Part shown: positions 1 through 64,000 of the stretch, one piece after another | Position numbering within the stretch: the stretch's first letter is position 1 | Layout: every line of letters starts with the position of its first letter | From: Acidaminococcus hominis | GTDB taxonomy: Bacteria > Bacillota > Negativicutes > Acidaminococcales > Acidaminococcaceae | DNA: 64,000 nucleotides | NCBI RefSeq assembly: GCF_900291475.1 | Contig: NZ_OLMM01000005.1 | Span: 183,390 to 247,389 of the forward strand | Direction: 5' to 3' | Translations under genes and position numbers: made by a program | Notes under the pieces: generated by a model | Databases searched by the model: none | What the model saw: only the letters and a program-made list of their open reading frames with translations | Told to the model about the DNA's origin: nothing

Positions 1-144
1 GTAGAGCGGTTCTCTGATGAGGATATCCTGAACATGGCAGATACGCTGAACCAGCGCCCACGTCGTGTTTTGGGCTACCATACGCCGTCAGAGCTATTTG
101 ATGCATTCCTCGATGAAGTTTATGCTATTGAGTGTGTTTCTTGA
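1..144 (+). pseudogene. IS30-like transposase, C-terminal fragment
   Basis: An open frame enters from the left edge and stops at TGA 142-144, leaving 47 residues. It contains LNQRPRRVLGYHTPSELF, the typical end of IS30-family integrase/transposase proteins (family knowledge: the catalytic core ends just before an N-x-RPR-x-LGY-x-TP motif). Only the tail is in the window, so it cannot be told whether the element is intact to the left. It ends about 80 bases upstream of the AspT-like carrier gene, so an insertion may separate that gene from its older promoter region. Confidence 0.75.
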
Positions 145-150
145 TTATAG

Positions 151-177
151 TTGTTCAAATTCAACTTGCAATTTACC
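151..177 (+). mobile_element. Probable right terminal repeat of the IS30-like element
   Basis: Directly after the transposase stop, the sequence starting TTGTTCAAATTCAACTTG has the look of an IS30-family outer terminal repeat, which usually lies within a few tens of bases of the transposase stop. The left copy is outside the window, so the repeat pairing cannot be checked here. Confidence 0.5.
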
Positions 178-227
178 TTCTAAATTTTTTCTCATTTTTT
201 TTCTTTTTTTACAGAGGGGGATGACCT

Positions 228-1646
228 ATGCAATTCGATTTAGTTGGTTTTTTCCTGAATCCATTGGTCCTGCTGTTTTTGACCATGGCTTTGGGAAACA
301 TGTTCGGTGAACTGCAGTTCAAGAAGTTCAAGTTCGGTATCACCGGGACCCTGTTTGTGGGCCTGGGCATCGGCTACTTCCTGACCCAGTACGCCGCCAC
401 CATCGCCAAGGGCAGCAAGTATTTTGCTACTGCCACCACCATCATGCAGGGGAAAGTAATCAACGGCACCCTGATGAACCTGTCTTTGCTGATTTTCCTG
501 GTTGGTACCGGTCTGTTGGCCGCCAAGGACATGAAGTACGCCATCAGCAAATTCGGCCGTCAATTTGTGATTCTTGCCATTTTTATTCCGTTTGTAGGCG
601 CTGTTTGTTCCTATGGCTTCTCCAAAGCCCTGGACAACATGAGCCCCTACCAGATTACCGGTACCTACACCGGCGCTCTGACCAGCTCCACCGGCCTGGC
701 TGCTGCTACGGAATCTTCCGATTCTGAATCCCGGCGGATTGCCCAGGATTTCCAGAATCAGGACCAGAAGACCCAAAAGAAGATGCTGGCCATCATCAAC
801 GGGGCCAAGGCTCGGGATGCCAAGCTGCGCAACCAGCCGGTTCCTGAAACCATGACCGTAGAAAATACCCAGAGCCTGAAAAACGAAGACGTTGAAGTGT
901 TCGTTACGGAAGCCAAAGCCGGCGTAGGCGTTGGCCATTCCATCGGTTATCCTTTCGGCGTACTGTTCCTGATCATCGCCGTAAACGTAATTCCCAAAAT
1001 CTTTGGGTTTGACGTGGAAAAGGAAAAAGAAGAGTACTTTGCCCAAAAGGCCTTGGATATTAAAAAGAATGAAAACCTGGCCGTGGACAAGATGCCGGAA
1101 GTTCCCCTGGACTTTATCGGTTTCTCCCTGGCAGCCTTCCTGGGCTTCCTGCTGGGTTCCATTAAGATTTACCTGGGACCTTTGGGGATGTTCTCCCTGG
1201 GTTCTACCGGCGGCGCCATCATCGTTTCCTTGATTCTGGGCGCTGTGGGCAAACTGGGTCCCATCCACTTCCGCATGAACTCCATGGTGCTGGGCAAGAT
1301 GCGTACCTACTTCCTGTCCGTGTTCCTGGCTGGTACCGGCCTGAACTACGGCTTCCGGGTGGTGGATGCCATCACCGGCGCTGGCTACATGATCGTAATC
1401 ATTTCTTCCCTGGTAGCCATCCTGTCCATCCTGTTCGGCTTCCTGCTGGGCCGCTACTGCTTCCACATCAACTGGACCCTCTTGTGCGGCGCCATCACCG
1501 GCGGCATGACCTCCGCTCCTGGCCTGGGTGCTGCCATTGATGCCATTGAATGCGATGAACCGGCTGTATCCTACGGTGCTACCCAGCCCCTGGCTACCCT
1601 GTTCATGGTAATCTTCTCCATCATCATCCATAAGCTGCCTATCTGA
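228..1646 (+). CDS. AspT/YidE-YbjL-type membrane antiporter
   Basis: A 472-residue integral membrane protein, probably an amino-acid or dicarboxylate exchanger. Two related halves surround a central hydrophilic region (about residues 165-225 and 255-285). Each half carries a small-residue-rich membrane motif: GTYTGALTSSTGLAAATE in the first, and CGAITGGMTSAPGLGAAID followed by SYGATQPLATLF in the second. These are typical of the YidE/YbjL duplication found in the aspartate:alanine exchanger family. The start is supported by AGAGGGGG seven to twelve bases upstream. The gene stands alone, between an IS30-like end and a hairpin terminator. Substrate is not readable from sequence. An aspartate/alanine or succinate type exchange would fit an amino-acid-fermenting host (inference). 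An unrelated Na+/glutamate symporter is less likely given the duplicated motif. Confidence 0.7.
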   Translation: MQFDLVGFFLNPLVLLFLTMALGNMFGELQFKKFKFGITGTLFVGLGIGYFLTQYAATIAKGSKYFATATTIMQGKVINGTLMNLSLLIFLVGTGLLAAKDMKYAISKFGRQFVILAIFIPFVGAVCSYGFSKALDNMSPYQITGTYTGALTSSTGLAAATESSDSESRRIAQDFQNQDQKTQKKMLAIINGAKARDAKLRNQPVPETMTVENTQSLKNEDVEVFVTEAKAGVGVGHSIGYPFGVLFLIIAVNVIPKIFGFDVEKEKEEYFAQKALDIKKNENLAVDKMPEVPLDFIGFSLAAFLGFLLGSIKIYLGPLGMFSLGSTGGAIIVSLILGAVGKLGPIHFRMNSMVLGKMRTYFLSVFLAGTGLNYGFRVVDAITGAGYMIVIISSLVAILSILFGFLLGRYCFHINWTLLCGAITGGMTSAPGLGAAIDAIECDEPAVSYGATQPLATLFMVIFSIIIHKLPI

Positions 1647-1656
1647 TGCAGCTGTC

Positions 1657-1703
1657 CAAAATTGTCTGCCAAAGCCCTTGGGGTTCTGGCAGACAATTTT
1701 TTA
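1657..1703 (+). terminator. Rho-independent terminator after the AspT-like gene
   Basis: AAATTGTCTGCCA pairs with TGGCAGACAATTT across a short loop and runs into a T tract at 1697-1702. Confidence 0.85.
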
Positions 1704-1780
1704 TGGCTTGGCAGGAAACTGCCCTGCGTAAGAAATTTGTGCTAAAATGTTGGTAAAACAACGGACTATTCTTTCCGTTT

Positions 1781-1789
1781 TGCTATAAT
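1781..1789 (+). promoter_or_regulatory. Extended -10 promoter for the cupin gene
   Basis: TGCTATAAT is a perfect extended -10 element, 21 bases before the ATG at 1810. No good -35 hexamer is seen, which is common for extended -10 promoters. Confidence 0.5.
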
Positions 1790-1809
1790 ACAAGCAAGGG
1801 GGGAGGAAC

Positions 1810-2460
1810 ATGCAGGCAGGAACTGTTTTTTCATTGGTACAAAACAACCAGCCCGTAGAAGGCTGCACCATTTCCGGACAGCTGTTTCCAGGGAAACAGG
1901 CAGAGGCCCTGCTTTTCTCGTTGGCTCAGGGAACGTCCATCAGCGCTGAGAGTTATCCTCAGGGACGGCTTTATTTGGGCCTTGCAGGAGAGCTGGTACT
2001 TCAGGATCCGGAGGAGCAGCGCCAGGTAGGCGCCGGTCAGGTGGCCTTTCGCAAGGGCGGCAGCTTGACCAAGCTTCTGGCTCCCCAAGCTGCAATTTAT
2101 GCAGAAATTCCCATCAAGGAGGAAAAAAACATGGCAATGGCATTGGATGCAGGAAAAGTAATGAAGCTGGCTGACCTGGTTCCCTACCAGGCAGGCAAAA
2201 TCGTCAACCGGGATCTGGTGGACGAGGCACATATGAAGTTTGTGGTGCTGAGCTTTGCCGGCGGAACAGCGCTGCCGGAACACGCTGCACCGGGCCAGGC
2301 CCTGATTTTCGCCCTGGATGGGGAAGCAGTCATTACCTACGAAGGCAAGGACCATCTCATTAAGGCAGGGGAAAACTTCGTCTTCGCTCCCGGCGGCCTT
2401 CACGCCGTCCGGGTGGAGCAGGGACAGCAGTTTAAGATGGCCCTGCTGCTAAATCTCTAA
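1810..2460 (+). CDS. Two-domain cupin protein with possible internal start
   Basis: 216 residues forming two cupin-like halves. Residues 1-107 contain no histidine, so that half cannot form a normal cupin metal site. Residues 108-216 keep a cupin pattern: histidine in LPEHAAPGQALIF, an acidic sheet residue in DGEAVITYEG, and histidine in PGGLHAVRV. The gene has a perfect extended -10 and a GGGGGGAGG Shine-Dalgarno. A second strong ribosome binding site, AAGGAGG, sits seven bases before an in-frame ATG at 2131, exactly at the domain boundary. The second cupin may therefore also be made alone as a 109-residue protein. Small one-domain cupins often act as isomerases, oxygenases or sensors; no function can be assigned here. 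It is bounded by its own promoter and terminator. Confidence 0.75.
   Translation: MQAGTVFSLVQNNQPVEGCTISGQLFPGKQAEALLFSLAQGTSISAESYPQGRLYLGLAGELVLQDPEEQRQVGAGQVAFRKGGSLTKLLAPQAAIYAEIPIKEEKNMAMALDAGKVMKLADLVPYQAGKIVNRDLVDEAHMKFVVLSFAGGTALPEHAAPGQALIFALDGEAVITYEGKDHLIKAGENFVFAPGGLHAVRVEQGQQFKMALLLNL
2117..2133 (+). promoter_or_regulatory. Internal Shine-Dalgarno and in-frame ATG inside the cupin gene
   Basis: AAGGAGG followed by A-rich spacing and ATG at 2131, in frame with the surrounding gene (codon 108). Strength and spacing match the best start sites in the window, which is not expected by chance at a domain junction. Confidence 0.55.
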
Positions 2461-2501
2461 GCATTGAACATAAGGAATACCCTGGATTGAAGATTTTCAT
2501 A

Positions 2502-2535
2502 GGGGGCGTGCAGCGGCGCGTCCCCGCTTTTTTTT
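2502..2535 (+). terminator. Rho-independent terminator after the cupin gene
   Basis: GGGGGCGTGC pairs with GCGCGTCCCC (two G-T wobbles), followed by CGC and a run of eight T. Confidence 0.8.
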
Positions 2536-2633
2536 GCCCGAAAGGGGAAGTGGGGTACCTGAAAACACCTTTACAGAATTATCAAAATTGCTGTAGAATA
2601 TTTGTATACAAAAAACACAGGAGGCATTTTCCC

Positions 2634-3593
2634 ATGGACACCAACAATCTCCGTTATTTTGCCGCTGTGGCCAAGTATGGTTCTATTACCCAGGCGGCCA
2701 AGGCCATGTATATTTCCCAGCCCCAGCTGAGCCACATCATCAAGCAGCTGGAACAGGAAATGGGCCTGACCTTGTTTCGGCGGACCAGCCAGGGCACCCG
2801 GCTTACCGTGGACGGCCAGCGGGTTTTGAGCCACTGCAAGGTGATTCTCAGGGAAATGGACAGGCTGGAAAATATGGCCAGTACCCAGAAAATGGACCAC
2901 AGCCGCCTGAATGTCAGTATGACCCGGTTTTCCCATACTTCCGAGTGTTTTAACGAAATCTGCCGGAAGTACCAGGATATCGACAGTTTTTCCAGCCACC
3001 TGTGCGAAGCAGCCACCATGAATGTGGTGGAGCAGGTGAAAAGCGGGTATTCCAATGTAGGGGTGATCCATGTTTCTACCCAGCGGCCGGACCTTACCGG
3101 GTACTTTGCCCAGCAGGGCCTGACCTACCTGCCGCTGGCCTGCTTTAAGCCCTATGTGTGCCTGTCCAAGGAGCATGAGCTGATCCGCCGGCACGGCCGG
3201 AAGGGTATCCATATCCAGGACTTGCAGGACTACGGCTTTGTCCGGTACATGGGGCAGTATGAGGACTTTATTTATCATATCAGTACGGAAAAGGGGCCTA
3301 TAGACCTGAACGAGGCCCGGAAGATTGTTTACGTCAACGATCGGCAGGAACAGATGCGGCTGTTGTCCAAAACCAATTTCTTTACGGTGGGGATTATGGA
3401 ATTTCCGGACCAGGGGGCCATGTACGGGGTGATTTCCGTGCCCCTTTTGGGCTGCCAGGAACATCTGCGCTTTGGGATTATTTTGCGGCAAAATGCAATT
3501 TTATCCCAAATGGAGGAGGATTTTATCACCCTGCTGCAGAATCAATACCATAAACTCCAGGCACAGGAAGCGGACCTTTTATCGGCTTCGTAA
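2634..3593 (+). CDS. LysR-family transcriptional regulator
   Basis: 319 residues. The N-terminal winged helix is unmistakable: MDTNNLRYFAAVAKYGSI, then TQAAKAMYISQPQLSHIIKQ and LGxTLFRR-like spacing (here LTLFRRTSQGTRLT). The rest is a LysR effector-binding domain. The start at 2634 is chosen because CAGGAGG precedes it by nine bases and the family motif begins there; an upstream in-frame ATG (2487) would run through the preceding terminator. It lies in the same direction just before the AGCS symporter and glutaminase genes, with 102 bases between, so it is a candidate local activator of glutamine use (inference). Confidence 0.88.
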   Translation: MDTNNLRYFAAVAKYGSITQAAKAMYISQPQLSHIIKQLEQEMGLTLFRRTSQGTRLTVDGQRVLSHCKVILREMDRLENMASTQKMDHSRLNVSMTRFSHTSECFNEICRKYQDIDSFSSHLCEAATMNVVEQVKSGYSNVGVIHVSTQRPDLTGYFAQQGLTYLPLACFKPYVCLSKEHELIRRHGRKGIHIQDLQDYGFVRYMGQYEDFIYHISTEKGPIDLNEARKIVYVNDRQEQMRLLSKTNFFTVGIMEFPDQGAMYGVISVPLLGCQEHLRFGIILRQNAILSQMEEDFITLLQNQYHKLQAQEADLLSAS

Positions 3594-3695
3594 ATACCCC
3601 CTATGTAAATCATCTATTTCCTGCATGGATTCATCTTATCTTATAATGAATTTGTGAAGTTTTCGCAAGATTCGAAAATAGGAGGATGAACGAAG

Positions 3696-5183
3696 ATGAT
3701 GGAATTTTTGGATGCATTGGACAGTGTGCTGTATTATCCCATCCTGCTGGTGGTCATGGGGGCTGCCGGTTTGTACTTTAGTGTGCGCATGGGCTTTGTG
3801 CAGCTGCGGCGGCTGCCGGAAGCCATTCACCTGGTGATGGCCAAACCGGCGGATGGAAGTACTACCTCTCCTTTTCAGGCACTGATGGTTTCCACGGCGG
3901 CCTGTGTGGGAACCGGGAATATCATCGGGGTATCCACGGCCATTTGTTTGGGGGGACCGGGGGCTGTGTTCTGGATGACCTTGATGGCGATTATTGGGGC
4001 GGCTTCTTCCTTTACGGAATGCACCCTAGCCCAGATCTTCAAGCGGCGGAAAGAGGACGGTTCCTCCTACGGGGGCCCGGCCTACTACATTGAAGATGCC
4101 CTGCACAATAAGGCTCTGGCAACTGCCTTCGTTATTTTCCTGCTGCTGACCTATTCCTTTGGGTTCAACCTTCTGTGCTCCTACAATGTGCAGTCCACCT
4201 TTTCCGTCTACAGCTTTTATAATCCGTCGGTAACCCCGGCCATTATTGGGGCTATTATGGCAGCCTTGGTAGGAATCTGCGTACTGGGCGGTTCCAAGGC
4301 CATTGAAAAAGCTGCCAGCCTGCTGGTACCCGTTATGGGGGTGGCGTATGTTGTCGTTACGGTGGTGGTTTTGGTGATGAATTATCAAGTTCTTCCGCAG
4401 GTTATCGAAACCATTTTTGCGGATGCATTCAACTTCCGGGCTATTTTTGGCGGTATCGGCGGGTCCTGCCTGGTCATGGGCATTAAACGGGGGCTCTATT
4501 CCAACGAAGCTGGGGTGGGCAGTGCGCCTAACGCAGCAGCTTCCGCCACTACCACCCATCCGGTAAAACAGGGACTGGTGCAGATGCTGTCCGTATACAT
4601 CGATACGGTCATCCTGTGCAACGCTACGGCACTGATGTGCCTGGTGTCCGGGGTGCAGGGCAATGCAGAAAATGCCGGGGCTGTATGGGTACAAACGTCC
4701 TTGTATCAGGTGCTGGGCAGCTTTGGCCCTATGTTTATCACCGTGGCCATGATTTTGTTCTCCTTCACTACGCTGATAGGGAACATTTACTACTGCCAGA
4801 ACGGACTGGCCTATCTGAACCATAAAAAGATGCCCAGTCAAGGCTTTATGAAGGGTTTCTACCTGTATGCCGTCTTGATTGTCTTTGTAGGCGCCATTAT
4901 TCCTATGGCAGCAGCCTGGGATTTGGCAGACATTATGATGGGCGGCATGACCCTGATCAACCTGACGGCCTGCCTGCTGCTCAGCGGGGTGGTTGTCAAG
5001 GCATATCAGGATTATTGCAAACAAAAGGCTGCCGGGCTGGATCCCCAGTTCCTGGGCTCCGCCATTGGCCTGAAACCCAGCGAAATTGAATTTTGGAAGG
5101 ACGGCACGGAAAGCCACGAAGAAACTGACGAGGACGACGAAGGGCTGGAAGCGTTAAGCAATCATGCTGGTCCTTCCTTGTAA
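3696..5183 (+). CDS. Sodium:amino-acid symporter, AGCS family, probably glutamine
   Basis: 495 residues, about eleven membrane segments, of the alanine/glycine:cation symporter (AGCS) family. Family-like stretches include STAACVGTGNIIGVSTAI near residue 67, SYGGPAYYIEDAL near 126, and GIKRGLYSNEAGVGSAPNAA near 264. An acidic, charged C-terminus (residues 465-495) is cytoplasmic. AGGAGG precedes the ATG. The next gene, 46 bases downstream, is a glutaminase. In Bacillus subtilis the glnT-glsA pair has the same content, so glutamine is the favoured substrate (inference from context). Alanine or glycine uptake remains possible. Confidence 0.85.
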   Translation: MMEFLDALDSVLYYPILLVVMGAAGLYFSVRMGFVQLRRLPEAIHLVMAKPADGSTTSPFQALMVSTAACVGTGNIIGVSTAICLGGPGAVFWMTLMAIIGAASSFTECTLAQIFKRRKEDGSSYGGPAYYIEDALHNKALATAFVIFLLLTYSFGFNLLCSYNVQSTFSVYSFYNPSVTPAIIGAIMAALVGICVLGGSKAIEKAASLLVPVMGVAYVVVTVVVLVMNYQVLPQVIETIFADAFNFRAIFGGIGGSCLVMGIKRGLYSNEAGVGSAPNAAASATTTHPVKQGLVQMLSVYIDTVILCNATALMCLVSGVQGNAENAGAVWVQTSLYQVLGSFGPMFITVAMILFSFTTLIGNIYYCQNGLAYLNHKKMPSQGFMKGFYLYAVLIVFVGAIIPMAAAWDLADIMMGGMTLINLTACLLLSGVVVKAYQDYCKQKAAGLDPQFLGSAIGLKPSEIEFWKDGTESHEETDEDDEGLEALSNHAGPSL

Positions 5184-5229
5184 AACTTGGCTTTATAAAA
5201 TAGCTTGACCTAAGAAGGGGGAAAGGGCA

Positions 5230-6171
5230 ATGGTTTTGGAAAAGAAAGAAGTACAGCAAATCCTGGATGATGCGTTAAACGAAGGGCGCAGCGTCCTGTA
5301 CGAGGGCAAGGTGGCCAGTTATATTCCTGAACTGGCCAAGGCCAACTCTGGCAATCTGGGTGTGTGCATTATGAAAAAAGATGGCAGCGTTTACAGCGCC
5401 GGGGATGATAATATTCCCTTTACCATCCAAAGTATTTCCAAAACCTTTGGCCTGATTCTGGCCCTGCAGACTGCCGGCTACGACAAGGTATTCAGCAAAA
5501 TCGGCATGGAACCTACTGGAGACCGGTTTGACAGCATTCTGCAGCTGGAACTGAAGGATTGGCGTCCCTTTAACCCCATGATCAACGCCGGAGCCATTGT
5601 GACCACCAGCTGCATCGAAACTCCGGACCCTTTCGGTTCCTTCCTGGAACTGGTCCGGAAGCTGTGTGACAATCCCAAAATCCGGCTGAACGAATGCGTG
5701 TACCAGTCCGAGAAAAAGACCGGCACCCGGAACCGCTCCATCGCCTTTTTGCTGAAAAGCGACCATGTGCTGGACGGGGAACCGGAAGAGGTACTGGATG
5801 TCTATTTTCGGATGTGCTCTGTTATGGTTACCGCCCGGGATTTGGCCCACTACGGCATGATCCTGTCCAACCACGGGGTGGACCCCAAAACCGGGGAACA
5901 GCTGGTGGATTCCAAGATTATCCGGATTGTGACCACCCTGATGATGCTCTGCGGGATGTACGACGAATCCGGGGAATACGCAGTGAAAGTGGGGCTGCCC
6001 AGCAAAAGCGGCGTAGGCGGCGGGATTTGCGCCGTCGCCCGGCAGGGCGTGGGCATTGGGACCTTCGGTCCCATGCTGAACAAGAAGGGCAACAGTGTAG
6101 GGGGCATGAAAATCCTCCAGGTCCTTTCCGACCGGCTGGGCCTGCACGTATTTGATTCCAAAGCGTTCTAA
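5230..6171 (+). CDS. glsA: Glutaminase
   Basis: 313 residues, the usual length for the bacterial beta-lactamase-like glutaminase family that hydrolyses L-glutamine to glutamate and ammonia in the cytoplasm. The catalytic SxxK motif is S68-I-S-K71 in FTIQSISKTFGL. Other family blocks are LEDWRPFNPMINAGAI-like (here LKDWRPFNPMINAGAIV) and the glycine-rich SGVGGGICAV near residue 260. A GGGGGAAAGG ribosome site precedes the ATG. It closes a probable two-gene operon with the AGCS symporter, giving a glutamine import and deamidation module that would feed glutamate fermentation. A hairpin terminator follows. Confidence 0.93.
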   Translation: MVLEKKEVQQILDDALNEGRSVLYEGKVASYIPELAKANSGNLGVCIMKKDGSVYSAGDDNIPFTIQSISKTFGLILALQTAGYDKVFSKIGMEPTGDRFDSILQLELKDWRPFNPMINAGAIVTTSCIETPDPFGSFLELVRKLCDNPKIRLNECVYQSEKKTGTRNRSIAFLLKSDHVLDGEPEEVLDVYFRMCSVMVTARDLAHYGMILSNHGVDPKTGEQLVDSKIIRIVTTLMMLCGMYDESGEYAVKVGLPSKSGVGGGICAVARQGVGIGTFGPMLNKKGNSVGGMKILQVLSDRLGLHVFDSKAF

Positions 6172-6205
6172 TCTCATTGCTATAGATAAACTCCCTCTTT
6201 TTTCG

Positions 6206-6240
6206 AAAAAGGCCTGTGCAGCTCCAGCACGGGCCTTTTT
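6206..6240 (+). terminator. Rho-independent terminator after glsA
   Basis: AAAAAGGCCTGTGC pairs with GCACGGGCCTTTTT around a seven-base loop, ending in T5. Confidence 0.9.
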
Positions 6241-6312
6241 CATGGTATAATAAAAACTTGAGACAAATAACCTGTACCCAATGGGGCAGTACGCAAACAA
6301 GGAGGCAATACC

Positions 6313-7191
6313 ATGGACCTGGCACCCAAACTCACCATGCTGATTTCGCTTTTGATTTTCGGGACCATTGGGTTGGTGCGGCGGTTTATTCCCCTGGATT
6401 CCGTGCCGCTGGCCCTGCTCCGGGCGCTTTTGGGCTGCGTAACCCTGGTTCTCATTATGGCCGTAACCCGGCAGCCCCTGCGGCTGCGGGAGCTTTTGGC
6501 CTACAAGGGGAAACTGCTGCTATGCGGTCTTTTGCTGGGCTTGGACTGGATCTGCTTTTTTGAGTCCTTTAACTATACTACGGTTGCCGTGGCTACCCTG
6601 TGCTACTATATGGCCCCGGTCTTTATGCTGTTGGCGGCGCCCCTGGTGTTTCACGAAACCCTGGGCCCCTGGAAGCTGGCCTGCGCTGGCTGCACAATTT
6701 TGGGGATGCTGCTGGTTTCCGGGTACGTGGGCAGTACGGAAATCCAGATTCAAGGCCCGGGGGTGGTCTTTGCCCTGTTGGGAGCCCTGTTCTATGCCGG
6801 GGTTATCATCCTGAACAAGGGCATCCTGGGCCTCACCGCCTACGAAAAATCTGCCACCCAGCTGGGGATTGCGGCCCTTTTGCTGCTGCCTTACACGGCG
6901 GCAGTGGGCAAGCTGCACTTTGCCGGGGTGGGGACAACGGGAGCCCTTTTGATTCTGGTTTTGGGGGTGGTCCATACAGGACTGGCCTACGGTCTGTACT
7001 ACGGCTCCCTGACCCAGGTATCCGCCCAGGCTACGGCCCTGCTCAGCTATGTAGACCCCATTACCGCAGTGCTGCTGTCCGCCTTTGTGCTCCGGGAACC
7101 CATGTCGGCCTGGCAGGCTGCCGGGGTATGCCTGGTTCTGGGCGGCATGATTGGCAGTGAAATCAAGAACCCGCTGAAAAAAGCGGCGTAA
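6313..7191 (+). CDS. EamA-family (DMT) transporter
   Basis: 292 residues with about ten hydrophobic segments in two repeated five-segment halves, the drug/metabolite transporter fold. Typical EamA signatures are RALLGCVTLVLIM in the first half and the second-half pattern TALLSYVDPITAVLLSAFVLREPM. ACAAGGAGG lies eight bases before ATG. A TATAAT at 6246-6251 just after the glsA terminator may be its promoter. The DUF1653 gene follows 19 bases downstream and is probably co-transcribed. Substrate unknown; many family members export amino acids or metabolites. Confidence 0.82.
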   Translation: MDLAPKLTMLISLLIFGTIGLVRRFIPLDSVPLALLRALLGCVTLVLIMAVTRQPLRLRELLAYKGKLLLCGLLLGLDWICFFESFNYTTVAVATLCYYMAPVFMLLAAPLVFHETLGPWKLACAGCTILGMLLVSGYVGSTEIQIQGPGVVFALLGALFYAGVIILNKGILGLTAYEKSATQLGIAALLLLPYTAAVGKLHFAGVGTTGALLILVLGVVHTGLAYGLYYGSLTQVSAQATALLSYVDPITAVLLSAFVLREPMSAWQAAGVCLVLGGMIGSEIKNPLKKAA

Positions 7192-7210
7192 AAGAAAGAA
7201 GGAGAGGGTT

Positions 7211-7489
7211 ATGGATCCTTTGGCACATGTATTTCATCCCGGCGATATTGTCCGGCATTTCAAATGGGAAACCTTGACTGACGAGGAAAAGAAAACCAAC
7301 CGGTATCTGTATCGGATTATTGGCCCCGCCGTCCATACGGAAACCCGGGAACCCCTGATGGTCTACCAGGCCCTGTATGGGGATTTTGGGGTGTACGCCC
7401 GGCCTTCCGCCATGTTCTACAGCGAAGTGGAACACGACAAGTACCCCCAAATCCAGCAGAAATACCGTTTTGAAAAGCTGCGGAAATAA
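7211..7489 (+). CDS. DUF1653 domain protein
   Basis: A 92-residue soluble protein recognised as DUF1653 by its layout: FHPGDIVRHFKWETL near residue 8, YRIIGPAVHTET, PLMVYQALYGDFGVYARP and MFYSEV. The family is a small beta-rich fold of unknown role. GAAGGAGAGGG precedes the start. It follows the EamA gene closely. The window gives no further hint of its function. Confidence 0.8.
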   Translation: MDPLAHVFHPGDIVRHFKWETLTDEEKKTNRYLYRIIGPAVHTETREPLMVYQALYGDFGVYARPSAMFYSEVEHDKYPQIQQKYRFEKLRK

Positions 7490-7515
7490 AAAGGTAAACC
7501 TATAAATATATATGG

Positions 7516-7544
7516 TTGACACAAATAAGAAATGCTTCTATACT
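7516..7544 (+). promoter_or_regulatory. Strong sigma-A-type promoter
   Basis: TTGACA (7516-7521), exactly 17 bases, then TATACT (7539-7544). Predicted start is near 7551. It drives a non-coding stretch that ends in a terminator before the next gene. Confidence 0.85.
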
Positions 7545-7550
7545 GGGAAG

Positions 7551-7660
7551 CAGAAAACCCCAGGAATGCAGCGGCATTCCTTACCCCCATCTTCCCTCAA
7601 GGAGGGGGAACCCCTGCAAAAAACAAGTCCGGTCATTGGTGGCCCCGGGCTTGTTTTTTT
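7551..7660 (+). ncRNA. Candidate stand-alone structured small RNA (~110 nt)
   Basis: Between a consensus promoter and a strong terminator lies a short transcript with no plausible coding frame. Visible pairings are GCAG (7550-7553) with CTGC (7614-7617), a seven-pair hairpin GGAATGC/GCATTCC with loop AGCG (7563-7580), and a C-run/G-run domain. In that domain two C-runs (7558-7561 and 7584-7588) can each pair with the single G-run at 7604-7608, or CCCTC can pair with GAGGG inside it. The G-run follows AAGGA, so a Shine-Dalgarno-like AAGGAGG is partly sequestered. It does not match 6S, SRP or tmRNA or the common riboswitch cores I know. It could be an sRNA or a leader that terminates before the M24 peptidase gene, 135 bases further on. 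Confidence 0.55.
7623..7660 (+). terminator. Terminator of the candidate small RNA
   Basis: AACAAGTCCGG pairs over eleven positions with CCGGGCTTGTT (one G-T), followed by T7. Confidence 0.9.
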
Positions 7661-7794
7661 ATGTCCGGCAGGGGAAATTCACGGTTTTTCAAGAAAATTG
7701 CTTTTTATCCGTAATTGTCATATGATAAAGAAATCAAAGTAGTATTTTTGGGAGGCCTCCGGGGCCCTTCCTGAAATAGAATGGAGAATGCAGG

Positions 7795-9060
7795 ATGGAT
7801 AACGAAATGATACTGACCGATGACTTGCGCCGGGTGCCCCGGGAGGAACTGGACCGGCGGCTGGAGCAGCTGCGCAGAGCCCTGACCCAGGAGGACCCGG
7901 GGTGGCAGCTGGCGGTGGTGACCGAAAAGACCAGTATGTACTACTATACGGGAACCATGCAGGAAGGCGCCTATCTGGTGCGGCCCCAGGATGCGGTGCT
8001 GTGGGTCCGGCGGAGTCTCAGACGGGCCCGGAACGAATCCCTGCTGCCCGCCAGCCAGATTCGTCCCATGCACAGCTTCAGACAGGCGGCGGTCTACTAT
8101 GACGATGAGCCCCCGGAGCGCATCTACCTGGACGAAAAGCACACTTCCCTGGAGTGGCTGGGGCTTTTTGGCAAATACTTCCAGACGGAGCGGTGGCAGC
8201 CCTTGAACAAACTGCTGACCCGGCTGCGCAGCGTAAAAAGCCCCTACGAGCTAGCTCTCATGGAGCGCAGCGGCCGGATTCACCAGCAGGTGCTGACCCA
8301 GGAGGTAACCGGTCTGGTCCACACGGGCATCAGCGAGGCGGAACTGGCCATTCAGCTGTATTGGAAAATGGTCCAGCAGGGCAGCCAGGGTATTGCCCGT
8401 ACCAACCGGCCCACCGGGGAAGATGTGGTGGGGCTTACCTCCTTTGGCAAAAGCGCCCTGGTGCCCACGGCCTTTGACGGTCCCGGGGGCACAGATGGCA
8501 CCTGCATTGCCATGCAGAGCATCGGTTCTGCCTTCCGGTTTTTGAAGCCGGGTCGGCTGATTTATTTGGACATTCCCTGCGGCTTTGACGGCTACACCAC
8601 GGACAAAAGCGTGGTGTACTACTACGGAGACCTGGCAGCGGATCCTCAGGGGGAGGAAATCCGCCGGGCCTACGCCTACTGTGTGGCTCTGGAGCAGGAA
8701 ACGGCTTCCCTCCTAAAGCCCGGAGCGGTGCTGGGGGAAATCTACGACCAGGTGATGGGCCATTTTGACCATCGGTACGACGGTATTTTTATGAACGGGG
8801 GAAAATTCCTGGGCCACAGCGTGGGGCTGTGCCTGGATGAAACCCCAGTAATTGCCGGCGGCGTAAGGGACCGGGCAGAGGAGAATATGACCTTTGCCCT
8901 GGAACCCAAAATCGCCCTGCCGGGCATCGGCATGGTGGGTACGGAAAATACCTACCGGATTACCAGTAAGGGTGCGCTCTGCCTCACAGGCGGCCCTCAG
9001 GAGCTGGTGATAATCCCTGCGAAAGGGTCTTCACCAGAGTCTGAAAAAATGATAAAATGA
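7795..9060 (+). CDS. M24-family aminopeptidase (Xaa-Pro type)
   Basis: 421 residues. An N-terminal creatinase-like domain (about 1-150) is followed by a pita-bread M24 catalytic domain. The five metal ligands expected of the family are visible: D259 in YLDIPCGFDGY, D270 eleven residues later, histidine in FLGHSVGLCLDETP, glutamate in FALEPKI and glutamate in GMVGTENTY. It should therefore be an active dinuclear-metal peptidase acting on N-terminal X-Pro peptides or a related dipeptide. GGAG lies nine bases before the ATG. The gene is downstream of the candidate small RNA and may be read from that promoter by read-through, or from an unseen one. Confidence 0.85.
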   Translation: MDNEMILTDDLRRVPREELDRRLEQLRRALTQEDPGWQLAVVTEKTSMYYYTGTMQEGAYLVRPQDAVLWVRRSLRRARNESLLPASQIRPMHSFRQAAVYYDDEPPERIYLDEKHTSLEWLGLFGKYFQTERWQPLNKLLTRLRSVKSPYELALMERSGRIHQQVLTQEVTGLVHTGISEAELAIQLYWKMVQQGSQGIARTNRPTGEDVVGLTSFGKSALVPTAFDGPGGTDGTCIAMQSIGSAFRFLKPGRLIYLDIPCGFDGYTTDKSVVYYYGDLAADPQGEEIRRAYAYCVALEQETASLLKPGAVLGEIYDQVMGHFDHRYDGIFMNGGKFLGHSVGLCLDETPVIAGGVRDRAEENMTFALEPKIALPGIGMVGTENTYRITSKGALCLTGGPQELVIIPAKGSSPESEKMIK

Positions 9061-9094
9061 ATCATTAGAGTGTGAGGAAAAGGGGAGAAACACC

Positions 9095-9409
9095 ATGGCA
9101 GTTACGCAAAAAGAGGATTCCATCATCGATAAAGATGACTTTTTGGAAACCCAGGAAATTATCCGCAAACAGATTCAAAGCAACAGCAAGCTGACCGGTG
9201 CGCAAAAACGACAGTGCCTGCAGGTTTTGGAGGGCATTGGCCATTCCGTAATTTACGGAGGCGTGCGGCAGCACGGCATTACCAAGGCCATGCTGAAAAC
9301 GGCATTTCCCGTTTTTGGCAAAATGAGTGAAGACAATCGGCACAACGACAAGGAACTGAAAGTACTCAAGGTTCTCACCTATTTGATTTATCAGGGGATT
9401 ATTCAGTAA
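9095..9409 (+). CDS. Conserved-looking hypothetical protein, 104 residues
   Basis: A soluble, mostly helical protein with no signal peptide or membrane segment. I do not recognise a family. The gene is well formed: GGGGAGAAA before the ATG, codon use like its neighbours, and a stop (TAA 9407-9409) that overlaps the mntP start by one base. Translational coupling with mntP is therefore likely. That linkage suggests a role beside manganese export or a shared regulatory need, but nothing in the sequence (no Cys/His cluster) shows metal binding. Confidence 0.7.
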   Translation: MAVTQKEDSIIDKDDFLETQEIIRKQIQSNSKLTGAQKRQCLQVLEGIGHSVIYGGVRQHGITKAMLKTAFPVFGKMSEDNRHNDKELKVLKVLTYLIYQGIIQ

Positions 9410-9966
9410 TGAACGCAATTACCATCTTTTTGCTGGCCGTATCCTTATCCATGGATGCCTTTGCCGTATCGGTCTGCGGCGGGCTGAAAATGAAACCCAG
9501 CGAGCGGTTTCGGGGCGGTCTGACCTTTGGCGCCTGGTTCGGGGGATTCCAGGCGCTGATGCCTTTTTTGGGGTATGAATTGGGGCTGCATTTTGCTAAG
9601 GCGGCTTCTGCCTACTCCCATTGGATTACCCTGGTGATTCTGGGCTATATCGGCATCAATATGATCCGGGAAGCCGGAGAAGACCAGGAAGAAGAAAAGA
9701 TTACCGGGTTTACCGTAATGCTGGGCCTGGCGGTGGCTACCAGCCTGGATGCCCTGGGGGTGGGCGTCAGTCTGGCCTTTTCCGCCGTGGACATTGTGCC
9801 CGTGGTACTGGAAATTGGGACCATTACCTTTTGCCTGTCCTTTCTGGGCTGTGCCTGCGGGGCCCTGATTGGTATGTGGGGCAAGGCCAACGCAGAACGG
9901 GCCGGCGGACTGGTATTGATTTCCCTGGGAATCAAGGCAGTCTTGGAACATTATCACATCTTATAA
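9409..9966 (+). CDS. mntP: Putative manganese efflux pump MntP
   Basis: 185 residues, six membrane segments in two repeats, the size of the MntP (DUF204/YebN) family that exports Mn2+. The conserved acidic membrane residue is in FLLAVSLSMDAFAVSVCGGL near residue 16, and its repeat counterpart is in LAVATSLDALGVGVSLAF near residue 118. The start overlaps the stop of the preceding 104-residue gene. No yybP-ykoY riboswitch was recognised upstream of the pair, so manganese control, if present, is by another route. Confidence 0.9.
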   Translation: MNAITIFLLAVSLSMDAFAVSVCGGLKMKPSERFRGGLTFGAWFGGFQALMPFLGYELGLHFAKAASAYSHWITLVILGYIGINMIREAGEDQEEEKITGFTVMLGLAVATSLDALGVGVSLAFSAVDIVPVVLEIGTITFCLSFLGCACGALIGMWGKANAERAGGLVLISLGIKAVLEHYHIL

Positions 9967-10032
9967 ATACGGGAGCTGCTGCAGGGTGCTGCGGCGGCTC
10001 TTGTTTCGCATGTATAGAAGGAGGTGCCAGGC

Positions 10033-11190
10033 GTGGGTACAAAACAGCGGTGGATTATGCACGTGGATATGGATGCATTTTTTGCCTCTGTGGAGCAGCT
10101 GGACCACCCGGAATACCGGGGCAAGCCGGTGATTGTTGGCGGGTTGTCCGGCCGGGGGGTGGTTTCCACCTGTTCCTACGAGGCCCGGAAGTTCGGGGTC
10201 CATTCAGCCATGCCCATGACCCAGGCCTGGCAGCTCTGTCCGAAGGCCATTTTTGTTACCGGCCGGTATGACCGGTACACGGAATTGTCCCAGCAGATTC
10301 AGGCGATTTTTCGGGAGTTTTCTCCGGCGGTGGAGCCTTTGTCCATTGACGAGGCTTTCCTGGACCTGACAGGAATGGACAAGCTGGTGGGGGATGTGCG
10401 GACCCTGGGGCCCAAGATCAAACAAACTATCCGGGAACGCACCGGGCTCACCGCTTCTGTGGGGCTGGCCCCCAACAAATTCCTGGCCAAGCTGGCCAGT
10501 GATTTGGAAAAACCCGATGGTTTGGTAATCATTGAACCGGGGGAGGAGGCAGCCAGAATTGCGCCCCTGCCCCTTAGCAAGGTGTTTGGCCTGGGCCAGC
10601 GGTCGGTGGCAGCCCTAAAGAACCTGGGGCTAACCACCATTGGCCAATTGGCGGCCTGCGACCTTAGGGTGCTCCAGCCCCTTTTGGGACGGCAGGCGGA
10701 AGAAATCCGGAACCGGGCCCGGGGGCTGGACAGCCGGCCGGTGGTGCCGGATGAGCAGCGCAAATCCCTGGGCAAGGAAAATACCTTTGGGGAAAACCTC
10801 CGGGGCAAGGAACCCTGCCTGGAGGCCCTGTGGGACCTGTGCCAGCAGGTGGGCTGGCGGCTGAGAACGGCGGGGCTTGCCGGCTATACGGTGACCCTGA
10901 AAATCAAGCTGGCAGATTTTCGCCTGCTGACCCGGAGCCGGACCTGCGACGTGCCGGTGCAGCTGGATGAAGAAATTATGGAACAGATCCGGTATTTGGC
11001 GGAGGAAGTCAGCTGGCGGGAGCCGGTACGGCTTTTGGGAGTGGCCGTCAGCCACCTGGCCCCCGGGGGAAGCCTGGGGCTTGATTTGGGAGATGCTGAG
11101 CGGGACCGGAAACGGGCCCAGGCTCTCGATGGATTGAAACAGCGTTTTGGGGAAAGTATTATCCGCAAGGGCGGCAAGGCCCGCAGCTAG
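10033..11190 (+). CDS. dinB: DNA polymerase IV (Y family)
   Basis: 385 residues, a low-fidelity translesion polymerase. The catalytic motifs are HVDMDAFFASVEQ at the N-terminus and PLSIDEAFLDLTGM near residue 100. Helix-hairpin-helix and little-finger regions follow. I chose GTG at 10033 rather than the earlier in-frame GTG at 10024, because AAGGAGG occupies 10018-10024 and would overlap that codon, while 10033 has the normal eight-base spacing. The EamA gene starts 11 bases after the stop, so they are probably one operon. No LexA-type operator was identified upstream. Confidence 0.93.
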   Translation: MGTKQRWIMHVDMDAFFASVEQLDHPEYRGKPVIVGGLSGRGVVSTCSYEARKFGVHSAMPMTQAWQLCPKAIFVTGRYDRYTELSQQIQAIFREFSPAVEPLSIDEAFLDLTGMDKLVGDVRTLGPKIKQTIRERTGLTASVGLAPNKFLAKLASDLEKPDGLVIIEPGEEAARIAPLPLSKVFGLGQRSVAALKNLGLTTIGQLAACDLRVLQPLLGRQAEEIRNRARGLDSRPVVPDEQRKSLGKENTFGENLRGKEPCLEALWDLCQQVGWRLRTAGLAGYTVTLKIKLADFRLLTRSRTCDVPVQLDEEIMEQIRYLAEEVSWREPVRLLGVAVSHLAPGGSLGLDLGDAERDRKRAQALDGLKQRFGESIIRKGGKARS

Positions 11191-11201
11191 GAGGTCAGTT
11201 T

Positions 11202-12077
11202 ATGGATCGGCAAAGAAAAATCGGTATGGGGTTGGTGCTTTTGGGCGCCAGCTTATGGGGCAGCAGCAGCAACTGTATGGAATATCTGATGAACCATCAG
11301 CATTTTACCTGGTCCACCATCCTGTTCGCCCGGATGCTGCTTACAGGGATTATCTTTTTAGGAGTGTCCTGGGTTCAGAAAGAGGACCTGCTGGCAATTT
11401 TGCGTAAGGACGGCTGGACCTTCCTGAAATTTTCCGTGCTGGGCATGTACATTATGCAGGATATGTTCATTATGGCCATCCACGACAGCACGGCGGCTAC
11501 GGCTACGGTGCTCCAGTACTTGATGCCGGCGGTGCTTTTGGGCATGTACCTGTGGCAGGAGAAACGGAAGCCCTACCGGAAAGAGGTGGTGGCGGTAGTC
11601 CTGGCCATTGTGGGTACGGCCCTGATTGCCACCAAGGGCCATGGAGCCAGTCTGGCCATTTCGCCCAGCACCCTGGTCTACGGCATCATCAGCGCCTTTG
11701 GCATGGCCTGGTACACCATTTATGCGGCGGACCTGCTCCAGCGCTACAGCTGCTTTTTGCTGCTGGGCTGGGGGAGCCTATTCAATGCCCTGATTCTGGG
11801 GTTGGCCAACCACCCCACCCTCCAGGGGGCTCTGCTGAACTTTGATACAGCCTGGTCCTTCAGCGTGCTGTTTGTGTGCGGCACCTTGATTGCCTACTAC
11901 GTGTACCTGGAAAGCACCAAGTACATTCCGGCTTCGGAAACGGGAGCTTTGGCCGCTTTTGAACCCCTTTCTGCCTATTTCTTCTCCGTGCTGTTTTTGG
12001 GTAACCACGTAGGCGGGGTGGAAATGCTGGGCGCATTATGCATTATCACTATGGTGGTCATGTTGGCTAGAAAATAA
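11202..12077 (+). CDS. EamA-family (DMT) transporter
   Basis: 291 residues, ten predicted membrane segments in two EamA halves. The first half starts GMGLVLLGASLWGSSSNCMEYL and includes DSTAATATVLQYLMPAVLLG; the second includes ASETGALAAFEPLSAYFFSV, a typical EamA second-repeat motif. AGGAGG precedes the ATG. It is tightly linked to dinB but the pairing has no obvious functional meaning. Only distantly like the EamA gene at 6313, so not a recent duplicate. Substrate unknown. Confidence 0.8.
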   Translation: MDRQRKIGMGLVLLGASLWGSSSNCMEYLMNHQHFTWSTILFARMLLTGIIFLGVSWVQKEDLLAILRKDGWTFLKFSVLGMYIMQDMFIMAIHDSTAATATVLQYLMPAVLLGMYLWQEKRKPYRKEVVAVVLAIVGTALIATKGHGASLAISPSTLVYGIISAFGMAWYTIYAADLLQRYSCFLLLGWGSLFNALILGLANHPTLQGALLNFDTAWSFSVLFVCGTLIAYYVYLESTKYIPASETGALAAFEPLSAYFFSVLFLGNHVGGVEMLGALCIITMVVMLARK

Positions 12078-12099
12078 AACAAAATGAAACAAAAAACTG

Positions 12100-12128
12100 T
12101 TGACAATAGGGGTACTCTTCTTTATAAT
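12100..12128 (+). promoter_or_regulatory. Strong promoter for metY
   Basis: TTGACA (12100-12105), 17 bases, TATAAT (12123-12128): a full consensus match about 50 bases before the metY ATG. No S-box or T-box leader fits in the short leader. Confidence 0.85.
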
Positions 12129-12177
12129 GTAATTCATACTTGAGTAAGGGGAATTAACCCTATGGGAGGCAAAGACA

Positions 12178-13473
12178 ATGAGTGAAAAGAAGAAGTACCA
12201 TTTTGAGACTCTCCAACTGCATGTAGGCCAGGAACAGGCAGATCCCGCTACGGATTCCCGGGCGGTGCCTATTTACCAAACTACATCTTATGTATTCCGG
12301 AACACCCAGCATGCGGCTGACCGTTTTGCCCTGAAAGATGCGGGTAACGTTTACGGCCGGCTGACCAACCCCACCGAAGATGTTTTTGAAAAACGCATTG
12401 CAGCCCTGGAAGGCGGCGTAGCTGCCCTGGCCACGGCCAGCGGTGCAGCAGCCGTTACCTACGCCATGCAGGCACTGGTCCATGCAGGCCAACACATTGT
12501 CTGTGCCACCACCGTTTACGGCGGTACCTATAACCTGTTCGAACATACCTTCCCCGATTTCGGCATTACCACCACCTTTGTGGATCCTACCAAGGGCGTT
12601 CAGGGCTTTGAAGCTGCGGTCCAGGATAATACTCAGGCCATTTACATTGAATCCGTAGGCAACCCCAATGCCAACCTGATTGACATTGAAGCCGTAGCCA
12701 AGATTGCCCACAGCCACAACATTCCTTTGGTAGTGGACAGCACCTTTGCGACTCCGTACCTGCTCCGTCCCTTTGAATATGGGGCCGATATTGTAGTCCA
12801 TTCTGCCACCAAATTCATCGGCGGCCACGGCACCACCCTGGGCGGCGTCATTGTGGACAGCGGCAAGTTTGATTGGGTGGCTTCCGGCCGGTTCCCCTGG
12901 CTGGTAGAACCCAACGCCAGCTACCACGGCCTGAGCTTTGCCAAGGATGTGGGCCCGGCAGCCTATGTAACCTATATCCGCACCCTGATTCTGCGGGATA
13001 CGGGCGCTACCCTGTCCCCCTTCAACGCTTTCCTGCTGCTCCAGGGCACGGAAACCCTGTCCCTGCGGGTAGAACGTCAGGTGGAAAACGCCCTGAAGGT
13101 GGTGGATTTCCTGTCCAAGGATTCCCATGTAGAAAAGGTCAACCATCCGGCTTTGCCCGACCATCCGGACCATGCCCTGTACCAGAAGTACTTCCCCAAC
13201 GGCGGTATTTCCATTTTCACCTTCGAAATCAAGGGCGGCGCAGCAGCAGCCCAGAAGTTCATCGACCATTTGGAGATTTTCTCCCTGCTGGCCAATGTGG
13301 CCGATGTAAAGAGCCTGGTTATCCACCCGGCTTCCACCACCCACTCCCAGATGAACGAAGCCGAACTGGCAGCCTCCGGCATTACCCCGGCTACCATTCG
13401 TCTGTCCATTGGTACCGAACATATTGACGATATCCTGGACGATATGAAACAAGCGTTTGCTGCTTTGGATTAA
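12178..13473 (+). CDS. metY: O-acetylhomoserine sulfhydrylase (PLP-dependent)
   Basis: 431 residues, the usual length of the MetY branch of the Cys/Met-metabolism PLP enzymes, which make homocysteine from O-acetylhomoserine and sulfide. Family blocks are [31 protein letters not shown] at the start (long form typical of MetY; only part cited here: [13 protein letters not shown]), [11 protein letters not shown]-like spacing near 85, and the PLP lysine in [15 protein letters not shown] near residue 207. GGGAGG precedes the ATG. Monocistronic between a consensus promoter and a terminator. A gamma-lyase of the same fold is a less likely alternative given the length. Confidence 0.9.
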
Positions 13474-13485
13474 CGTCTTGGCTTG

Positions 13486-13534
13486 AAAAACCGAACCTCT
13501 TTCTGAATTTGTCAGACAGAGGTTCGGTTTTTTT
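13486..13534 (+). terminator. Rho-independent terminator after metY
   Basis: AAAACCGAACCTCT pairs with AGAGGTTCGGTTTT, followed by more T. Confidence 0.9.
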
Positions 13535-13618
13535 CGGGTTAAAATGGATCGTTTTGCTAAAAACCTTACAGTTTTTCGCAGATATAAGAATATAGATATA
13601 TTTGATATAAGAAAAATG

Positions 13619-13646
13619 TTGAAAAAACTCCGGACGGTGTTACAAT
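13619..13646 (+). promoter_or_regulatory. Promoter for pyruvate carboxylase
   Basis: TTGAAA (13619-13624), 16 bases, TACAAT (13641-13646). The leader to the ATG at 13729 is about 75 bases and shows no recognised riboswitch. Confidence 0.65.
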
Positions 13647-13728
13647 AAGAAAGCAACATCGAATGATTTAAACAAAAATATGTAATTGTTCGCCTTTACA
13701 GGCCATAGCAGGTAAGGAGGAGAAGTCC

Positions 13729-16700
13729 ATGAGAGCCATTCATAAGATTTTGGTCCCCAACCGAGGGGAAATCGCCATTCGTATTTTTCGTGCCTGTCAC
13801 GAACTGGGCATTCGTACGGTAGCGGTGTATTCCAAAGAAGATATTCTGTCCCTGCACCGCAGCCGGGCTGATGAAGCCTACCTGGTGGGCCGGGGGAAAA
13901 AGCCTGTGGATGCCTATCTGGATATTGAAGATATCATCCGGATCTGTAAGGAACACGAGGTGGATGCCATTCATCCCGGCTACGGGTTCCTGGCGGAAAA
14001 TGCCCGGCTGGCCAAACGCTGTGAAGAAGAAGGCATTATCTTCATTGGTCCCCGGGTGGAACACCTGATTATGTTCGGGGATAAGGTCAATGCCCGGATC
14101 CAGGCCGAAAAGGCTGGGATTCCCATGATTCCTGGCACCCAGGGTGCCGTCAAGAGCTTTGCTGACGTAAAGGCCTTTGCCGAAAAGGTGGGCCTGCCGG
14201 TGATGATCAAAGCCGTCAACGGCGGCGGCGGCCGGGGGATGCGGAACGTAGATCGGATGGAAGACCTGGAAGAAGCTTATGAACGGGCCAAATCCGAAGC
14301 CAAAATGGCCTTTGGGGATGACGATATCTACGTGGAAAAATGCATCATGAACCCCAAGCACATCGAAGTCCAGATTATGGGCGACGAACAGGGGAATGTG
14401 GTCCATCTCCACGAACGGGACTGCTCCATCCAGCGGCGGCACCAGAAGGTCATTGAAATGGCGCCTGCCTGGTCCCTGCCCCAGAGCCTGCGCCAAGCCA
14501 TCTGTGACGCAGCCCTGAAGCTGATGAAAAACGTCAAGTACCTGAACGCCGGCACGGTGGAATTTTTGGCCGACCAGGATGAAAAACATTTCTACTTCAT
14601 TGAAGTGAACCCCCGGGTGCAGGTGGAACATACGATAACGGAAGCCATTACGGATGTGGATATCGTCAAGACCCAGATTCTGGTGGCCGAAGGCTACGCC
14701 CTGACAGATCCGGAAGTCCATGTGGGCCGCCAGGAAGACATTCCCTGCAACGGGGTAGCCATCCAGTGCCGGATTACCACGGAAGATCCCCAGAACAACT
14801 TTATGCCGGATACGGGCAAGATCATTGCCTACCGCAGCGGCGGCGGCCCGGGCATCCGGCTGGATGCCGGCACGGCCTATACGGGTGCCGTCATTACCCC
14901 CTATTACGATTCCCTTTTGGTGAAGGTCACCGCCCATGCCATGAACGCCCAGGACACCATCCACCGGATGCTGCGCTGCCTGGAAGAATTCCGCATCAGC
15001 GGCGTTAAGACCAACATCTTCTTCCTGAAAAATATGCTGAAGACAGCGGCTTTTGCAGCCGGGGCCTGCGATGTAAACTATATTGATCGGCATCCGGAAC
15101 TGCTGGTGGATCCGGAAGAAGTAGATGACCGGGGGACCCGGCTCCTGTCCTACATTGGAAAAATTACCGTCAATGGCTACAAGGGCAGTGGGCACCAGCT
15201 AAAACCCGACTTCCAGCCCCTGCGCCAGCTGCCGGCCACAGGAAACTGCCCCAAGGGCAGCCGGCAGGTACTCCAGGAACTGGGACCGGAGAAGTTTTCC
15301 CGCTGGATCCAGGACCAGAAGGAAGTGCTGTTTATGGACACCACCTACCGGGATGCCCATCAGTCCTTGCTGGCTACCCGGATCCGGACCCACGATATTT
15401 TGAACGCCATTGGCTATACGGCGGAGCAGGTGCCTCAGATCTATGCCTTTGAAAACTGGGGCGGGGCTACTTTTGATGTGGCCTACCGGTTCCTGGACGA
15501 AGATCCCTGGGAGCGGCTGCGCCAGATGCGCAAGGCGGCGCCCAATATCCTGTTCCAGATGCTGACCCGGGGGGCCAACACCGTAGGCTATACCAACTAT
15601 CCCCCGGAAGTGGTAACCCAATTTATCGACTTGGCTGCCCAAAACGGGGTGGATGTATTCCGGATTTTCGACTGCCTGAACCAGCTGGACCATATGGCCC
15701 TGTCCATTGAAGAAGTCCGGAAGCAGGGCAAGGTGGCAGAAACGGCCATCTGCTATACCGGGGACGTACTGGATGACCGGCGGCAGAAATATTCCCTGGC
15801 CTACTACACCCAGCTGGCCAAGGAAATGGAAAAGGCCGGGGCCAACATTATCGCCATCAAGGATATGGCGGGGCTGTTAAAACCGGAAGCGGCCTATGCG
15901 CTGGTCTCCGCCCTGAAGGACGCCGTGGACCTGCCCATCCATCTCCACAGCCACGAGGGCGGCGGCTGCACCCTGTACAGCTATGCCAAGGCCGTAGATG
16001 CCGGGGTGGATATCCTGGATGTGGCCACCAGTGCCCTGTCCAACGGCACCAGCCAGCCCTCTATGACGGCCATGATCTACGCCCTGTCTAACCATCCCCG
16101 CCAGCCGCAGATGAACCTGGAAGCCCTGGAAAACATCGACCGGTACTGGCAGGTGGTCCGCTCCTATTATGCCGGGGTGGACAGCAAGATGGCCAGCCCC
16201 AACACCACGGTCTTCCAACATGAAATGCCCGGCGGCCAGTACTCCAACCTGCGTCAGCAGGCTACGGCAGTGGGCCTGGGTGCCCGCTGGCCGGAAGTGT
16301 GCCGGATGTACGCCCGGGTGAACCAGCTGTTTGGAGATGTCATCAAGGTGACCCCGTCTTCCAAGGTGGTAGGGGACATGACCCTGTTCATGGTCCAAAA
16401 CAACCTGACGGAGGAAGATGTCTTGAACCGGGGCGAAACCCTGGACTTCCCCCAATCCGTGGTGGACTTCTTTGACGGCAAGCTGGGGATTCCCTATGGG
16501 GGCTTCCCGGAAAAACTCCAGAAGGTTATCCTGCGGGGGGCTCAGCCCCACTTGGAAACCCCGCCGGTGCCGGTGGACCTGGATAAGGTCCATGCAGAAA
16601 TGAAGGCCCTGCGTATGCCGGAAACGCCGGAAGCGGAATCCAGCTACTGCATCTACCCCAAGGTCTACAAGGACTTTATCCAGCGCTACCACCAATATGG

Positions 16701-17151
16701 GGACCTGTCCATCTTGGATACGCCTACCTTCTTCTTCGGCATGAAACCCGGCGAAGAAATTCAAGTGATGATGGACGGCAAAATGGTGCTGATTCGCCTG
16801 AACCATATTACCCGTCCTACGGAAGAGGGTTACCGGGAAGTGCAGTTTGAAATCAACGGTATGCCCCGGGAACTGAAAATCCGGGATGCCAAGGCTTCGG
16901 AAGGCACCACGGCAGCCCGCCGGGCGGATCCTACGGTGCCTGGGGAAGTGGGGGCCACCCTGTCCGGCTCCGTTCTCCGGGTATTGGTGGACAAGAACAG
17001 TGTGGTGAAGAAGGGCGATCCGCTGCTGGTAACGGAAGCCATGAAGATGGAAACCACCCTGACCGCTCCCATCGACGGCCTGGTAACCGAGGTATTGGTG
17101 AAAGCCGGCAGCCGGATTGCTTCCGGAGACCTGCTGGTGGTGATTGAATAA
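13729..17151 (+). CDS. pyc: Pyruvate carboxylase
   Basis: 1140 residues, a full-length single-chain biotin enzyme that carboxylates pyruvate to oxaloacetate. Domain order: biotin carboxylase (about 1-450, with ATP-grasp loop KAVNGGGGRGMR), carboxyltransferase (about 525-800, starting DTTYRDAHQSLLATR, with metal-site histidines in HLHSHEGGG), the conserved PC domain, and biotin carrier domain with biotinyl lysine K1106 in EAMKM. GTAAGGAGGAG precedes the ATG. It has its own promoter and terminator. In a glutamate fermenter it would link pyruvate to C4 acids and refill the pool used for amino acid synthesis. No frameshift seen. Confidence 0.97.
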   Translation: MRAIHKILVPNRGEIAIRIFRACHELGIRTVAVYSKEDILSLHRSRADEAYLVGRGKKPVDAYLDIEDIIRICKEHEVDAIHPGYGFLAENARLAKRCEEEGIIFIGPRVEHLIMFGDKVNARIQAEKAGIPMIPGTQGAVKSFADVKAFAEKVGLPVMIKAVNGGGGRGMRNVDRMEDLEEAYERAKSEAKMAFGDDDIYVEKCIMNPKHIEVQIMGDEQGNVVHLHERDCSIQRRHQKVIEMAPAWSLPQSLRQAICDAALKLMKNVKYLNAGTVEFLADQDEKHFYFIEVNPRVQVEHTITEAITDVDIVKTQILVAEGYALTDPEVHVGRQEDIPCNGVAIQCRITTEDPQNNFMPDTGKIIAYRSGGGPGIRLDAGTAYTGAVITPYYDSLLVKVTAHAMNAQDTIHRMLRCLEEFRISGVKTNIFFLKNMLKTAAFAAGACDVNYIDRHPELLVDPEEVDDRGTRLLSYIGKITVNGYKGSGHQLKPDFQPLRQLPATGNCPKGSRQVLQELGPEKFSRWIQDQKEVLFMDTTYRDAHQSLLATRIRTHDILNAIGYTAEQVPQIYAFENWGGATFDVAYRFLDEDPWERLRQMRKAAPNILFQMLTRGANTVGYTNYPPEVVTQFIDLAAQNGVDVFRIFDCLNQLDHMALSIEEVRKQGKVAETAICYTGDVLDDRRQKYSLAYYTQLAKEMEKAGANIIAIKDMAGLLKPEAAYALVSALKDAVDLPIHLHSHEGGGCTLYSYAKAVDAGVDILDVATSALSNGTSQPSMTAMIYALSNHPRQPQMNLEALENIDRYWQVVRSYYAGVDSKMASPNTTVFQHEMPGGQYSNLRQQATAVGLGARWPEVCRMYARVNQLFGDVIKVTPSSKVVGDMTLFMVQNNLTEEDVLNRGETLDFPQSVVDFFDGKLGIPYGGFPEKLQKVILRGAQPHLETPPVPVDLDKVHAEMKALRMPETPEAESSYCIYPKVYKDFIQRYHQYGDLSILDTPTFFFGMKPGEEIQVMMDGKMVLIRLNHITRPTEEGYREVQFEINGMPRELKIRDAKASEGTTAARRADPTVPGEVGATLSGSVLRVLVDKNSVVKKGDPLLVTEAMKMETTLTAPIDGLVTEVLVKAGSRIASGDLLVVIE

Positions 17152-17160
17152 ACGTTTAAC

Positions 17161-17193
17161 AAAAGGAGAATCCTGCGGGGTTCTCCTTTTTTT
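17161..17193 (+). terminator. Rho-independent terminator after pyc
   Basis: AAAAGGAGAA pairs with TTCTCCTTTT around a ten-base loop, with T7. Confidence 0.9.
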
Positions 17194-17263
17194 CAGCAGG
17201 TTTCAGATGGGGCGGGGTGTGCTACAATAGAGACAGCGGAGAAAAGAAAACGGAGGTGCCAAC

Positions 17264-18649
17264 ATGAAAAGCAAAGGGAAACTCGGTTTGCTGCTGGCTC
17301 TTTGCCTGGCGCTGGGCCAAACGGCCCTGGCCGCTGAGCATTTGGCCGTGGTGGAAAAGGACGGAAAGCAGGGAGCCATTGACCCGGAGGGGAAAGTGGT
17401 CATCCCCTTGGAATTTAAGAGTGTGGAAGTAAACGATAAGGTGGAAGCACCCGTGGTTCTGGTGAAAAAGTCCGGCAAGTATGGGCTTTATGACCGAAAT
17501 GGGAAAGAATTGTTAAAGCCGGTGCTGAAAAAGGTCACCGGGGTAAACGAAGGATATTTTGGCGGCAAGGAGAAGAAAACCTGGAGCTTCTACAACCTGA
17601 ACGGGGAAAAGCAGCCCGGGGAATATGAGGAAGTGGGGCTGTACCAGGAAGGCCTGGCGCCTGTCAAGGTGGAGGACCGCTGGGGCTTTGTGGATACCCA
17701 GGGAAAACTGGTGATTCCGGCCCAGTACAAGTCCGTTAGGGGCTTCAGCGAAGGCCTGGCAGCTGCCAAACTGAACAGCAAATGGCTGTATATCCATAAG
17801 GATGGCACGCCGCTTATCGGAGCCAGCATCAAGGACCCCCGGGATTTCCACCAGGGCGTTGCCGTGGTGGATGACAACTGGCTGATGAATATTAAGGGCC
17901 AGAAATACGCCAAGCTCCGGGATTATTCCTTTGTGGGGGATTTTGCCGAAAATGGCTTGGCCGAAGTGGGCGTCCGCCGGCGCCACCGCAGCCTGCTGGA
18001 TTATGTAAGCATTGGCTGGGGCTGGGACGGCTGGGGCGTCTGGGGCTATCCTGGCTGGGGCTGGACCGGAGGCTACCACCATCGCCGGCACCACGGTTGG
18101 GGCTGGGGCGGCGGCATCGGGATTTCGCCCGGGGCCGTTATGCCCGGCAGCCTGTACCGGGGCTATGTGAACAAGCAGGGCCAGGAAGTGATTCCCACTA
18201 CCTACGATACGGTAACGCCCTTCTACGGCAGCTATGCCCTGATCCAGGACGAAGGCCACTGGGGTATGGTCAATGCCCAGGGCCGGGTGGTGATTCCCCC
18301 GGCCTACGATGCCCTGTGGCCCTTTAGCCAGGGCCTGGCAGCTTTCAGCTTCGACAAGAAGTGGGGCTTTATCAATGAGCAGAATACGGTAGTGATTTCC
18401 AACCGGTATGACCGGGTGAACTCTTTCCTGGAGGACCGGACCACGGTAATGACCCAGGAGGAAGGGGGCATTATCGATAAGCAGGGTCAATTGGCAGCCC
18501 CTCTGCGCCGGCAGTTAAAGGAACTGGGACCGTTGTACGCTGACCGGGCGGCCTTTAAGGATCCGGCCAAGGACCTGTGGGGGTATGTTAACAGGGATGC
18601 CCAGGTTGTTATCCCTGCACAGTACGATAAGGCTGGAATATTTGACTGA
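17264..18649 (+). CDS. Secreted WG-repeat protein
   Basis: 461 residues. An N-terminal signal peptide (about 1-24, hydrophobic LLLALCLALGQTALAAE) is followed by tandem WG (KWG-type) repeats. Each repeat reads like W-G-F/Y-x-D-x-x-G-K-V-V-I-P-x-x-Y-D, for example DRWGFVDTQGKLVIPAQY and HWGMVNAQGRVVIPPAYD. At least eight repeats are visible, in two blocks. A striking insert at about residues 246-290 is very rich in Trp, Gly, His and Tyr, unlike the rest. WG proteins are usually surface or periplasmic beta-repeat proteins of unknown function. A TGCTACAAT extended -10 (17219-17227) is its likely promoter. No terminator separates it from the leu leader promoter downstream. Confidence 0.85.
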   Translation: MKSKGKLGLLLALCLALGQTALAAEHLAVVEKDGKQGAIDPEGKVVIPLEFKSVEVNDKVEAPVVLVKKSGKYGLYDRNGKELLKPVLKKVTGVNEGYFGGKEKKTWSFYNLNGEKQPGEYEEVGLYQEGLAPVKVEDRWGFVDTQGKLVIPAQYKSVRGFSEGLAAAKLNSKWLYIHKDGTPLIGASIKDPRDFHQGVAVVDDNWLMNIKGQKYAKLRDYSFVGDFAENGLAEVGVRRRHRSLLDYVSIGWGWDGWGVWGYPGWGWTGGYHHRRHHGWGWGGGIGISPGAVMPGSLYRGYVNKQGQEVIPTTYDTVTPFYGSYALIQDEGHWGMVNAQGRVVIPPAYDALWPFSQGLAAFSFDKKWGFINEQNTVVISNRYDRVNSFLEDRTTVMTQEEGGIIDKQGQLAAPLRRQLKELGPLYADRAAFKDPAKDLWGYVNRDAQVVIPAQYDKAGIFD

Positions 18650-18675
18650 AATTCGTGAATACGTACAAAAAGCTG

Positions 18676-18704
18676 TTGACAGGAATTGCATACGGTGGCA
18701 TAAT
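18676..18704 (+). promoter_or_regulatory. Promoter of the leuCDB T-box leader
   Basis: TTGACA (18676-18681), 17 bases, CATAAT (18699-18704). Confidence 0.8.
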
Positions 18705-18711
18705 GTAAACC

Positions 18712-18943
18712 ATACCGCAATAATTGCTTATCGGTTATGAACGGGACTGAATAGGAAGAAGCCTTACAGAGAGCCGGCGGCAGGTGCGAGCCGGCAGGAT
18801 TCCAATATTCTCTCGCCCGGGAGCCGCAGGGATGAACCAAAGTAGTTCCTGCCGTCCACAGTGCGTTAAACTGAACGAGAACAAACATAGGGTGGTACCG
18901 CGTTCATTCGCCCCTATCCGCTTCTGGCGGATAGGGGCGTTTT
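18712..18943 (+). promoter_or_regulatory. T-box leader, probably leucine-specific
   Basis: The conserved T-box AGGGTGGTACCGCG is at 18889-18902, directly followed by a terminator hairpin (CGCCCCTATCCG with CGGATAGGGGCG, then TTTT). Upstream, Stem I features are visible: AGAGAGCCGGC and GTGCGAGCCGGC form its base and distal arms. CTC codons at about 18810-18814 are candidate specifiers for tRNA-Leu. Uncharged tRNA would stabilise the antiterminator and allow leuCDB transcription. Amino-acid identity rests on the downstream genes plus the CTC candidate, and so is inference. Confidence 0.92.
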
Positions 18944-18972
18944 GTATCTGAAAAAGGAAAGGGGAGTTACGT

Positions 18973-20238
18973 ATGGGAATGACAAGAACACAAAAAATTT
19001 TGGCGAAACACGCCGGACGGCCGGAGGTGGAAACCGGTGAGCTGCTGATCTCCCAGGTGGATCTGACGCTGGCCAACGATATTACTGGGCCTCCTGCCAT
19101 TGACGAGTTTGATAAGATTGGGCGTCCTGTTTTTGACAAGGACAAGATTGCCTTGGTGCCGGACCATTTTTCGCCGCCCAAGGACATCAAATCTGCAACC
19201 CTGTGCAAGCATATGCGGGAATTTGCCCGGAAGCATGAGATTACCCATTATTACGAAGTGGGCCGTATGGGCATTGAACACGCCCTGATTCCGGACAGCG
19301 GGCTGGTGGCGCCTGGGGAATTGATTATTGGTGCCGATTCCCATACCTGTACCTACGGGGCCCTGAACGCCTTCTCCACCGGGGTGGGCCAGACGGACCT
19401 GGGGGCAGCCATGGCCGAAGGGAAAACCTGGTTCAAGGTACCCGCCGCCATCAAAGTGGTGCTTACCGGCAAGAAACCGGCCTACGTCCAGGGCAAGGAT
19501 GTCATCCTGACCCTGATTGGCCAAATCGGAGTGGATGGGGCCCTGTACCAGTCCCTGGAATTTTTCGGGGACGGCGTGGGAGAACTGTCCATGGCGGACC
19601 GGTTCACCATCTGCAACATGGCCATTGAAGCCGGGGCCAAAAATGGTATTTTCCCGGTGGACGAAAAGACCCGGGCCTATCTGAAGGAACGGGGCGTTAC
19701 CCGGGCTTGGGAACCGGTGGAGGCCGATCCGGACGCCGTTTACGCCCGGACCATTACCATCGCCCTGGATGAACTGGTGCCGGTGGTGGCCTATCCCCAT
19801 CTGCCGGAAAACACCCACCCCGCTGCCGAAGGCAAGGACATTGCCATCGACCAGGTGGTCATCGGGTCCTGCACCAACGGCCGGTATGAAGATCTGGACC
19901 AGGCTGCAGAAGTGCTGAAGGGCCGGAAGGTCCATCCCCGGGTGCGCTGCATCATCATTCCGGCGACCCAGGAAATCTACAAGCGGGCCCTGGATAACGG
20001 CCTGTTCGACATTTTTGTGGACGCAGGAGCAGCGGTGTCCACACCGACCTGCGGACCCTGTCTGGGCGGCTATATGGGCATTTTGGCTGCCGGCGAACGG
20101 GCCGTTTCCACCACCAACCGGAACTTCAGGGGCCGGATGGGTCATGTGGACAGTGAAGTATATTTAGCCAGCCCCTATACGGCCGCTGCCAGCGCCGTAA
20201 TGGGCCGGATTACCGATCCCCGGGAGGTGTTAGCATGA
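18973..20238 (+). CDS. leuC: 3-Isopropylmalate dehydratase, large subunit
   Basis: 421 residues, the compact LeuC/HacA type. It holds the [4Fe-4S] cluster that isomerises 2- to 3-isopropylmalate in leucine synthesis. Cluster cysteines are C300 in IGSCTNGR and C360/C363 in TCGPCLGG. Substrate/cluster region motif [15 protein letters not shown] lies near residue 118. AAGGGGAG precedes the ATG. First gene of the T-box-led leuCDB operon; its end overlaps leuD by four bases (ATGA). The same fold includes homoaconitase, but the Leu-type T-box and the leuB neighbour favour leucine synthesis. No leuA is seen in the window. Confidence 0.93.
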
Positions 20239-20717
20239 GTAAGGTTTGGCGTTATGGAGACCATGTGGATACGGATGTCATCATCCCTGCCCGCTATTTG
20301 AACATAGCAGATTTTAAGGAACTCAGTGAGCATGCTATGGAAGACATTGATACCACCTTTGCTTCCCAGGTTCAGCCCGGGGACATTATGGTGGCCGGCC
20401 GGAACTTTGGCTGCGGCTCTTCCCGGGAACACGCCCCCATTGTCATCAAGGAAAAGGGCATCCAGTGCATCATTGCTGAAAGCTTTGCCCGGATTTTCTA
20501 CCGGAATGCCATTAATATTGGCCTGCCGGTACTGGAAATCGGGGAAGAGGCCAAAAAGATAGAAGCGGGAGACCAGGTGACCGTGGACCTGGACAAGGGG
20601 GAAATCCACGTGCTGAACAAAAACCTGGTGATCAAAACCCATCCCCTGCCGGAATTTGTCCGGAAAATCGGGGAAGCCGGGGGCCTGATCAATTACGTAA
20701 AAGGAGGCAAAGCCTGA
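20235..20717 (+). CDS. leuD: 3-Isopropylmalate dehydratase, small subunit
   Basis: 160 residues, the swivel domain that completes the active site with LeuC. Family features are [15 protein letters not shown] at residues 7-21 and the substrate-binding loop [11 protein letters not shown] near residue 57. It overlaps leuC by four bases and its stop shares one base with the leuB start, indicating translational coupling in the operon. Confidence 0.95.
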
Positions 20718-21790
20718 TGAAGATTACCGTACTGGCCGGTGACGGCATTGGTCCAGAGATTACGGACGCAGCCCTGGTGGTGCTTAAAAAGACGGCCCAG
20801 GTCTTTGGGCTGGATATTTCCTATGACCATCAGCTTATGGGGGGCTGCGCCTATGATGCCTATGGCACGCCCCTGCCGGAGGTAACCCTCCAAAGCGCCA
20901 AGGCAGCGGATGGGGTGCTTCTGGGGGCGGTGGGCGGACCCAAGTGGGATCAGCTGCCCGACGTGACCAAACGGCCGGAAAAGGGTCTTTTGGCCATCCG
21001 GAAGGCCTTGGGCCTTTACTGCAACCTGCGGCCGGTAACGGTACGGCCCTACGTGGCCCATCTGTCCCCCTTAAAGACGGAACGGGCAGAAGGTGCGGAC
21101 CTGGTGATTGTCCGGGAGCTTACCGGCGGCATCTACTTTGGGGAGCACCAGGAAGCAGCTTTGGTGGACGGTGTGGAAACCGCCTCCGATATCGAAAAGT
21201 ACACCCGGCCGGAAATCGAGCGGATTGCCGTAAAGGCCTTTGAAGCAGCCCGGCTGCGCCGGGGCAAGGTTACCAGCGTGGACAAGGCCAATGTCTTGGG
21301 GTCTTCCCGGCTGTGGCGGAAGGTGGTTACGGAGCTCCACGACAGCCGGTACCCGGAGGTGGAGCTGAACCATTATTACGTGGACAACTGTGCCATGCAG
21401 CTGGTGCTGAACCCCAAACAATTTGACGTGATTCTCACCAACAACATTTTTGGGGACATTTTAAGCGATGAAGCGTCCACCATTGCCGGCAGCATAGGGC
21501 TCCTGCCTTCCGCCAGCCTGGGGGACGGCACAGGCCTTTACGAACCCATCCACGGCAGTGCCCCGGATCTGGCAGGCAAAGGGGTGGCCAACCCCTTGGG
21601 CACTATTTTGTCGGCGGCCCTTCTCCTGCGCTATTCCCTGGGGCAGGAAGCAGCGGCAGCTGCCATTGAACGGGCGGTGGACCAGGTGATGGAAGCCGGG
21701 TACCGGACCCCGGATTTGGCAGGCGAAGGCCTGACCGTGGTGAGTACCGGAGAAATGGGCGAACTGGTAGCCCAGGCCGTGAAAAAATAA
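20717..21790 (+). CDS. leuB: 3-Isopropylmalate dehydrogenase
   Basis: 357 residues. Oxidatively decarboxylates 3-isopropylmalate with NAD+. The N-terminal dinucleotide enzyme signature is [11 protein letters not shown]. The YFGE motif is in [14 protein letters not shown] near residue 135. The metal site is in [12 protein letters not shown] near 241 and the cofactor loop in [14 protein letters not shown] near 276. Start overlaps the leuD stop (TGATG). It ends at a bidirectional terminator shared with the convergent ilv operon. Confidence 0.95.
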
Positions 21791-21799
21791 ATAACAAAT

Positions 21800-21836
21800 A
21801 AAAAAACGACTTTCCTTTTGGAAAGTCGTTTTTTTA
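21800..21836. terminator. Bidirectional terminator between leuB and ilvN1
   Basis: AAAAAAACGACTTTCC pairs with GGAAAGTCGTTTTTTT around TTTT. The A tract on one side and T tract on the other serve both convergent operons. Confidence 0.92.
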
Positions 21837-21842
21837 TGGGTG

Positions 21843-22352
21843 TTACATTTTTTTAACGGGAACCAGGCCCCGGCCCAGGGAAATCTGGCCAGTACGGGCG
21901 ATTTCCAGTACTTCGTAGTCTTCCAGAACCTCCAGCAGGGCATCAATGTGGTCTTCCCGGCCGGTAAGCCGGAGAATCAGGGATTCCCGCTGGACGTCCA
22001 CCACCTTGGCGTGGAACAGATTGGCAATATTGGTCAGCTCTTCTCGCATGGCGGGGCTGCCGCTTTTTACCTTGATCATGGCCAGCTCATAGCTGACAAA
22101 GGGGGCGTCATCCAGGTCCACCACCTTGATGACGTCAATGAGCTTGGCCAGCTGGTTGATGGCCTGGTCCAGCTCCCACCGGTCTTCCACGGAAACCACA
22201 ATATTGATCCGGGTTACATCCGGTTCTTCCGTGTAGCCGGCGTTGATGTATTCGATGTTGATGGCCCGGCGGCTGATGAGGCCGGCCACATGGGTCAGAA
22301 CACCGGGTTTGTTGTCGGCCAAAATGGCCAGATGCTGCTTCAGCATAGTCAT
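21843..22352 (-). CDS. ilvN: Acetolactate synthase small (regulatory) subunit, copy 1
   Basis: 169 residues with an N-terminal ACT domain (LAILADNKPGVLTHVAGLISRR) and the usual C-terminal half. It binds valine for feedback control and activates the large subunit. Its start overlaps the ilvB1 stop by four bases. Last gene of the T-box-led ilvC-ilvB1-ilvN1 operon. Confidence 0.93.
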   Translation of the reverse strand: MTMLKQHLAILADNKPGVLTHVAGLISRRAINIEYINAGYTEEPDVTRINIVVSVEDRWELDQAINQLAKLIDVIKVVDLDDAPFVSYELAMIKVKSGSPAMREELTNIANLFHAKVVDVQRESLILRLTGREDHIDALLEVLEDYEVLEIARTGQISLGRGLVPVKKM

Positions 22353-24040
22353 TCTCCTCCCAATACCATTTCATCCAGCCGCTTGCCCCCAGGTACCATG
22401 GGGTACACATTTTCGTCCGGGGGAATGGTCACTTCCAGGAGCGCAGGACCACTGGTGTTGAAGAGCTGGGCCAGGGCACCGGCCAGTTCTTCTTCCCGGC
22501 TGCAGGTAAAGCTGGGCACGTCCATGGCGGCTGCTACCCGGGCCATGGAAGGGTTCCGGGTAAGGTCCGATTCTGCGCAGCGGCCGCCGTAGAACATCCG
22601 CTGCCACTGGTTTACCATACCCAGGGTGGCGTTGCGCAGCACCACGGTTTTCACCGGGATACCATACTTGTGCAGGGTGGCAAATTCCTGGCAGTTCATC
22701 AGGATGCTGCCGTCCCCGGTTACCAGCACCACCGGCTTATCCGGGGCGCCCAGCTGGGCGCCTAAAGCGGCGGGCAGGCCGTAGCCCATGGTGCCCAGGC
22801 CCCCGGAGGTGACAAAATGCCGGGGCTCTGTCAGGGGATAGAATTGGGCCGCCCACATTTGGTGCTGGCCCACATCGGTGGTGACAATGGCGTCCGGGCC
22901 GGCCTTTTGGGCCAGCTGGGTCAGCAGCACCTGGGGGGACACCCCGGCGTCACTGGAAGGACGGGTGGCAAAGGGATACTGGACCTTCAGCTCCAGCACC
23001 TGCTGGCGCCAGGGCACCCAGTGGAAGGAAGAGGGCGGGCAGGCCGCCAATTTTTCCAGCAGCAGGGGCAGGGACCAGCGCAGATCTCCGTTGACACTGA
23101 TGTCTGCGTGGACAATCTTGTTGATTTCCACCTTGTCGATGTCAAAGTGGAGAATCCTGGCGTTGGGCGCGAAATTGGCCACGGAACCGGTGACCCGGTC
23201 ATCAAACCGGGCTCCTACCGTCAGCAGCAGGTCGCAGTCCGTTACCGCCATATTGGCCGCATAGGAACCATGCATGCCCAGCATCCCCAGGTTGTATTCC
23301 CAGCCGTCGGGAATGGCGCCTTTGCCCATCAGGGTGTAGACCACTGGCAGCTCATAGGTTTCTGCCAGGGTCTGCAGGTAGGAAGCGGTGCCGGAGAGCA
23401 CCACCCCGCCGCCCAGCATCAGCACGGGCTTTTTGGCAGCGGACAGGGCCGCCACGGCGGCGTCCACTTCTTCGGCCCGGCCGGTACGGGAAGGGTTGTA
23501 GCCCCTTAGGGAAACCGTTTCCGGATAGGTAAAGTCCAGGGTGGAATCAAACACGTCCTTGGCCACATCCACCAGCACGGGCCCGGGCCGGCCGGAAGCG
23601 GCAATGTAGAAGGCTTCCTTCAGCACCCGGGGCAGGTCCTGGACCTTTTTCACCAGGTAGTTGTGCTTGGTGATGGGGGTGGTGATGCCGGAAATATCCG
23701 CTTCTTGGAAGGAATCCCGGCCAATCAGGGGAGTGGCCACCTGGCCGCTGATGATGACCAGGGGAATGGAGTCCATGTTGGCTGTAGCAATGCCAGTAAC
23801 CATATTGCAGACGCCGGGACCGGAGGTGGCAAAGCAGACCCCGGGCCGTCCGGTAACCCGGGCGTACCCATCGGCCGCATGGACGGCGCCCTGTTCATGA
23901 CCGGTGAGAATATGGGGGAATTGTTTCCGGTACAGGGCATCATACAGGCTGAGGACCGCTCCTCCTGGATACCCGAATACCACCTGCACCTGTTCTTTTT
24001 TCAAACATTCGATCACTGCTTCTGCACCGGTCATCTTCAT
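22349..24040 (-). CDS. ilvB: Acetolactate synthase large subunit, copy 1
   Basis: 563 residues. Condenses pyruvate with pyruvate or 2-ketobutyrate using thiamine diphosphate. Visible features are the catalytic glutamate in TGHEQGAVHAADGYAR, the ThDP motif starting GDGSILMNCQEF, and W479 in MVNQWQRMFYGGR. That tryptophan is the known determinant of 2-ketobutyrate preference and herbicide binding, so this copy should serve both valine/leucine and isoleucine synthesis. It is downstream of ilvC with a 25-base gap that holds AAAGGAGGACGGCAGC-type ribosome site. Confidence 0.94.
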   Translation of the reverse strand: MKMTGAEAVIECLKKEQVQVVFGYPGGAVLSLYDALYRKQFPHILTGHEQGAVHAADGYARVTGRPGVCFATSGPGVCNMVTGIATANMDSIPLVIISGQVATPLIGRDSFQEADISGITTPITKHNYLVKKVQDLPRVLKEAFYIAASGRPGPVLVDVAKDVFDSTLDFTYPETVSLRGYNPSRTGRAEEVDAAVAALSAAKKPVLMLGGGVVLSGTASYLQTLAETYELPVVYTLMGKGAIPDGWEYNLGMLGMHGSYAANMAVTDCDLLLTVGARFDDRVTGSVANFAPNARILHFDIDKVEINKIVHADISVNGDLRWSLPLLLEKLAACPPSSFHWVPWRQQVLELKVQYPFATRPSSDAGVSPQVLLTQLAQKAGPDAIVTTDVGQHQMWAAQFYPLTEPRHFVTSGGLGTMGYGLPAALGAQLGAPDKPVVLVTGDGSILMNCQEFATLHKYGIPVKTVVLRNATLGMVNQWQRMFYGGRCAESDLTRNPSMARVAAAMDVPSFTCSREEELAGALAQLFNTSGPALLEVTIPPDENVYPMVPGGKRLDEMVLGGE

Positions 24041-24065
24041 TGCTGCCGTCCTCCTTTAGATTGTC

Positions 24066-25424
<1,359 letters not shown>

Positions 25425-25430
25425 GTCCTA

Positions 25431-25459
25431 ATACTACAATGACAGCAAACAACTGTCAA
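25431..25459 (-). promoter_or_regulatory. Promoter of the ilvC T-box leader
   Basis: Read on the minus strand: TTGACA (25459-25454), 17 bases, TAGTAT (25436-25431). Confidence 0.8.
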
Positions 25460-25575
25460 CAGAAAAACGAGAAAAAAATTGCAATATAAGAATTTGATGT
25501 GTAAAAGTGTAACGCTTGTAGCGCTGTCCGGGTCTTAACCGGGGTGCCTGCGGAGCAGGCGGGGTTCCCTAGCAG

Positions 25576-26841
25576 CTATTCAGTTGTGCGTTGGCCCAGA
25601 TACCACTGGACAAACTGTTTGGCAATACGGCCATTCCGGCCGGAATGTTCCATTTCCCAGCGTACTCCCAAAACCCGAAGTTCCTGGGGAGAAAGGGTGA
25701 TGCCCTCCTTTTCCAGTTCGTGGGCAATGATGGCCAGGTATTCGGCCTGGGTGGGGGCGCCAAAGTGCAGGATCAGGCCAAAGCGGTCGGACAGGGAAAT
25801 GGATTCGTTGTCCGCATCTTCCCGGAAGACCTCTGCCTCCAGGGCATCGCTCCGGTCGGACCAGGTTTCCTTCAGCAGGTGCCGCCGGTTGCTGGTGGCG
25901 CAGAGCATCACATTGTCCGGCTGGGGTGCGGCGCCCCCGTCGATGGCTGATTTCAGGTATTTGTATTCGGTTTCATTCTCGTCAAAGGACAGGTCGTCGA
26001 AGAAGAAAATGAAGCGGTGGCTGCGGATTTTTCCGGCGGCAGTCATGGCTCCGGAAAGGAGCTGGAGCTGGTCCCGCTTGATTTGCACCAGGCGCAGGCC
26101 CTGGGCGCTGAACAAGGGAATCAGGGCCTTTACGGAGGTGGACTTGCCGGTGCCCCGGGCTCCGGTGAGGAGTACGTTGTTGCAGCCCCGGCCGGCCATA
26201 AACTGCCGGGCATTGGCCAGGAGCTTTTCCTTCTGGTCCTGGTAGCCCAAAAGGTCCTCCCAGGCATAGTGGGGGAATTGGGCAATGCCCTGGAAGGCAC
26301 CTGCTGCGTCCAGGCAGAAGGCCTCGTACTGGGCCATTTGGCCCCGGCCATAACGCTGGTACTGGCTAAGGAGAAGCTGGGCCTGCTCCCTGGGACTTGG
26401 GGCCGCCAGCAACGCTGCCCGCAGCTGGTCTTCCAGCTTGGAATTTCCCGGTTGGGCAGGCTGGTAATTGTCATAGAGCGGGTCTCTAAAAACGGCTTCC
26501 CCGGACAGGTGCAGGAAGGGCTGGAGCAGTTCCAGGTCCCGGGTCAGAGCTGCTGCCAGACCGCTGCCGGCCCGCCCCTGGGCTTCCACCGTGCGTCCGG
26601 CCAGGTTATTGCCTTCGCACAAAAGGTGGAAGAAATAGGCCTGCCACAGGTTGCCCCCAAGGCCCCAGGCTTCTGCCTGGGTAAGGACCCTTTCCCGGGC
26701 CTGGCTGAGCTGGCTTTTGCCGGGGTGTTTGGCGGCTTTGGCCAGCTTATGGATTACTGGGTCAAAAAACAAGGGACGCAATACGGATAGCTTAGAAAAA
26801 ATGGTAAAATCGATCATTTGTGAGTTATTTTCCAGGTTCAT
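25576..26841 (-). CDS. DUF815-type AAA ATPase
   Basis: 421 residues, recognised as the COG2607/DUF815 ATPase group. An N-terminal helical region of about 200 residues is followed by a P-loop NTPase. The Walker A is LLTGARGTGKST (near 248), the Walker B FIFFFDDLSFDE, and a sensor-like LCATSNRRH follows. An arginine-rich end IAKQFVQWYLGQR closes it. The family function is unknown. It starts 11 bases after the end of ilvN2, so it is the last gene of the second ilv operon. That is an unusual place for a housekeeping ATPase and would put it under T-box control. Confidence 0.85.
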   Translation of the reverse strand: MNLENNSQMIDFTIFSKLSVLRPLFFDPVIHKLAKAAKHPGKSQLSQARERVLTQAEAWGLGGNLWQAYFFHLLCEGNNLAGRTVEAQGRAGSGLAAALTRDLELLQPFLHLSGEAVFRDPLYDNYQPAQPGNSKLEDQLRAALLAAPSPREQAQLLLSQYQRYGRGQMAQYEAFCLDAAGAFQGIAQFPHYAWEDLLGYQDQKEKLLANARQFMAGRGCNNVLLTGARGTGKSTSVKALIPLFSAQGLRLVQIKRDQLQLLSGAMTAAGKIRSHRFIFFFDDLSFDENETEYKYLKSAIDGGAAPQPDNVMLCATSNRRHLLKETWSDRSDALEAEVFREDADNESISLSDRFGLILHFGAPTQAEYLAIIAHELEKEGITLSPQELRVLGVRWEMEHSGRNGRIAKQFVQWYLGQRTTE

Positions 26842-26851
26842 GTTTTCTCCT

Positions 26852-27370
26852 TCAGGCTTTTGCCAAAGCGGTTTCTTTCACCGTATGGGGACCCCGGCCC
26901 AGGGAAATCTGGCCGGTGGTGGCAATTTCCAATATGGTGTAGGCTCGGAGCAGCTGGAGCAGGGCCTTGATATGGTCCTCCCGGCCGGTAAGCCGGAAAA
27001 TCAGGGATTCCGGGTAGACGTCCACAATCTTGGCGTGGAACAAACCGGCAATATTGGTGAGCTCTTCCCGGATTTGGGCGGTGGGGCTGCTGACCTTGAT
27101 CAGGGTCAGTTCATAGCTGACCAGGGGCTGGTCGTCCAGGTTGACCACGGCAATCACGTCAATCAGCTGGGAAAGCTGGTTGATGGCCTGGTCCAGGGCA
27201 AATCGGGTGTCCACTTCCACCATCAGGTTGATTCGGCTGATTTCCGCCAGGTCCGTGTAGCCCACATTCAGGCATTCGATATTGATGTTCCGCCGGGCCA
27301 GCAGGCCGGCCACATGGGCCAGAACCCCGGGTTTGTTGTTGACCAGAAGGGCAAGATGCTGCCATTGCAT
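26852..27370 (-). CDS. ilvN: Acetolactate synthase small subunit, copy 2
   Basis: 172 residues, ACT domain at the N-terminus (LALLVNNKPGVLAHVAGLLARR). It resembles copy 1 closely through the whole length (for example RLTGREDHI and TGQISLGRG are shared) but has many substitutions, so the duplication is not recent. It sits two bases after ilvB2 and should be its partner. Confidence 0.92.
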   Translation of the reverse strand: MQWQHLALLVNNKPGVLAHVAGLLARRNINIECLNVGYTDLAEISRINLMVEVDTRFALDQAINQLSQLIDVIAVVNLDDQPLVSYELTLIKVSSPTAQIREELTNIAGLFHAKIVDVYPESLIFRLTGREDHIKALLQLLRAYTILEIATTGQISLGRGPHTVKETALAKA

Positions 27371-27372
27371 GA

Positions 27373-29061
27373 TTATTCTCCTCCTAAAAGCATATGGTCC
27401 AGGCCTTGGCTGCCGGGAACCATGGGATAAACCAGTTCATCAGCGGGTACGGTGACCTCCAGCAGGGCGGAGCCCTCCGTGTCAAAAAGGAAGTCCAGCC
27501 CCGCCGCCAGCTCTTCCGGGGAAGCAACTTCCCGGGAAGGAATGCCCATGGCGGCCGCAATGGCCGCTGTGGAGGGCTTTTTTACCAGCTGGGTCTGGGA
27601 GTACCGGCCGCCCCGGTACACGTGCTGGAGCTGGCGTACCAGCCCCAGCTGGCCGTTTTTCAGCACCAGGGTCTTTACCGCTAGCCCATAGGTGGGCAGG
27701 GTGGTAAATTCCTGGCAGTTCATCAGGATGCTGCCGTCTCCGGTAATCAAGAGTACGGTGCTGTCCGGACAGCCTGCCTTGGCGCCCAGGGCTGCCGGCA
27801 GGCCAAACCCCATGGTGCCCAGACCGCCCGAGGTAAGAAAGTGCCGGGGGCGGTCCGTAGGAAAGAACTGGGCGGCCCACATCTGATGCTGGCCTACATC
27901 TGTTGCCACAATGGTGTCTTCCGGGGCCCTGCGGGCCGTCTCCTTCAGCAGCAGCTCCGGGGAAACCCCGTCTTTGCAGGTATGGGCGGCAAAGGGCACT
28001 TCCTGCTTCAGGGCCAGGCAGTGCTCCCGCCAGGGGGCAAACCGTTCCTTCAGGCCGGAAATCTCCCTGAGGGCTTCCTGGAAACGGGGCAGGGCATCCT
28101 GAAGGCTGGCCGGGACGCTGATCTGGGCGGGGATAATCTTATTGATTTCACTGGGGTCCACATTAAAGTGGACAATCTGGGCGGCTGGGGCAAATTCCGA
28201 GGCTTTGGCAGTGGAACGCTCGTCAAAGCGGACCCCAAAGGCCAGCAGCAGGTCGCAGCCGGTAACGGCCAGATTGGCGGCGTAGCTGCCGTGCATTCCC
28301 AGCATACCCAGGTGTTGGGGCAGGCTGTCGGGTACGGCGCCTTTGCCCATCAGGGTGGTTACTACGGGAATCCCCGTGTCCAGGGCCAGCTGGGTCAGGG
28401 TGCCGGCCGTATCCGCCAGGATGACCCCGCCCCCTGCCATGATGACGGGGCGCCGGGCCGCCGAAAGCGCTGCTGCGGCCCGGGCAAGGTCCTGGGTCCG
28501 GGCCGGGCGTCTGCTGTCGTAGCCCAGCAGCTGGACGCTCTCCGGATAGGTAAAGTCCAAGGGGGTATCAAAGATTTCGGTGACAATGTCCACCAGCACC
28601 GGGCCGGGCCGGCCGGTACGGGCCAGGAAGAAGGCTTCCTTCAGCACCCGGGGCAGGTCCTCTGCCCGGCGGACCAGGTAGTTGTACTTGGTAATGGAGG
28701 TGGTGATGCCTGCAATGTCCGCTTCCTGGAAAGCGTCCCGGCCCAGGAGGGACGTAGCCACCTGGCCGCTGATGATTACCAGGGGAATGGAGTCCATGTG
28801 GGCGGTGGCAATGCCGGTAACCATATTGCAGACCCCGGGCCCCGAGGTGGCAATGGCCACTCCCACCTGTCCCGTAGCCCGGGCGTACCCGTCGGCTGCG
28901 TGGATGGCTCCTTGTTCGTGGCCGGTAAGGATATGGGGAAAGCCGGTTTTGTACAAGGCATCATACAGGCCCAGTACGGCCCCTCCTGGGTACCCAAAAA
29001 CAACGGGGACCTGTTCCTGGCGGAAACAGGCAATAATGGCTTCAGCGCCTGTCATTTTCAT
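27373..29061 (-). CDS. ilvB: Acetolactate synthase large subunit, copy 2
   Basis: 562 residues. The same architecture as copy 1 with the catalytic glutamate (TGHEQGAIHAADGYAR) and ThDP motif GDGSILMNCQEF. The start at 29061 (MKMTGAEAIIACF) has AAAAGGAGG upstream; the longer in-frame start lies in the leader terminator. Key difference: the QWQ tryptophan of copy 1 (W479) is leucine here, L478 in LVRQLQHVYRGGR. In the well-studied enzymes this position sets 2-ketobutyrate preference and sulfonylurea binding. Copy 2 is therefore predicted to favour acetolactate (valine/leucine branch) and to resist such inhibitors (inference). Confidence 0.93.
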   Translation of the reverse strand: MKMTGAEAIIACFRQEQVPVVFGYPGGAVLGLYDALYKTGFPHILTGHEQGAIHAADGYARATGQVGVAIATSGPGVCNMVTGIATAHMDSIPLVIISGQVATSLLGRDAFQEADIAGITTSITKYNYLVRRAEDLPRVLKEAFFLARTGRPGPVLVDIVTEIFDTPLDFTYPESVQLLGYDSRRPARTQDLARAAAALSAARRPVIMAGGGVILADTAGTLTQLALDTGIPVVTTLMGKGAVPDSLPQHLGMLGMHGSYAANLAVTGCDLLLAFGVRFDERSTAKASEFAPAAQIVHFNVDPSEINKIIPAQISVPASLQDALPRFQEALREISGLKERFAPWREHCLALKQEVPFAAHTCKDGVSPELLLKETARRAPEDTIVATDVGQHQMWAAQFFPTDRPRHFLTSGGLGTMGFGLPAALGAKAGCPDSTVLLITGDGSILMNCQEFTTLPTYGLAVKTLVLKNGQLGLVRQLQHVYRGGRYSQTQLVKKPSTAAIAAAMGIPSREVASPEELAAGLDFLFDTEGSALLEVTVPADELVYPMVPGSQGLDHMLLGGE

Positions 29062-29115
29062 AAATAGCCTCCTTTTGGCCGGCGGGCCGGATTTTTGGTG
29101 CGGGGAGCAGTCCAT

Positions 29116-29380
29116 AAAAAAAGTCCCTCAGCTTGGCTGAGGGACGGAAGAACCGCGGTACCACCCTGTTTCCCTGCGGCTGCAGGGCACTTGGGCACGT
29201 GAAGACGTGCTTCCGGTAACGGGGAAATGGCCGCCCAGACCTACTGCTGTTTCGGCCTGGAGCCTCCGGGAGGAGCTTCCTCCCAAGGGTTTCGCCGGCT
29301 TGCACCAGCCGCCGGCTCTCTGCGGAAAACCCTGGGGAGTACTATTCCCATCATAGGCATTTGCTGTTTGGTAGTGAATT
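29116..29380 (-). promoter_or_regulatory. T-box leader of ilvB2-ilvN2-DUF815
   Basis: On the minus strand the T-box motif CAGGGTGGTACCGCGGTTC lies at about 29168-29150. It is followed by a terminator (GTCCCTCAGC with GCTGAGGGAC) and T7. Stem I parts AGAGAGCCGGC and GTGCAAGCCGGC are visible, as is a CTCC region matching the candidate specifier zone of the other two leaders. Confidence 0.92.
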
Positions 29381-29386
29381 GTCCCT

Positions 29387-29415
29387 ATTCTAGCGATTTC
29401 GCGGACAAGTGTCAA
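29387..29415 (-). promoter_or_regulatory. Promoter of the ilvB2 T-box leader
   Basis: Minus strand: TTGACA (29415-29410), 17 bases, TAGAAT (29392-29387). Confidence 0.8.
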
Positions 29416-29551
29416 CGAAAAATGATGAATTTGGACAAAAACGAAAAAACAATCTTAAAACTGTAACGCCTGTTGCAGTCTGTATGAAATAAAACACCAA
29501 GAGAAGGGCGGGGGGGAAGGCACTTTTGCAAAGTCCGGGGCCCAAAGAAAA

Positions 29552-29560
29552 TGGTATAAT
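29552..29560 (+). promoter_or_regulatory. Extended -10 promoter of the two-component operon
   Basis: TGGTATAAT is an extended -10 element 59 bases before the kinase ATG; no clear -35. Confidence 0.45.
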
Positions 29561-29619
29561 AGGAAAATGCAGGGAAAGCCCTGGCTACGGTTTTTCCTTG
29601 GGAAAAAGGAGATTACGTT

Positions 29620-31122
29620 ATGAAAAAGCGGTGGAAGGATTTATCCATACGGAAGCGGCTGCTGCTGTCCAACTATTTGATGATTTTGGCCCCCATCCTG
29701 TGCTTTGCGGTACTGAGCATTGGAATTTTTTGGGCTTTTGGCATGGAGAACCTGAACCGGGCCAATGTGCTGTCCTTTATTTGGCCGGAAAGCGGGCCCA
29801 CGCTGAATATCCAGTTTGAACTGACCCGGCTCCGAGTCCGGTCGGACCAGTACAATGGCCGGGATCTGGGGCATCTGCTGCTGGTTTGCGACCATTTGGA
29901 GGATCAGGGGATGCAGGTGGCCCTTTTGCAGCAGGGAAAGACCCTGTACGTAACCCCGGGCACGAGTCCTGACGCGCTGCTCCAGGAAGCCCAGCAGCGG
30001 GCCCCGGAAGGCCGGGGTGCCATTGCCTGGGGGGAGAAGGGCCTGGCCTTTCATTACACCTCGCCCAAAGGCCTGGAAGCCGTAGTGGTAGGAGCGGACC
30101 CCCTGGTGGAAAAAAGCGATTTGTTCCAGATGACCTCCAAGGAGTTGTTCAAAAGCAGCTTTGTGGGAGCCTTCCTGCTGGTGCTGCTGATGGCCGCCCT
30201 GATCGGCCTGGCGGTGTCCCGGATCATGGCCCAGCAGTTTTTGAAGCCGCTGGGACGGCTGCGCCGGACGGCAGCCCAGGTCAGCCGGGGGGATTTGGAT
30301 ACCCCCATTGTGGCGGACAGCCAGGATGAAATTGGGGCCGTGCTCCGGGCTTTTGAAAAGACCCGGCTGGAACTGAAAGCCAACCGGGAAAAACGGCAGC
30401 TGTACGAACAGAACCGAAAAGAAATGATGGCGGGGATTGTCCACGATCTGGCGACTCCCCTGACCAAAATCCAGGGCTATGCCTCCGGCCTTAAAGAAGG
30501 CATTGCCAATACTCCGGAAAAACAGCAGCATTACCTGGAGAAAATTCTGACCACCACGGAAAGCATGAGCCGGTTGAACCAGACCCTGCTGCTTTTGTCC
30601 AAACTGGATCTGGACCAGGTGCCCTTCCATTGGCAGACGGTGAACCTGTCGGCCTTTATGGAAGACTGTCTGGCAGAGCAGGAGGAATATTGGGAGAAAC
30701 AGGGCCTTACCCTGTCCTTTGCCAGTACCCTGGCTGCGGCTCCCGTTGCCCTGGACCCGGAACAGTTCCAGCGGGTGCTTTCCAATGTGCTGGGCAACAG
30801 CGTCAAATACCGGGGCCAGGATGGCCGGGTGGAAATCCGGCTGGAACCGGGAAAGCCGGGCTATGTGCGGCTTTCTTTTGGGGATCAGGGCCAGGGCGTA
30901 ACCCAGGACCAGCTGAATAAAATCTTTGACAGTTTTTACCGGACGGACCGGGCCCGGACCCATGTGGCCAGTGGCAGCGGACTGGGCCTGGCCGTTGTGA
31001 AAAAAATCGTGGAAACCATGGGAGGGACCATTTGGGCAGAAGCCAATACGCCCCAGGGCCTGAAAATCTGTATGGAATTTCCCTTAAAGGAGCAGCAGCA
31101 TGGAAAAGATTCTCATCATTGA
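29620..31122 (+). CDS. Sensor histidine kinase
   Basis: 500 residues. A short cytoplasmic start is followed by a membrane helix (about 20-42), an extracytoplasmic domain (about 43-180) and a second helix (180-205). Then come HAMP (206-260), a dimerisation/phosphoacceptor domain with the unusual H-box GIVHDLATPLTKIQGY, and a HATPase with N box NVLGNSVKYR and GSGLGLAVVKKIVE. The H-D-L variant of the H-box is found in several Firmicutes kinases. The stimulus is not readable. AAAAAGGAG precedes the ATG. It overlaps the response regulator gene by 23 bases. Confidence 0.9.
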   Translation: MKKRWKDLSIRKRLLLSNYLMILAPILCFAVLSIGIFWAFGMENLNRANVLSFIWPESGPTLNIQFELTRLRVRSDQYNGRDLGHLLLVCDHLEDQGMQVALLQQGKTLYVTPGTSPDALLQEAQQRAPEGRGAIAWGEKGLAFHYTSPKGLEAVVVGADPLVEKSDLFQMTSKELFKSSFVGAFLLVLLMAALIGLAVSRIMAQQFLKPLGRLRRTAAQVSRGDLDTPIVADSQDEIGAVLRAFEKTRLELKANREKRQLYEQNRKEMMAGIVHDLATPLTKIQGYASGLKEGIANTPEKQQHYLEKILTTTESMSRLNQTLLLLSKLDLDQVPFHWQTVNLSAFMEDCLAEQEEYWEKQGLTLSFASTLAAAPVALDPEQFQRVLSNVLGNSVKYRGQDGRVEIRLEPGKPGYVRLSFGDQGQGVTQDQLNKIFDSFYRTDRARTHVASGSGLGLAVVKKIVETMGGTIWAEANTPQGLKICMEFPLKEQQHGKDSHH

Positions 31123-31786
31123 AGACGACGAAGATATTGCAGAACTGGAGCGGGATTATCTGGAAGCAGCGGGTTTTCAGGCAGAAATCCTGGGCAATGG
31201 CCAGGAAGGGGAAAAACGGGCTCTGGACCCGGAAATTGCTCTGGTGCTGCTCGACATTATGCTTCCGGGCGAAGATGGCTTCCAGGTCTGCCGGAAAATC
31301 CGGGAGCAGCGGAATATTCCCATTCTCCTGGTGTCCGCCAAGCAGGAGGACGTGGACAAGATCCGGGGGCTGGGGCTGGGTGCCGATGACTACATTGTGA
31401 AGCCCTTCAGTCCCAGTGAACTGGTGGCCCGGGTCCGGGCCCACCTGAAACGGTACCAGCAGCTTACGGGCCAGAATCAGGCGTCCAAACTGCTCATCCG
31501 GGGGGACCTGACCATCGATTGTGCCGGGCACCGGGTTTATGTTGGCGGCAAGGAAGTGGTGATGCCCAACAAGGAATTTGCCCTGTTGGAATTTCTGGCC
31601 GAGAATCCAGGGCAGGTATTCAGCAAGGAGACCCTGTTCCAGCGGATTTGGGGAGAGGACTCCCTGGGAGATACGGCTACGGTTTCCGTCCATGTGAACC
31701 GAATTCGGGAAAAAATTGAAAAATCCACGGCCAAGCCGGAATACATTGAAACGGTTTGGGGCGTAGGGTACCGGTTTAAAAAATAG
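31100..31786 (+). CDS. OmpR-family response regulator
   Basis: 228 residues: receiver domain (1-115) with acidic pair EDDED, phosphoacceptor in LVLLDIMLPGEDG and lysine in DDYIVKPFSP, then a winged-helix DNA-binding domain with PNKEFALLEFLAENPGQVFSKE and TVSVHVNRIREKIE. Partner of the overlapping kinase. It ends at a long bidirectional terminator. Its ribosome site AAAGGAGCAGCAGC lies within the kinase end. Confidence 0.93.
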   Translation: MEKILIIEDDEDIAELERDYLEAAGFQAEILGNGQEGEKRALDPEIALVLLDIMLPGEDGFQVCRKIREQRNIPILLVSAKQEDVDKIRGLGLGADDYIVKPFSPSELVARVRAHLKRYQQLTGQNQASKLLIRGDLTIDCAGHRVYVGGKEVVMPNKEFALLEFLAENPGQVFSKETLFQRIWGEDSLGDTATVSVHVNRIREKIEKSTAKPEYIETVWGVGYRFKK

Positions 31787-31846
31787 ACGGCAAAAAGCGC
31801 TGCAGAAAGGGAAATCACCCTTTCTGCAGCGCTTTTTTGCCGTCTT
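31787..31846. terminator. Long bidirectional terminator
   Basis: A near-perfect stem of about 25 pairs (GACGGCAAAAAGCGCTGCAG with its complement) around AAAT, between convergent genes; A and T tracts flank it on both strands. Confidence 0.92.
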
Positions 31847-33336
31847 TATTCTCTTGTCCACACGGCCCACTGGCCGCGTTCGCCCAGTTTTTGCCAATCT
31901 CCGGGCACGGTTTGGAGGAAGTCTTTTTGGTGGCCTTTTTCCACCACCACCAGAATGTTGCCGGTCTCCGGCAGGTCTTCGATGGCGGCAAAGGGCATCA
32001 TGTTTTTGGCGTTCCAGCTGATGCCGTCAGGTTTTTGCTGGTCAATTTTTTCCCGGGTGTTCAGGTCCGGGGCGGGAATGCCGCTGTAGTAGGTAAAGGA
32101 AACCGGGTAGCGGCCGCCGTAGATATAGACCTGGGTGTTGGGACCGTCCCAATACTTGGCCAGTTGGGCAGCATCCCAGGAGGAGGCCTGCCGGCACAGG
32201 GGAATGGCCAGGGCGTAGGACAGCACCACCAAAAGCAGCACCATGCTGGCCGCAATCCGTTTGAGCCAGCCGTCATAGCGGGGCGAGAGGTAGGCTGCCA
32301 GGCCGATGGCCAGAGGCGGCAGGTAGGGGAAGGTATAGGTAGGGTACTTGGTGGCCATGCATTCAAAGAACAGGAAGATGCCCAGGGCCCAGATTACCAG
32401 GTATCGCTGCCGGTCCTCCAAACTGGCCCACAGGGTCCGGTGTTTCAGCTTCTGCCACAGGGCCCTGCCGTGTTTCTTTAACAGGTAGGGGGCGGTGAAA
32501 CTCCAAGGGAAACCGCTGATCAGGAAAATCATCAGGTAATACCACCAGGTATTGTTCCGGGGATGCTCAGAAACCGTGGCCCGGAGAATGTTGTGGACGC
32601 CGATGAAGTATTCCAGGAAGGCATTGCCATGGAGCTGAATCATGGGTACGTACCACAGGGCAGCTACCAAAAGGGAAACCAGGATGCCGGAAAACAGCTT
32701 CATGGACCGGAGGGTACGGCCGTCCCGGCAGGCCCCCAAATAGGCCAGGATAATCAGGCCGGGGAGCACCAGCCCTACGGGACCTTTGGTCAGGATGGCG
32801 ATGCCAGCCAGAACGTAGGCACCGTAATACAGCAGGGGACGCTGCTCCCGCTTGGCAATGTAAAACAGCATCAGGGCCCCGTCCAGGGTTACAAACAGGG
32901 TCATATCCGTAATCACGGCTTTGGCCAGGTAGAAGTATTCCACACTGGTCATCATAATCAGGCTGCTGAGAAAGGCCACCCGTTTGCCGTACAGTTTGTT
33001 GGCAAACCAGTAGGTTTGAAAAACGCCAATCAGGCCAAAGACTCCTGAGAAAAAGCGGGCGGCAAAGGAAGTCAACCCAAAGAGCTTAAAGGCAGCAATG
33101 AGTTCCAGGTAGAACAAAATCGGTTTGTCATACCAGTACCGGCCAAAAATCCGGGGAGAAACATAGTCGCCGGAGGCCAGCATTTCTTTGGCGGTCAGCA
33201 CGTAGTTGGATTCTACCGGGTCCGTAATCAGCAGCTGGCTGTTGGCTGCAAAAAACAGCAGAATACCCAGAACAAATAAAATCAGGATGTCCAAATGGCG
33301 TTTATACCAGGGTTGGGAAAGGGCTGCATCTTCCAT
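31846..33336 (-). CDS. ArnT-like glycosyltransferase (GT-C fold)
   Basis: 496 residues, about twelve membrane segments. The first extracytoplasmic loop has DPVESNYVLTAKEMLASGD followed by RYWYDKPILFY, the acidic pattern of dolichyl/undecaprenyl-phosphate-sugar transferases of the PMT/ArnT superfamily. It probably moves a sugar such as aminoarabinose from a lipid carrier to lipid A or another envelope acceptor. This suits an outer-membrane-bearing Negativicute. The start at 33336 (MEDAALSQPWY) is chosen for its GAGG site; longer in-frame starts extend across the intergenic region. It converges with a two-component system, which could control it (weak inference). Acceptor is unknown. Confidence 0.75.
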   Translation of the reverse strand: MEDAALSQPWYKRHLDILILFVLGILLFFAANSQLLITDPVESNYVLTAKEMLASGDYVSPRIFGRYWYDKPILFYLELIAAFKLFGLTSFAARFFSGVFGLIGVFQTYWFANKLYGKRVAFLSSLIMMTSVEYFYLAKAVITDMTLFVTLDGALMLFYIAKREQRPLLYYGAYVLAGIAILTKGPVGLVLPGLIILAYLGACRDGRTLRSMKLFSGILVSLLVAALWYVPMIQLHGNAFLEYFIGVHNILRATVSEHPRNNTWWYYLMIFLISGFPWSFTAPYLLKKHGRALWQKLKHRTLWASLEDRQRYLVIWALGIFLFFECMATKYPTYTFPYLPPLAIGLAAYLSPRYDGWLKRIAASMVLLLVVLSYALAIPLCRQASSWDAAQLAKYWDGPNTQVYIYGGRYPVSFTYYSGIPAPDLNTREKIDQQKPDGISWNAKNMMPFAAIEDLPETGNILVVVEKGHQKDFLQTVPGDWQKLGERGQWAVWTRE

Positions 33337-33466
33337 GGGAAACCTCAATTCTGCCGCAGGGCGGCCTTGTACTTGAATGATTATCAGTATAGGCCGGGAT
33401 GTTAAAGAATTCTTAAACAAAGAAAGAGGATTCCATAAAGAAAAAACGGTGGGGACGCACAGCCGG

Positions 33467-33496
33467 TTGCAGGAGTGAAACACTCGGGAGTATACT
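33467..33496 (+). promoter_or_regulatory. Promoter with inverted repeat in the spacer
   Basis: TTGCAG (33467-33472), 18 bases, TATACT (33491-33496). The spacer contains GAGTGAAACACTC (33473-33485), a 5-3-5 inverted repeat that could be an operator. Confidence 0.5.
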
Positions 33497-33546
33497 TACA
33501 GGGAATAGCAATTAGGGAGAAAATTGCAGGGAAAGGGGAATGGAAC

Positions 33547-34401
33547 ATGAAAAAAACAACAAAGCTGCGGCAATTATTGGCAGCGGAAGCACCCATTTTG
33601 GCGCCCTGCGCCTACAATGCCATGACGGCCCGGCTGGTGGAAATGGCGGGGTTTCCCTTGGCCGGAGCCACCGGCAATGGCATCCACGGGGACTATTTGG
33701 GGACTCCGGATAATGGGCTGATGACCATGACGGAAATGGCCGGAGTGTACCACCGGATGTGCGGGGCCGTGGAAATTCCCATTATGGCGGACGCAGAGGC
33801 CGGGTACGGCAATGCCCTGAACGTACGGCGGACGGTGCAGGAGTTTGAGCAGGCGGGACTGGCCGGGATATTTATCGAAGACCAGCAGCTGCCCACCAAC
33901 TGCCCCTTTATCCAGGAACCCAAGCTGGTTTCGGTGGAGGAAATGTGCGGGAAAATCCAGGCTGCTGCAGCTGCCCGGCAGGACCCGGATTTTGTCATCT
34001 GTGCCCGGTCCGATGCTCCCTTTGGGGAAGCCGTAGAACGGGCCCAGGCCTACCTGGAAGCCGGGGCGGATATGATCAAAATCGTGCCCAAAACCCGGCA
34101 GGAGCTGGAAGAAGTGCCCAAACGGGTGCAGGCGCCCCTGCATGTGGGCTTTATTTCCCGGAAACCCATGTACGAAGGGCTGACAGCCCTGGACCTGGGG
34201 AAAATGGGCTATAAGATCATCACCTTTCCCCAGCTGCTGTACTATACAGCCATCAAGGCCCAGCTGGAAGCCCTGGGAATTTTGCGGGAAACCAGTTCCG
34301 ACCAGGCACTGGCCGAGCGGATGATCGATATGGATTTTTACCTTCAGGTGGTCCAAAGCGAAAAATACCAGGCCTGGCAGAAAAAATTTATCAAGGAATA
34401 G
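33547..34401 (+). CDS. Isocitrate lyase/PEP mutase superfamily enzyme with variant catalytic loop
   Basis: 284 residues, the size of methylisocitrate lyase or dimethylmalate lyase. The fold signature is ADAEAGYGNA (metal ligands D82 and E84, where DxDxGYG is usual), and the gating loop starts EDQ at 111-113. Lyases normally have K-x-CGH there. Here the loop reads QQLPTNCPFIQ: the cysteine (C119) remains but the glycine-histidine pair is replaced by Pro-Phe. It could be a lyase, oxaloacetate decarboxylase or hydrolase of an alpha-substituted dicarboxylate; the exact reaction is not assignable. The start has AAAGGGGAA upstream; an earlier in-frame ATG at 33475 lies inside the promoter spacer. 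Confidence 0.75.
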   Translation: MKKTTKLRQLLAAEAPILAPCAYNAMTARLVEMAGFPLAGATGNGIHGDYLGTPDNGLMTMTEMAGVYHRMCGAVEIPIMADAEAGYGNALNVRRTVQEFEQAGLAGIFIEDQQLPTNCPFIQEPKLVSVEEMCGKIQAAAAARQDPDFVICARSDAPFGEAVERAQAYLEAGADMIKIVPKTRQELEEVPKRVQAPLHVGFISRKPMYEGLTALDLGKMGYKIITFPQLLYYTAIKAQLEALGILRETSSDQALAERMIDMDFYLQVVQSEKYQAWQKKFIKE

Positions 34402-34407
34402 GCCCAA

Positions 34408-34446
34408 TAAAAAATCTCCTGCGCTTTACGCACAGGAGATTTTTTG
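34408..34446. terminator. Bidirectional terminator
   Basis: AAAAAATCTCCTGCG pairs with CGCACAGGAGATTTTTT between convergent genes. Confidence 0.9.
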
Positions 34447-34452
34447 CATCGG

Positions 34453-35574
34453 TCAGGCATCGGCCCAAACATCTTCCGCAATTTTTTTGATCAGCTGGAG
34501 CTTGGCCCACTGTTGTTCTTCGGTCAGCAGGTTGCCTTCTTCCGTGGAGGAGAAGCCGCATTGGGGGCTCAGGCACAGCTGCTCCAGGGGTACCAGCTTG
34601 GAAGCTTCCTGAATCCGAGCCACAATGTCCGCTTCCTTTTCCAGTTCTGGGGTCTTGGAGGTTACCAGGCCCAGGACCACCTGCTGGTTCTTGATAAAGC
34701 GCAGGGGCTGGAAGTCCCCGGAACGCTCGGAATCGTATTCCAGGAAGAAGCCATCTACCTTGCAGCCGCCGAACAGGGTTTCTGCCACAGGTTCGTAGCC
34801 GCCGGAGGAGAACCAGGTGGAGCGGAAGTTGCCCCGGCAGATGTGCATGGTAATGGTCATATCGGCAGGTTTGGCTTCCAGGGCCAGGTTGATCATAGCC
34901 ACATAGTTCTTGGCCAGCTGATCCAGGTCAAAGCCCCGTTCTGCGTAGGCTTTCCGTTTGTCCGCATCGCAGAATTCCCCCCAGGAGGTATCGTCTAATT
35001 GCAGGTAGCGGCAGCCGGCAGCGTAGAAGGCCCGAATGGCCTGCTGGTAGGTAAGGGCAATGTCGTGGAACAGCTTGGCCTCGTCCTTGTACAGGTCGAT
35101 GGGCTGGTAATTCTTTTCCCGGACGCAGCAGATCAGGTGTAGCATGCTGGGGGAGGGAATGGTCATTTTGGCCAGGGTATCTCCGGCGGCTTCCTTCAGA
35201 AAACGGAAATGGTCCAGGAAAGGATGGGCGCCAAAGCCCAGAGGGCCGGAAATCCGTACGGTGGCAGCCTTGGGCTGGGCCCCCTTAAAGGCTACGGACC
35301 AGTGTTCGGCCTTGACTTCGGTAACGCCTTCCAGGTCGGCCAAAAAGTCCAGGTGCCAGTAGCGGCGGCGGAATTCGCCGTCGGTAACGGCCTTTAGGCC
35401 CACCTTCTTTTCCTGGGCCACCAGGCTGCGGATCTGTTTGTCTTCTTCTGCTTTCAGGTCTGCGGCAGTAATCTTGCCGGCTGCAAAGGCTTCTCTTTTT
35501 TCTTTCAGGGCAGCGGGACGCAGAAAGCTGCCTACAATGTCATAACGAAAGGGCGGTTTATTTTTGGTAGTCAT
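34453..35574 (-). CDS. MetE C-terminal-like methyltransferase (YxjG/YxjH type)
   Basis: 373 residues, matching the short cobalamin-independent methionine synthase relatives of the YxjG/YxjH group. Landmarks are the start PFRYDIVGSFLRPAAL, KAVTDGEFRRRYWHLDF near residue 60, zinc-site type patterns TMHICRGN and a C-terminal LSPQCGFSSTEEGN. The cysteine and histidine in these segments suit a zinc site that activates a thiol for methyl transfer. In Bacillus these proteins belong to methionine salvage and are S-box controlled; no S-box is seen here. Its promoter carries a perfect 12-base palindrome. True methyl donor unknown. Confidence 0.85.
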   Translation of the reverse strand: MTTKNKPPFRYDIVGSFLRPAALKEKREAFAAGKITAADLKAEEDKQIRSLVAQEKKVGLKAVTDGEFRRRYWHLDFLADLEGVTEVKAEHWSVAFKGAQPKAATVRISGPLGFGAHPFLDHFRFLKEAAGDTLAKMTIPSPSMLHLICCVREKNYQPIDLYKDEAKLFHDIALTYQQAIRAFYAAGCRYLQLDDTSWGEFCDADKRKAYAERGFDLDQLAKNYVAMINLALEAKPADMTITMHICRGNFRSTWFSSGGYEPVAETLFGGCKVDGFFLEYDSERSGDFQPLRFIKNQQVVLGLVTSKTPELEKEADIVARIQEASKLVPLEQLCLSPQCGFSSTEEGNLLTEEQQWAKLQLIKKIAEDVWADA

Positions 35575-35632
35575 ACTGTATGCCTCCTAGGGGAATGAAT
35601 TCCTATTGATTCTCTCTTGTTTCCATGCCGTT

Positions 35633-35661
35633 AGTATAGCAGGTTTCCGGAAACAGGGGAA
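35633..35661 (-). promoter_or_regulatory. Promoter of the YxjG-like gene with palindromic operator
   Basis: Minus strand: TTCCCC (35661-35656), 17 bases, TATACT (35638-35633) with TG one base before it. The spacer contains GTTTCCGGAAAC (35643-35654), a perfect 12-base palindrome well placed for a repressor or activator. Confidence 0.55.
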
Positions 35662-35710
35662 ATACTTAAAAATATGCATTTGCCATAGCTTAAAGCTATA
35701 ACGAAAAGCA

Positions 35711-35750
35711 AAAGAAAGAGCGCAGGCACTTGGCCTTGCGCTCTTTTTTT
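35711..35750 (-). terminator. Terminator after the activase-like gene
   Basis: AGAGCGCAAGGCC pairs with GGCACTTG-flanked GCGCTCT; a U-rich tail follows on the minus strand. The A tract overlaps the stop codon region. Confidence 0.75.
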
Positions 35751-38700
35751 ACAGCATGATTTCCGGTTCCGGACCTTGGCCCAGGAGTCCGTCCTGCTGC
35801 TTTTCGCTGGCGGCAGGACGGGCTTGGGGTGCCCGGATATTTTCCACAAACAGCAGCAGCCGGTTGGTGACGTTTACGTCGCTGACGCCACTGTCAAAGT
35901 CCAGACTCAGCAGGTTCATCTGGGGGTACAGGGATTTGATTTTCTTTTCAATTCCCTTGGAAATGATATGGTTGGCAATGCAGCCGAAGGGCTGGAGGCT
36001 GATCACGTTTTCAATGCCGGATTTGGCAAAGTTGACGATTTCTGCCGGCAGCAGCCAGCCTTCCCCAAATTGGGCAGCCATGTTGATGATCTGTTTCCCG
36101 TCGTTGGCCAGCTCAAAGATATCTTCAATAGGGGTGAAGTACTGGAAGTTTTTGCCGATGTCGTTGAATTTCTTGATCTGCTTGGTAACCCACATATAGA
36201 TGAAATCTACCAGGATGTTGGGTACCGGGTGCCGTTCCAGGCCGAACCGTTTGTTGGTGACCCGGTTTACAAAGGCCTGCATGAAGAACGGGGTCAGCAG
36301 CGGCGGCATCACTTCAATGGAGTGGTCCATGAGCCAGGTGGTGATGTTCTTATGGGCAAAGCTGTTGAATTTCAGGTAGATTTCACCCACAATGCCTACC
36401 TGGGGCAGGCGTACTTCCGGCTTGGCCAGGGCGTTGAATTCTTCGGCAGCTGCCTGAAGCAGCTTCAGCAGGCCGCTGGAGCTGTTGGCCTCGATTTCCT
36501 TCTTGGCCAAATCCAGGTACTTGTCCCGCAGTTCCAGGGCCTTGCCCTTGACGGTTTCCCGCACTACGGAAGCGTTGAAGAACTTGGACAGGCAGTCGGA
36601 GAACAGCACGGTGGAAATGGTGATCTTGGCAATCTTCAGCCAGTTGACTTCAAAGCCCGGCTGGTCATTTTTGATATTCTTGCTGGTAGCCAGGGACAAT
36701 ACCGGGGTCTCGGTAAAGCCGGCAGAAATCAGGGCGTGCTTGATCAGGCCAAAGTAGTTGGAGGCCCGGCACTGGCCGCCGGTCTGGGTAATGGCAACCG
36801 CGGTGTGGGCGGGGTCGTACTTGCCGGACTGGAGGGCCCGGATAAAGTCGCCCACCACCAACGTGGCCGGATAGCAGACTTCGTTGTTGGCAAATTTCAG
36901 CCCCAGGTCCGCCGATTGGACGGTGCTTTCCGGCAGGGTTTCCACCTTGTAGCCCACCAGTTTCATCACGGACGGAATCAGGGGAGAAATAAACGGGGTA
37001 AAGAAGGGGGCCAGGATGGTGTAGTCCTTCATGGACTTTTCAAAGCGGGGGGTATCCACAAAAGGATCCGGTTCCTGCTTGGCATCCCGGTTGTAGCGGA
37101 TGCTTTCCACCACGGACCGTACCCGCAGCTTCAGGGAGCCGATGTTGGAAACATCATCGATTTTCAGCAGGGTCAGGGCCTTGCCATGGCGCTGGAGGAT
37201 TCCCCGGATTTCATCCTGGAGGAAGGCGTCCGGGCCGCAGCCAAAGGAGGTCATTTCCATAAAGTGGATGCTGTTGTCCTGCCGGGCCACCCAGTCCGCT
37301 GCCTTGGAAATTCGGTTGATGTAGGCCCATTGGCGCACCAGGTAGGAATCGTCAATGGTTACGCTGCTGTCATCCCGGAGCAGGTCTTCGTTGATGACGT
37401 TGATGCCCATGGCTGCAATGGACTCGCTGAGCTTGTGCTGGATCAGGGGATCCGTATGGTAAGGCCGGCCGGCCAAAAGAATGGTCAGCTGCTTGTTGTC
37501 CCGGCTCTTTTGGAGAATCTCCTGATTTTTGGCCTTGATGGCGTCGCTGTAGGCTTTTTGGGCAGCCACTGCGGCCTGGAAGGCCTTGTCCGCAGTAAAC
37601 CGGTCGAAGCCAATGTAGCTGAGATATTCCCGAATCTGCTTTTTCAGGAGTTTTTCATCCTGGAAGTTGATGGGGGGAGAATCGATGGGAATCTGGGTAT
37701 CGGCTACGCTTTTGATGACGTCGGAGTACCCGGAAACCACCGGGCAGTTGTAGCTGTTTAACTGGCGCTTGTCGTCCTGGTGTTCGTAGATGACGTAGGG
37801 CATGAAAATCCGGTTTACCCGTTTTTTCACCAGGTTGTTGATGTGCCCGTGGACCAGTTTGGCCGGGAAGCAGATGTTGTCCGACATGACATCGTGGATG
37901 CCGCCTTCATAGTTTTTGAAGGTGGAGGGGTCGGACAGCTGGACCTTCAGCCCGCAGCTTGTAAACAGGGCGTGCCAGAAGGGGTAGTCCTCGTAAATGT
38001 TCAGGCAGCGGGGAATGCCAATGGTGCGTTCCGCGTCTTCCTTTACCGGCCGGTCAAAGAGCAGCTTGTATTTGTATTCGTAGATGTTTTCCCCGGGTTT
38101 TACGTCTTCCCTGTTGTTGGTGAAGAATTTTTCGCATTTGTTTCCGGAGAAATAGGTGCTGCCGTTGGCAAAATTGTATTTTTTGATCAGGCAGTTGTTT
38201 TCGCAGCCGTGGCATTGGAGCTGGCTGTCGGTATAGGTGGCAATATGGAGCAGTTCGTCCAGGGTCACGGAACCTTCGGCCCGGCTTCTGGCAAACAGGG
38301 CGCAGCCGTAGGCTCCCATGATTTCAGGGATATTGCTCCGGTGCACGGTGGTATGGGTCAATAGTTCAAAGGCCCGGACCACAGCGTCGTTTTTCATGGT
38401 ACCGCCCTGGAGCACGATTTCCTTCCCCAGGTCCAGGGTGTTTTGCAGCTTCAGTACCTTGTACAGGCAGTTTTTTACCACCGAGTAGGCAAGTCCCGCG
38501 GAAATATCCGGGGTGGTCAGGCCTTCCCTGAGACTCTGTTTTACCTTGGAGTTCATGAACACCGTGCAGCGGGTGCCCAGGTCGCAGGGCATTTTGGCTT
38601 CACAGGCCATTTTGGCAAAGTCGCTGACGGAATAGTTTAAGCCCTTGGCAAAGGTTTCCAGGAAGGTGCCGCAGCCGGCGGAACAGGATTCGTTCAGTTC

Positions 38701-40029
38701 CATCCGGTTCAGGACCCCATGGTCCACGAAAATGGCCTTCATATCCTGGCCGCCAATGTCCAGAATAAAGGAAACCTTATCGTTGATCTTCCGGGCTGCC
38801 AGATAGTGGGCAATGGTTTCAATGATGCCGGTTTTCAGGTCGAAAGCGGCTTTGATCAGGTCTTCCCCGTAGCCTGTTGAGCAGCTGCCCTTCACCAGGG
38901 GATTGGCCCCTACTTCCAGGCATTTGGCGTAGAACGCTTCCAGGCTCTTTTGCACGGCCCCCAGCGGGTTGCCGTTATTGGGAGTGTAATAGGTGAACAG
39001 AATCCGGTCCTGGGGGTCAGTGACCACCAGTTTGGTGGTGGTGGAGCCGGAGTCGATGCCCAGGTATACGTCCTGGGTATCCGCCGTTAAGGGCGTCAGC
39101 TGGATATAGTCCGCTTCCTTTTCCTTTTTCCACGCTGCGTATTCTTCCGGGGAATTAAAAATCGGCGGCAGCACATCCTCGGACCGGATGACGGTCTTGG
39201 GAGCCTGGGCAAACCGTTCTACCAGCTCATCAAAGCCGATAACTGGAGCGTCCTGGGCGCTGATGGCTGTGCCGTAGGCCGGAATCAGGTTGGCGTTTTC
39301 CGGCACAATGAAGTTCACATAGGGAATGCGCAGGCAGTCCATCAAGGCTTTGCGCAGGGCCGGCATAAAGGTCAGGGGGCCGCCGCAAAGCAGGATTTTG
39401 GGCTCAATGGTGCAGCCGTGGCTCAGGGTGGAAATGACCTGGACGGCTACAGCGTGGAAAATGGAAATGGCAATGTCTTCCCGGCTGACATTCTTGCTTA
39501 GGAGATTCTGGATGTCTGTTTTGGCAAACACACCGCAGCGAGAGGCAATGTAATGGACGTGCTGGGCCTTTTCTGCTAGGCCGTTGAGCTCTTCCACAGG
39601 AACCTTCAGCAAAACTGCCATTTGGTCCAGGAAAGCCCCTGTGCCCCCGGCACAGTTGCCGTTCATACGCAAATCGCAGCTTCCATCGGGTTTGATGTAT
39701 ACAATTTTTGCGTCTTCGCCGCCGATGTCGATCAGGGTGGCCACTTCGGGATATTTTTCCTTGACGAATTTGGTGGCCGCAATGACTTCCTGCTCAAAAG
39801 GAAGCTGGAATTTTTCTGCCAGGCCCATGCCGACAGAACCGGTAATTTTCAGCTTCAGGCGGGCAGCTCCGATTTGGGAGCGCAAGGATTGCAGTTCTTC
39901 CCGGAGAACGGCAGGCACATTGGCCTGGTGGCGTCTGTACCGGGTAAAAACGACTTCCTTATTTTGGTTCAGGACAACAATTTTCGCTGTCGTGGACCCG
40001 ATGTCTAAACCTACATTATACGTACTCAT
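35749..40029 (-). CDS. Giant 2-hydroxyacyl-CoA dehydratase activase-like fusion protein
   Basis: 1426 residues. Two tandem ASKHA ATPase domains of the BadF/BadG/HgdC type open the protein. The first (about 1-260) has GLDIGSTTAKIVVL and GGTGAFLDQMA; the second (about 320-590) has GIDSGSTTTKLVVTD and SCSAGCGTFLETFAKG. A cysteine-containing linker (HGCENNC near 640) follows. Next is a DUF2229-like region (about 680-900) and a long C-terminal HgdB-like part (from about 930, with TQTGGQCRASNYFGL). HgdC proper is about 260 residues and drives ATP-dependent electron transfer into 2-hydroxyglutaryl-CoA dehydratase. This fusion combines activator-like and dehydratase-subunit-like parts in one chain. 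Such proteins are common in anaerobes but their reaction is not established. It stands alone, with an extended -10 promoter upstream. Confidence 0.88.
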   Translation of the reverse strand: MSTYNVGLDIGSTTAKIVVLNQNKEVVFTRYRRHQANVPAVLREELQSLRSQIGAARLKLKITGSVGMGLAEKFQLPFEQEVIAATKFVKEKYPEVATLIDIGGEDAKIVYIKPDGSCDLRMNGNCAGGTGAFLDQMAVLLKVPVEELNGLAEKAQHVHYIASRCGVFAKTDIQNLLSKNVSREDIAISIFHAVAVQVISTLSHGCTIEPKILLCGGPLTFMPALRKALMDCLRIPYVNFIVPENANLIPAYGTAISAQDAPVIGFDELVERFAQAPKTVIRSEDVLPPIFNSPEEYAAWKKEKEADYIQLTPLTADTQDVYLGIDSGSTTTKLVVTDPQDRILFTYYTPNNGNPLGAVQKSLEAFYAKCLEVGANPLVKGSCSTGYGEDLIKAAFDLKTGIIETIAHYLAARKINDKVSFILDIGGQDMKAIFVDHGVLNRMELNESCSAGCGTFLETFAKGLNYSVSDFAKMACEAKMPCDLGTRCTVFMNSKVKQSLREGLTTPDISAGLAYSVVKNCLYKVLKLQNTLDLGKEIVLQGGTMKNDAVVRAFELLTHTTVHRSNIPEIMGAYGCALFARSRAEGSVTLDELLHIATYTDSQLQCHGCENNCLIKKYNFANGSTYFSGNKCEKFFTNNREDVKPGENIYEYKYKLLFDRPVKEDAERTIGIPRCLNIYEDYPFWHALFTSCGLKVQLSDPSTFKNYEGGIHDVMSDNICFPAKLVHGHINNLVKKRVNRIFMPYVIYEHQDDKRQLNSYNCPVVSGYSDVIKSVADTQIPIDSPPINFQDEKLLKKQIREYLSYIGFDRFTADKAFQAAVAAQKAYSDAIKAKNQEILQKSRDNKQLTILLAGRPYHTDPLIQHKLSESIAAMGINVINEDLLRDDSSVTIDDSYLVRQWAYINRISKAADWVARQDNSIHFMEMTSFGCGPDAFLQDEIRGILQRHGKALTLLKIDDVSNIGSLKLRVRSVVESIRYNRDAKQEPDPFVDTPRFEKSMKDYTILAPFFTPFISPLIPSVMKLVGYKVETLPESTVQSADLGLKFANNEVCYPATLVVGDFIRALQSGKYDPAHTAVAITQTGGQCRASNYFGLIKHALISAGFTETPVLSLATSKNIKNDQPGFEVNWLKIAKITISTVLFSDCLSKFFNASVVRETVKGKALELRDKYLDLAKKEIEANSSSGLLKLLQAAAEEFNALAKPEVRLPQVGIVGEIYLKFNSFAHKNITTWLMDHSIEVMPPLLTPFFMQAFVNRVTNKRFGLERHPVPNILVDFIYMWVTKQIKKFNDIGKNFQYFTPIEDIFELANDGKQIINMAAQFGEGWLLPAEIVNFAKSGIENVISLQPFGCIANHIISKGIEKKIKSLYPQMNLLSLDFDSGVSDVNVTNRLLLFVENIRAPQARPAASEKQQDGLLGQGPEPEIML

Positions 40030-40056
40030 GATGCACCTCTACTTAAAGTGTATATA

Positions 40057-40065
40057 ATTATAGCA
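40057..40065 (-). promoter_or_regulatory. Extended -10 promoter of the activase-like gene
   Basis: Minus strand TGCTATAAT (40065-40057), 28 bases before the ATG. Confidence 0.55.
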
Positions 40066-40482
40066 CATTTAACTAAAAATACTAGATGGAACCCGTAGGG
40101 AAAGAGGTTATTTTTCACCCCATTTTGAGGGCTTTTGGAAAAGCTGCTGGCCCTTATTAGAAATGGCTTATAGCTAGGAAAAACGGGGATTTTCACGGTT
40201 TTTCAGGTTCCCGGGCGCGGCTCCTTGATGGGGTGCAGGAAAGCAGGTTGGAACAAGAATACGTGTACACTCCAAAAAGACAGAAGGCCGCTTTAATTGG
40301 TACGGACACATAAGGAAATCTTCAAATGTTACAAAAATGTTTACACTTATAAATGAACAATCTGGGAAAAAAGTGGAAAGCCTTTGTGGGATTTCCGGGA
40401 TTTCTGCGCCAGACGGGCCAAAATATGATAAAATAAAACAATTGTGTTGAAATTGATTTTTTCTGGCAGAAGGGTGTGTGGC
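40066..40482. other. Long intergenic stretch without recognised gene
   Basis: About 415 bases between divergent genes. A TATGAT at about 40421 could be the -10 for the flippase gene. GTTACAAAAATGTTTACA near 40327-40344 is AT-rich with short repeats, of unclear meaning. No coding frame with a ribosome site, RNA motif or repeat element was recognised. Confidence 0.4.
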
Positions 40483-42114
40483 ATGGAACAGGAAGTGCAA
40501 AAACCAGCAGGGAATAAAACAACAAAATTCCTCAAGGGAACCATGATTTTAACCATTTCCAGTATTGTGGTAAAGGTAATCGGGGCCCTGAACTGGGCCA
40601 TTTTGTCCCGGGTTATGGGGGGCGAAGGAATCGGCATCTACCAGATGGGCTTCCCCATCTATCTGATGGCCATTACGGTTTCCTCCGCCGGTATTCCCGT
40701 GGCCATTTCCATTATTACCGCAGAAAAGGTGGCCCAGGATGATTATTTCGGAGCCCAGCGGGTGTTTCGGGTGTCCCTGCGGCTCCTGTTCTTTACGGGC
40801 CTGTTCTTCTCCCTGTGTTTGTGGGGCGGGGCAGGGTATCTGATTCAGTCCAAGATTATCGCCGATCCCCGGGCCTACTATTCCATCATTGCCCTGGCCC
40901 CGGCGGTATTCTTCGTCACCTTCCTGTCCAGTTTCCGGGGGTATTTCCAGGGGATGCAGATTATGATTCCTACCGCCTGTTCGGAAATTACGGAACAGAC
41001 GGTGCGGGTATTTACCATGATCGCCTTTTCCTACCTGCTGCTGCCCAGAGGTCTGACCTATGCAGCGGCAGGGGCCAGTATGGGGGCTGGGGCCGGTGCT
41101 TTCTGCGGCCTGGTGGTACTGCAGATTTTCTACCTGCGGCTGAAGCATAAGCTGTTTCCCAAGGGCCTGACCGCTCCGGCCAAGCCGCCGGAATCCGCCT
41201 GGACCATCATCAAAAGACTGGTGACCCTGGCCCTGCCGGTGTCCATGTCCAGCCTGATGCTGCCGGTAGTTTCCAACCTGGATATGATGATTGTGCCCCG
41301 TCGGCTCATGGCCGGGGGCTGGACCCTGCCGGAAGCCACCACCCTGTTCGGGTATCTTACCGGGGTGGCGGTGCCCCTGGTCAATATGTCCACCATCTTG
41401 ACCGCGGCCCTTTCCATCAGTCTGGTGCCTGCCATCAGCGAGTCCCGGATTTTAAATGATACCTCCGGCATCCGGGAAAAGGTCAGCACGGCCTTTTCCG
41501 TAGCTGCCGTCATTACCATTCCTTGCAGCATTGGGCTCCACGTGCTGGGAGGCCGGGTAGCTACCCTGATCTACAGCGCTCCCAACGCCGGGCCGGCCAT
41601 TGAAACCATGAGCTGGGCCATTTTCCTTTTGGGCCTGCACCAGGTCAGTACGGGGATTTTGCAGGGCCTGGGCCGGACCAAGATTCCGGTGTTCAATATG
41701 ATTATTGCCGCTGCGGCCAAGGTGTTCCTGAACTGGAACCTGACGGCCATTCCCTCCCTGGGGATTGTGGGTTCTTCCTGGGCTACGGTGGCGGATATTG
41801 GGATTGCTGCCCTGCTGAACCTGTTCTTCATCCAGAAGTACACGGGCTTCTCCCTGGAAGTGAAACAGCTGCTGAAAACCCTGGTGGCCGCTGTGGTCAT
41901 GGGGGCCGCTGTAAAAGGCTTTCTGCTGCTGTTCCCGGGTACCCGGTTCCTGAGCATTATTGGGGCCATGGTGGTAGCCATTCCGGTGTATGCCCTGCTC
42001 CTGCTGCTGCTGAAGACCATGCCGGAAGACGAACTGGCACAGATTCCCTTTGTGGGCCGGCGGATGGTGCTGCTGGGCCGGAAACTGGGACTATTAAAAC
42101 CCCAGGAAAAATAA
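40483..42114 (+). CDS. SpoVB/MurJ-like polysaccharide flippase
   Basis: 543 residues, about fourteen membrane segments, of the MOP flippase superfamily (SpoVB branch). The start KTTKFLKGTMILTISSIVVKVIG and the later LTGVAVPLVNMSTILTAALSISLVPAISE are typical. It probably flips a lipid-linked glycan such as lipid II or an envelope polysaccharide precursor. ATG at 40483 is preferred to the in-frame GTG at 40444, since AGAAGGG lies eight bases upstream. A terminator hairpin follows. No glycan biosynthesis genes are adjacent, which points to lipid II or a general role rather than a capsule locus. Confidence 0.85.
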   Translation: MEQEVQKPAGNKTTKFLKGTMILTISSIVVKVIGALNWAILSRVMGGEGIGIYQMGFPIYLMAITVSSAGIPVAISIITAEKVAQDDYFGAQRVFRVSLRLLFFTGLFFSLCLWGGAGYLIQSKIIADPRAYYSIIALAPAVFFVTFLSSFRGYFQGMQIMIPTACSEITEQTVRVFTMIAFSYLLLPRGLTYAAAGASMGAGAGAFCGLVVLQIFYLRLKHKLFPKGLTAPAKPPESAWTIIKRLVTLALPVSMSSLMLPVVSNLDMMIVPRRLMAGGWTLPEATTLFGYLTGVAVPLVNMSTILTAALSISLVPAISESRILNDTSGIREKVSTAFSVAAVITIPCSIGLHVLGGRVATLIYSAPNAGPAIETMSWAIFLLGLHQVSTGILQGLGRTKIPVFNMIIAAAAKVFLNWNLTAIPSLGIVGSSWATVADIGIAALLNLFFIQKYTGFSLEVKQLLKTLVAAVVMGAAVKGFLLLFPGTRFLSIIGAMVVAIPVYALLLLLLKTMPEDELAQIPFVGRRMVLLGRKLGLLKPQEK

Positions 42115-42131
42115 AAAATAAATGTGTGCTG

Positions 42132-42167
42132 CTTCCTCAACCAAAACGGCTGGGGAAGTATTTTTTT
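42132..42167 (+). terminator. Terminator after the flippase gene
   Basis: CTTCCTCAACC pairs with GGCTGGGGAAG (wobbles) around AAAAC, then T7. Confidence 0.75.
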
Positions 42168-42243
42168 GACTGATGAGTCTTTTGAAAAGCCCTGTATTTA
42201 TGCCGCTTTACGGAAGTAAAATGTGATATTTTTGGAGCAATCC

Positions 42244-42272
42244 TTGCAAAGTAGGAGGATTCCTAGTACAAT
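42244..42272 (+). promoter_or_regulatory. Promoter for the M23 peptidase gene
   Basis: TTGCAA (42244-42249), 17 bases, TACAAT (42267-42272). Confidence 0.7.
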
Positions 42273-42278
42273 AGCTAT

Positions 42279-42429
42279 CAGTATAAGGATTCTTATTTGG
42301 CAGGACAGGCAAAGCTTCCTGCCAGGCCAAAACCACAAAAACCATTTGGGGGTGTGAGCTGCTCACAGCCCCTTTCTTGTTGGCAGTCCCGGCGGCAGCG
42401 CCCTGGGACAGGTAAAGGAGTTTGAAGGT
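42279..42429 (+). promoter_or_regulatory. Structured leader before the M23 peptidase
   Basis: The ~150-base leader has two hairpins: GGCAGGA/TCCTGCC (about 42299-42323), and GGGGGTGTGAG/CTCACAGCCCC (42348-42372) followed by TTTCTTG. The second looks like a weak terminator or attenuator lying 57 bases before the coding start. No known riboswitch core was recognised; the ydaO (c-di-AMP) motif, often found before wall hydrolases, is not visible. Confidence 0.4.
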
Positions 42430-43398
42430 ATGGAGCAAAGCAAAAGCAAAGAAAAACTGGCAAAGCTGGGCAGCTACTTTTCCGGCCTGTTGCTCAAGGG
42501 CCATTTCCTGGGCGCCGGCCTTTCTTTGGAATGGAAAGATGAAAACGGGGAAGTCCGGGAATTCCACGGGGGCACCAAGCTGATTTTCGGCTTTGCCGGG
42601 GTTTTCCTGGTCTGCCTGATGGGGCTGGCGGTCTGCGGCGGCCTTTTGGTCCGGGCCTGGGATGAACAGCTGGAGCTGGCCAACTACCGGGCGGACTACG
42701 GGGTCTACACGGAACGGATGGCTAAGCTCATGGACAACAACGAAAAACTCCAGAAGGAACTGGGCCAGGTGGTCCAGCTGGAGGACGCGGTCCGGAAGAA
42801 ACTGGCCCAGGACGGGGTCAAGATTGGCGAAGAAACCGTGGACCAAAAATCCAAGGAGCTGGATAACGGCGGCCAGGGTGGTTCCACCACGGCCGACCAG
42901 CTTTCCGTGCTGGAGGTCCAGGATGAAATCAACCGGAAGCGGCTGGGCTACAAGAAGGAAAACCTCACCAATATGCTGCTGGCCCTGTCCTACTCCGGGG
43001 ACGGCACCTACGGGTGGCCCCTCAGCGGCGGGGAAATCAGCTCCTTTTACGGGATGCGGGCCGATCCCTTTGGGAAAGGTAGCGACTACCATCCGGGCAT
43101 CGATATTGCCGCGGACTACGGCACGCCGGTGCGGGCTTCGGCCACCGGCGTGGTCCAGGAAGCCCAGTGGAACGGCGGATACGGACGGTTTGTCAGCATT
43201 GATCACGGCAATGGCATGCTGACCTGCTACGGCCATATGAGCGCCATTGCCGTAACCCCGGGACAGCATGTGAAGCGGGGGGACGTCATCGGCTACGTGG
43301 GCAGCAGCGGCTACAGCACCGGGCCCCATCTGCACTTTGAAATGCGGCAGAACGGGAATACGGTGAACCCGTTAAACTACGCCCGGCCGGTACGCTAA
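42430..43398 (+). CDS. Membrane-anchored M23 metallopeptidase
   Basis: 322 residues. A cytoplasmic N-terminus (about 1-52) is followed by one membrane helix (53-75), a coiled-coil-like stalk (76-195) and a C-terminal LytM/M23 domain (about 200-322). Zinc ligands are complete: H221 and D225 in HPGIDIA, and H300 and H302 in HLHFEMRQNG. It should therefore cleave peptidoglycan cross-bridges, unlike the degenerate EnvC/NlpD type. TACTGCTAC-like GHM motif is LTCYGHMSAI. AAAGGAG lies upstream of the ATG. A structured repeat begins just after its stop. Confidence 0.9.
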   Translation: MEQSKSKEKLAKLGSYFSGLLLKGHFLGAGLSLEWKDENGEVREFHGGTKLIFGFAGVFLVCLMGLAVCGGLLVRAWDEQLELANYRADYGVYTERMAKLMDNNEKLQKELGQVVQLEDAVRKKLAQDGVKIGEETVDQKSKELDNGGQGGSTTADQLSVLEVQDEINRKRLGYKKENLTNMLLALSYSGDGTYGWPLSGGEISSFYGMRADPFGKGSDYHPGIDIAADYGTPVRASATGVVQEAQWNGGYGRFVSIDHGNGMLTCYGHMSAIAVTPGQHVKRGDVIGYVGSSGYSTGPHLHFEMRQNGNTVNPLNYARPVR

Positions 43399-43415
43399 GA
43401 CAAAATAAAACGACT

Positions 43416-43744
43416 GGGGCTGTGAAATAATGAAACTTCTATCGTCGCCTGCGGCGACACTTCCTACACGCTTGCAGGAAGCATTCTATGACGCTACTGG
43501 TCAAGTAATAGACTAGGGTAGTGCCAGGCATTTACGAACTATGCTGCTTTGCTATATCCGTTTTGCACATGACTCGTATAGGCCTAAGACTGGCCCCTGC
43601 AAGCGTGTAGGGGCTGTCAGTCCGCAGGACTGACTGAGGAAGTTTATTAGATACGGCTATAACGGACAACAAAAATGGCTTGAGAACTCTTTTGAGCTCG
43701 CAAGCCATTTTTTCTTTCAGGGGTAGGTATTATTTCACACCCCC
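43416..43744 (-). repeat. Dispersed structured repeat, copy A (inverted)
   Basis: 329 bases between convergent 3' ends of the M23 gene and zur. It is the reverse complement of copies B and C. Ends are GGGGCTGTGAAATAA and TTATTTCACACCCC. Inside are the same hairpins as in the other copies, including GTCAGTCC/GGACTGAC and CTTCCTACA/TGCAGGAAG. No open frame is shared by the copies. Confidence 0.85.
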
Positions 43745-43766
43745 CGCCGTTTTTTTGTTTGGGACG

Positions 43767-44222
43767 CTATTCCTTTTCCCGTTTGGCCTGGCAGTCGGCA
43801 CAGTAGCCGTACAGTTCCAGGTAGTGGCCCACAATTTCAAAGTGGGTTTTCCGGGCCAGGTCTTCCTCAAAGCCGTGGAGGGGACAGCCGTCAATGTCCA
43901 CCACCTTGTGGCAGCCCAGGCAGATCAGGTGATGGGTGTGGCTCAGGGTGTACAGCAGGAAGCCGTATTTCCGGGAGCCCGGCAGCAGCATCTTTTCCGT
44001 AAGCTTTTTCTCGGTGAACATTTCCAAAATCCGGTATACGGTGGAAAAATTCAGATGGGCTCCTTCCTGGAGCAGTTTTTCATAGATTTCGTCGGCAGAG
44101 AGAACTTCCCGCTGGCGGAGCATCATTTGAAGCACCTGGTTCCGGGCTTTGGTGCTTTTGAGCCCTACCCGGCGGATCATCTCCTCACTGGTCAGCGGTT
44201 CTGTACTATTCAGCATGGGCAC
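43767..44222 (-). CDS. zur: Fur-family zinc regulator
   Basis: 151 residues. An N-terminal winged helix (SADEIYEKLLQEGAHLNFSTVYRILE core) is followed by a metal-binding dimerisation domain. Structural zinc cysteines are in CLGCHK and CADCQ; HTHHLICLGCHK carries the sensor-site histidines. It overlaps the znuB start by 17 bases and heads toward no other target, so it is assigned as Zur from context rather than Fur or PerR. It probably represses both arms of the divergent zinc locus via the two 7-1-7 boxes upstream of znuC and znuA. Confidence 0.82.
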   Translation of the reverse strand: MPMLNSTEPLTSEEMIRRVGLKSTKARNQVLQMMLRQREVLSADEIYEKLLQEGAHLNFSTVYRILEMFTEKKLTEKMLLPGSRKYGFLLYTLSHTHHLICLGCHKVVDIDGCPLHGFEEDLARKTHFEIVGHYLELYGYCADCQAKREKE

Positions 44223-45027
44223 CTCCTTGCTGGAGCTTTTGGGACAGCTCCTTATAGAAAATCACCAGCATCAGGAGCACCACGGACACAATGGCGGTAA
44301 TGCCCCCCGGGGCGGCTCCCAGCCAATAGGAAGCAAACAGCCCGGACAAGATGTCGATGAAGCTGAACACCACCGACAAGAACAGGGTTTGGCGGAACCC
44401 CTTCTGCAGCTGGAGGGCGGTGGCCACCGGCAGGGCAATCAGGGAACTGATGACCAGGATCCCCACAATCCGGATGGATACGGAAATGGTGGCTGCCACC
44501 AGGATGGAAAAAATATAATTGATGGCCCGGGCCTTGACGCCGGCAATCCGGGCACCGTCCTCGTCAAAGGACAGCATGACCAGTTGGGGAAAGAGTCCCA
44601 GGATGGTCAAAAGGGAAATGATGGTCAGCACCAGTACCGTCAGCACTTCTTTCTGGGAAACGGTCAGGATGCTGCCAAACAGGAAAGAATCTACATTGGC
44701 GTGGACCAGGCCGGAGCTGATAATGGTAATGGCGATGCCCACGGACAGGGACAGGACAATCACCAGGGTCAGTTCCGCATAGCGCCGGAATTTCTCCCGG
44801 AGGACTTCAATGAGCAGCCCGAAAAAGGAGGTCAGGCAGAAGGCACTGAGGATGGGGTTCCAGTCCAGCAGAAGCCCCGTGGCCACCCCGGCCAGGGAAG
44901 CGTGGCTCAGGGCGTCGCCAATCATGGAGTAGCGGCGCAGCACCAGGAACATCCCAATCAGGGGACAGATCAGGGAAATCAGCACGCTGATCATAAAGGC
45001 ATTGCGCATAAAGGCGTATTCAAACAT
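44206..45027 (-). CDS. znuB: Zinc ABC transporter permease
   Basis: 273 residues, about eight membrane segments, of the ABC-3 (ZnuB/TroC) permease family. Landmarks are the start MFEYAFMRNAFMISVLISL, GDALSHASLAGVA near residue 36, and ARAINYIFSILVAATISVSIRIVG near residue 160. Overlaps znuC by eight bases and zur by 17, so a tight three-gene operon. Zinc is favoured over manganese because of the Fur-family partner and the boxes; a manganese permease has the same fold. Confidence 0.9.
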   Translation of the reverse strand: MFEYAFMRNAFMISVLISLICPLIGMFLVLRRYSMIGDALSHASLAGVATGLLLDWNPILSAFCLTSFFGLLIEVLREKFRRYAELTLVIVLSLSVGIAITIISSGLVHANVDSFLFGSILTVSQKEVLTVLVLTIISLLTILGLFPQLVMLSFDEDGARIAGVKARAINYIFSILVAATISVSIRIVGILVISSLIALPVATALQLQKGFRQTLFLSVVFSFIDILSGLFASYWLGAAPGGITAIVSVVLLMLVIFYKELSQKLQQGGAHAE

Positions 45028-45688
45028 GACGGTTCCCTCCGTTCTCTGCTAGATATTCCTGGATATATTCCTGAGGCGTGCAGAAATGGCCCTGGGACTG
45101 GACCACGTGGAAGAAGGTGGAGGCATGGGAAGCGGCGTAGCGCAGGTTGTGCTCCACCGTGACAATGGTGATGCCCTGGGCATTTAACTGCTGAATCAAA
45201 GGGTACAGGTCGTCCTGGCTCTTGAGGTCCATGCCGGTAGAAGGTTCATCAAAAATCATCAGGTCCGGCTTGCCCAAAAGGGCCCGGGCAATCATCACCT
45301 TCTGGTACTGGCCGCCGGACAGGGCGCCAATCAGGTGTTCCTGCAGCTCCGTAATATGCATCTGGTCCAGCACCCGGTCCACCACTTTTTTGTCCTTGAT
45401 ATGGAGAATCTGCCGGGTATAGTCCAGCACTTCCCGGACAGTAATGGGGAACTGCTTGTTTACCATATCCGTGGGCTGGGGCACGTAGGCCGGCCGCCGG
45501 AAGGTGGAACGGATGGTGCCGGAGCTGGGGGAGAGCAGCCCCAGCATCAATTTGATCAGGGTGCTTTTGCCGCTGCCGTTTTCTCCCACAATGGCGATAT
45601 AATCCCCGTCCTGAATGGTCATGGACAGGTCTTTCAATAAATAGGGACCTTGCTCGTAGGCAAAGTAGATATGACTTAAAGCTAACAT
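45020..45688 (-). CDS. znuC: Zinc ABC transporter ATP-binding protein
   Basis: 222 residues. Walker A GENGSGKSTL near residue 35, signature LSGGQYQKVMIARAL near 134, Walker B LMIFDEPSTGMD near 157. Powers the ZnuB permease. First gene of the minus-strand znuC-znuB-zur operon, 187 bases from the divergent znuA gene with a shared control region. Confidence 0.92.
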   Translation of the reverse strand: MLALSHIYFAYEQGPYLLKDLSMTIQDGDYIAIVGENGSGKSTLIKLMLGLLSPSSGTIRSTFRRPAYVPQPTDMVNKQFPITVREVLDYTRQILHIKDKKVVDRVLDQMHITELQEHLIGALSGGQYQKVMIARALLGKPDLMIFDEPSTGMDLKSQDDLYPLIQQLNAQGITIVTVEHNLRYAASHASTFFHVVQSQGHFCTPQEYIQEYLAENGGNRHV

Positions 45689-45753
45689 GGGGTTAAATCC
45701 TTTCCCAAAATATTCTCTGGCAAATCTCTGGGATTTCCAGATGACAATAGTTT

Positions 45754-45782
45754 ATTATAGAAGTGTTCACATAGAAATGCAA
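45754..45782 (-). promoter_or_regulatory. Promoter of znuC-znuB-zur
   Basis: Minus strand TTGCAT (45782-45777), 17 bases, TATAAT (45759-45754). The -35 overlaps Zur box 1. Confidence 0.7.
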
Positions 45783-45792
45783 GGCATTTGCA
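45778..45792. promoter_or_regulatory. Zur box 1
   Basis: TGCAAGGCATTTGCA, a 7-1-7 inverted repeat with two mismatches against box 2. It covers the -35 of the znuC promoter, which suits repression. Confidence 0.65.
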
Positions 45793-45796
45793 TTTA

Positions 45797-45825
45797 TTGA
45801 CGTTAGGCCAGCGGCGTGGTATGAT
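45797..45825 (+). promoter_or_regulatory. Promoter of znuA
   Basis: TTGACG (45797-45802), 17 bases, TATGAT (45820-45825). Predicted start near 45832, just before Zur box 2. Confidence 0.65.
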
Positions 45826-45841
45826 AGGGAACGCGAGAAGA

Positions 45842-45856
45842 TGCAAATCATTTGCA
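45842..45856. promoter_or_regulatory. Zur box 2
   Basis: TGCAAATCATTTGCA, a perfect 7-1-7 palindrome of Fur-family type, ten bases downstream of the predicted znuA start and 20 bases before the ATG. Confidence 0.7.
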
Positions 45857-45875
45857 AGAAGTGGAGGAAGCAAGG

Positions 45876-46781
45876 ATGAAAAAAGGATTGGCTCTGGTGC
45901 TGAGCCTGTGTTTATTGGTGCTGGGGGCCGGCTGCGGCAGTTCCAGTACCCCAGAAAAGAAAAGCGGCAAGCTGCCGGTTTCGGTGAGCTTTTATGCCAT
46001 GAAGGAACTGGTCCAGGCTGTGGGCGGGGATAAGGTGGAAATTACCACCATCATTCCGGACGGCACGGAACCCCACGATTTTCAGCCCACGCCCAAGGAT
46101 ATGACCCGGCTGCATGAAGCCAAGGTTTTTGTAAAGCAGGGCCTGGGCATGGAGCCCTGGGCGGACGATATGGTGAAGGCTGCGGACAATCCCAAACTGC
46201 TGGTGGTGGAAGCGGCCAAGAATGTAACCCCCATCAAAAATACCGATGAGGATGAAATCAAGGAGCATGGCCAGTACGATCCCCATGCCTGGCTGTCCCT
46301 GGCCTGTGCCCGCAACGAGGTGGACCAGATTGTGGAGGGCCTCTCCAAGGCGGATCCGGCCAATGGGGATTACTACAAAAAGAACGGGGAAGCCTACGAA
46401 AAGAAGCTCCAGGACCTGGAAAATACCTATAAGGGAAAATTCCAAAACCTGCCCCGGAAAGAATTCGTTACCGGCCATGCGGCCTTTGCCTACCTGTGCC
46501 GGGATTTTGGCCTGACCCAGAACAGTGTGGAATCCGTCTTTGCTTCCGGCGAGCCCAATGCTAAGCAGATGGCCCAGCTGGTGAGCTACTGCAAAGAACA
46601 TCGGGTAACCACCATCTTTACGGAAGCGGCCATCAGCCCCAAGACCAGCGAAGCCCTGGCCAAGGAAGTGGGAGCCAAGGTGGTGCCCATCCACACCCTG
46701 GAGGGCAGTGAAGGCAGTGACAAAGGGTATTTGGCCCTGATGGAAGAAAACCTGAAAGCCATTTACGCCAGCCTGCAATAA
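45876..46781 (+). CDS. znuA: Zinc-binding ABC transporter lipoprotein
   Basis: 301 residues. Lipoprotein signal with lipobox LGAGC near residue 20, then a TroA/ZnuA cluster A-I binding protein. Metal-ligand histidines fit GTEPHDFQPTPKDM, DPHAWLS and TGHAAFAYL; a fourth position lies near VVPIHTLEGS. No His-rich loop is present, unlike enteric ZnuA. GTGGAGGAAG precedes ATG 45876, which starts the signal peptide; an in-frame ATG at 45852 sits in the leader beside Zur box 2. Delivers zinc to ZnuBC. Manganese specificity cannot be excluded by sequence alone. Confidence 0.88.
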   Translation: MKKGLALVLSLCLLVLGAGCGSSSTPEKKSGKLPVSVSFYAMKELVQAVGGDKVEITTIIPDGTEPHDFQPTPKDMTRLHEAKVFVKQGLGMEPWADDMVKAADNPKLLVVEAAKNVTPIKNTDEDEIKEHGQYDPHAWLSLACARNEVDQIVEGLSKADPANGDYYKKNGEAYEKKLQDLENTYKGKFQNLPRKEFVTGHAAFAYLCRDFGLTQNSVESVFASGEPNAKQMAQLVSYCKEHRVTTIFTEAAISPKTSEALAKEVGAKVVPIHTLEGSEGSDKGYLALMEENLKAIYASLQ

Positions 46782-46791
46782 AGCAGAACCT

Positions 46792-46822
46792 CGGGAGTGC
46801 GGCTTGCCGCCTCCCTTTTTTT
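46792..46822 (+). terminator. Terminator after znuA
   Basis: GGGAG(T)GCGGC pairs with GCCGCCTCCC, followed by T7. Confidence 0.8.
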
Positions 46823-46888
46823 ATGGAAAAAACCTGTTTTTTTCAGGCAGTTTGGGTATAATGGGATGATACGGAAGGGGGACTGGCA

Positions 46889-48085
46889 ATGGAACGCATC
46901 AGCCGAATTTTACAGGAAATTGCCCATTATGGGAAAAATCAGGACGGGTCCTATACCCGTCTGGGCTATAGCCCGGAATTTAGAGAGAGCCGGAACGCGG
47001 CCCAAAAACTCATGGAAAGCTATGGAATGGAAACCAGTACGGATGCAGCTGGCAATGTGAGAGGCATTCTTTGGGGTACGGACAAAGCGGCAAAACATAT
47101 TCTCATGGGGTCCCACCTGGATACGGTGCCTTCCGGAGGCCTTTTTGACGGCGCCTACGGGGTAGCCGCAGCCCTGGGAGCGGTGGAACGGCTGCAGCAG
47201 GAGGGCCGGAAGCTGCGTCATACCGTAGAGGTGTACGGCTTTAACGCCGAAGAAGGGGGCCCCTTGGGCGGTACCTTCGGCAGCCGGGCCCTGGCGGGCC
47301 TGGTGGATCCCCAGCAGTTCCACCTGGCAGAGGCCCTGGCAGCCTATGGCCACACCGTGGAGGAAATTCTCGCCTGTGCCCGGGATTTTTCAGATGTACT
47401 GTGTTATCTGGAAACCCATGTGGAGCAGGGCGGCGTGCTGGAACAACAGGGGATTCCTATTGGAGTGGTCAGCGGCATTGCCGGCATTGGCCGCTACCAG
47501 GTAACAGCCCTGGGCCAGAGCAACCACGGGGGCACCACCCCCATGCGCCTGCGCCGGGACGCCATGGTGGCCATGGCTATGCTGATTGTGTATGCCGATG
47601 CCCAGTGCCGGGAAATTGACCCCGCCCTGGTCTTCACCCCGGGAAAAGTGACGGTGTATCCGGGCGCGGCCAATGTGGTGCCGGGAAAAGTGGTGGCGTC
47701 CTTTGAAATGCGCCATGTGGAGAAAGCCAGGACCGATGAACTGCTGCGCCGCATTGAGGCAAAAGCCAAAGAGATTCCAGATGCTGACTTTACCATTGAA
47801 AAAGTCATCTACAAGAGCAGCGCCCACTGTGCTCCAGCCTTGCAGGACATGATCCGGCAGGCAGCGGCCGAGGCAGGCGCTGCAGCCATGACCCTGCCCA
47901 GCGGAGCCGGCCACGATGCGGATTCCCTGGACCACCGGGTGCCCATTGGGATGATTTTTGTGCCCAGCCATTTGGGCATCAGCCACAGCGGAGATGAATG
48001 GACGGAGCCCCAGGCTGTGGAGCAGGGCGGGGATATCCTGTATCGGACCCTGCTGAAGGTGGACGCAGCTGGTCTGGCGGAATAA
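46889..48085 (+). CDS. M20-family amidohydrolase (carbamoylase/allantoate type)
   Basis: 398 residues, the size of N-carbamoyl-L-amino acid hydrolases, beta-ureidopropionase and allantoate amidohydrolase. Dinuclear zinc motifs are GSHLDTVPSGGLFDGAYG near residue 71, NAEEGGPLGGTFGSRALAG near 115, and a C-terminal SGAGHDADSL near residue 340; the bridging residue lies in LETHVEQGG. A GGAAGGGGG site precedes ATG. Specific substrate is not given by the sequence; no purine or pyrimidine degradation gene is next to it. A TATAAT at about 46857 may be its -10. Confidence 0.82.
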   Translation: MERISRILQEIAHYGKNQDGSYTRLGYSPEFRESRNAAQKLMESYGMETSTDAAGNVRGILWGTDKAAKHILMGSHLDTVPSGGLFDGAYGVAAALGAVERLQQEGRKLRHTVEVYGFNAEEGGPLGGTFGSRALAGLVDPQQFHLAEALAAYGHTVEEILACARDFSDVLCYLETHVEQGGVLEQQGIPIGVVSGIAGIGRYQVTALGQSNHGGTTPMRLRRDAMVAMAMLIVYADAQCREIDPALVFTPGKVTVYPGAANVVPGKVVASFEMRHVEKARTDELLRRIEAKAKEIPDADFTIEKVIYKSSAHCAPALQDMIRQAAAEAGAAAMTLPSGAGHDADSLDHRVPIGMIFVPSHLGISHSGDEWTEPQAVEQGGDILYRTLLKVDAAGLAE

Positions 48086-48209
48086 AATCTTCATAATTTC
48101 TTGATATTTTGTGCCCCAGTTCTGCATATTCCTTTCGTATACTACAGGCAACAAATGGAGTGAAGCTGGCAGTGAATTTTGGAAGCTGCTGGCAGCGAAA
48201 GGAGAATGC

Positions 48210-49001
48210 ATGATGGTAATGACAAATTATATGGATCTTTTGGCTATGCACCAGCCCTGGAATCTGATCCTCTTTATGGTGCTGCCGGTGGTGCTGGCAG
48301 AATCCCTGGTGGCCACAGAATTTTATGTGACCTACTACCGGAAGGAAGGGGCGGGGAACTGGAAAAAATGGAACCACCGGCTGGGCATTGCTGCCGGGGG
48401 CTATTTCCTCCTGGTTTTCCTCTACCTGATGACCAATGTGGTACCGGGACTCAGCTGGAAGGGCTGGACGGATGAACTGGCCATTTGGGCCTACCTGCTG
48501 GGGATTGTTCCCCTGGGGGCCATTGCCCTGATGGAACTGGGGATTATCGGCAAACACGCTACGGAACACCAGCGGACCATGCGGCATTTTGGCCTTCTGA
48601 TTGGCTTTTTGGTGGTCAGCCACGTGGCCATGGTCTTTGGCATGGTGGACCCGACCCTGAGCGGCTGGCGGCCCGCAGGAGCGCCTATGCAAAAAGGCAT
48701 GGACCACAGCGCCATGCCGGGCATGCAGCAGTCGGCAGTTCCCCAAAAAGGAAACCGGGTTTTGGCCGCTGCCTACAGCGCCCAGGGCAAAACCGCCTAC
48801 GCTGCCCAGAACCTGGATAACAGCGGTGCCAATAACAACAATGGCAATTGGCAGGGTGGTCCCTGCTGGGGCTACAACCAGAACGGCCGGGGAAATGCCA
48901 ATCCCGGAAACGGCCAAAACTGGACGCCTCCCTGCTGGGGCGGCAATGGCAATGCCAATCAGGACAACCGGAGCGTGACGGCTTCCGGCTACAACTTCTA
49001 A
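48210..49001 (+). CDS. DUF6803-like membrane protein with Asn/Gly-rich tail
   Basis: 263 residues. Residues 1-155 form four or five membrane segments (start MTNYMDLLAMHQPWNLILF; later HFGLLIGFLVVSHVAMVFGMVDP) and match the DUF6803 type. The C-terminal 105 residues are unlike the rest: a Met/His patch (MDHSAMPGMQ near 164-173), then an Asn/Gly/Gln-rich low-complexity tail with two PCWG motifs (C209 and C232). AAAGGAG precedes ATG 48210; an earlier in-frame ATG at 48111 is in the leader. Neighbouring downstream is a two-component system whose sensor has a Met/His-rich loop, so a shared metal link (Cu or Ag) is a reasonable guess. Function unknown. Confidence 0.7.
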   Translation: MMVMTNYMDLLAMHQPWNLILFMVLPVVLAESLVATEFYVTYYRKEGAGNWKKWNHRLGIAAGGYFLLVFLYLMTNVVPGLSWKGWTDELAIWAYLLGIVPLGAIALMELGIIGKHATEHQRTMRHFGLLIGFLVVSHVAMVFGMVDPTLSGWRPAGAPMQKGMDHSAMPGMQQSAVPQKGNRVLAAAYSAQGKTAYAAQNLDNSGANNNNGNWQGGPCWGYNQNGRGNANPGNGQNWTPPCWGGNGNANQDNRSVTASGYNF

Positions 49002-49005
49002 TACG

Positions 49006-49327
49006 AAAAAGGGACTGTGAAAAAATGGCTTGCGAATTCAAACTAGTTCGCAAGCTATTTTTAACGTTCGTTATAGCCGTATCTGCACCTCAAAACTTCC
49101 TCAGTCAGCCCTACGTGCTGACAGCCCCTTCACGCTTGAAGGGGCCGGTCTTAGGCCCATACTGGTCATGTGCAAAACGGGTTTTGAGATAAAATTTAGG
49201 TACGTAAATACCTGCACCACCCTTCTTTGTCACTTGACCAGTAGAGGCCTGGTACGCTTCCTGCAAGCGTGTAGGAAGTGTCGCCGAAGGCGACGATAGA
49301 AGTTTCATTTTTTCACAGTCCCTTTTT
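49006..49327 (+). repeat. Dispersed structured repeat, copy B
   Basis: About 322 bases between the DUF6803 gene and the response regulator. Ends AAAAAGGGACTGTGAAAAAA and its complement form a 22-base perfect terminal inverted repeat. Inner hairpins include GTCAGC/GCTGAC, CCCCTTC/GAAGGGG, CTTCCTGCA/TGTAGGAAG and GTCGCC/GGCGAC. Confidence 0.88.
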
Positions 49328-49391
49328 GTACAGGGAGCCTGACGCTTTTTGGCAAAACAAGGTATAATAAAAAACAAAAGGAGGTGGCCGG

Positions 49392-50132
49392 ATGGACACC
49401 TATACGGTACTTGCCGTGGATGATGATGCCAAGCTTCTGGAACTGGTGACCAATTATCTGCGGAAGGAAAATTTTGTGGTTGTTACGGCTAGAGACGGGG
49501 AGGCGGCCCTGCAGGTTTTCCGGGAAAAGCAGCCCCAGCTGGTGCTTTTGGACCTGATGCTGCCCAAATTGGATGGCCGGGATGTGTGCCGGCAGATCCG
49601 GCAGGAAAGCACGGTGCCTATTATTATGCTTACCGCCCGGGATGCGGAATTTGACCGGCTGATGGGCTTGGAACTGGGGGCTGACGACTATATCACCAAA
49701 CCGTTCAGCCTCCGGGAACTGACGGCCCGGGTCCGGGCCCTGCTGCGGCGCACCTACGGCGCCTATGTGGAGAAAAAAGCCCAGGAGCCTGAGGTGCTGG
49801 AAGCCGGTGGGCTGAAACTGGACCTGAAGGAGCATCTGCTCTGGCGGCAAAAGGAGGGCAGCCCCCAGACAGCGCCGGAGTGGGAAGAAATCGAGCTGAC
49901 GCCCATTGAATTCAGCCTGTTGGAGGTGTTTTTAAAGAATCCCCGGCAAGTCTTCAACCGGCTGCAGCTGCTGGAGAATACCCACGGCTTTGCCTTTGAA
50001 GGCTACGAGCGGACCATTGATGCCCACATCCGGAACCTGCGCCGGAAAATCGAGCCGGATACCCGGCATCCCCGGTATATCCTTACGGTGTACGGCATTG
50101 GCTATAAATTTGGAGGGGACTCCCATGCCTAA
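49392..50132 (+). CDS. OmpR-family response regulator of a metal-type system
   Basis: 246 residues. Receiver domain with VDDDAK, phosphoacceptor in LVLLDLMLPKLDG and lysine in DDYITKPFSLREL; winged-helix domain from about 150 with LTPIEFSLLEVFLKNPRQV and TIDAHIRNLRRKIEPD. AGGAGG precedes the ATG. It overlaps the kinase gene by eight bases. The Met/His-rich sensor loop of the partner suggests it controls metal stress genes. Its likely targets are not identified; the DUF6803 gene on the other side of repeat copy B is a candidate. Confidence 0.9.
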   Translation: MDTYTVLAVDDDAKLLELVTNYLRKENFVVVTARDGEAALQVFREKQPQLVLLDLMLPKLDGRDVCRQIRQESTVPIIMLTARDAEFDRLMGLELGADDYITKPFSLRELTARVRALLRRTYGAYVEKKAQEPEVLEAGGLKLDLKEHLLWRQKEGSPQTAPEWEEIELTPIEFSLLEVFLKNPRQVFNRLQLLENTHGFAFEGYERTIDAHIRNLRRKIEPDTRHPRYILTVYGIGYKFGGDSHA

Positions 50133-51276
50133 ATTTCACAGCATTCGGGATAAGCTCATGGTCAGTACCTTTCTGCTGATCCTGCTCTGCGGCCTGGTGG
50201 TCATCTACCTGTGCGGCCGGCAGATGGAAGACCTGTTCCTGCGCTATTTGAGCATGCCCGGCACGATGCACGGCGGCACGATGCACGGCGGTATGATGCA
50301 CGGCGGCATGATGGGCGGCGGTATGGGGATGATGGGCCCTTCGGAACTGGCCTTTATGGAATCCTACCACCAGTCCCTTTGGTGGGTGGGGCTGTTTTTT
50401 GCTTTTCTGGGCCTGGTGGTCAGCTATTTTCTGGCTGGCTCCATTACCAGGCCCCTGCGGCAGCTCTGCCAGGCTACGGAAAAAATCCGCCAGGGCAAGC
50501 TGAAGCAGGAAGTGCCGGTGACCACCTGTGATGAGGTGGGGCAGCTGACCACCCTGTTCAACAAAATGTCCGAGGAACTGGCGGAGAACGAACAAAACCG
50601 GCGGGAATTTTTGGCCAACATTGCCCATGAGCTGCGGACGCCTTTGGCCGTACTCCAGGGGCAGCTGGAAAGTCTGCTGGACGGCGTGGAACCGCCGGCC
50701 CCGGAAAAACTCTTTTCCATGGAGGAAGAAGTCATGCGGCTGACCCGGCTGGTGGCGGACCTCAGGGACTTGTCCCTGGCGGAGGTGCACCAGCTGGAGC
50801 TGCACAAAAAGCCGGTGGATCTCAACGGCCTGCTTCAGCGGGCTGCAGCCATGCTGACGCCCCTTTTGGAGGAAAAGCATCTCCAGTTCCAGGTGGACCT
50901 GGCAGAGCAGCTGCCCCTTTTGGAACTGGACCCGGACCGGCTGAACCAGGTGGTGTACAATCTGGTGGTGAACGCCATCCGTTATACGGACCCGGGAACG
51001 GTGATTACCCTGACCAGCCGGGTGCAAAACGGGCAGGTGCAGCTTTTGGTGGCGGACCAAGGACCGGGCATTGCTCCGGAAGACCTGCCCCATATTTTTG
51101 AGCATTTTTACCGGGGGGACAAATCCCGGAACCGGGGGACCGGAGGCAGCGGCATAGGCCTGTCCCTGGCCAAAAGTTTCGTGGAAAATCAGGGAGGCAC
51201 CTTGACTGTAGCTAACACCCAGCCCAAAGGTGCTGTTTTTCAGGTGACTTTCCCTATAGAGAAGCAGAAAAAATAG
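50125..51276 (+). CDS. Histidine kinase with Met/His-rich sensor loop
   Basis: 383 residues. Membrane helices at about 12-30 and 87-104 enclose a ~55-residue extracytoplasmic loop. In residues 44-70 it has ten Met and three His, built on MHGG/MMGG repeats. HAMP (105-160) follows, then H-box ANIAHELRTPLAVLQG, N box NLVVNAIRYTD and GSGIGLSLAKSFVEN. Met-rich and Met/His motifs in this position are typical ligands for Cu(I) or Ag(I), so a copper/silver stress sensor is inferred. Start at 50125 has TTGGAGGGG upstream; the longer frame from 49990 would run inside the regulator gene. A nitroreductase gene follows ten bases later. Confidence 0.88.
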   Translation: MPKFHSIRDKLMVSTFLLILLCGLVVIYLCGRQMEDLFLRYLSMPGTMHGGTMHGGMMHGGMMGGGMGMMGPSELAFMESYHQSLWWVGLFFAFLGLVVSYFLAGSITRPLRQLCQATEKIRQGKLKQEVPVTTCDEVGQLTTLFNKMSEELAENEQNRREFLANIAHELRTPLAVLQGQLESLLDGVEPPAPEKLFSMEEEVMRLTRLVADLRDLSLAEVHQLELHKKPVDLNGLLQRAAAMLTPLLEEKHLQFQVDLAEQLPLLELDPDRLNQVVYNLVVNAIRYTDPGTVITLTSRVQNGQVQLLVADQGPGIAPEDLPHIFEHFYRGDKSRNRGTGGSGIGLSLAKSFVENQGGTLTVANTQPKGAVFQVTFPIEKQKK

Positions 51277-51286
51277 GAGGCGCAGT

Positions 51287-51826
51287 ATGGAACTAGAACA
51301 ATTGCTTTTGGCCCGGCGGAGCGTCCGGCATTTTACAGCAGAACCGGTGGACCCTGCTGACCTGAAAAAAATTTTGGCGGCAGGGCTGTCGGTGCCCAGC
51401 AGCAAAAACCTCCACAGCAGCGAGCTGGTGGTGGTTACGGACCCGGAGCAGGTCCACGCCCTAGCGGACTGTAAGCCCCAGTTTGGCCAAATGCTCCGGG
51501 AAGCGGCCTGTGCGGTGGTGGTACTGGGCGCCACTTCTTCCCATGCCTGGGTGGAGGATGCCTCCCTGACCCTTTTGGCCATGCTGCTCCAGGCAACAGA
51601 GTTGGGCCTGGGCAGCTGCTGGGTTCAGGTGCGCCATATGCACGCAGCAGCCCTGGGAGCGGACGGGAAACCTCTCACGTCTTCGGATTACCTCAGAGAA
51701 AAACTGGGCATTCCGGAAGGGTATGAAGTGGAAGCCATTTTGGCCCTGGGCCATGCTGCCCATCCCCTGCGGCCCCATACGTTGCAGGAATTGGACTGGA
51801 AAAAGGTCCATCAGGAGCGGTTCTAA
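51287..51826 (+). CDS. Nitroreductase-family flavoprotein
   Basis: 179 residues, FMN-dependent nitroreductase fold. Start LEQLLLARRSVRHFTAEPVD is typical of the group (FMN phosphate-binding arginines), with SSKNLHSSELVVV and later ATELGLGSCWVQV. Probably an NAD(P)H oxidoreductase for quinones or nitro compounds. AGGAGG precedes the ATG, ten bases from the kinase stop, so likely part of the metal-sensing operon; a redox role under metal stress would fit (inference). Terminator follows. Confidence 0.85.
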   Translation: MELEQLLLARRSVRHFTAEPVDPADLKKILAAGLSVPSSKNLHSSELVVVTDPEQVHALADCKPQFGQMLREAACAVVVLGATSSHAWVEDASLTLLAMLLQATELGLGSCWVQVRHMHAAALGADGKPLTSSDYLREKLGIPEGYEVEAILALGHAAHPLRPHTLQELDWKKVHQERF

Positions 51827-51828
51827 AG

Positions 51829-51869
51829 CAAAATCCCGTCCTTCCCAGTAAGGGAAAGACGGGATTTTT
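51829..51869 (+). terminator. Terminator between the nitroreductase and HxlR genes
   Basis: AAAATCCCGTC plus CTTCCC pairs with AGGGAA and GACGGGATTTTT around AGTA; convergent genes may share it. Confidence 0.8.
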
Positions 51870-51881
51870 CAATTGGCGCTT

Positions 51882-52220
51882 TTAGAAGGTTCCCTGCATA
51901 TAGGTTTCCCCCCAGTGGCAGATGGCCATAATCACCGGCCGCAGGGTTTCTCCCCGTTCCGTCAGGGAGTACTCGGTTTTGGGAGGAACCACCGGGTAGA
52001 CTTCCCGGTGCAGCAGGCCGTCCGCCTCCAGTTCCCGGAGCTGCTGGGTCAGCATTTTGGCCGTAGCCTGGGGAATGTAGGCCTGGAGCTGGTGGAAACG
52101 GAGTACGGAATCCGTCATGATATGGTAAAGGATGATGGCCTTGTATTTGCCCCCAATTTGGCTAAGGGCAGCTTCCACTGGGCAGTGGAAGGGCTTTTCC
52201 TGGGGATCGTGTGGTTTCAT
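51882..52220 (-). CDS. HxlR-family transcriptional regulator
   Basis: 112 residues. A winged-helix HxlR domain with the conserved cysteine near the start (FHCPVEAALSQIGGKYKA), RFHQLQAYIPQATAKMLTQQ as recognition region, and the beta wing VYPVVPPKTEYSLTERG. HxlR proteins often sense electrophiles or oxidants through that cysteine. The start has AAGGAGG upstream; a longer frame starts inside the intergenic region. Divergent from an MFS exporter gene, 143 bases away, with two inverted repeats between them. Confidence 0.9.
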   Translation of the reverse strand: MKPHDPQEKPFHCPVEAALSQIGGKYKAIILYHIMTDSVLRFHQLQAYIPQATAKMLTQQLRELEADGLLHREVYPVVPPKTEYSLTERGETLRPVIMAICHWGETYMQGTF

Positions 52221-52246
52221 AATGCCTCCTTGGTTTCTGAAAGGTA

Positions 52247-52273
52247 GCAAATACCTTTTTGGGCAGTATTTGC
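52247..52273. promoter_or_regulatory. Inverted repeat in the hxlR/MFS intergenic region
   Basis: GCAAATAC (52247-52254) and GTATTTGC (52266-52273), an 8-base inverted repeat with an 11-base spacer. Possible operator near the HxlR start. Confidence 0.5.
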
Positions 52274-52286
52274 AGAATAAAAGACC

Positions 52287-52304
52287 TATGGTAATATTAC
52301 CATA
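52287..52304. promoter_or_regulatory. Perfect palindrome upstream of the MFS gene
   Basis: ATGGTAATATTACCAT and one more matching pair on each side make an 18-base perfect palindrome, 60 bases before the MFS start. A strong candidate HxlR operator. Confidence 0.6.
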
Positions 52305-52363
52305 AGATGTCAATGGGTTCCCAGAGCGCCGGGAGAGGCTCTGGACCAGGGGAGGGGAAAGTT

Positions 52364-53590
52364 ATGGAAAAAAACAGCGGGGGTTGGGGAAACTATTTGC
52401 TGCCCATTGTGGCCGCCTGTCTGCTTTACGCCCTGAGCGGCGGTATCCGGGCGGTGTATGGGATTATGATCCGTCCGCTGACGGTATTGTCCGGAATTTC
52501 TTATGCGGACGCAGCTTTTGCTTTTGGCATTGCCCAGCTGCTGTACGGGCTGACCCAGCCCCTGTGGGGCGCCCTGGCCCTGCGCCGGGGGAGCCGGCCG
52601 GTGCTTTTGGCAGGGGCGGTGCTGATGGCCGCCGGCTTATTTTTGACGCCGCTGGCCCGGAGCACCGGGGAGCTGACCCTGTATTTGGGGATTATCCTGG
52701 CTTCCGGGACGGGCGCCCTGTGCTTTGGCCTGATTATGGGCACCCTGTCGCCCCTTTTGGGACCCCAGCGGGCCTCCGCCGTGTCCGGCATCCTGAATGC
52801 CGCTTCCGGCATTGGCAGCGCCTTTTTGTCCCCGGCCCTTCAGGGCATGAATGCGGCCTGGGGAATTGGCACCAGCCTCAGGGTGCTGGGCGGGGCCCTG
52901 GCCTGTATGGTGCTGGTAATCCTGTGGCTGTGCAGCCTGAAGCAAGCGGGAAAGCCCAGCAGCCAGGCTGCTGAAGAAGCGTCCCAGGAGGCCATCGGCA
53001 GTGTTCTTCGCCGGGCCTGGGGCACCTGGGCCTATAAGGCCCTCCTGATTGGGTTCAGCACCTGCGGGTTCCATATGGTCATTATCCAGACCCACCTGGT
53101 GCCCCAAATGGAATCCCTGGGGGTGCCGGGCAGTACGGCAGCCATGCTGTACACCGGCTTTGGGCTCACCACCCTTCTGGGGTCCATTCTGTCCGGCTTT
53201 TTCTGCCTGCGCTTTCCCCAACCCCGGGTGTTGGGGACTTTGTACGGGCTCCGGGTGGTGACGGTGGTGCTGTTCATGTTCCTGCTGCCCCAAAATACCC
53301 TGTGCCTGGGTCTGTTCACCCTGCTTTTGGGTTTTACCGGAGATGCTACGGTGACCCCTACCTCGGAAATCATCAGCCGGCGGTTTGGCCCGGCTTCCAT
53401 GGGTTTCCTTTTTGGGCTGACCTTTGTGTGTCACCAGATTGGGGGTTTTGTCAGTTCCTGGCTGGGGGGTATCCTGTTTACCCAGACCGGCAGCTACCAG
53501 ACCATCTGGCTGGCGGATGCGGTGCTGTGCGCCATCGCTTCCCTGGCCAGCTATTCCATTTCCCGGAGGGTTCCTGCTTTAGAAAAATAA
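52364..53590 (+). CDS. MFS transporter
   Basis: 408 residues, twelve predicted membrane segments of the major facilitator superfamily. The loop 2-3 region reads GLTQPLWGALALRRGSRPVLLAG, the family A-motif area. Start MEKNSGGWGNYLLPI at 52364 has GGGGAGGGG upstream; an earlier in-frame ATG lies in the operator region. Divergent HxlR gene suggests inducible export or uptake of a small molecule. Resembles oxalate/formate-type or drug MFS proteins; substrate not assignable. Terminator follows. Confidence 0.82.
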   Translation: MEKNSGGWGNYLLPIVAACLLYALSGGIRAVYGIMIRPLTVLSGISYADAAFAFGIAQLLYGLTQPLWGALALRRGSRPVLLAGAVLMAAGLFLTPLARSTGELTLYLGIILASGTGALCFGLIMGTLSPLLGPQRASAVSGILNAASGIGSAFLSPALQGMNAAWGIGTSLRVLGGALACMVLVILWLCSLKQAGKPSSQAAEEASQEAIGSVLRRAWGTWAYKALLIGFSTCGFHMVIIQTHLVPQMESLGVPGSTAAMLYTGFGLTTLLGSILSGFFCLRFPQPRVLGTLYGLRVVTVVLFMFLLPQNTLCLGLFTLLLGFTGDATVTPTSEIISRRFGPASMGFLFGLTFVCHQIGGFVSSWLGGILFTQTGSYQTIWLADAVLCAIASLASYSISRRVPALEK

Positions 53591-53592
53591 AA

Positions 53593-53636
53593 CAGAAAGC
53601 CATGACGTTCCCTTTTGGGAGTGCCATGGCTTTTCT
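53593..53636. terminator. Bidirectional terminator
   Basis: AGAAAGCCATG with an inner GTTCCC pairs with GGGAG and CCATGGCTTTTCT, between convergent genes. Confidence 0.75.
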
Positions 53637-54586
53637 TACGTTTGGGGCAGGGCCTTGTCCGCTTTTTGGCCCGTTTGTTCCGGCCGGCCCTGGATGGCTT
53701 CCACCAGAAGGGGCACCAGGGAACGCAGGGGACTGTTTTCCTCATAGGCCAGGCCGATGGAACGATGGTTGTACCGGCTGCGGAAAGAGAAAAAGCGGAC
53801 GTGGTTGGTTTTGGGGTTGTAGTTTTGGGCCAGAACCCCGGGCAGGAAGCCCACCCCGTAATTATGGTTTACCAGGGAATACACCGTATCCAGGTTTTCC
53901 GAGGAATAGACGGATTGGGGCATGAAGCCAAAGTGCCGGCAGATTTTCAGGGCAGCCTTGTGCATCTTGAGCCCTTCCTTGGGCAGCACAAAAGGAAAAT
54001 GCTGGTAGGCCAACAGGTCGATTTTCCCGTCCTTCAGGGCGGTGGGAAGCAGGTCCAGGGCTTCCTTGTTTTCTTCGCTGAAGGCAAAGAGAATTTCTTC
54101 TTCTCCCAGGCTCACAAAGGAAACTTCCTTGTGGGTTACAGGAGCCGGGAAAATCCCAAAGTCCAGTTTGCCCTGGAGCATCTGGCTTTCCAGAAAATGG
54201 GATTCCCCGTCCACAATCTGGATGTGGTAGGCGGGCAGGCATTTCCGGATGCTTTGGAGGAAGGGGGTCAGGAACCACTTCCCGTAGAACTGGGATACGC
54301 CGATGCTGAGCTGCTTCTTTTCATCGTTGCACCAGTGGCGCATGGCCTGCTCCAGCCCCTGCATCTGCTTTAGGATTTCCTGGCCCTGCTGGATATAATA
54401 CTGGCCGGCAGGGGTCAGTTCCACGTGGGTCCGGGTCCGGTAGAACAGGGCCACGTTCAGGCTTTTTTCCAGCCTTTTGATATATTGGCTCAGGGCCGGC
54501 TGGCTGATGAACAGCAGCTGGGCAGCCTGGGAAAAGCTTTTGGTTTTGGCCACGGCGGCCACGTACTCCAAATCACGGCTATCCAT
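53636..54586 (-). CDS. LysR-family regulator of the aconitase operon
   Basis: 316 residues. Winged helix MDSRDLEYVAAVAKTKSFSQ then AAQLLFISQPALSQYIKRLE, and an effector domain. Divergent from the aconitase-lactonase-carrier operon, 152 bases away, with a T-N11-A-like inverted repeat in between. Classic LysR arrangement, so it is the likely local activator, perhaps responding to a tricarboxylate. The second LysR of the cluster (59410-60267) is only distantly similar. Confidence 0.9.
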   Translation of the reverse strand: MDSRDLEYVAAVAKTKSFSQAAQLLFISQPALSQYIKRLEKSLNVALFYRTRTHVELTPAGQYYIQQGQEILKQMQGLEQAMRHWCNDEKKQLSIGVSQFYGKWFLTPFLQSIRKCLPAYHIQIVDGESHFLESQMLQGKLDFGIFPAPVTHKEVSFVSLGEEEILFAFSEENKEALDLLPTALKDGKIDLLAYQHFPFVLPKEGLKMHKAALKICRHFGFMPQSVYSSENLDTVYSLVNHNYGVGFLPGVLAQNYNPKTNHVRFFSFRSRYNHRSIGLAYEENSPLRSLVPLLVEAIQGRPEQTGQKADKALPQT

Positions 54587-54690
54587 AGGTACCTCCTCTT
54601 TGGCTTATAACTTTGTATTATAGACTGATTATAATATAGTATTATACAACCCTTGGGGAAAATAGTAAAGTGTAGGCAAGAAAAGTGAGA

Positions 54691-54717
54691 ATTGCGTGAT
54701 AGTTTGCATAACGCAAT
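54691..54717. promoter_or_regulatory. Candidate LysR site upstream of the aconitase operon
   Basis: ATTGCGT (54691-54697) and ACGCAAT (54711-54717), a 7-base inverted repeat with a 13-base centre. It lies 22 bases before the aconitase ATG. A second AT-rich inverted repeat (TATTATA/TTATAATA) lies near 54630-54656. Confidence 0.55.
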
Positions 54718-54738
54718 GGGGGTAAAGGAGAGAGTATC

Positions 54739-56688
54739 ATGGCTTTAAATTTGACGCAAAAATTATTGCAGGCCCATCTGGCCAAACCGGCGGAACTGGT
54801 GCCGGGTAATGAAATCGAACTGACGGTGGATCAGACCCTGACCCACGATATCAATGCGGTCATGTCCTACCTGGCCTTTGAGGCCCTGGACCTGGACCGG
54901 ATCCGCACCAAGCTGTCCGTCAGCTACATTGACCACAATCTGCTGCAGATCGACAACAAGACCCCGGACGACCATATCTACCTGCAATCCATCGCCCAGC
55001 GTTACGGCCTGGTGCTGTCCAAGGCCGGCAACGGCATCTGCCATACCCTGCAATACAGCCGTTTTGGCAAGCCGGGAGCCATGCTCCTGGGAGGCGACAG
55101 CCATACGCCCAGCTGCGGCGCCCTGGGTATGCTGGCCATTGGGGTAGGGGGCATGGATATTGCTGTAGCCCTGGCAGGTTTCCCCTACGTGCTGAAAATG
55201 CCGAAAATCGTCAAGGTGAACCTGAAGGGTCATCTCCAACCCGGTTCTGCGGCCAAGGATATCATTCTGGAAATGCTGCGCCGCTGCACCGTGAAGGGCG
55301 GGGTTGGCAAAATTTATGAATACGTAGGAGAAGGGGCCAAAACCCTGTCCATTCCGGAACGGGTGACCATCACCAATATGGGGGCCGAACTGGGTGCTAC
55401 CACTTCCGTCTTCCCGGCGGATGAACAGGTGCACCGCTTCCTGAAGGCCCAGGGCCGGGAACAGGATTACACCCCTTGGGAACCGGATGAAGGCTGTTCC
55501 TACGATGAAGAAATGGAAATCGACCTGGATACCCTGGAACCCCTGGTGGCTTGTCCCCATATGCCGGACAATGTGATGAAAGTGGCGGACGTGCCCAAGG
55601 TGCCGGTACAGCAGGTGTTCATCGGCAGCTGCACCAACGGTTCCTACAGCGACTTCAAGAAAGTGGCGCTGGTACTCAAGGACCACAAAATCTGCCCCAC
55701 GGTGAGCCTGGTGCTGGGCATCAGCTCCCGGCAGATCTACCTGCGGCTGATGCAGGACGGCGTCCTGGCAGAGCTGCTCAATGCCGGCTGCCGGCTGACG
55801 GAACTGGCCTGCGGACCCTGCTGCGGCATCGGCATTGCGCCCCCCAGCAAAGGCATTGCAGTCCGGACCTCCAACCGGAACTTCAAGGGCCGGAGCAGCA
55901 CGGCGGATGCCAGCCTGTACCTGGTAAGCCCTGAAGTGGCTGCAGCTACGGCCATTAAAGGGGAACTGGCCCTGCCCCAGGACGTGATGGACGATGTATC
56001 CGTACTGGCCCAGGTTCAGGAACCGGACAGCTATCCCATCAACGACAACCTGTTCCTGCTGCCGCCGGAAGATGGCAGCAAGGTGGAAATCGTCCGGGGC
56101 CCCAACATCAAACCCCTGCCGGTAGCCGAACCGCCGGAAGAAACCCTGGAAGCCAAGGTCAGCCTGAAAGCCCGGGACAATGTGTCCACCGACGATATTA
56201 CCCCGGCCAGCGCCCAATTTTCTTCCATGCGGTCCAATATGCCGGCCATGGCCCAATATGCGTTCTGCCGCTACGACCCTGACTTTTCCAAACGGGCCCA
56301 GGCAGACGGCAAGAGCTTTATTGTAGGCGGGGAAAACTACGGCCAAGGTTCCTCCCGGGAACACGCCGCCATTACCCCCATGTACCTGGGCGTCAAAATG
56401 GTGATTGCCAAGAGCTTTGCCCGGATCCATAAGCAGAACCTGATCAACCATGGGGTTACCCCGGTGGTCTTTGTGGACCCGGCGGCCTACGACGGCATTG
56501 ACCTGGACGACACCTTCCATATCGACAACCTGCGGGAGCAGATGAAACAGAAATTGATTACCGTAAAAAATATCACCAATGGCACCCAATTCCAGGTTCG
56601 TCTGGAAGTGTCCGACCAGGAAGTAGAAATCCTGCTGGCCGGCGGCAAACTGCGCTTCTACAAAGCCAAGCTCCACGGCCACGCCTAA
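54739..56688 (+). CDS. Aconitate hydratase, compact type
   Basis: 649 residues, the shorter monomeric aconitase found in many anaerobes. Cluster cysteines are C298 in IGSCTNGSY, C358 and C361 in ACGPCCG. Other family blocks are GGDSHTPSCGALGM near 114, NRNFKGRSST near 380, DDITPASAQFSSMRSNMP near 480 and GENYGQGSSREHAA near 535. It interconverts citrate, cis-aconitate and isocitrate. AAGGAGAG precedes the ATG. First gene of a three-gene operon with a lactonase and a MatC-like carrier. In this setting it may act on the product of the isomerase gene at 60406 and not only as a TCA enzyme (inference). Confidence 0.93.
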   Translation: MALNLTQKLLQAHLAKPAELVPGNEIELTVDQTLTHDINAVMSYLAFEALDLDRIRTKLSVSYIDHNLLQIDNKTPDDHIYLQSIAQRYGLVLSKAGNGICHTLQYSRFGKPGAMLLGGDSHTPSCGALGMLAIGVGGMDIAVALAGFPYVLKMPKIVKVNLKGHLQPGSAAKDIILEMLRRCTVKGGVGKIYEYVGEGAKTLSIPERVTITNMGAELGATTSVFPADEQVHRFLKAQGREQDYTPWEPDEGCSYDEEMEIDLDTLEPLVACPHMPDNVMKVADVPKVPVQQVFIGSCTNGSYSDFKKVALVLKDHKICPTVSLVLGISSRQIYLRLMQDGVLAELLNAGCRLTELACGPCCGIGIAPPSKGIAVRTSNRNFKGRSSTADASLYLVSPEVAAATAIKGELALPQDVMDDVSVLAQVQEPDSYPINDNLFLLPPEDGSKVEIVRGPNIKPLPVAEPPEETLEAKVSLKARDNVSTDDITPASAQFSSMRSNMPAMAQYAFCRYDPDFSKRAQADGKSFIVGGENYGQGSSREHAAITPMYLGVKMVIAKSFARIHKQNLINHGVTPVVFVDPAAYDGIDLDDTFHIDNLREQMKQKLITVKNITNGTQFQVRLEVSDQEVEILLAGGKLRFYKAKLHGHA

Positions 56689-56706
56689 GCTAAAGGGGAA
56701 GAAATC

Positions 56707-57771
56707 ATGGAAAATAAAAAAGTAACTTACGCCTATATTGGCTGCCGCACTACGGAAAAGAGAAATGCCCGGGGTAAGGGCATCTCCTGTTATACCATTG
56801 ACGAACGGGGAGTCTGGAAGCTTAAAAATATTACCAAAACCATGGATAACCCGTCCTATCTGGCCTTTGACCGGACGGAACAGTTCCTGTACACCGTCCA
56901 CGGGGATTTTCACGAAGTCAGCGCTTTCCGCATTGAGGAAAACGGCAATCTGACCTTCCTCCAGACCCTGCACGGCATCGGCCAGAACCCGGTGCATCTG
57001 GTGCCCTCCCTGGACAACCGGTTCCTGTTTGTAGCCTCCCTCCAGGGCGGCTGCGTGGCTTCCCTGCCCCGGCGGGAAGACGGTACCCTGGGTGACCCGG
57101 TTTGGGTGGAACACCTGGAAGGCTGCGTGGAAGGGGGCGTTTCCCACGCCCACCAGTGCCTTCTGGACCATACGGGGAACTTCCTCTTGGTGCCCACCCA
57201 GGGCCGGAAAGTGGGCTACGAACGGGTTTGGGTGCTGAAGGTGGACCAGGCTACGGGAAAACTGTCCCGGGCCAGCTGGGTGGAAGCCCGGACCTACGCA
57301 GAACCCCGGCATATTGCCCTGACTGAGGACAACAAGCGGGCCTATCTGGTCAACGAAAAGGGCAACGCCGTTACCTTCTACGACTTTGACGATGCAGCCG
57401 GCGTCCTGACGCCTCGGCAGATCAAAACCACTCTGCCGGATACGTATACCGGCCAGGGCCAGGCCAGCGCTGTGCTGGTGTACCCGGAAGGCCCCTTTGT
57501 GTACGCCTCCAACCGGATCCACGAAAGCCTGGCTTCCTACCGGGTGGATGAAGCTACGGGCTATCTGCACCCTACGGGCTTTGTGTCTTGTCAGGGCCTG
57601 ACGCCCCGCTTTATGACCTTCAGCCCGGATAACCGGCAGCTGGTGGTGGCCAATGAAGACAGCGATACGCTGAAATTCTTCGCCATCGACCCGGATACGG
57701 GACTATTGGACTATACCGGGGTTACCGTACCCACGGAAAGCCCCACCTGTGTCATTTTCTGTTCCCGGTAA
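56707..57771 (+). CDS. Beta-propeller lactonase (Pgl/YbhE family)
   Basis: 354 residues, seven-bladed propeller lactonase family (COG2706), whose founding member is 6-phosphogluconolactonase. Repeated blade motifs are visible: VTYAYIGCRTTEKRNARG, LAFDRTEQFLYTV, HLVPSLDNRFLFVASLQGG, ALTEDNKRAYLVNEKGNAV, and FMTFSPDNRQLVVANEDSD. No oxidative pentose phosphate genes are adjacent. It sits between an aconitase and a carrier and so probably opens another lactone, perhaps of a hydroxy-tricarboxylate. It lies 18 bases after the aconitase and 12 bases before the carrier gene. Confidence 0.85.
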   Translation: MENKKVTYAYIGCRTTEKRNARGKGISCYTIDERGVWKLKNITKTMDNPSYLAFDRTEQFLYTVHGDFHEVSAFRIEENGNLTFLQTLHGIGQNPVHLVPSLDNRFLFVASLQGGCVASLPRREDGTLGDPVWVEHLEGCVEGGVSHAHQCLLDHTGNFLLVPTQGRKVGYERVWVLKVDQATGKLSRASWVEARTYAEPRHIALTEDNKRAYLVNEKGNAVTFYDFDDAAGVLTPRQIKTTLPDTYTGQGQASAVLVYPEGPFVYASNRIHESLASYRVDEATGYLHPTGFVSCQGLTPRFMTFSPDNRQLVVANEDSDTLKFFAIDPDTGLLDYTGVTVPTESPTCVIFCSR

Positions 57772-57783
57772 GGAGGATGCAGC

Positions 57784-59043
57784 ATGGATTTAGGTATCTT
57801 ATCCCTGGTTTTGCTGGTAGTGGCCATTGTTATCGGTTTTTTCCGGAAGGTCAATGTGGGCCTGGTTTCTCTGACCCTGGCCATGCTTTTGGGGCGTTTT
57901 GCCGGCCTGAAGGACAGCGTGATCCTAAACGGCTTTAAGCCTAATCTGTTTATTACCCTGATGGGGGTTACCCTGCTGTTCAGCATCCTGAACAACAATG
58001 GCACCATCGAGCTGCTGGCCAAGAAGATTGTGGCCCTGGCCGGCAAGAACAATTTCCTGATTCCCATTGCCATTTTCCTGATTGGCTTTGGCCTGACCAC
58101 CATTGGCCCGGGGTCCATTCCCATTCTGGCCATTATGCCGGCCTTTGCCATTCCCATTGCCAAGGTGCACGGGTACAACCCGCTGATGCTGGCCATGATT
58201 GGCTGCTTCGGCTGTTTTGGGGGCCGGATGTCCCCCATTACCCCGGAAGGTATCCTGACCTATGATTTTCTGACTGCGGGGGGCCTGGATGCGGCGGCTG
58301 CTGTACAGCCCATCTATACGGCCCAGACCATTACCGGCGTGATTATGGCCATTGCCGCCTTTGTGTACTACAAGGGCTATAAGACCAATCCGCCGGCAGA
58401 AGGGGAAGCTGCCCTGAAGGAAAGCTTTACCCCCGGCCAGTGGCTGTCCCTTTTGGGCCTGATTGTCATGGCGGTGCTGGTTATTGCCTTCAAGTTCAAT
58501 GTGGGCCTTACCTGTTTTGCCATCAGCGGTTTCCTGCTGGTGTGCCATGTGGCCAACGAAAAGCAGTGCCTCCGGGCCATTCCCTGGGGCGTGCTGATTA
58601 TGGTTTCCGGGGTTAGTGCCCTGATGAACATCGTTATCCTGACCGGCGGCATTACCACCCTGACCAAGGCCCTGTCCCAGCTGATGAATCCCCACATTGC
58701 CCCGGCTGTGATGGCGGCAACGGCGGGCATTATGAGCCTGTTTTCCTCCGGCCTGGGCGTGGTGTTCCCCACCCTTTTGCCTACGGTGGTGGGCATTGGC
58801 CAGACCGTTGGGGTAAACCCTCTGGAGCTGGCTTCCATGGTGGTTATTGGCGGTACCATTACCGGCATCAGCCCCATTTCTACCACCGGCGGCCTGATTA
58901 TGGCCACCCTGATGGCGGAAGACAGCAGTGACAAGCGGGACGAAGAAATGAAGCTGTTTATGGAACTGACCTTCTGGGCCCTGGGCATCCTGGTGGTGCT
59001 GACGGTGGTATCCGGCATCGGTTTCTACAACCTGATTTTCTAA
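57784..59043 (+). CDS. MatC/SLC13-like dicarboxylate or tricarboxylate carrier
   Basis: 419 residues, eleven or twelve membrane segments. N-terminal half matches the MatC type: VVAIVIGFFRKVNVGLVSLTLAMLLGRF, then FGLTTIGPGSIPILAIMPAF and GCFGGRMSPITPEG. The second half has a repeat-like GGTITGISPISTTGGLI, the ion-transporter superfamily clamshell motif. AAGGAGG precedes the ATG. Last gene of the aconitase operon. Malonate, C4-dicarboxylates and tricarboxylates are all known for this superfamily; the neighbouring genes point to a tricarboxylate. Repeat copy C begins nine bases after the stop. Confidence 0.85.
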   Translation: MDLGILSLVLLVVAIVIGFFRKVNVGLVSLTLAMLLGRFAGLKDSVILNGFKPNLFITLMGVTLLFSILNNNGTIELLAKKIVALAGKNNFLIPIAIFLIGFGLTTIGPGSIPILAIMPAFAIPIAKVHGYNPLMLAMIGCFGCFGGRMSPITPEGILTYDFLTAGGLDAAAAVQPIYTAQTITGVIMAIAAFVYYKGYKTNPPAEGEAALKESFTPGQWLSLLGLIVMAVLVIAFKFNVGLTCFAISGFLLVCHVANEKQCLRAIPWGVLIMVSGVSALMNIVILTGGITTLTKALSQLMNPHIAPAVMAATAGIMSLFSSGLGVVFPTLLPTVVGIGQTVGVNPLELASMVVIGGTITGISPISTTGGLIMATLMAEDSSDKRDEEMKLFMELTFWALGILVVLTVVSGIGFYNLIF

Positions 59044-59051
59044 CCTATAAG

Positions 59052-59397
59052 AAAAAAGGGGCTGTGAAATAATACTTACCCCCGAAAGAAAAAACGGCTT
59101 GCGAGCTCAAAAGAGTTCGCAAACCGTTTTTTTGTTCGTTATGCCGTATCCAAACCTCAAAACTTCCTCAGTCAGTCCTGCGGACTGACAGCCCCTCCAC
59201 GCTTGGATGGGCCAGTCTTAGGCCTATACTGGTCGTGTGCTAAACGGATTTTGAGATGAAGTCACGGTATGTAAATACTAGTACTACCCCTTTTGTGTCA
59301 CTTGACCAGTAGAGGTCTGGAATGCTTCCTTCAAGCGTGAAGGAAGTGGCGCCGCAGGCGACGATAGAAGTTTCATTATTTCACACCCCTTTTTTTG
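59052..59397 (+). repeat. Dispersed structured repeat, copy C
   Basis: About 346 bases between the carrier and the second LysR gene (convergent). Ends GAAAAAAGGGGCTGTGAAAT and a near-perfect complement (one mismatch). Inner hairpins correspond to those of copies A and B with paired changes: GTCAGTCC/GGACTGAC and CTTCCTTCA/TGAAGGAAG. Confidence 0.88.
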
Positions 59398-59409
59398 TGT
59401 TTTTAAAAC

Positions 59410-60267
59410 TTAGGCAGGGCTCTCCAGCCGGTCCAGGAAAAGCTTTACCTGGGGGAGCAGGGCGTAGTCTTCCTGGTAGTACACGGTGGTGGTCCGGGTA
59501 AAGGGGGTACCGTCGTTAAACTGGAGGGGCATTTTCCAGAGCCCGTCTTCCCGGGACAGGCAGATCTCCGGCAGGATGGACCAGCCAATCCCCGCCGCAA
59601 TCATGGCCAGGCAGGCGGAGATGTCGTTGACCTGGATGGAATAGGCGTCCTCCTGGATATGCTGTTCCGTTTTCCAGCGCTGGATCCGGGCGGTAAAGGG
59701 CTTGTCCGAGGTCCGGTGGATGTAGGGCAGGTGGGAGAAGTCCCTGCCCTCATTTTCCCTGCTGGTTACGGCGTAAACCTTTTCCCGGGTCAGCAGCCGG
59801 CTGGCCCCGGACCAGGCAAAGGTCCCCCGGAGCACGGCCAGGGACAATTGGCCGGCTTGCAGCTTTTGGAACAGCTCCAGGCTTTGGCCGGTGGTGACGG
59901 CAATCTGCACGTCCGGGTAGTAGGTCATGTACTGCTTGAGCAGGGGCGGCAGGGTGTACCGGGCAAAATTTACGGAGACCCCCACCTTCAGGTGCCCGGC
60001 AATATGGCCCTGGGCAAACTGGGACAGGCTTTTGATCCGCAGGAGGGAAGCGGAAAGTTTATCCATTTCCTGGGCAATGCTGTCGGCCGAGGCGGTGGGA
60101 ATCAGCCCCTTCACCGTGCGGATAAAGAGGGGCGCCCCCAGTTCCTCCTCCAGCTTGTGCAGCCGTTTGGTTACGGCGGATTGGGTCATGTACAGGTCCT
60201 GGGCGGTTTTGGTGATGTTCTTGCTTTCCATCAGCTGCTGAAAAATCCGGATATCTCGTTCATCCAT
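59410..60267 (-). CDS. LysR-family regulator of the PrpF-hydratase operon
   Basis: 285 residues. Winged helix MDERDIRIFQQLMESKNITK and TAQDLYMTQSAVTKRLHKLE, then an effector domain with GIGWSILPEICL. Divergent from the prpF-like gene, 138 bases away, with an inverted repeat between. In E. coli the related ybhH gene is likewise divergent from a LysR gene (ybhD). Likely senses a tricarboxylate or its breakdown product. AGGAGGCAGC precedes its start. Confidence 0.9.
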   Translation of the reverse strand: MDERDIRIFQQLMESKNITKTAQDLYMTQSAVTKRLHKLEEELGAPLFIRTVKGLIPTASADSIAQEMDKLSASLLRIKSLSQFAQGHIAGHLKVGVSVNFARYTLPPLLKQYMTYYPDVQIAVTTGQSLELFQKLQAGQLSLAVLRGTFAWSGASRLLTREKVYAVTSRENEGRDFSHLPYIHRTSDKPFTARIQRWKTEQHIQEDAYSIQVNDISACLAMIAAGIGWSILPEICLSREDGLWKMPLQFNDGTPFTRTTTVYYQEDYALLPQVKLFLDRLESPA

Positions 60268-60298
60268 GGAAGCTGCCTCCTAAACATTCCAACTTAGA

Positions 60299-60320
60299 AT
60301 ATAAATTAAGGAAATTATAT
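60299..60320. promoter_or_regulatory. Candidate LysR operator
   Basis: ATATAA (60299-60304) and TTATAT (60315-60320) with ten bases between, in an AT-rich stretch upstream of a TATAAT at 60347-60352. Confidence 0.4.
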
Positions 60321-60346
60321 CATTTTTCATGATGGAAGAAAGCCCC

Positions 60347-60352
60347 TATAAT
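60347..60352 (+). promoter_or_regulatory. -10 element of the prpF-like operon
   Basis: TATAAT 54 bases before the ATG. There is no clear -35, which suits activation by the LysR protein. Confidence 0.5.
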
Positions 60353-60405
60353 GGGAATTGTAGAAAACGTGCTCGTAAGAACTGGATTTCAGGGGGGTAT
60401 AAACG

Positions 60406-61530
60406 ATGAATCAAGAACAAAGAAAGTTTCCCTGCGTATATATGCGGGGCGGTACCAGCAAGGCCGTATTTTTTCATAAGGAAGATCTGCCCCAGGAGGA
60501 ACGGGAATGGCCGGAAATCTTTTTGAAGGTGATGGGTACGCCGGATGTGAAGCAGATTGACGGAATGGGCGGCACGGTGAGCTCCACTTCCAAGGTGGCC
60601 GTGATTGCTAAGTCCCAGCGCCCGGGCGTGGACGTGGATTACCACTTCTTCCAGGTGGATATTGTGATTCCCCGGGTGGACGATTCCGCCAACTGCGGGA
60701 ATATTTCCTCGGCAGTAGGACCCTACGCCATTGATGAGGGCCTGGTGCCGGCTGTGGAACCCATTACTGTGGTCCGGGTGTACAACGAGAATACGAAAAA
60801 GGTCATCGAGGAACATGTCCGGGTCCAAAACGGCCATGCCTGCGTCAACGGGGATACGGTAATCCAAGGGGTGCCGGGCACCGGTTCCCGGGTGGACCTG
60901 TTTTTTGAAGATCCTGCCGGCGCCAAAACCGGCAAACTGTTCCCTACAGGGCAGAAAAAAGAAAGGCTGGACGTACCTGGCTACGGTTTCTGTGAAGTTA
61001 CCCTGATTGACTGCTCCAACCCGGTAGTGTTCATCAAGGCCGAGGACCTGGGCATCAAAGGGACGGAACTGACGGAGCTCAACCAGAACAAGGACGTTAT
61101 GGAACATATTGAGCGCATCCGGGGCCTGGCGGCAGTACGTATGGGCTTTATTACGGACTATATGAAAGCCCGCACCGAATCCACTTCTGCCCCCAAGGTA
61201 GCCATTATCAGTAGGCCCCAGGACTATAAGAACATGGACGGCCAGCTGGTGCCCAAGGAAACTATGGACCTGTGCGTCCGGGCCATTTCCGTGGGTATGC
61301 TCCACAAGGCCTATCCCATGACGGTGGCTGTAGCTACCGGTGCTGCGGCCAAGCTTCCCGGCACCATTGTGGCGGACTGCCTGGGAAATTTTGCAGGGTC
61401 CTGTATCCGGCTGGGGCACTCCAGCGGGGTTACGGAAGTAAACATGAAAATGGACGGAGAAAAGGTCCTCCAGGGCGGCGTAGTGAGAACGGCCCGCCGG
61501 ATTATGGATGGCTGGGTTTATATCCGTTAA
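60406..61530 (+). CDS. PrpF/YbhH-type tricarboxylate isomerase
   Basis: 374 residues, a PrpF-family (diaminopimelate-epimerase-like fold) protein. The family start is FPCVYMRGGTSKAVFF. Landmarks are IDGMGGTVSSTSKVAVI near residue 50 and the active-site type SANCGNISSAVG with C97. PrpF isomerises trans-aconitate or 2-methylaconitate to the cis form or a neighbour double-bond isomer. E. coli YbhH is a homologue beside a YbhJ-type aconitase, as here. Next gene starts 37 bases on. AGGGGGG-type site precedes ATG. Substrate could be trans-aconitate, methylaconitate or methylitaconate. Confidence 0.87.
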   Translation: MNQEQRKFPCVYMRGGTSKAVFFHKEDLPQEEREWPEIFLKVMGTPDVKQIDGMGGTVSSTSKVAVIAKSQRPGVDVDYHFFQVDIVIPRVDDSANCGNISSAVGPYAIDEGLVPAVEPITVVRVYNENTKKVIEEHVRVQNGHACVNGDTVIQGVPGTGSRVDLFFEDPAGAKTGKLFPTGQKKERLDVPGYGFCEVTLIDCSNPVVFIKAEDLGIKGTELTELNQNKDVMEHIERIRGLAAVRMGFITDYMKARTESTSAPKVAIISRPQDYKNMDGQLVPKETMDLCVRAISVGMLHKAYPMTVAVATGAAAKLPGTIVADCLGNFAGSCIRLGHSSGVTEVNMKMDGEKVLQGGVVRTARRIMDGWVYIR

Positions 61531-61567
61531 CGCTGGAAAAATACGAGAAAAACCAAAGGAGAACATC

Positions 61568-63868
61568 ATGATTCAATGTTTTGATAAAGCCTATTACGTA
61601 ACGGACGGGGGCAAGGGCTATGTCCCGGCTGACCAGCATCCGGAATGGGATGCCCAGGCGGCCCATAAAAATACCATTACACATCAGATTATCAGTGCCC
61701 ACAACACCAGCGGCAGTGAGGAAAACCTCCGCCTGCATTTTGACGCCATCGGCGTTTACGACAACACCTATGTGGGCATTATGCAGACCGCCTGTGCTTC
61801 CGGCTTGAAAAAATTTCCGGTGCCCACCGTTTTCACCAACTGCCACAACTGCCTGTGCGCCGTTGGCGGCACCATCAACTCGGACGTGCACAAATACGCC
61901 GAATCCATCTGCAAAAAATATGGCGGTATTTTCGTACCGCCCCATGAAGCCGTAATCCACCAGTATATGCGGGAAATGATTGTGAAAGGCGGCAGCATGG
62001 CCATTGTGTCCGACTCCCATACCCGTTACGGCACCCAGGGTTCCCTGTCCATTGGGGAAGGGGGCCCGGAAATTGCCAAAGCCATGCTGAATAGACCCTA
62101 CGAACTGCGCTACCCCAAAGTGGTAGGGGTGTACCTGGACGGGGCGCCCAAGGCCTGGGTTGGCCCCATGGACGTAGCCCTGACCCTGATTGGGGCCGTG
62201 TTCAAAAACGGCTTTGTAAAAAATAAGGTGCTGGAATTTGTGGGCCCCGGGGTGGCTTCCCTGTCCATGGACTTCCGGAACGGCATCGATACCATGACCA
62301 CGGAATCTGCCTGCCTGACCTCCGTCTGGGAAACCGATGACGTGGTCCGGGAAGATTTCAAGGTCCATGACCGGGAGCAGGACTACAAGAAACTGGCACC
62401 CCAGGACAAGGCCCTGTACGACAGCTTCATTTACCTGGACCTGTCCACGGTGGAACCCATGATTGCCATTCCCTACCATCCTTCCAATGCCTTCCCCTTG
62501 AAGGAAGTCATTGCCCAGCCGGAAAAATACATGAAAATGGTGGAAGAAAACGCCAAGTCCGTCTTTGAAAATACCCCGGATATCCACCCCGATATGGTGG
62601 GCAAAATCCAAAAGAACGGCCGGATCCTGGTGGACCAGGCAGCCATTGCCGGCTGCGCCGCAGGTTCCTTTGAAAATATCTTTGCGGTGGACCAGGTAGC
62701 CCGCTATACCCAAAAGGGCCTGGGCATGTTCCCCCTGAACATCTACCCGGCTTCCCAGCCCATTTTGACGGAACTGAACCGGACGGGTATTGCCAACGAC
62801 CTAATGACCTACGGCGTGCGCCTGAAAACCGCTTTCTGCGGGCCCTGCTTTGGGGCTTCCGACTGCCCGGAAAACAACGCCTTTGTGCTGCGGCATTCTA
62901 CCCGGAACTTCCCCAACCGGGAAGGCTCCAAGCCGAACATGGGGCAGGTGGCTTCTGCTGCCCTGATGGATTCCAAGTCCATTGCTGCTACGGTCTTTAA
63001 CGGTGGGCAATTGACCTCTGCTGAAGAAATGAAAGACGCCTTTACTACGGGTACCCTGCCGGAATTCCACTTCAACAAGGCCATCTACGACCATGTGGTG
63101 TACAACGGCTTTGGCAAGGCCCAGCCGGAAACGGAAATCATCTACGGACCCTCCATCAAGGATTGGCCTAAGATGGAAGCCCTGACGGATAACCTGCTCC
63201 TGGAAGTGGCCTCGGTGATCCGGGACGAAGTGACCACCACGGACGAACTGATTCCCTCTGGGGAAACGGCTTCCTACCGGTCCAATCCCTATAAAATCTC
63301 CGAGTTCACCCTGCTGCGGAAGGATCCCAGCTATGTGGGCAAGGCCAAGGCCGTACAGCAGTACGAAAAGGCACGCCTCTCGGGAGATAAGGCCACTGCG
63401 GCAAAATTCTACGCCGTACTGGAAAAAGTGGGCGTACCGGTGGAACAGGAGCTGGACAGCCTGCTGAAGACCACTGGCATTGGCAGCGTGCTCTACGCCA
63501 AACGGCCTGGGGACGGTTCTGCCAGAGAATATGCAGCCTCCTGCCAGAAAGTCCTGGGAGGCCTGGCCAATATCTGCATCGAATATGCTACCAAACGGTA
63601 CCGCAGCAACTGCGTGAACTGGGGTATGCTGCCCTTTACCAATCCGGACCAGGAAATCAACCTGACCCCCGGTGACGTGATCTGGCTGCCGGGCATCCGG
63701 AAAGTAGTGGCCGAAGGGGGAAATGCCCTTGACGCAACGGTGATTGCCCAGGACGGCAGCATCCGCCCCCTGCACCTGGACCTGAAGGACCTGACCGCCG
63801 GGGAACGGAAGACCCTTTTGGCAGGCTCCATGATTAACGTATTCAAAGAAGAAGCTGCCGGAAAGTGA
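61568..63868 (+). CDS. YbhJ-like aconitase-family hydratase
   Basis: 766 residues, about the size of E. coli YbhJ. The aconitase fold is kept with cysteines at typical spacing: C363 in AIAGCAAGSFEN (where true aconitases have GSCTNG), then C424 and C427 in FCGPCFGASD. The 363/424/427 pattern mirrors 358/421/424 of mitochondrial aconitase, so a [4Fe-4S] cluster is likely. The start at 61568 (MIQCFDKAYYVTDGG) has AAAGGAG upstream; the in-frame ATG at 61508 lies inside prpF. It differs from the normal aconitase at 54739, and so probably hydrates a different substrate. Confidence 0.85.
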   Translation: MIQCFDKAYYVTDGGKGYVPADQHPEWDAQAAHKNTITHQIISAHNTSGSEENLRLHFDAIGVYDNTYVGIMQTACASGLKKFPVPTVFTNCHNCLCAVGGTINSDVHKYAESICKKYGGIFVPPHEAVIHQYMREMIVKGGSMAIVSDSHTRYGTQGSLSIGEGGPEIAKAMLNRPYELRYPKVVGVYLDGAPKAWVGPMDVALTLIGAVFKNGFVKNKVLEFVGPGVASLSMDFRNGIDTMTTESACLTSVWETDDVVREDFKVHDREQDYKKLAPQDKALYDSFIYLDLSTVEPMIAIPYHPSNAFPLKEVIAQPEKYMKMVEENAKSVFENTPDIHPDMVGKIQKNGRILVDQAAIAGCAAGSFENIFAVDQVARYTQKGLGMFPLNIYPASQPILTELNRTGIANDLMTYGVRLKTAFCGPCFGASDCPENNAFVLRHSTRNFPNREGSKPNMGQVASAALMDSKSIAATVFNGGQLTSAEEMKDAFTTGTLPEFHFNKAIYDHVVYNGFGKAQPETEIIYGPSIKDWPKMEALTDNLLLEVASVIRDEVTTTDELIPSGETASYRSNPYKISEFTLLRKDPSYVGKAKAVQQYEKARLSGDKATAAKFYAVLEKVGVPVEQELDSLLKTTGIGSVLYAKRPGDGSAREYAASCQKVLGGLANICIEYATKRYRSNCVNWGMLPFTNPDQEINLTPGDVIWLPGIRKVVAEGGNALDATVIAQDGSIRPLHLDLKDLTAGERKTLLAGSMINVFKEEAAGK

Positions 63869-63876
63869 GGCAGAAT

Positions 63877-64000
63877 ATGCAATATGCGCAAGCACCTTTA
63901 GGAAGGCTGGCCGCTTTTACGGCCGGCCTTTCTTGGGAAACTTTACCTCCAGAGGTTCAGGAAGCGGCAGCCTTTCGGGTGCTGGATCTGGTCAGCGTCA
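63877..64000 (+). CDS. MmgE/PrpD-family protein, start only
   Basis: An ATG at 63877, eight bases after the hydratase stop and preceded by GTGAGG, opens a frame that runs off the window (41 codons visible). The residues QAPLGRLAAFTAGLSWETLP followed by PPEVQEAAAFRVLDLVSV match the start of MmgE/PrpD proteins (LAAFxxxLxxxxLPxxVxxxAxxxxLDxxG). That family includes 2-methylcitrate dehydratase and cis-aconitate decarboxylase. As the third gene of the prpF-hydratase operon it strengthens an aconitate or methylcitrate-like pathway. Only the first few percent of the gene is seen, so the assignment rests on this short stretch. Confidence 0.7.
   Translation, partial: MQYAQAPLGRLAAFTAGLSWETLPPEVQEAAAFRVLDLVSV

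Follow-up and report, generated by a model that had tools for sequence, protein, structure and literature searches.

Iron has repressor-controlled sparing RNAs: in systems of the RyhB type, the iron-sensing repressor Fur controls a small RNA that is made on starvation and that represses mRNAs of enzymes using the scarce cofactor. Other small RNAs, the C-rich ones of Firmicutes such as RsaE/RoxS, carry a UCCC-type element that can pair with Shine-Dalgarno sequences. For a vitamin, the counterpart of the iron RNAs is, in the literature that we searched, limited to motif predictions for biotin in Staphylococcus aureus. The operators of the biotin regulator BirA are palindromes with the printed consensus TTGTAAACC-[N14/15]-GGTTTACAA, and some of the sites listed with this consensus have GTTgAC halves (PMC545781). 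Their spacing is described as different between Escherichia coli and Bacillus subtilis (PMC4016012). BirA motifs were predicted at the promoters of two S. aureus RNAs, sRNA207 and RNAIII (PMC5826253). These predictions were the only precedent recognised in our search of the literature on BirA with small RNAs, on biotin regulons, and on small RNAs of Acidaminococcus and Negativicutes, which covered mostly papers outside subscription.

Here, we describe a locus of the gut bacterium Acidaminococcus hominis that resembles each of these systems in part. It lies in a stretch of 64,000 nucleotides, hereafter the window, and, judged by its sequence, it is a new gene for a small RNA, with a promoter of the BirA type. 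As in the BirA regulon, the operator has the form and the overlap with the −35 box found at bioB, and the genome encodes a bifunctional BirA with a helix-turn-helix domain; the difference is that the operator here governs a non-coding RNA instead of a gene of biotin synthesis or uptake. With the S. aureus RNAs, as they are described, it shares a small RNA promoter with a predicted BirA site. The latter are motif predictions only, whereas the Acidaminococcus site is common to five genomes and has the bioB layout, a comparison that is made by description and not by sequence. The logic is that of RyhB and Fur, i.e., a cofactor-sensing repressor over a small RNA expected to appear on starvation, with biotin in place of iron and with no target that stands out here. 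Finally, like RsaE/RoxS, the RNA has an element of the UCCC type, which could pair with Shine-Dalgarno sequences, but it has no Rfam match and another regulator.

The transcription unit (positions 7493–7660 of the window, plus strand) was delimited from computed sequence features and comprises a promoter, a non-coding RNA of about 110 nt, and a terminator. The sigma-70 promoter consists of a −35 box TTGACA (7516–7521) and a −10 box TATACT (7539–7544), separated by 17 nt and matching at 11 of the 12 box positions. The promoter scan found four promoter-like sites between 6000 and 9500, against 2.3 (sd 1.8) in shuffled sequences, and this one is the best of the four. The RNA extends from about 7551, a start placed from the position of the −10 box, to about 7660. 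It folds into two hairpins followed by a terminator hairpin with a T-run, and its minimum free energy of −44.1 kcal/mol (z = −3.05) was equalled by none of 200 shuffles. The first hairpin occupies positions 7562–7581. The second, at 7584–7608, pairs CCCCC with GGGGG and presents an apical loop CCCUC, part of the UCCCUC motif (7593–7598) that we regard as a candidate seed. The intrinsic terminator (7618–7659) is visible in the folds and absent from the list of a simple terminator scan. Two genes of the same strand flank the unit: upstream, a gene encoding a DUF1653 protein (7211–7489), and downstream, a gene encoding an M24 metallopeptidase (7795–9060; PF00557 and PF01321), both identified by Pfam-level annotation and orthologues. 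Both the window RNA and its counterparts in relatives have the sequence features of a small RNA: they are short and non-coding and have their own promoter and terminator.

The initial annotation of the locus had proposed this promoter and a strong terminator about 110 bases further on, and both proposals hold. It had also seen two C-runs competing for one G-run, which is contradicted by the ensemble: G7604–7608 pair at 96–97% with C7584–7588, and the other C-run, 7594–7598, is unpaired at 94–99% (the adjacent U7593 is mostly paired, with an unpaired fraction of 0.19). The proposed layout was that of a regulatory RNA or a metabolite switch. A metabolite-sensing riboswitch or RNA switch would account for a short structured RNA with a terminator, but we deem it very improbable, given that the ensemble contains no competing pairing, that neither an aptamer nor an alternative pairing was found, that the downstream genes differ between loci, and that Rfam gives no match. 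At the gathering threshold, the whole window matches only two T-boxes, far from the RNA locus, and a relaxed search of positions 7450–7780 gave six hits, all far under their gathering scores. The RsaE/RoxS family is absent from both sets of matches. The earlier remark that the RNA could not be matched to a known class agrees with these searches. It seems that the link to a metabolite is made by a DNA operator, through biotin and BirA, and not by the RNA. The two T-box leaders themselves (25158–25397 and 29137–29363, minus strand) are above the Rfam gathering score and belong to a known class.

The absence of a coding frame, also claimed initially, is true in substance and not to the letter. 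Frames are open at the locus, for example 7512–7742 (76 aa, including an ATG at 7566), and they run through the terminator; none was seen, by eye, to be kept in relatives. The frame starting at ATG 7566, open through the terminator to 7742, is the element that could make this a short coding transcript for a small protein. We found by eye no suitable ribosome-binding site at this ATG, and the frame starting at an ATGAG shared by relatives stops after about 10 codons in genome G005 and about 20 in G003 and G007. A coding role is, in our view, highly improbable.

The key part of the locus was overlooked in the initial annotation: an operator of the BirA type lies over the −35 box. The pattern search, the layout at bioB, and the printed consensus all point to a BirA-type operator, GGTAAACC-N13-GGTTGAC, at positions 7493–7520 of the plus strand, the right half of which overlaps the −35 box. 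In five Acidaminococcus genomes, i.e., the window genome (G000) and four relatives, the right half of GGTWAACC-N13-GGTTGAC forms the −35 box. When nine Acidaminococcus genomes are searched without mismatches, these five have the pattern, each a single time and always at the RNA locus, and the other four lack it. When as many as two mismatches are allowed, the operator pattern by itself shows no enrichment (14 hits in the window genome versus 32 for the reversed control). The site is a palindrome of the BirA kind with a spacing of 13, versus 14 or 15 in the printed consensus, and the spacing is the same at bioB in the genus. The region upstream of bioB reads GTTAACC-N14-GTTGAC, with a distance between cores and an overlap with the −35 box identical to those of the RNA operator. 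This layout was found in eight genomes (G000 and G002 to G008, 8 of the 10 stretches fetched) and by eye in G001; bioB was identified by Pfam in G000 and by BLAST or by eye in the others. BirA is present in all nine Acidaminococcus genomes, and the protein of the window genome has a DNA-binding domain (Pfam HTH_11, with BPL_LplA_LipB and BPL_C).

A similar operator site, one base wider, is found at bioY of the biotin operon in the loci of seven genomes. Near a second bioY (L138, L148, L151, L152), there is a palindrome GTAAAC-N16-GTTTAC in G000, G005, G007, and G008. We excluded these palindromes from the operator count because they lie inside an apparent upstream reading frame; each may be an intragenic BirA site or reflect coding constraint.

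We searched 380 genomes of Negativicutes for the joint operator-promoter pattern GTWAACC-N14-GTTGAC-N18-TATAMT with at most one mismatch. It was found in 59 genomes, at 78 sites (row count), and the reversed-pattern control gave zero in every row. The window genome has exactly two such sites, bioB and the RNA promoter, and the latter matches without mismatch. We examined 70 of the 78 sites (those of G248, G253, G257, G273, G325, G366, G367, and G371 were left out) and called the genes downstream by tblastn over the 900 bases following each site. The calls include 22 BioB, 20 BioY, 6 EcfA, and 2 BioD, and the match starts at most 350 bases downstream in 48 of these 50 cases (the exceptions are L238 and L269). 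With 50 of 70 sites placed before biotin genes, the joint pattern is a high-precision marker of biotin genes. The remaining 20 sites comprise six short terminated RNAs, two that run off the contig, eight before a membrane protein, and four before other frames, one of which reads by eye like BioW. Five of the six RNA sites occupy one shared position in five Acidaminococcus genomes, and the sixth is elsewhere in a sixth genome. Biotin control of the RNA promoter is strongly suggested.

To compare the locus among the nine Acidaminococcus genomes, we located the equivalent spacers by synteny, using the neighbouring DUF1653 and M24 peptidase proteins. Queried at the DNA level against 61 relatives, the locus had nothing but short matches beyond its own genome (best E-value 0.003), and none of the 13 matches that we viewed had the promoter-RNA layout. 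In G003, G005, G007, and G008, the spacer between bioA and the peptidase gene contains the palindrome and a sigma-70 promoter, followed by a short RNA that ends in a terminator. The RNA directly follows the biotin operon, which has its own operator at bioY. The same spacer shows by eye no such layout in G002, G004, and G006; G001, in which no close peptidase orthologue was found, falls outside this comparison. Across the four relatives, identical columns make up 62% of the RNA body, 72% of the terminator, and 62% of the operator and −35 box, against 24% of the spacer between the promoter boxes and 33% of the region from the terminator to the start of the peptidase gene. Their consensus fold has 36 pairs, two of which are changed on both sides, each in one sequence, apparently G005 for both. 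It includes a hairpin CCG-UCCCUC-CGG with an invariant loop, and the corresponding stem, that of the second hairpin, is kept via the two compensatory pairs. The folds of the single sequences beat shuffles, with z between −4.4 and −6.7 (in G005, 1 of 200 shuffles was equally good). Rfam gave no match on the loci of the four relatives.

The window RNA has no recognisable sequence homology to the RNAs of the four relatives outside the promoter and the motif. A covariance model of the four gave it 14.4 bits when searched in 1.2 kb with no filters, did not report it over the 64 kb with default filters, and did not match the RNA of G004. This model is dominated by the terminator and matches at many places in genomes of the family; it is therefore unusable for finding further members, and we rejected it for that purpose. 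The comparison with the equivalent spacer of relatives, suggested in the initial annotation, reveals a conserved RNA in four genomes, but one with which the window RNA cannot be aligned beyond the promoter and the motif. The regulatory RNA of that annotation fares well as a stand-alone RNA, since four relatives have an RNA at the equivalent position, its body is conserved, it shows two compensatory pairs (in a single sequence), and the promoter is of the BirA type. The metabolite switch does not, for the reasons given above. In G003, the bioY gene of the biotin operon (G003:C4:663082-663515) looks frameshifted, since it matches as two overlapping pieces in different frames.

The RNA could also be the leader or attenuator of the M24 peptidase gene, with BirA controlling the promoter and the terminator setting read-through. 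In each of the five genomes with the RNA here, the peptidase gene indeed lies downstream of it in the same orientation. We regard this explanation as unlikely: the sixth RNA precedes a flavodiiron-type gene, and no alternative anti-terminator pairing was seen in the ensemble. By eye, there is also a CGTGGTA after the terminator in the four relatives, a possible extended −10 promoter for the peptidase, and in the window a possible TTGCTT-17-TATGAT after the terminator, which the promoter scan does not list. Furthermore, the peptidase genes of G002, G004, and G006 have, by eye, no such element upstream.

The genomic context of the window RNA bears on another alternative, in which the BirA promoter is a relic left when biotin genes moved or were lost, the terminator arose by chance, and the RNA is functionless. 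In the window genome, the biotin operon is absent beside the RNA. The bioA gene, 65% identical to that of G008, is on another contig, where it follows a gene that by eye resembles bioD and that has a BirA-like site of its own. These facts, together with an RNA that cannot be aligned with those of relatives beyond the motif, speak for a relic. However, in the four relatives, the RNA directly follows a biotin operon that has its own bioY operator, and its body is conserved, whereas in the window the operator and promoter boxes match the pattern without mismatch. We consider a relic unlikely.

The sixth RNA is in G004, where a BirA-type promoter with one mismatch lies between a rubrerythrin gene and a flavodiiron-type gene, away from the bioA-peptidase place. 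The terminated RNA behind this promoter differs from the others, is about 105 nt long, and folds with z = −5.52; in it, UUUCCCUC is unpaired, in a single-stranded linker. The gene downstream therefore differs by locus, an M24 peptidase in five genomes and a flavodiiron-type protein in the sixth. As a side observation, the bioB gene of the window genome (L155) is apparently placed between NAD synthase-like and rubrerythrin-like genes, by eye, and like neighbours flank the sixth RNA and the flavodiiron-type gene in G004 (L279; two G004 genes were identified by Pfam, the rest by eye). These shared neighbours could be a sign that promoters have been shuffled around biotin genes.

All six RNAs contain UCCCUC. 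The motif falls in a loop or linker of the four relatives' consensus fold, as it does in the window RNA and in the G004 RNA. It is largely unpaired in the latter two. Among single folds of the four relatives, the minimum-energy structures of G003 and G008 form the UCCCUC loop, that of G007 does not but its centroid does, and the CCC is paired in G005. The motif arises by chance in 240 of 5,000 shuffles of the window RNA and in 552 of 5,000 of the G004 RNA (5–11% per RNA), and a CCCUC hairpin loop in 50 of 2,000 shuffles of the window RNA body and 19 of 1,000 of the full RNA, rates that are to be read as those of a motif spotted after the fact. The recurrence of UCCCUC across the six RNAs is suggestive, not strong.

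Our preferred reading is that the locus is probably the gene of a small, C-rich, trans-acting RNA of the BirA regulon, made when biotin is scarce. The computed features are the promoter and terminator, the form of the operator, the genus- and class-wide link to biotin genes, and the RNA conserved in four relatives; from them we infer the binding and repression by BirA, the transcription of the RNA, its action in trans, and the use of UCCCUC as a seed. When biotin is plentiful, BirA with biotinyl-AMP would sit on the palindrome over the −35 box and shut the promoter. Under scarcity, the promoter would open together with those of bioB and the other biotin genes, giving an RNA of about 110 nt ended by the terminator. 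Its C-rich UCCCUC element could then pair with the purine-rich ribosome-binding sites of target mRNAs and lower their translation; such a function in trans is our best guess. The RNA appears to be behind the same kind of switch as the biotin genes, and cells may thus make a regulatory RNA when biotin is short. The promoter layout common to bioB and to the same RNA in five genomes makes the biotin response of the RNA directly testable.

A more specific and far more tentative proposal, unlikely as a whole, is that this RNA spares biotin. On starvation, the release by BirA of a C-rich small RNA would lower the main biotin-consuming enzymes (in this genus, the glutamate-fermenting decarboxylases of the sodium-pumping kind and pyruvate carboxylase), and biotin would go where it is needed. 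Within the genus, where it stands at two unrelated loci, this type of RNA would have originated or relocated repeatedly, with only the promoter and the UCCCUC seed being kept. Since Acidaminococcus has biotin-dependent decarboxylases, such a response could be of central importance to its physiology. All five genomes searched have carboxyltransferase genes of two types, the methylmalonyl-CoA-decarboxylase type and the GcdA type (named by eye from sequence and size). Two of the five also have a gene resembling pyruvate carboxylase, which in the window lies at 13729–17151 (named by eye in the same way).

We computed the pairing of three accessible segments of the RNA with seven candidate starts in the window genome, taking as background 34 of the 48 window genes, those with a good ribosome-binding site. 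A duplex computation over the 48 window genes had given unrealistic long-loop duplexes, and the short accessible segments replaced it. None of the seven starts stands out with any of the three segments beyond what is expected from 21 comparisons, and the pairing energies of the gcdA, mmdA, and pyc starts are within the background of the 34 genes. The strongest pairings among the 21 comparisons are with biotin genes: the bioA start with the loop segment (−15.6 kcal/mol, with 0 of 34 background genes as strong), and the 5′ end of the RNA with the starts of bioY (1 of 34 as strong) and bioD (2 of 34).

The class-wide search also brought up sites of interest beyond the RNA. The eight sites before a membrane protein (L217, L219, L233, L236, L244, L247, L250, and L256) were unmatched by our reference proteins. 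By eye, the protein behind these BirA-type promoters resembles the substrate component of an ECF transporter, which makes it a candidate for a further transporter of biotin or of a precursor. At L238 and L257, from two genomes that belong to a different family of the order, a BirA-type promoter with no mismatch precedes bioY, and in L238, the BioY match starts 466 bases past the −10 box, behind a leader with, by eye, long inverted repeats.
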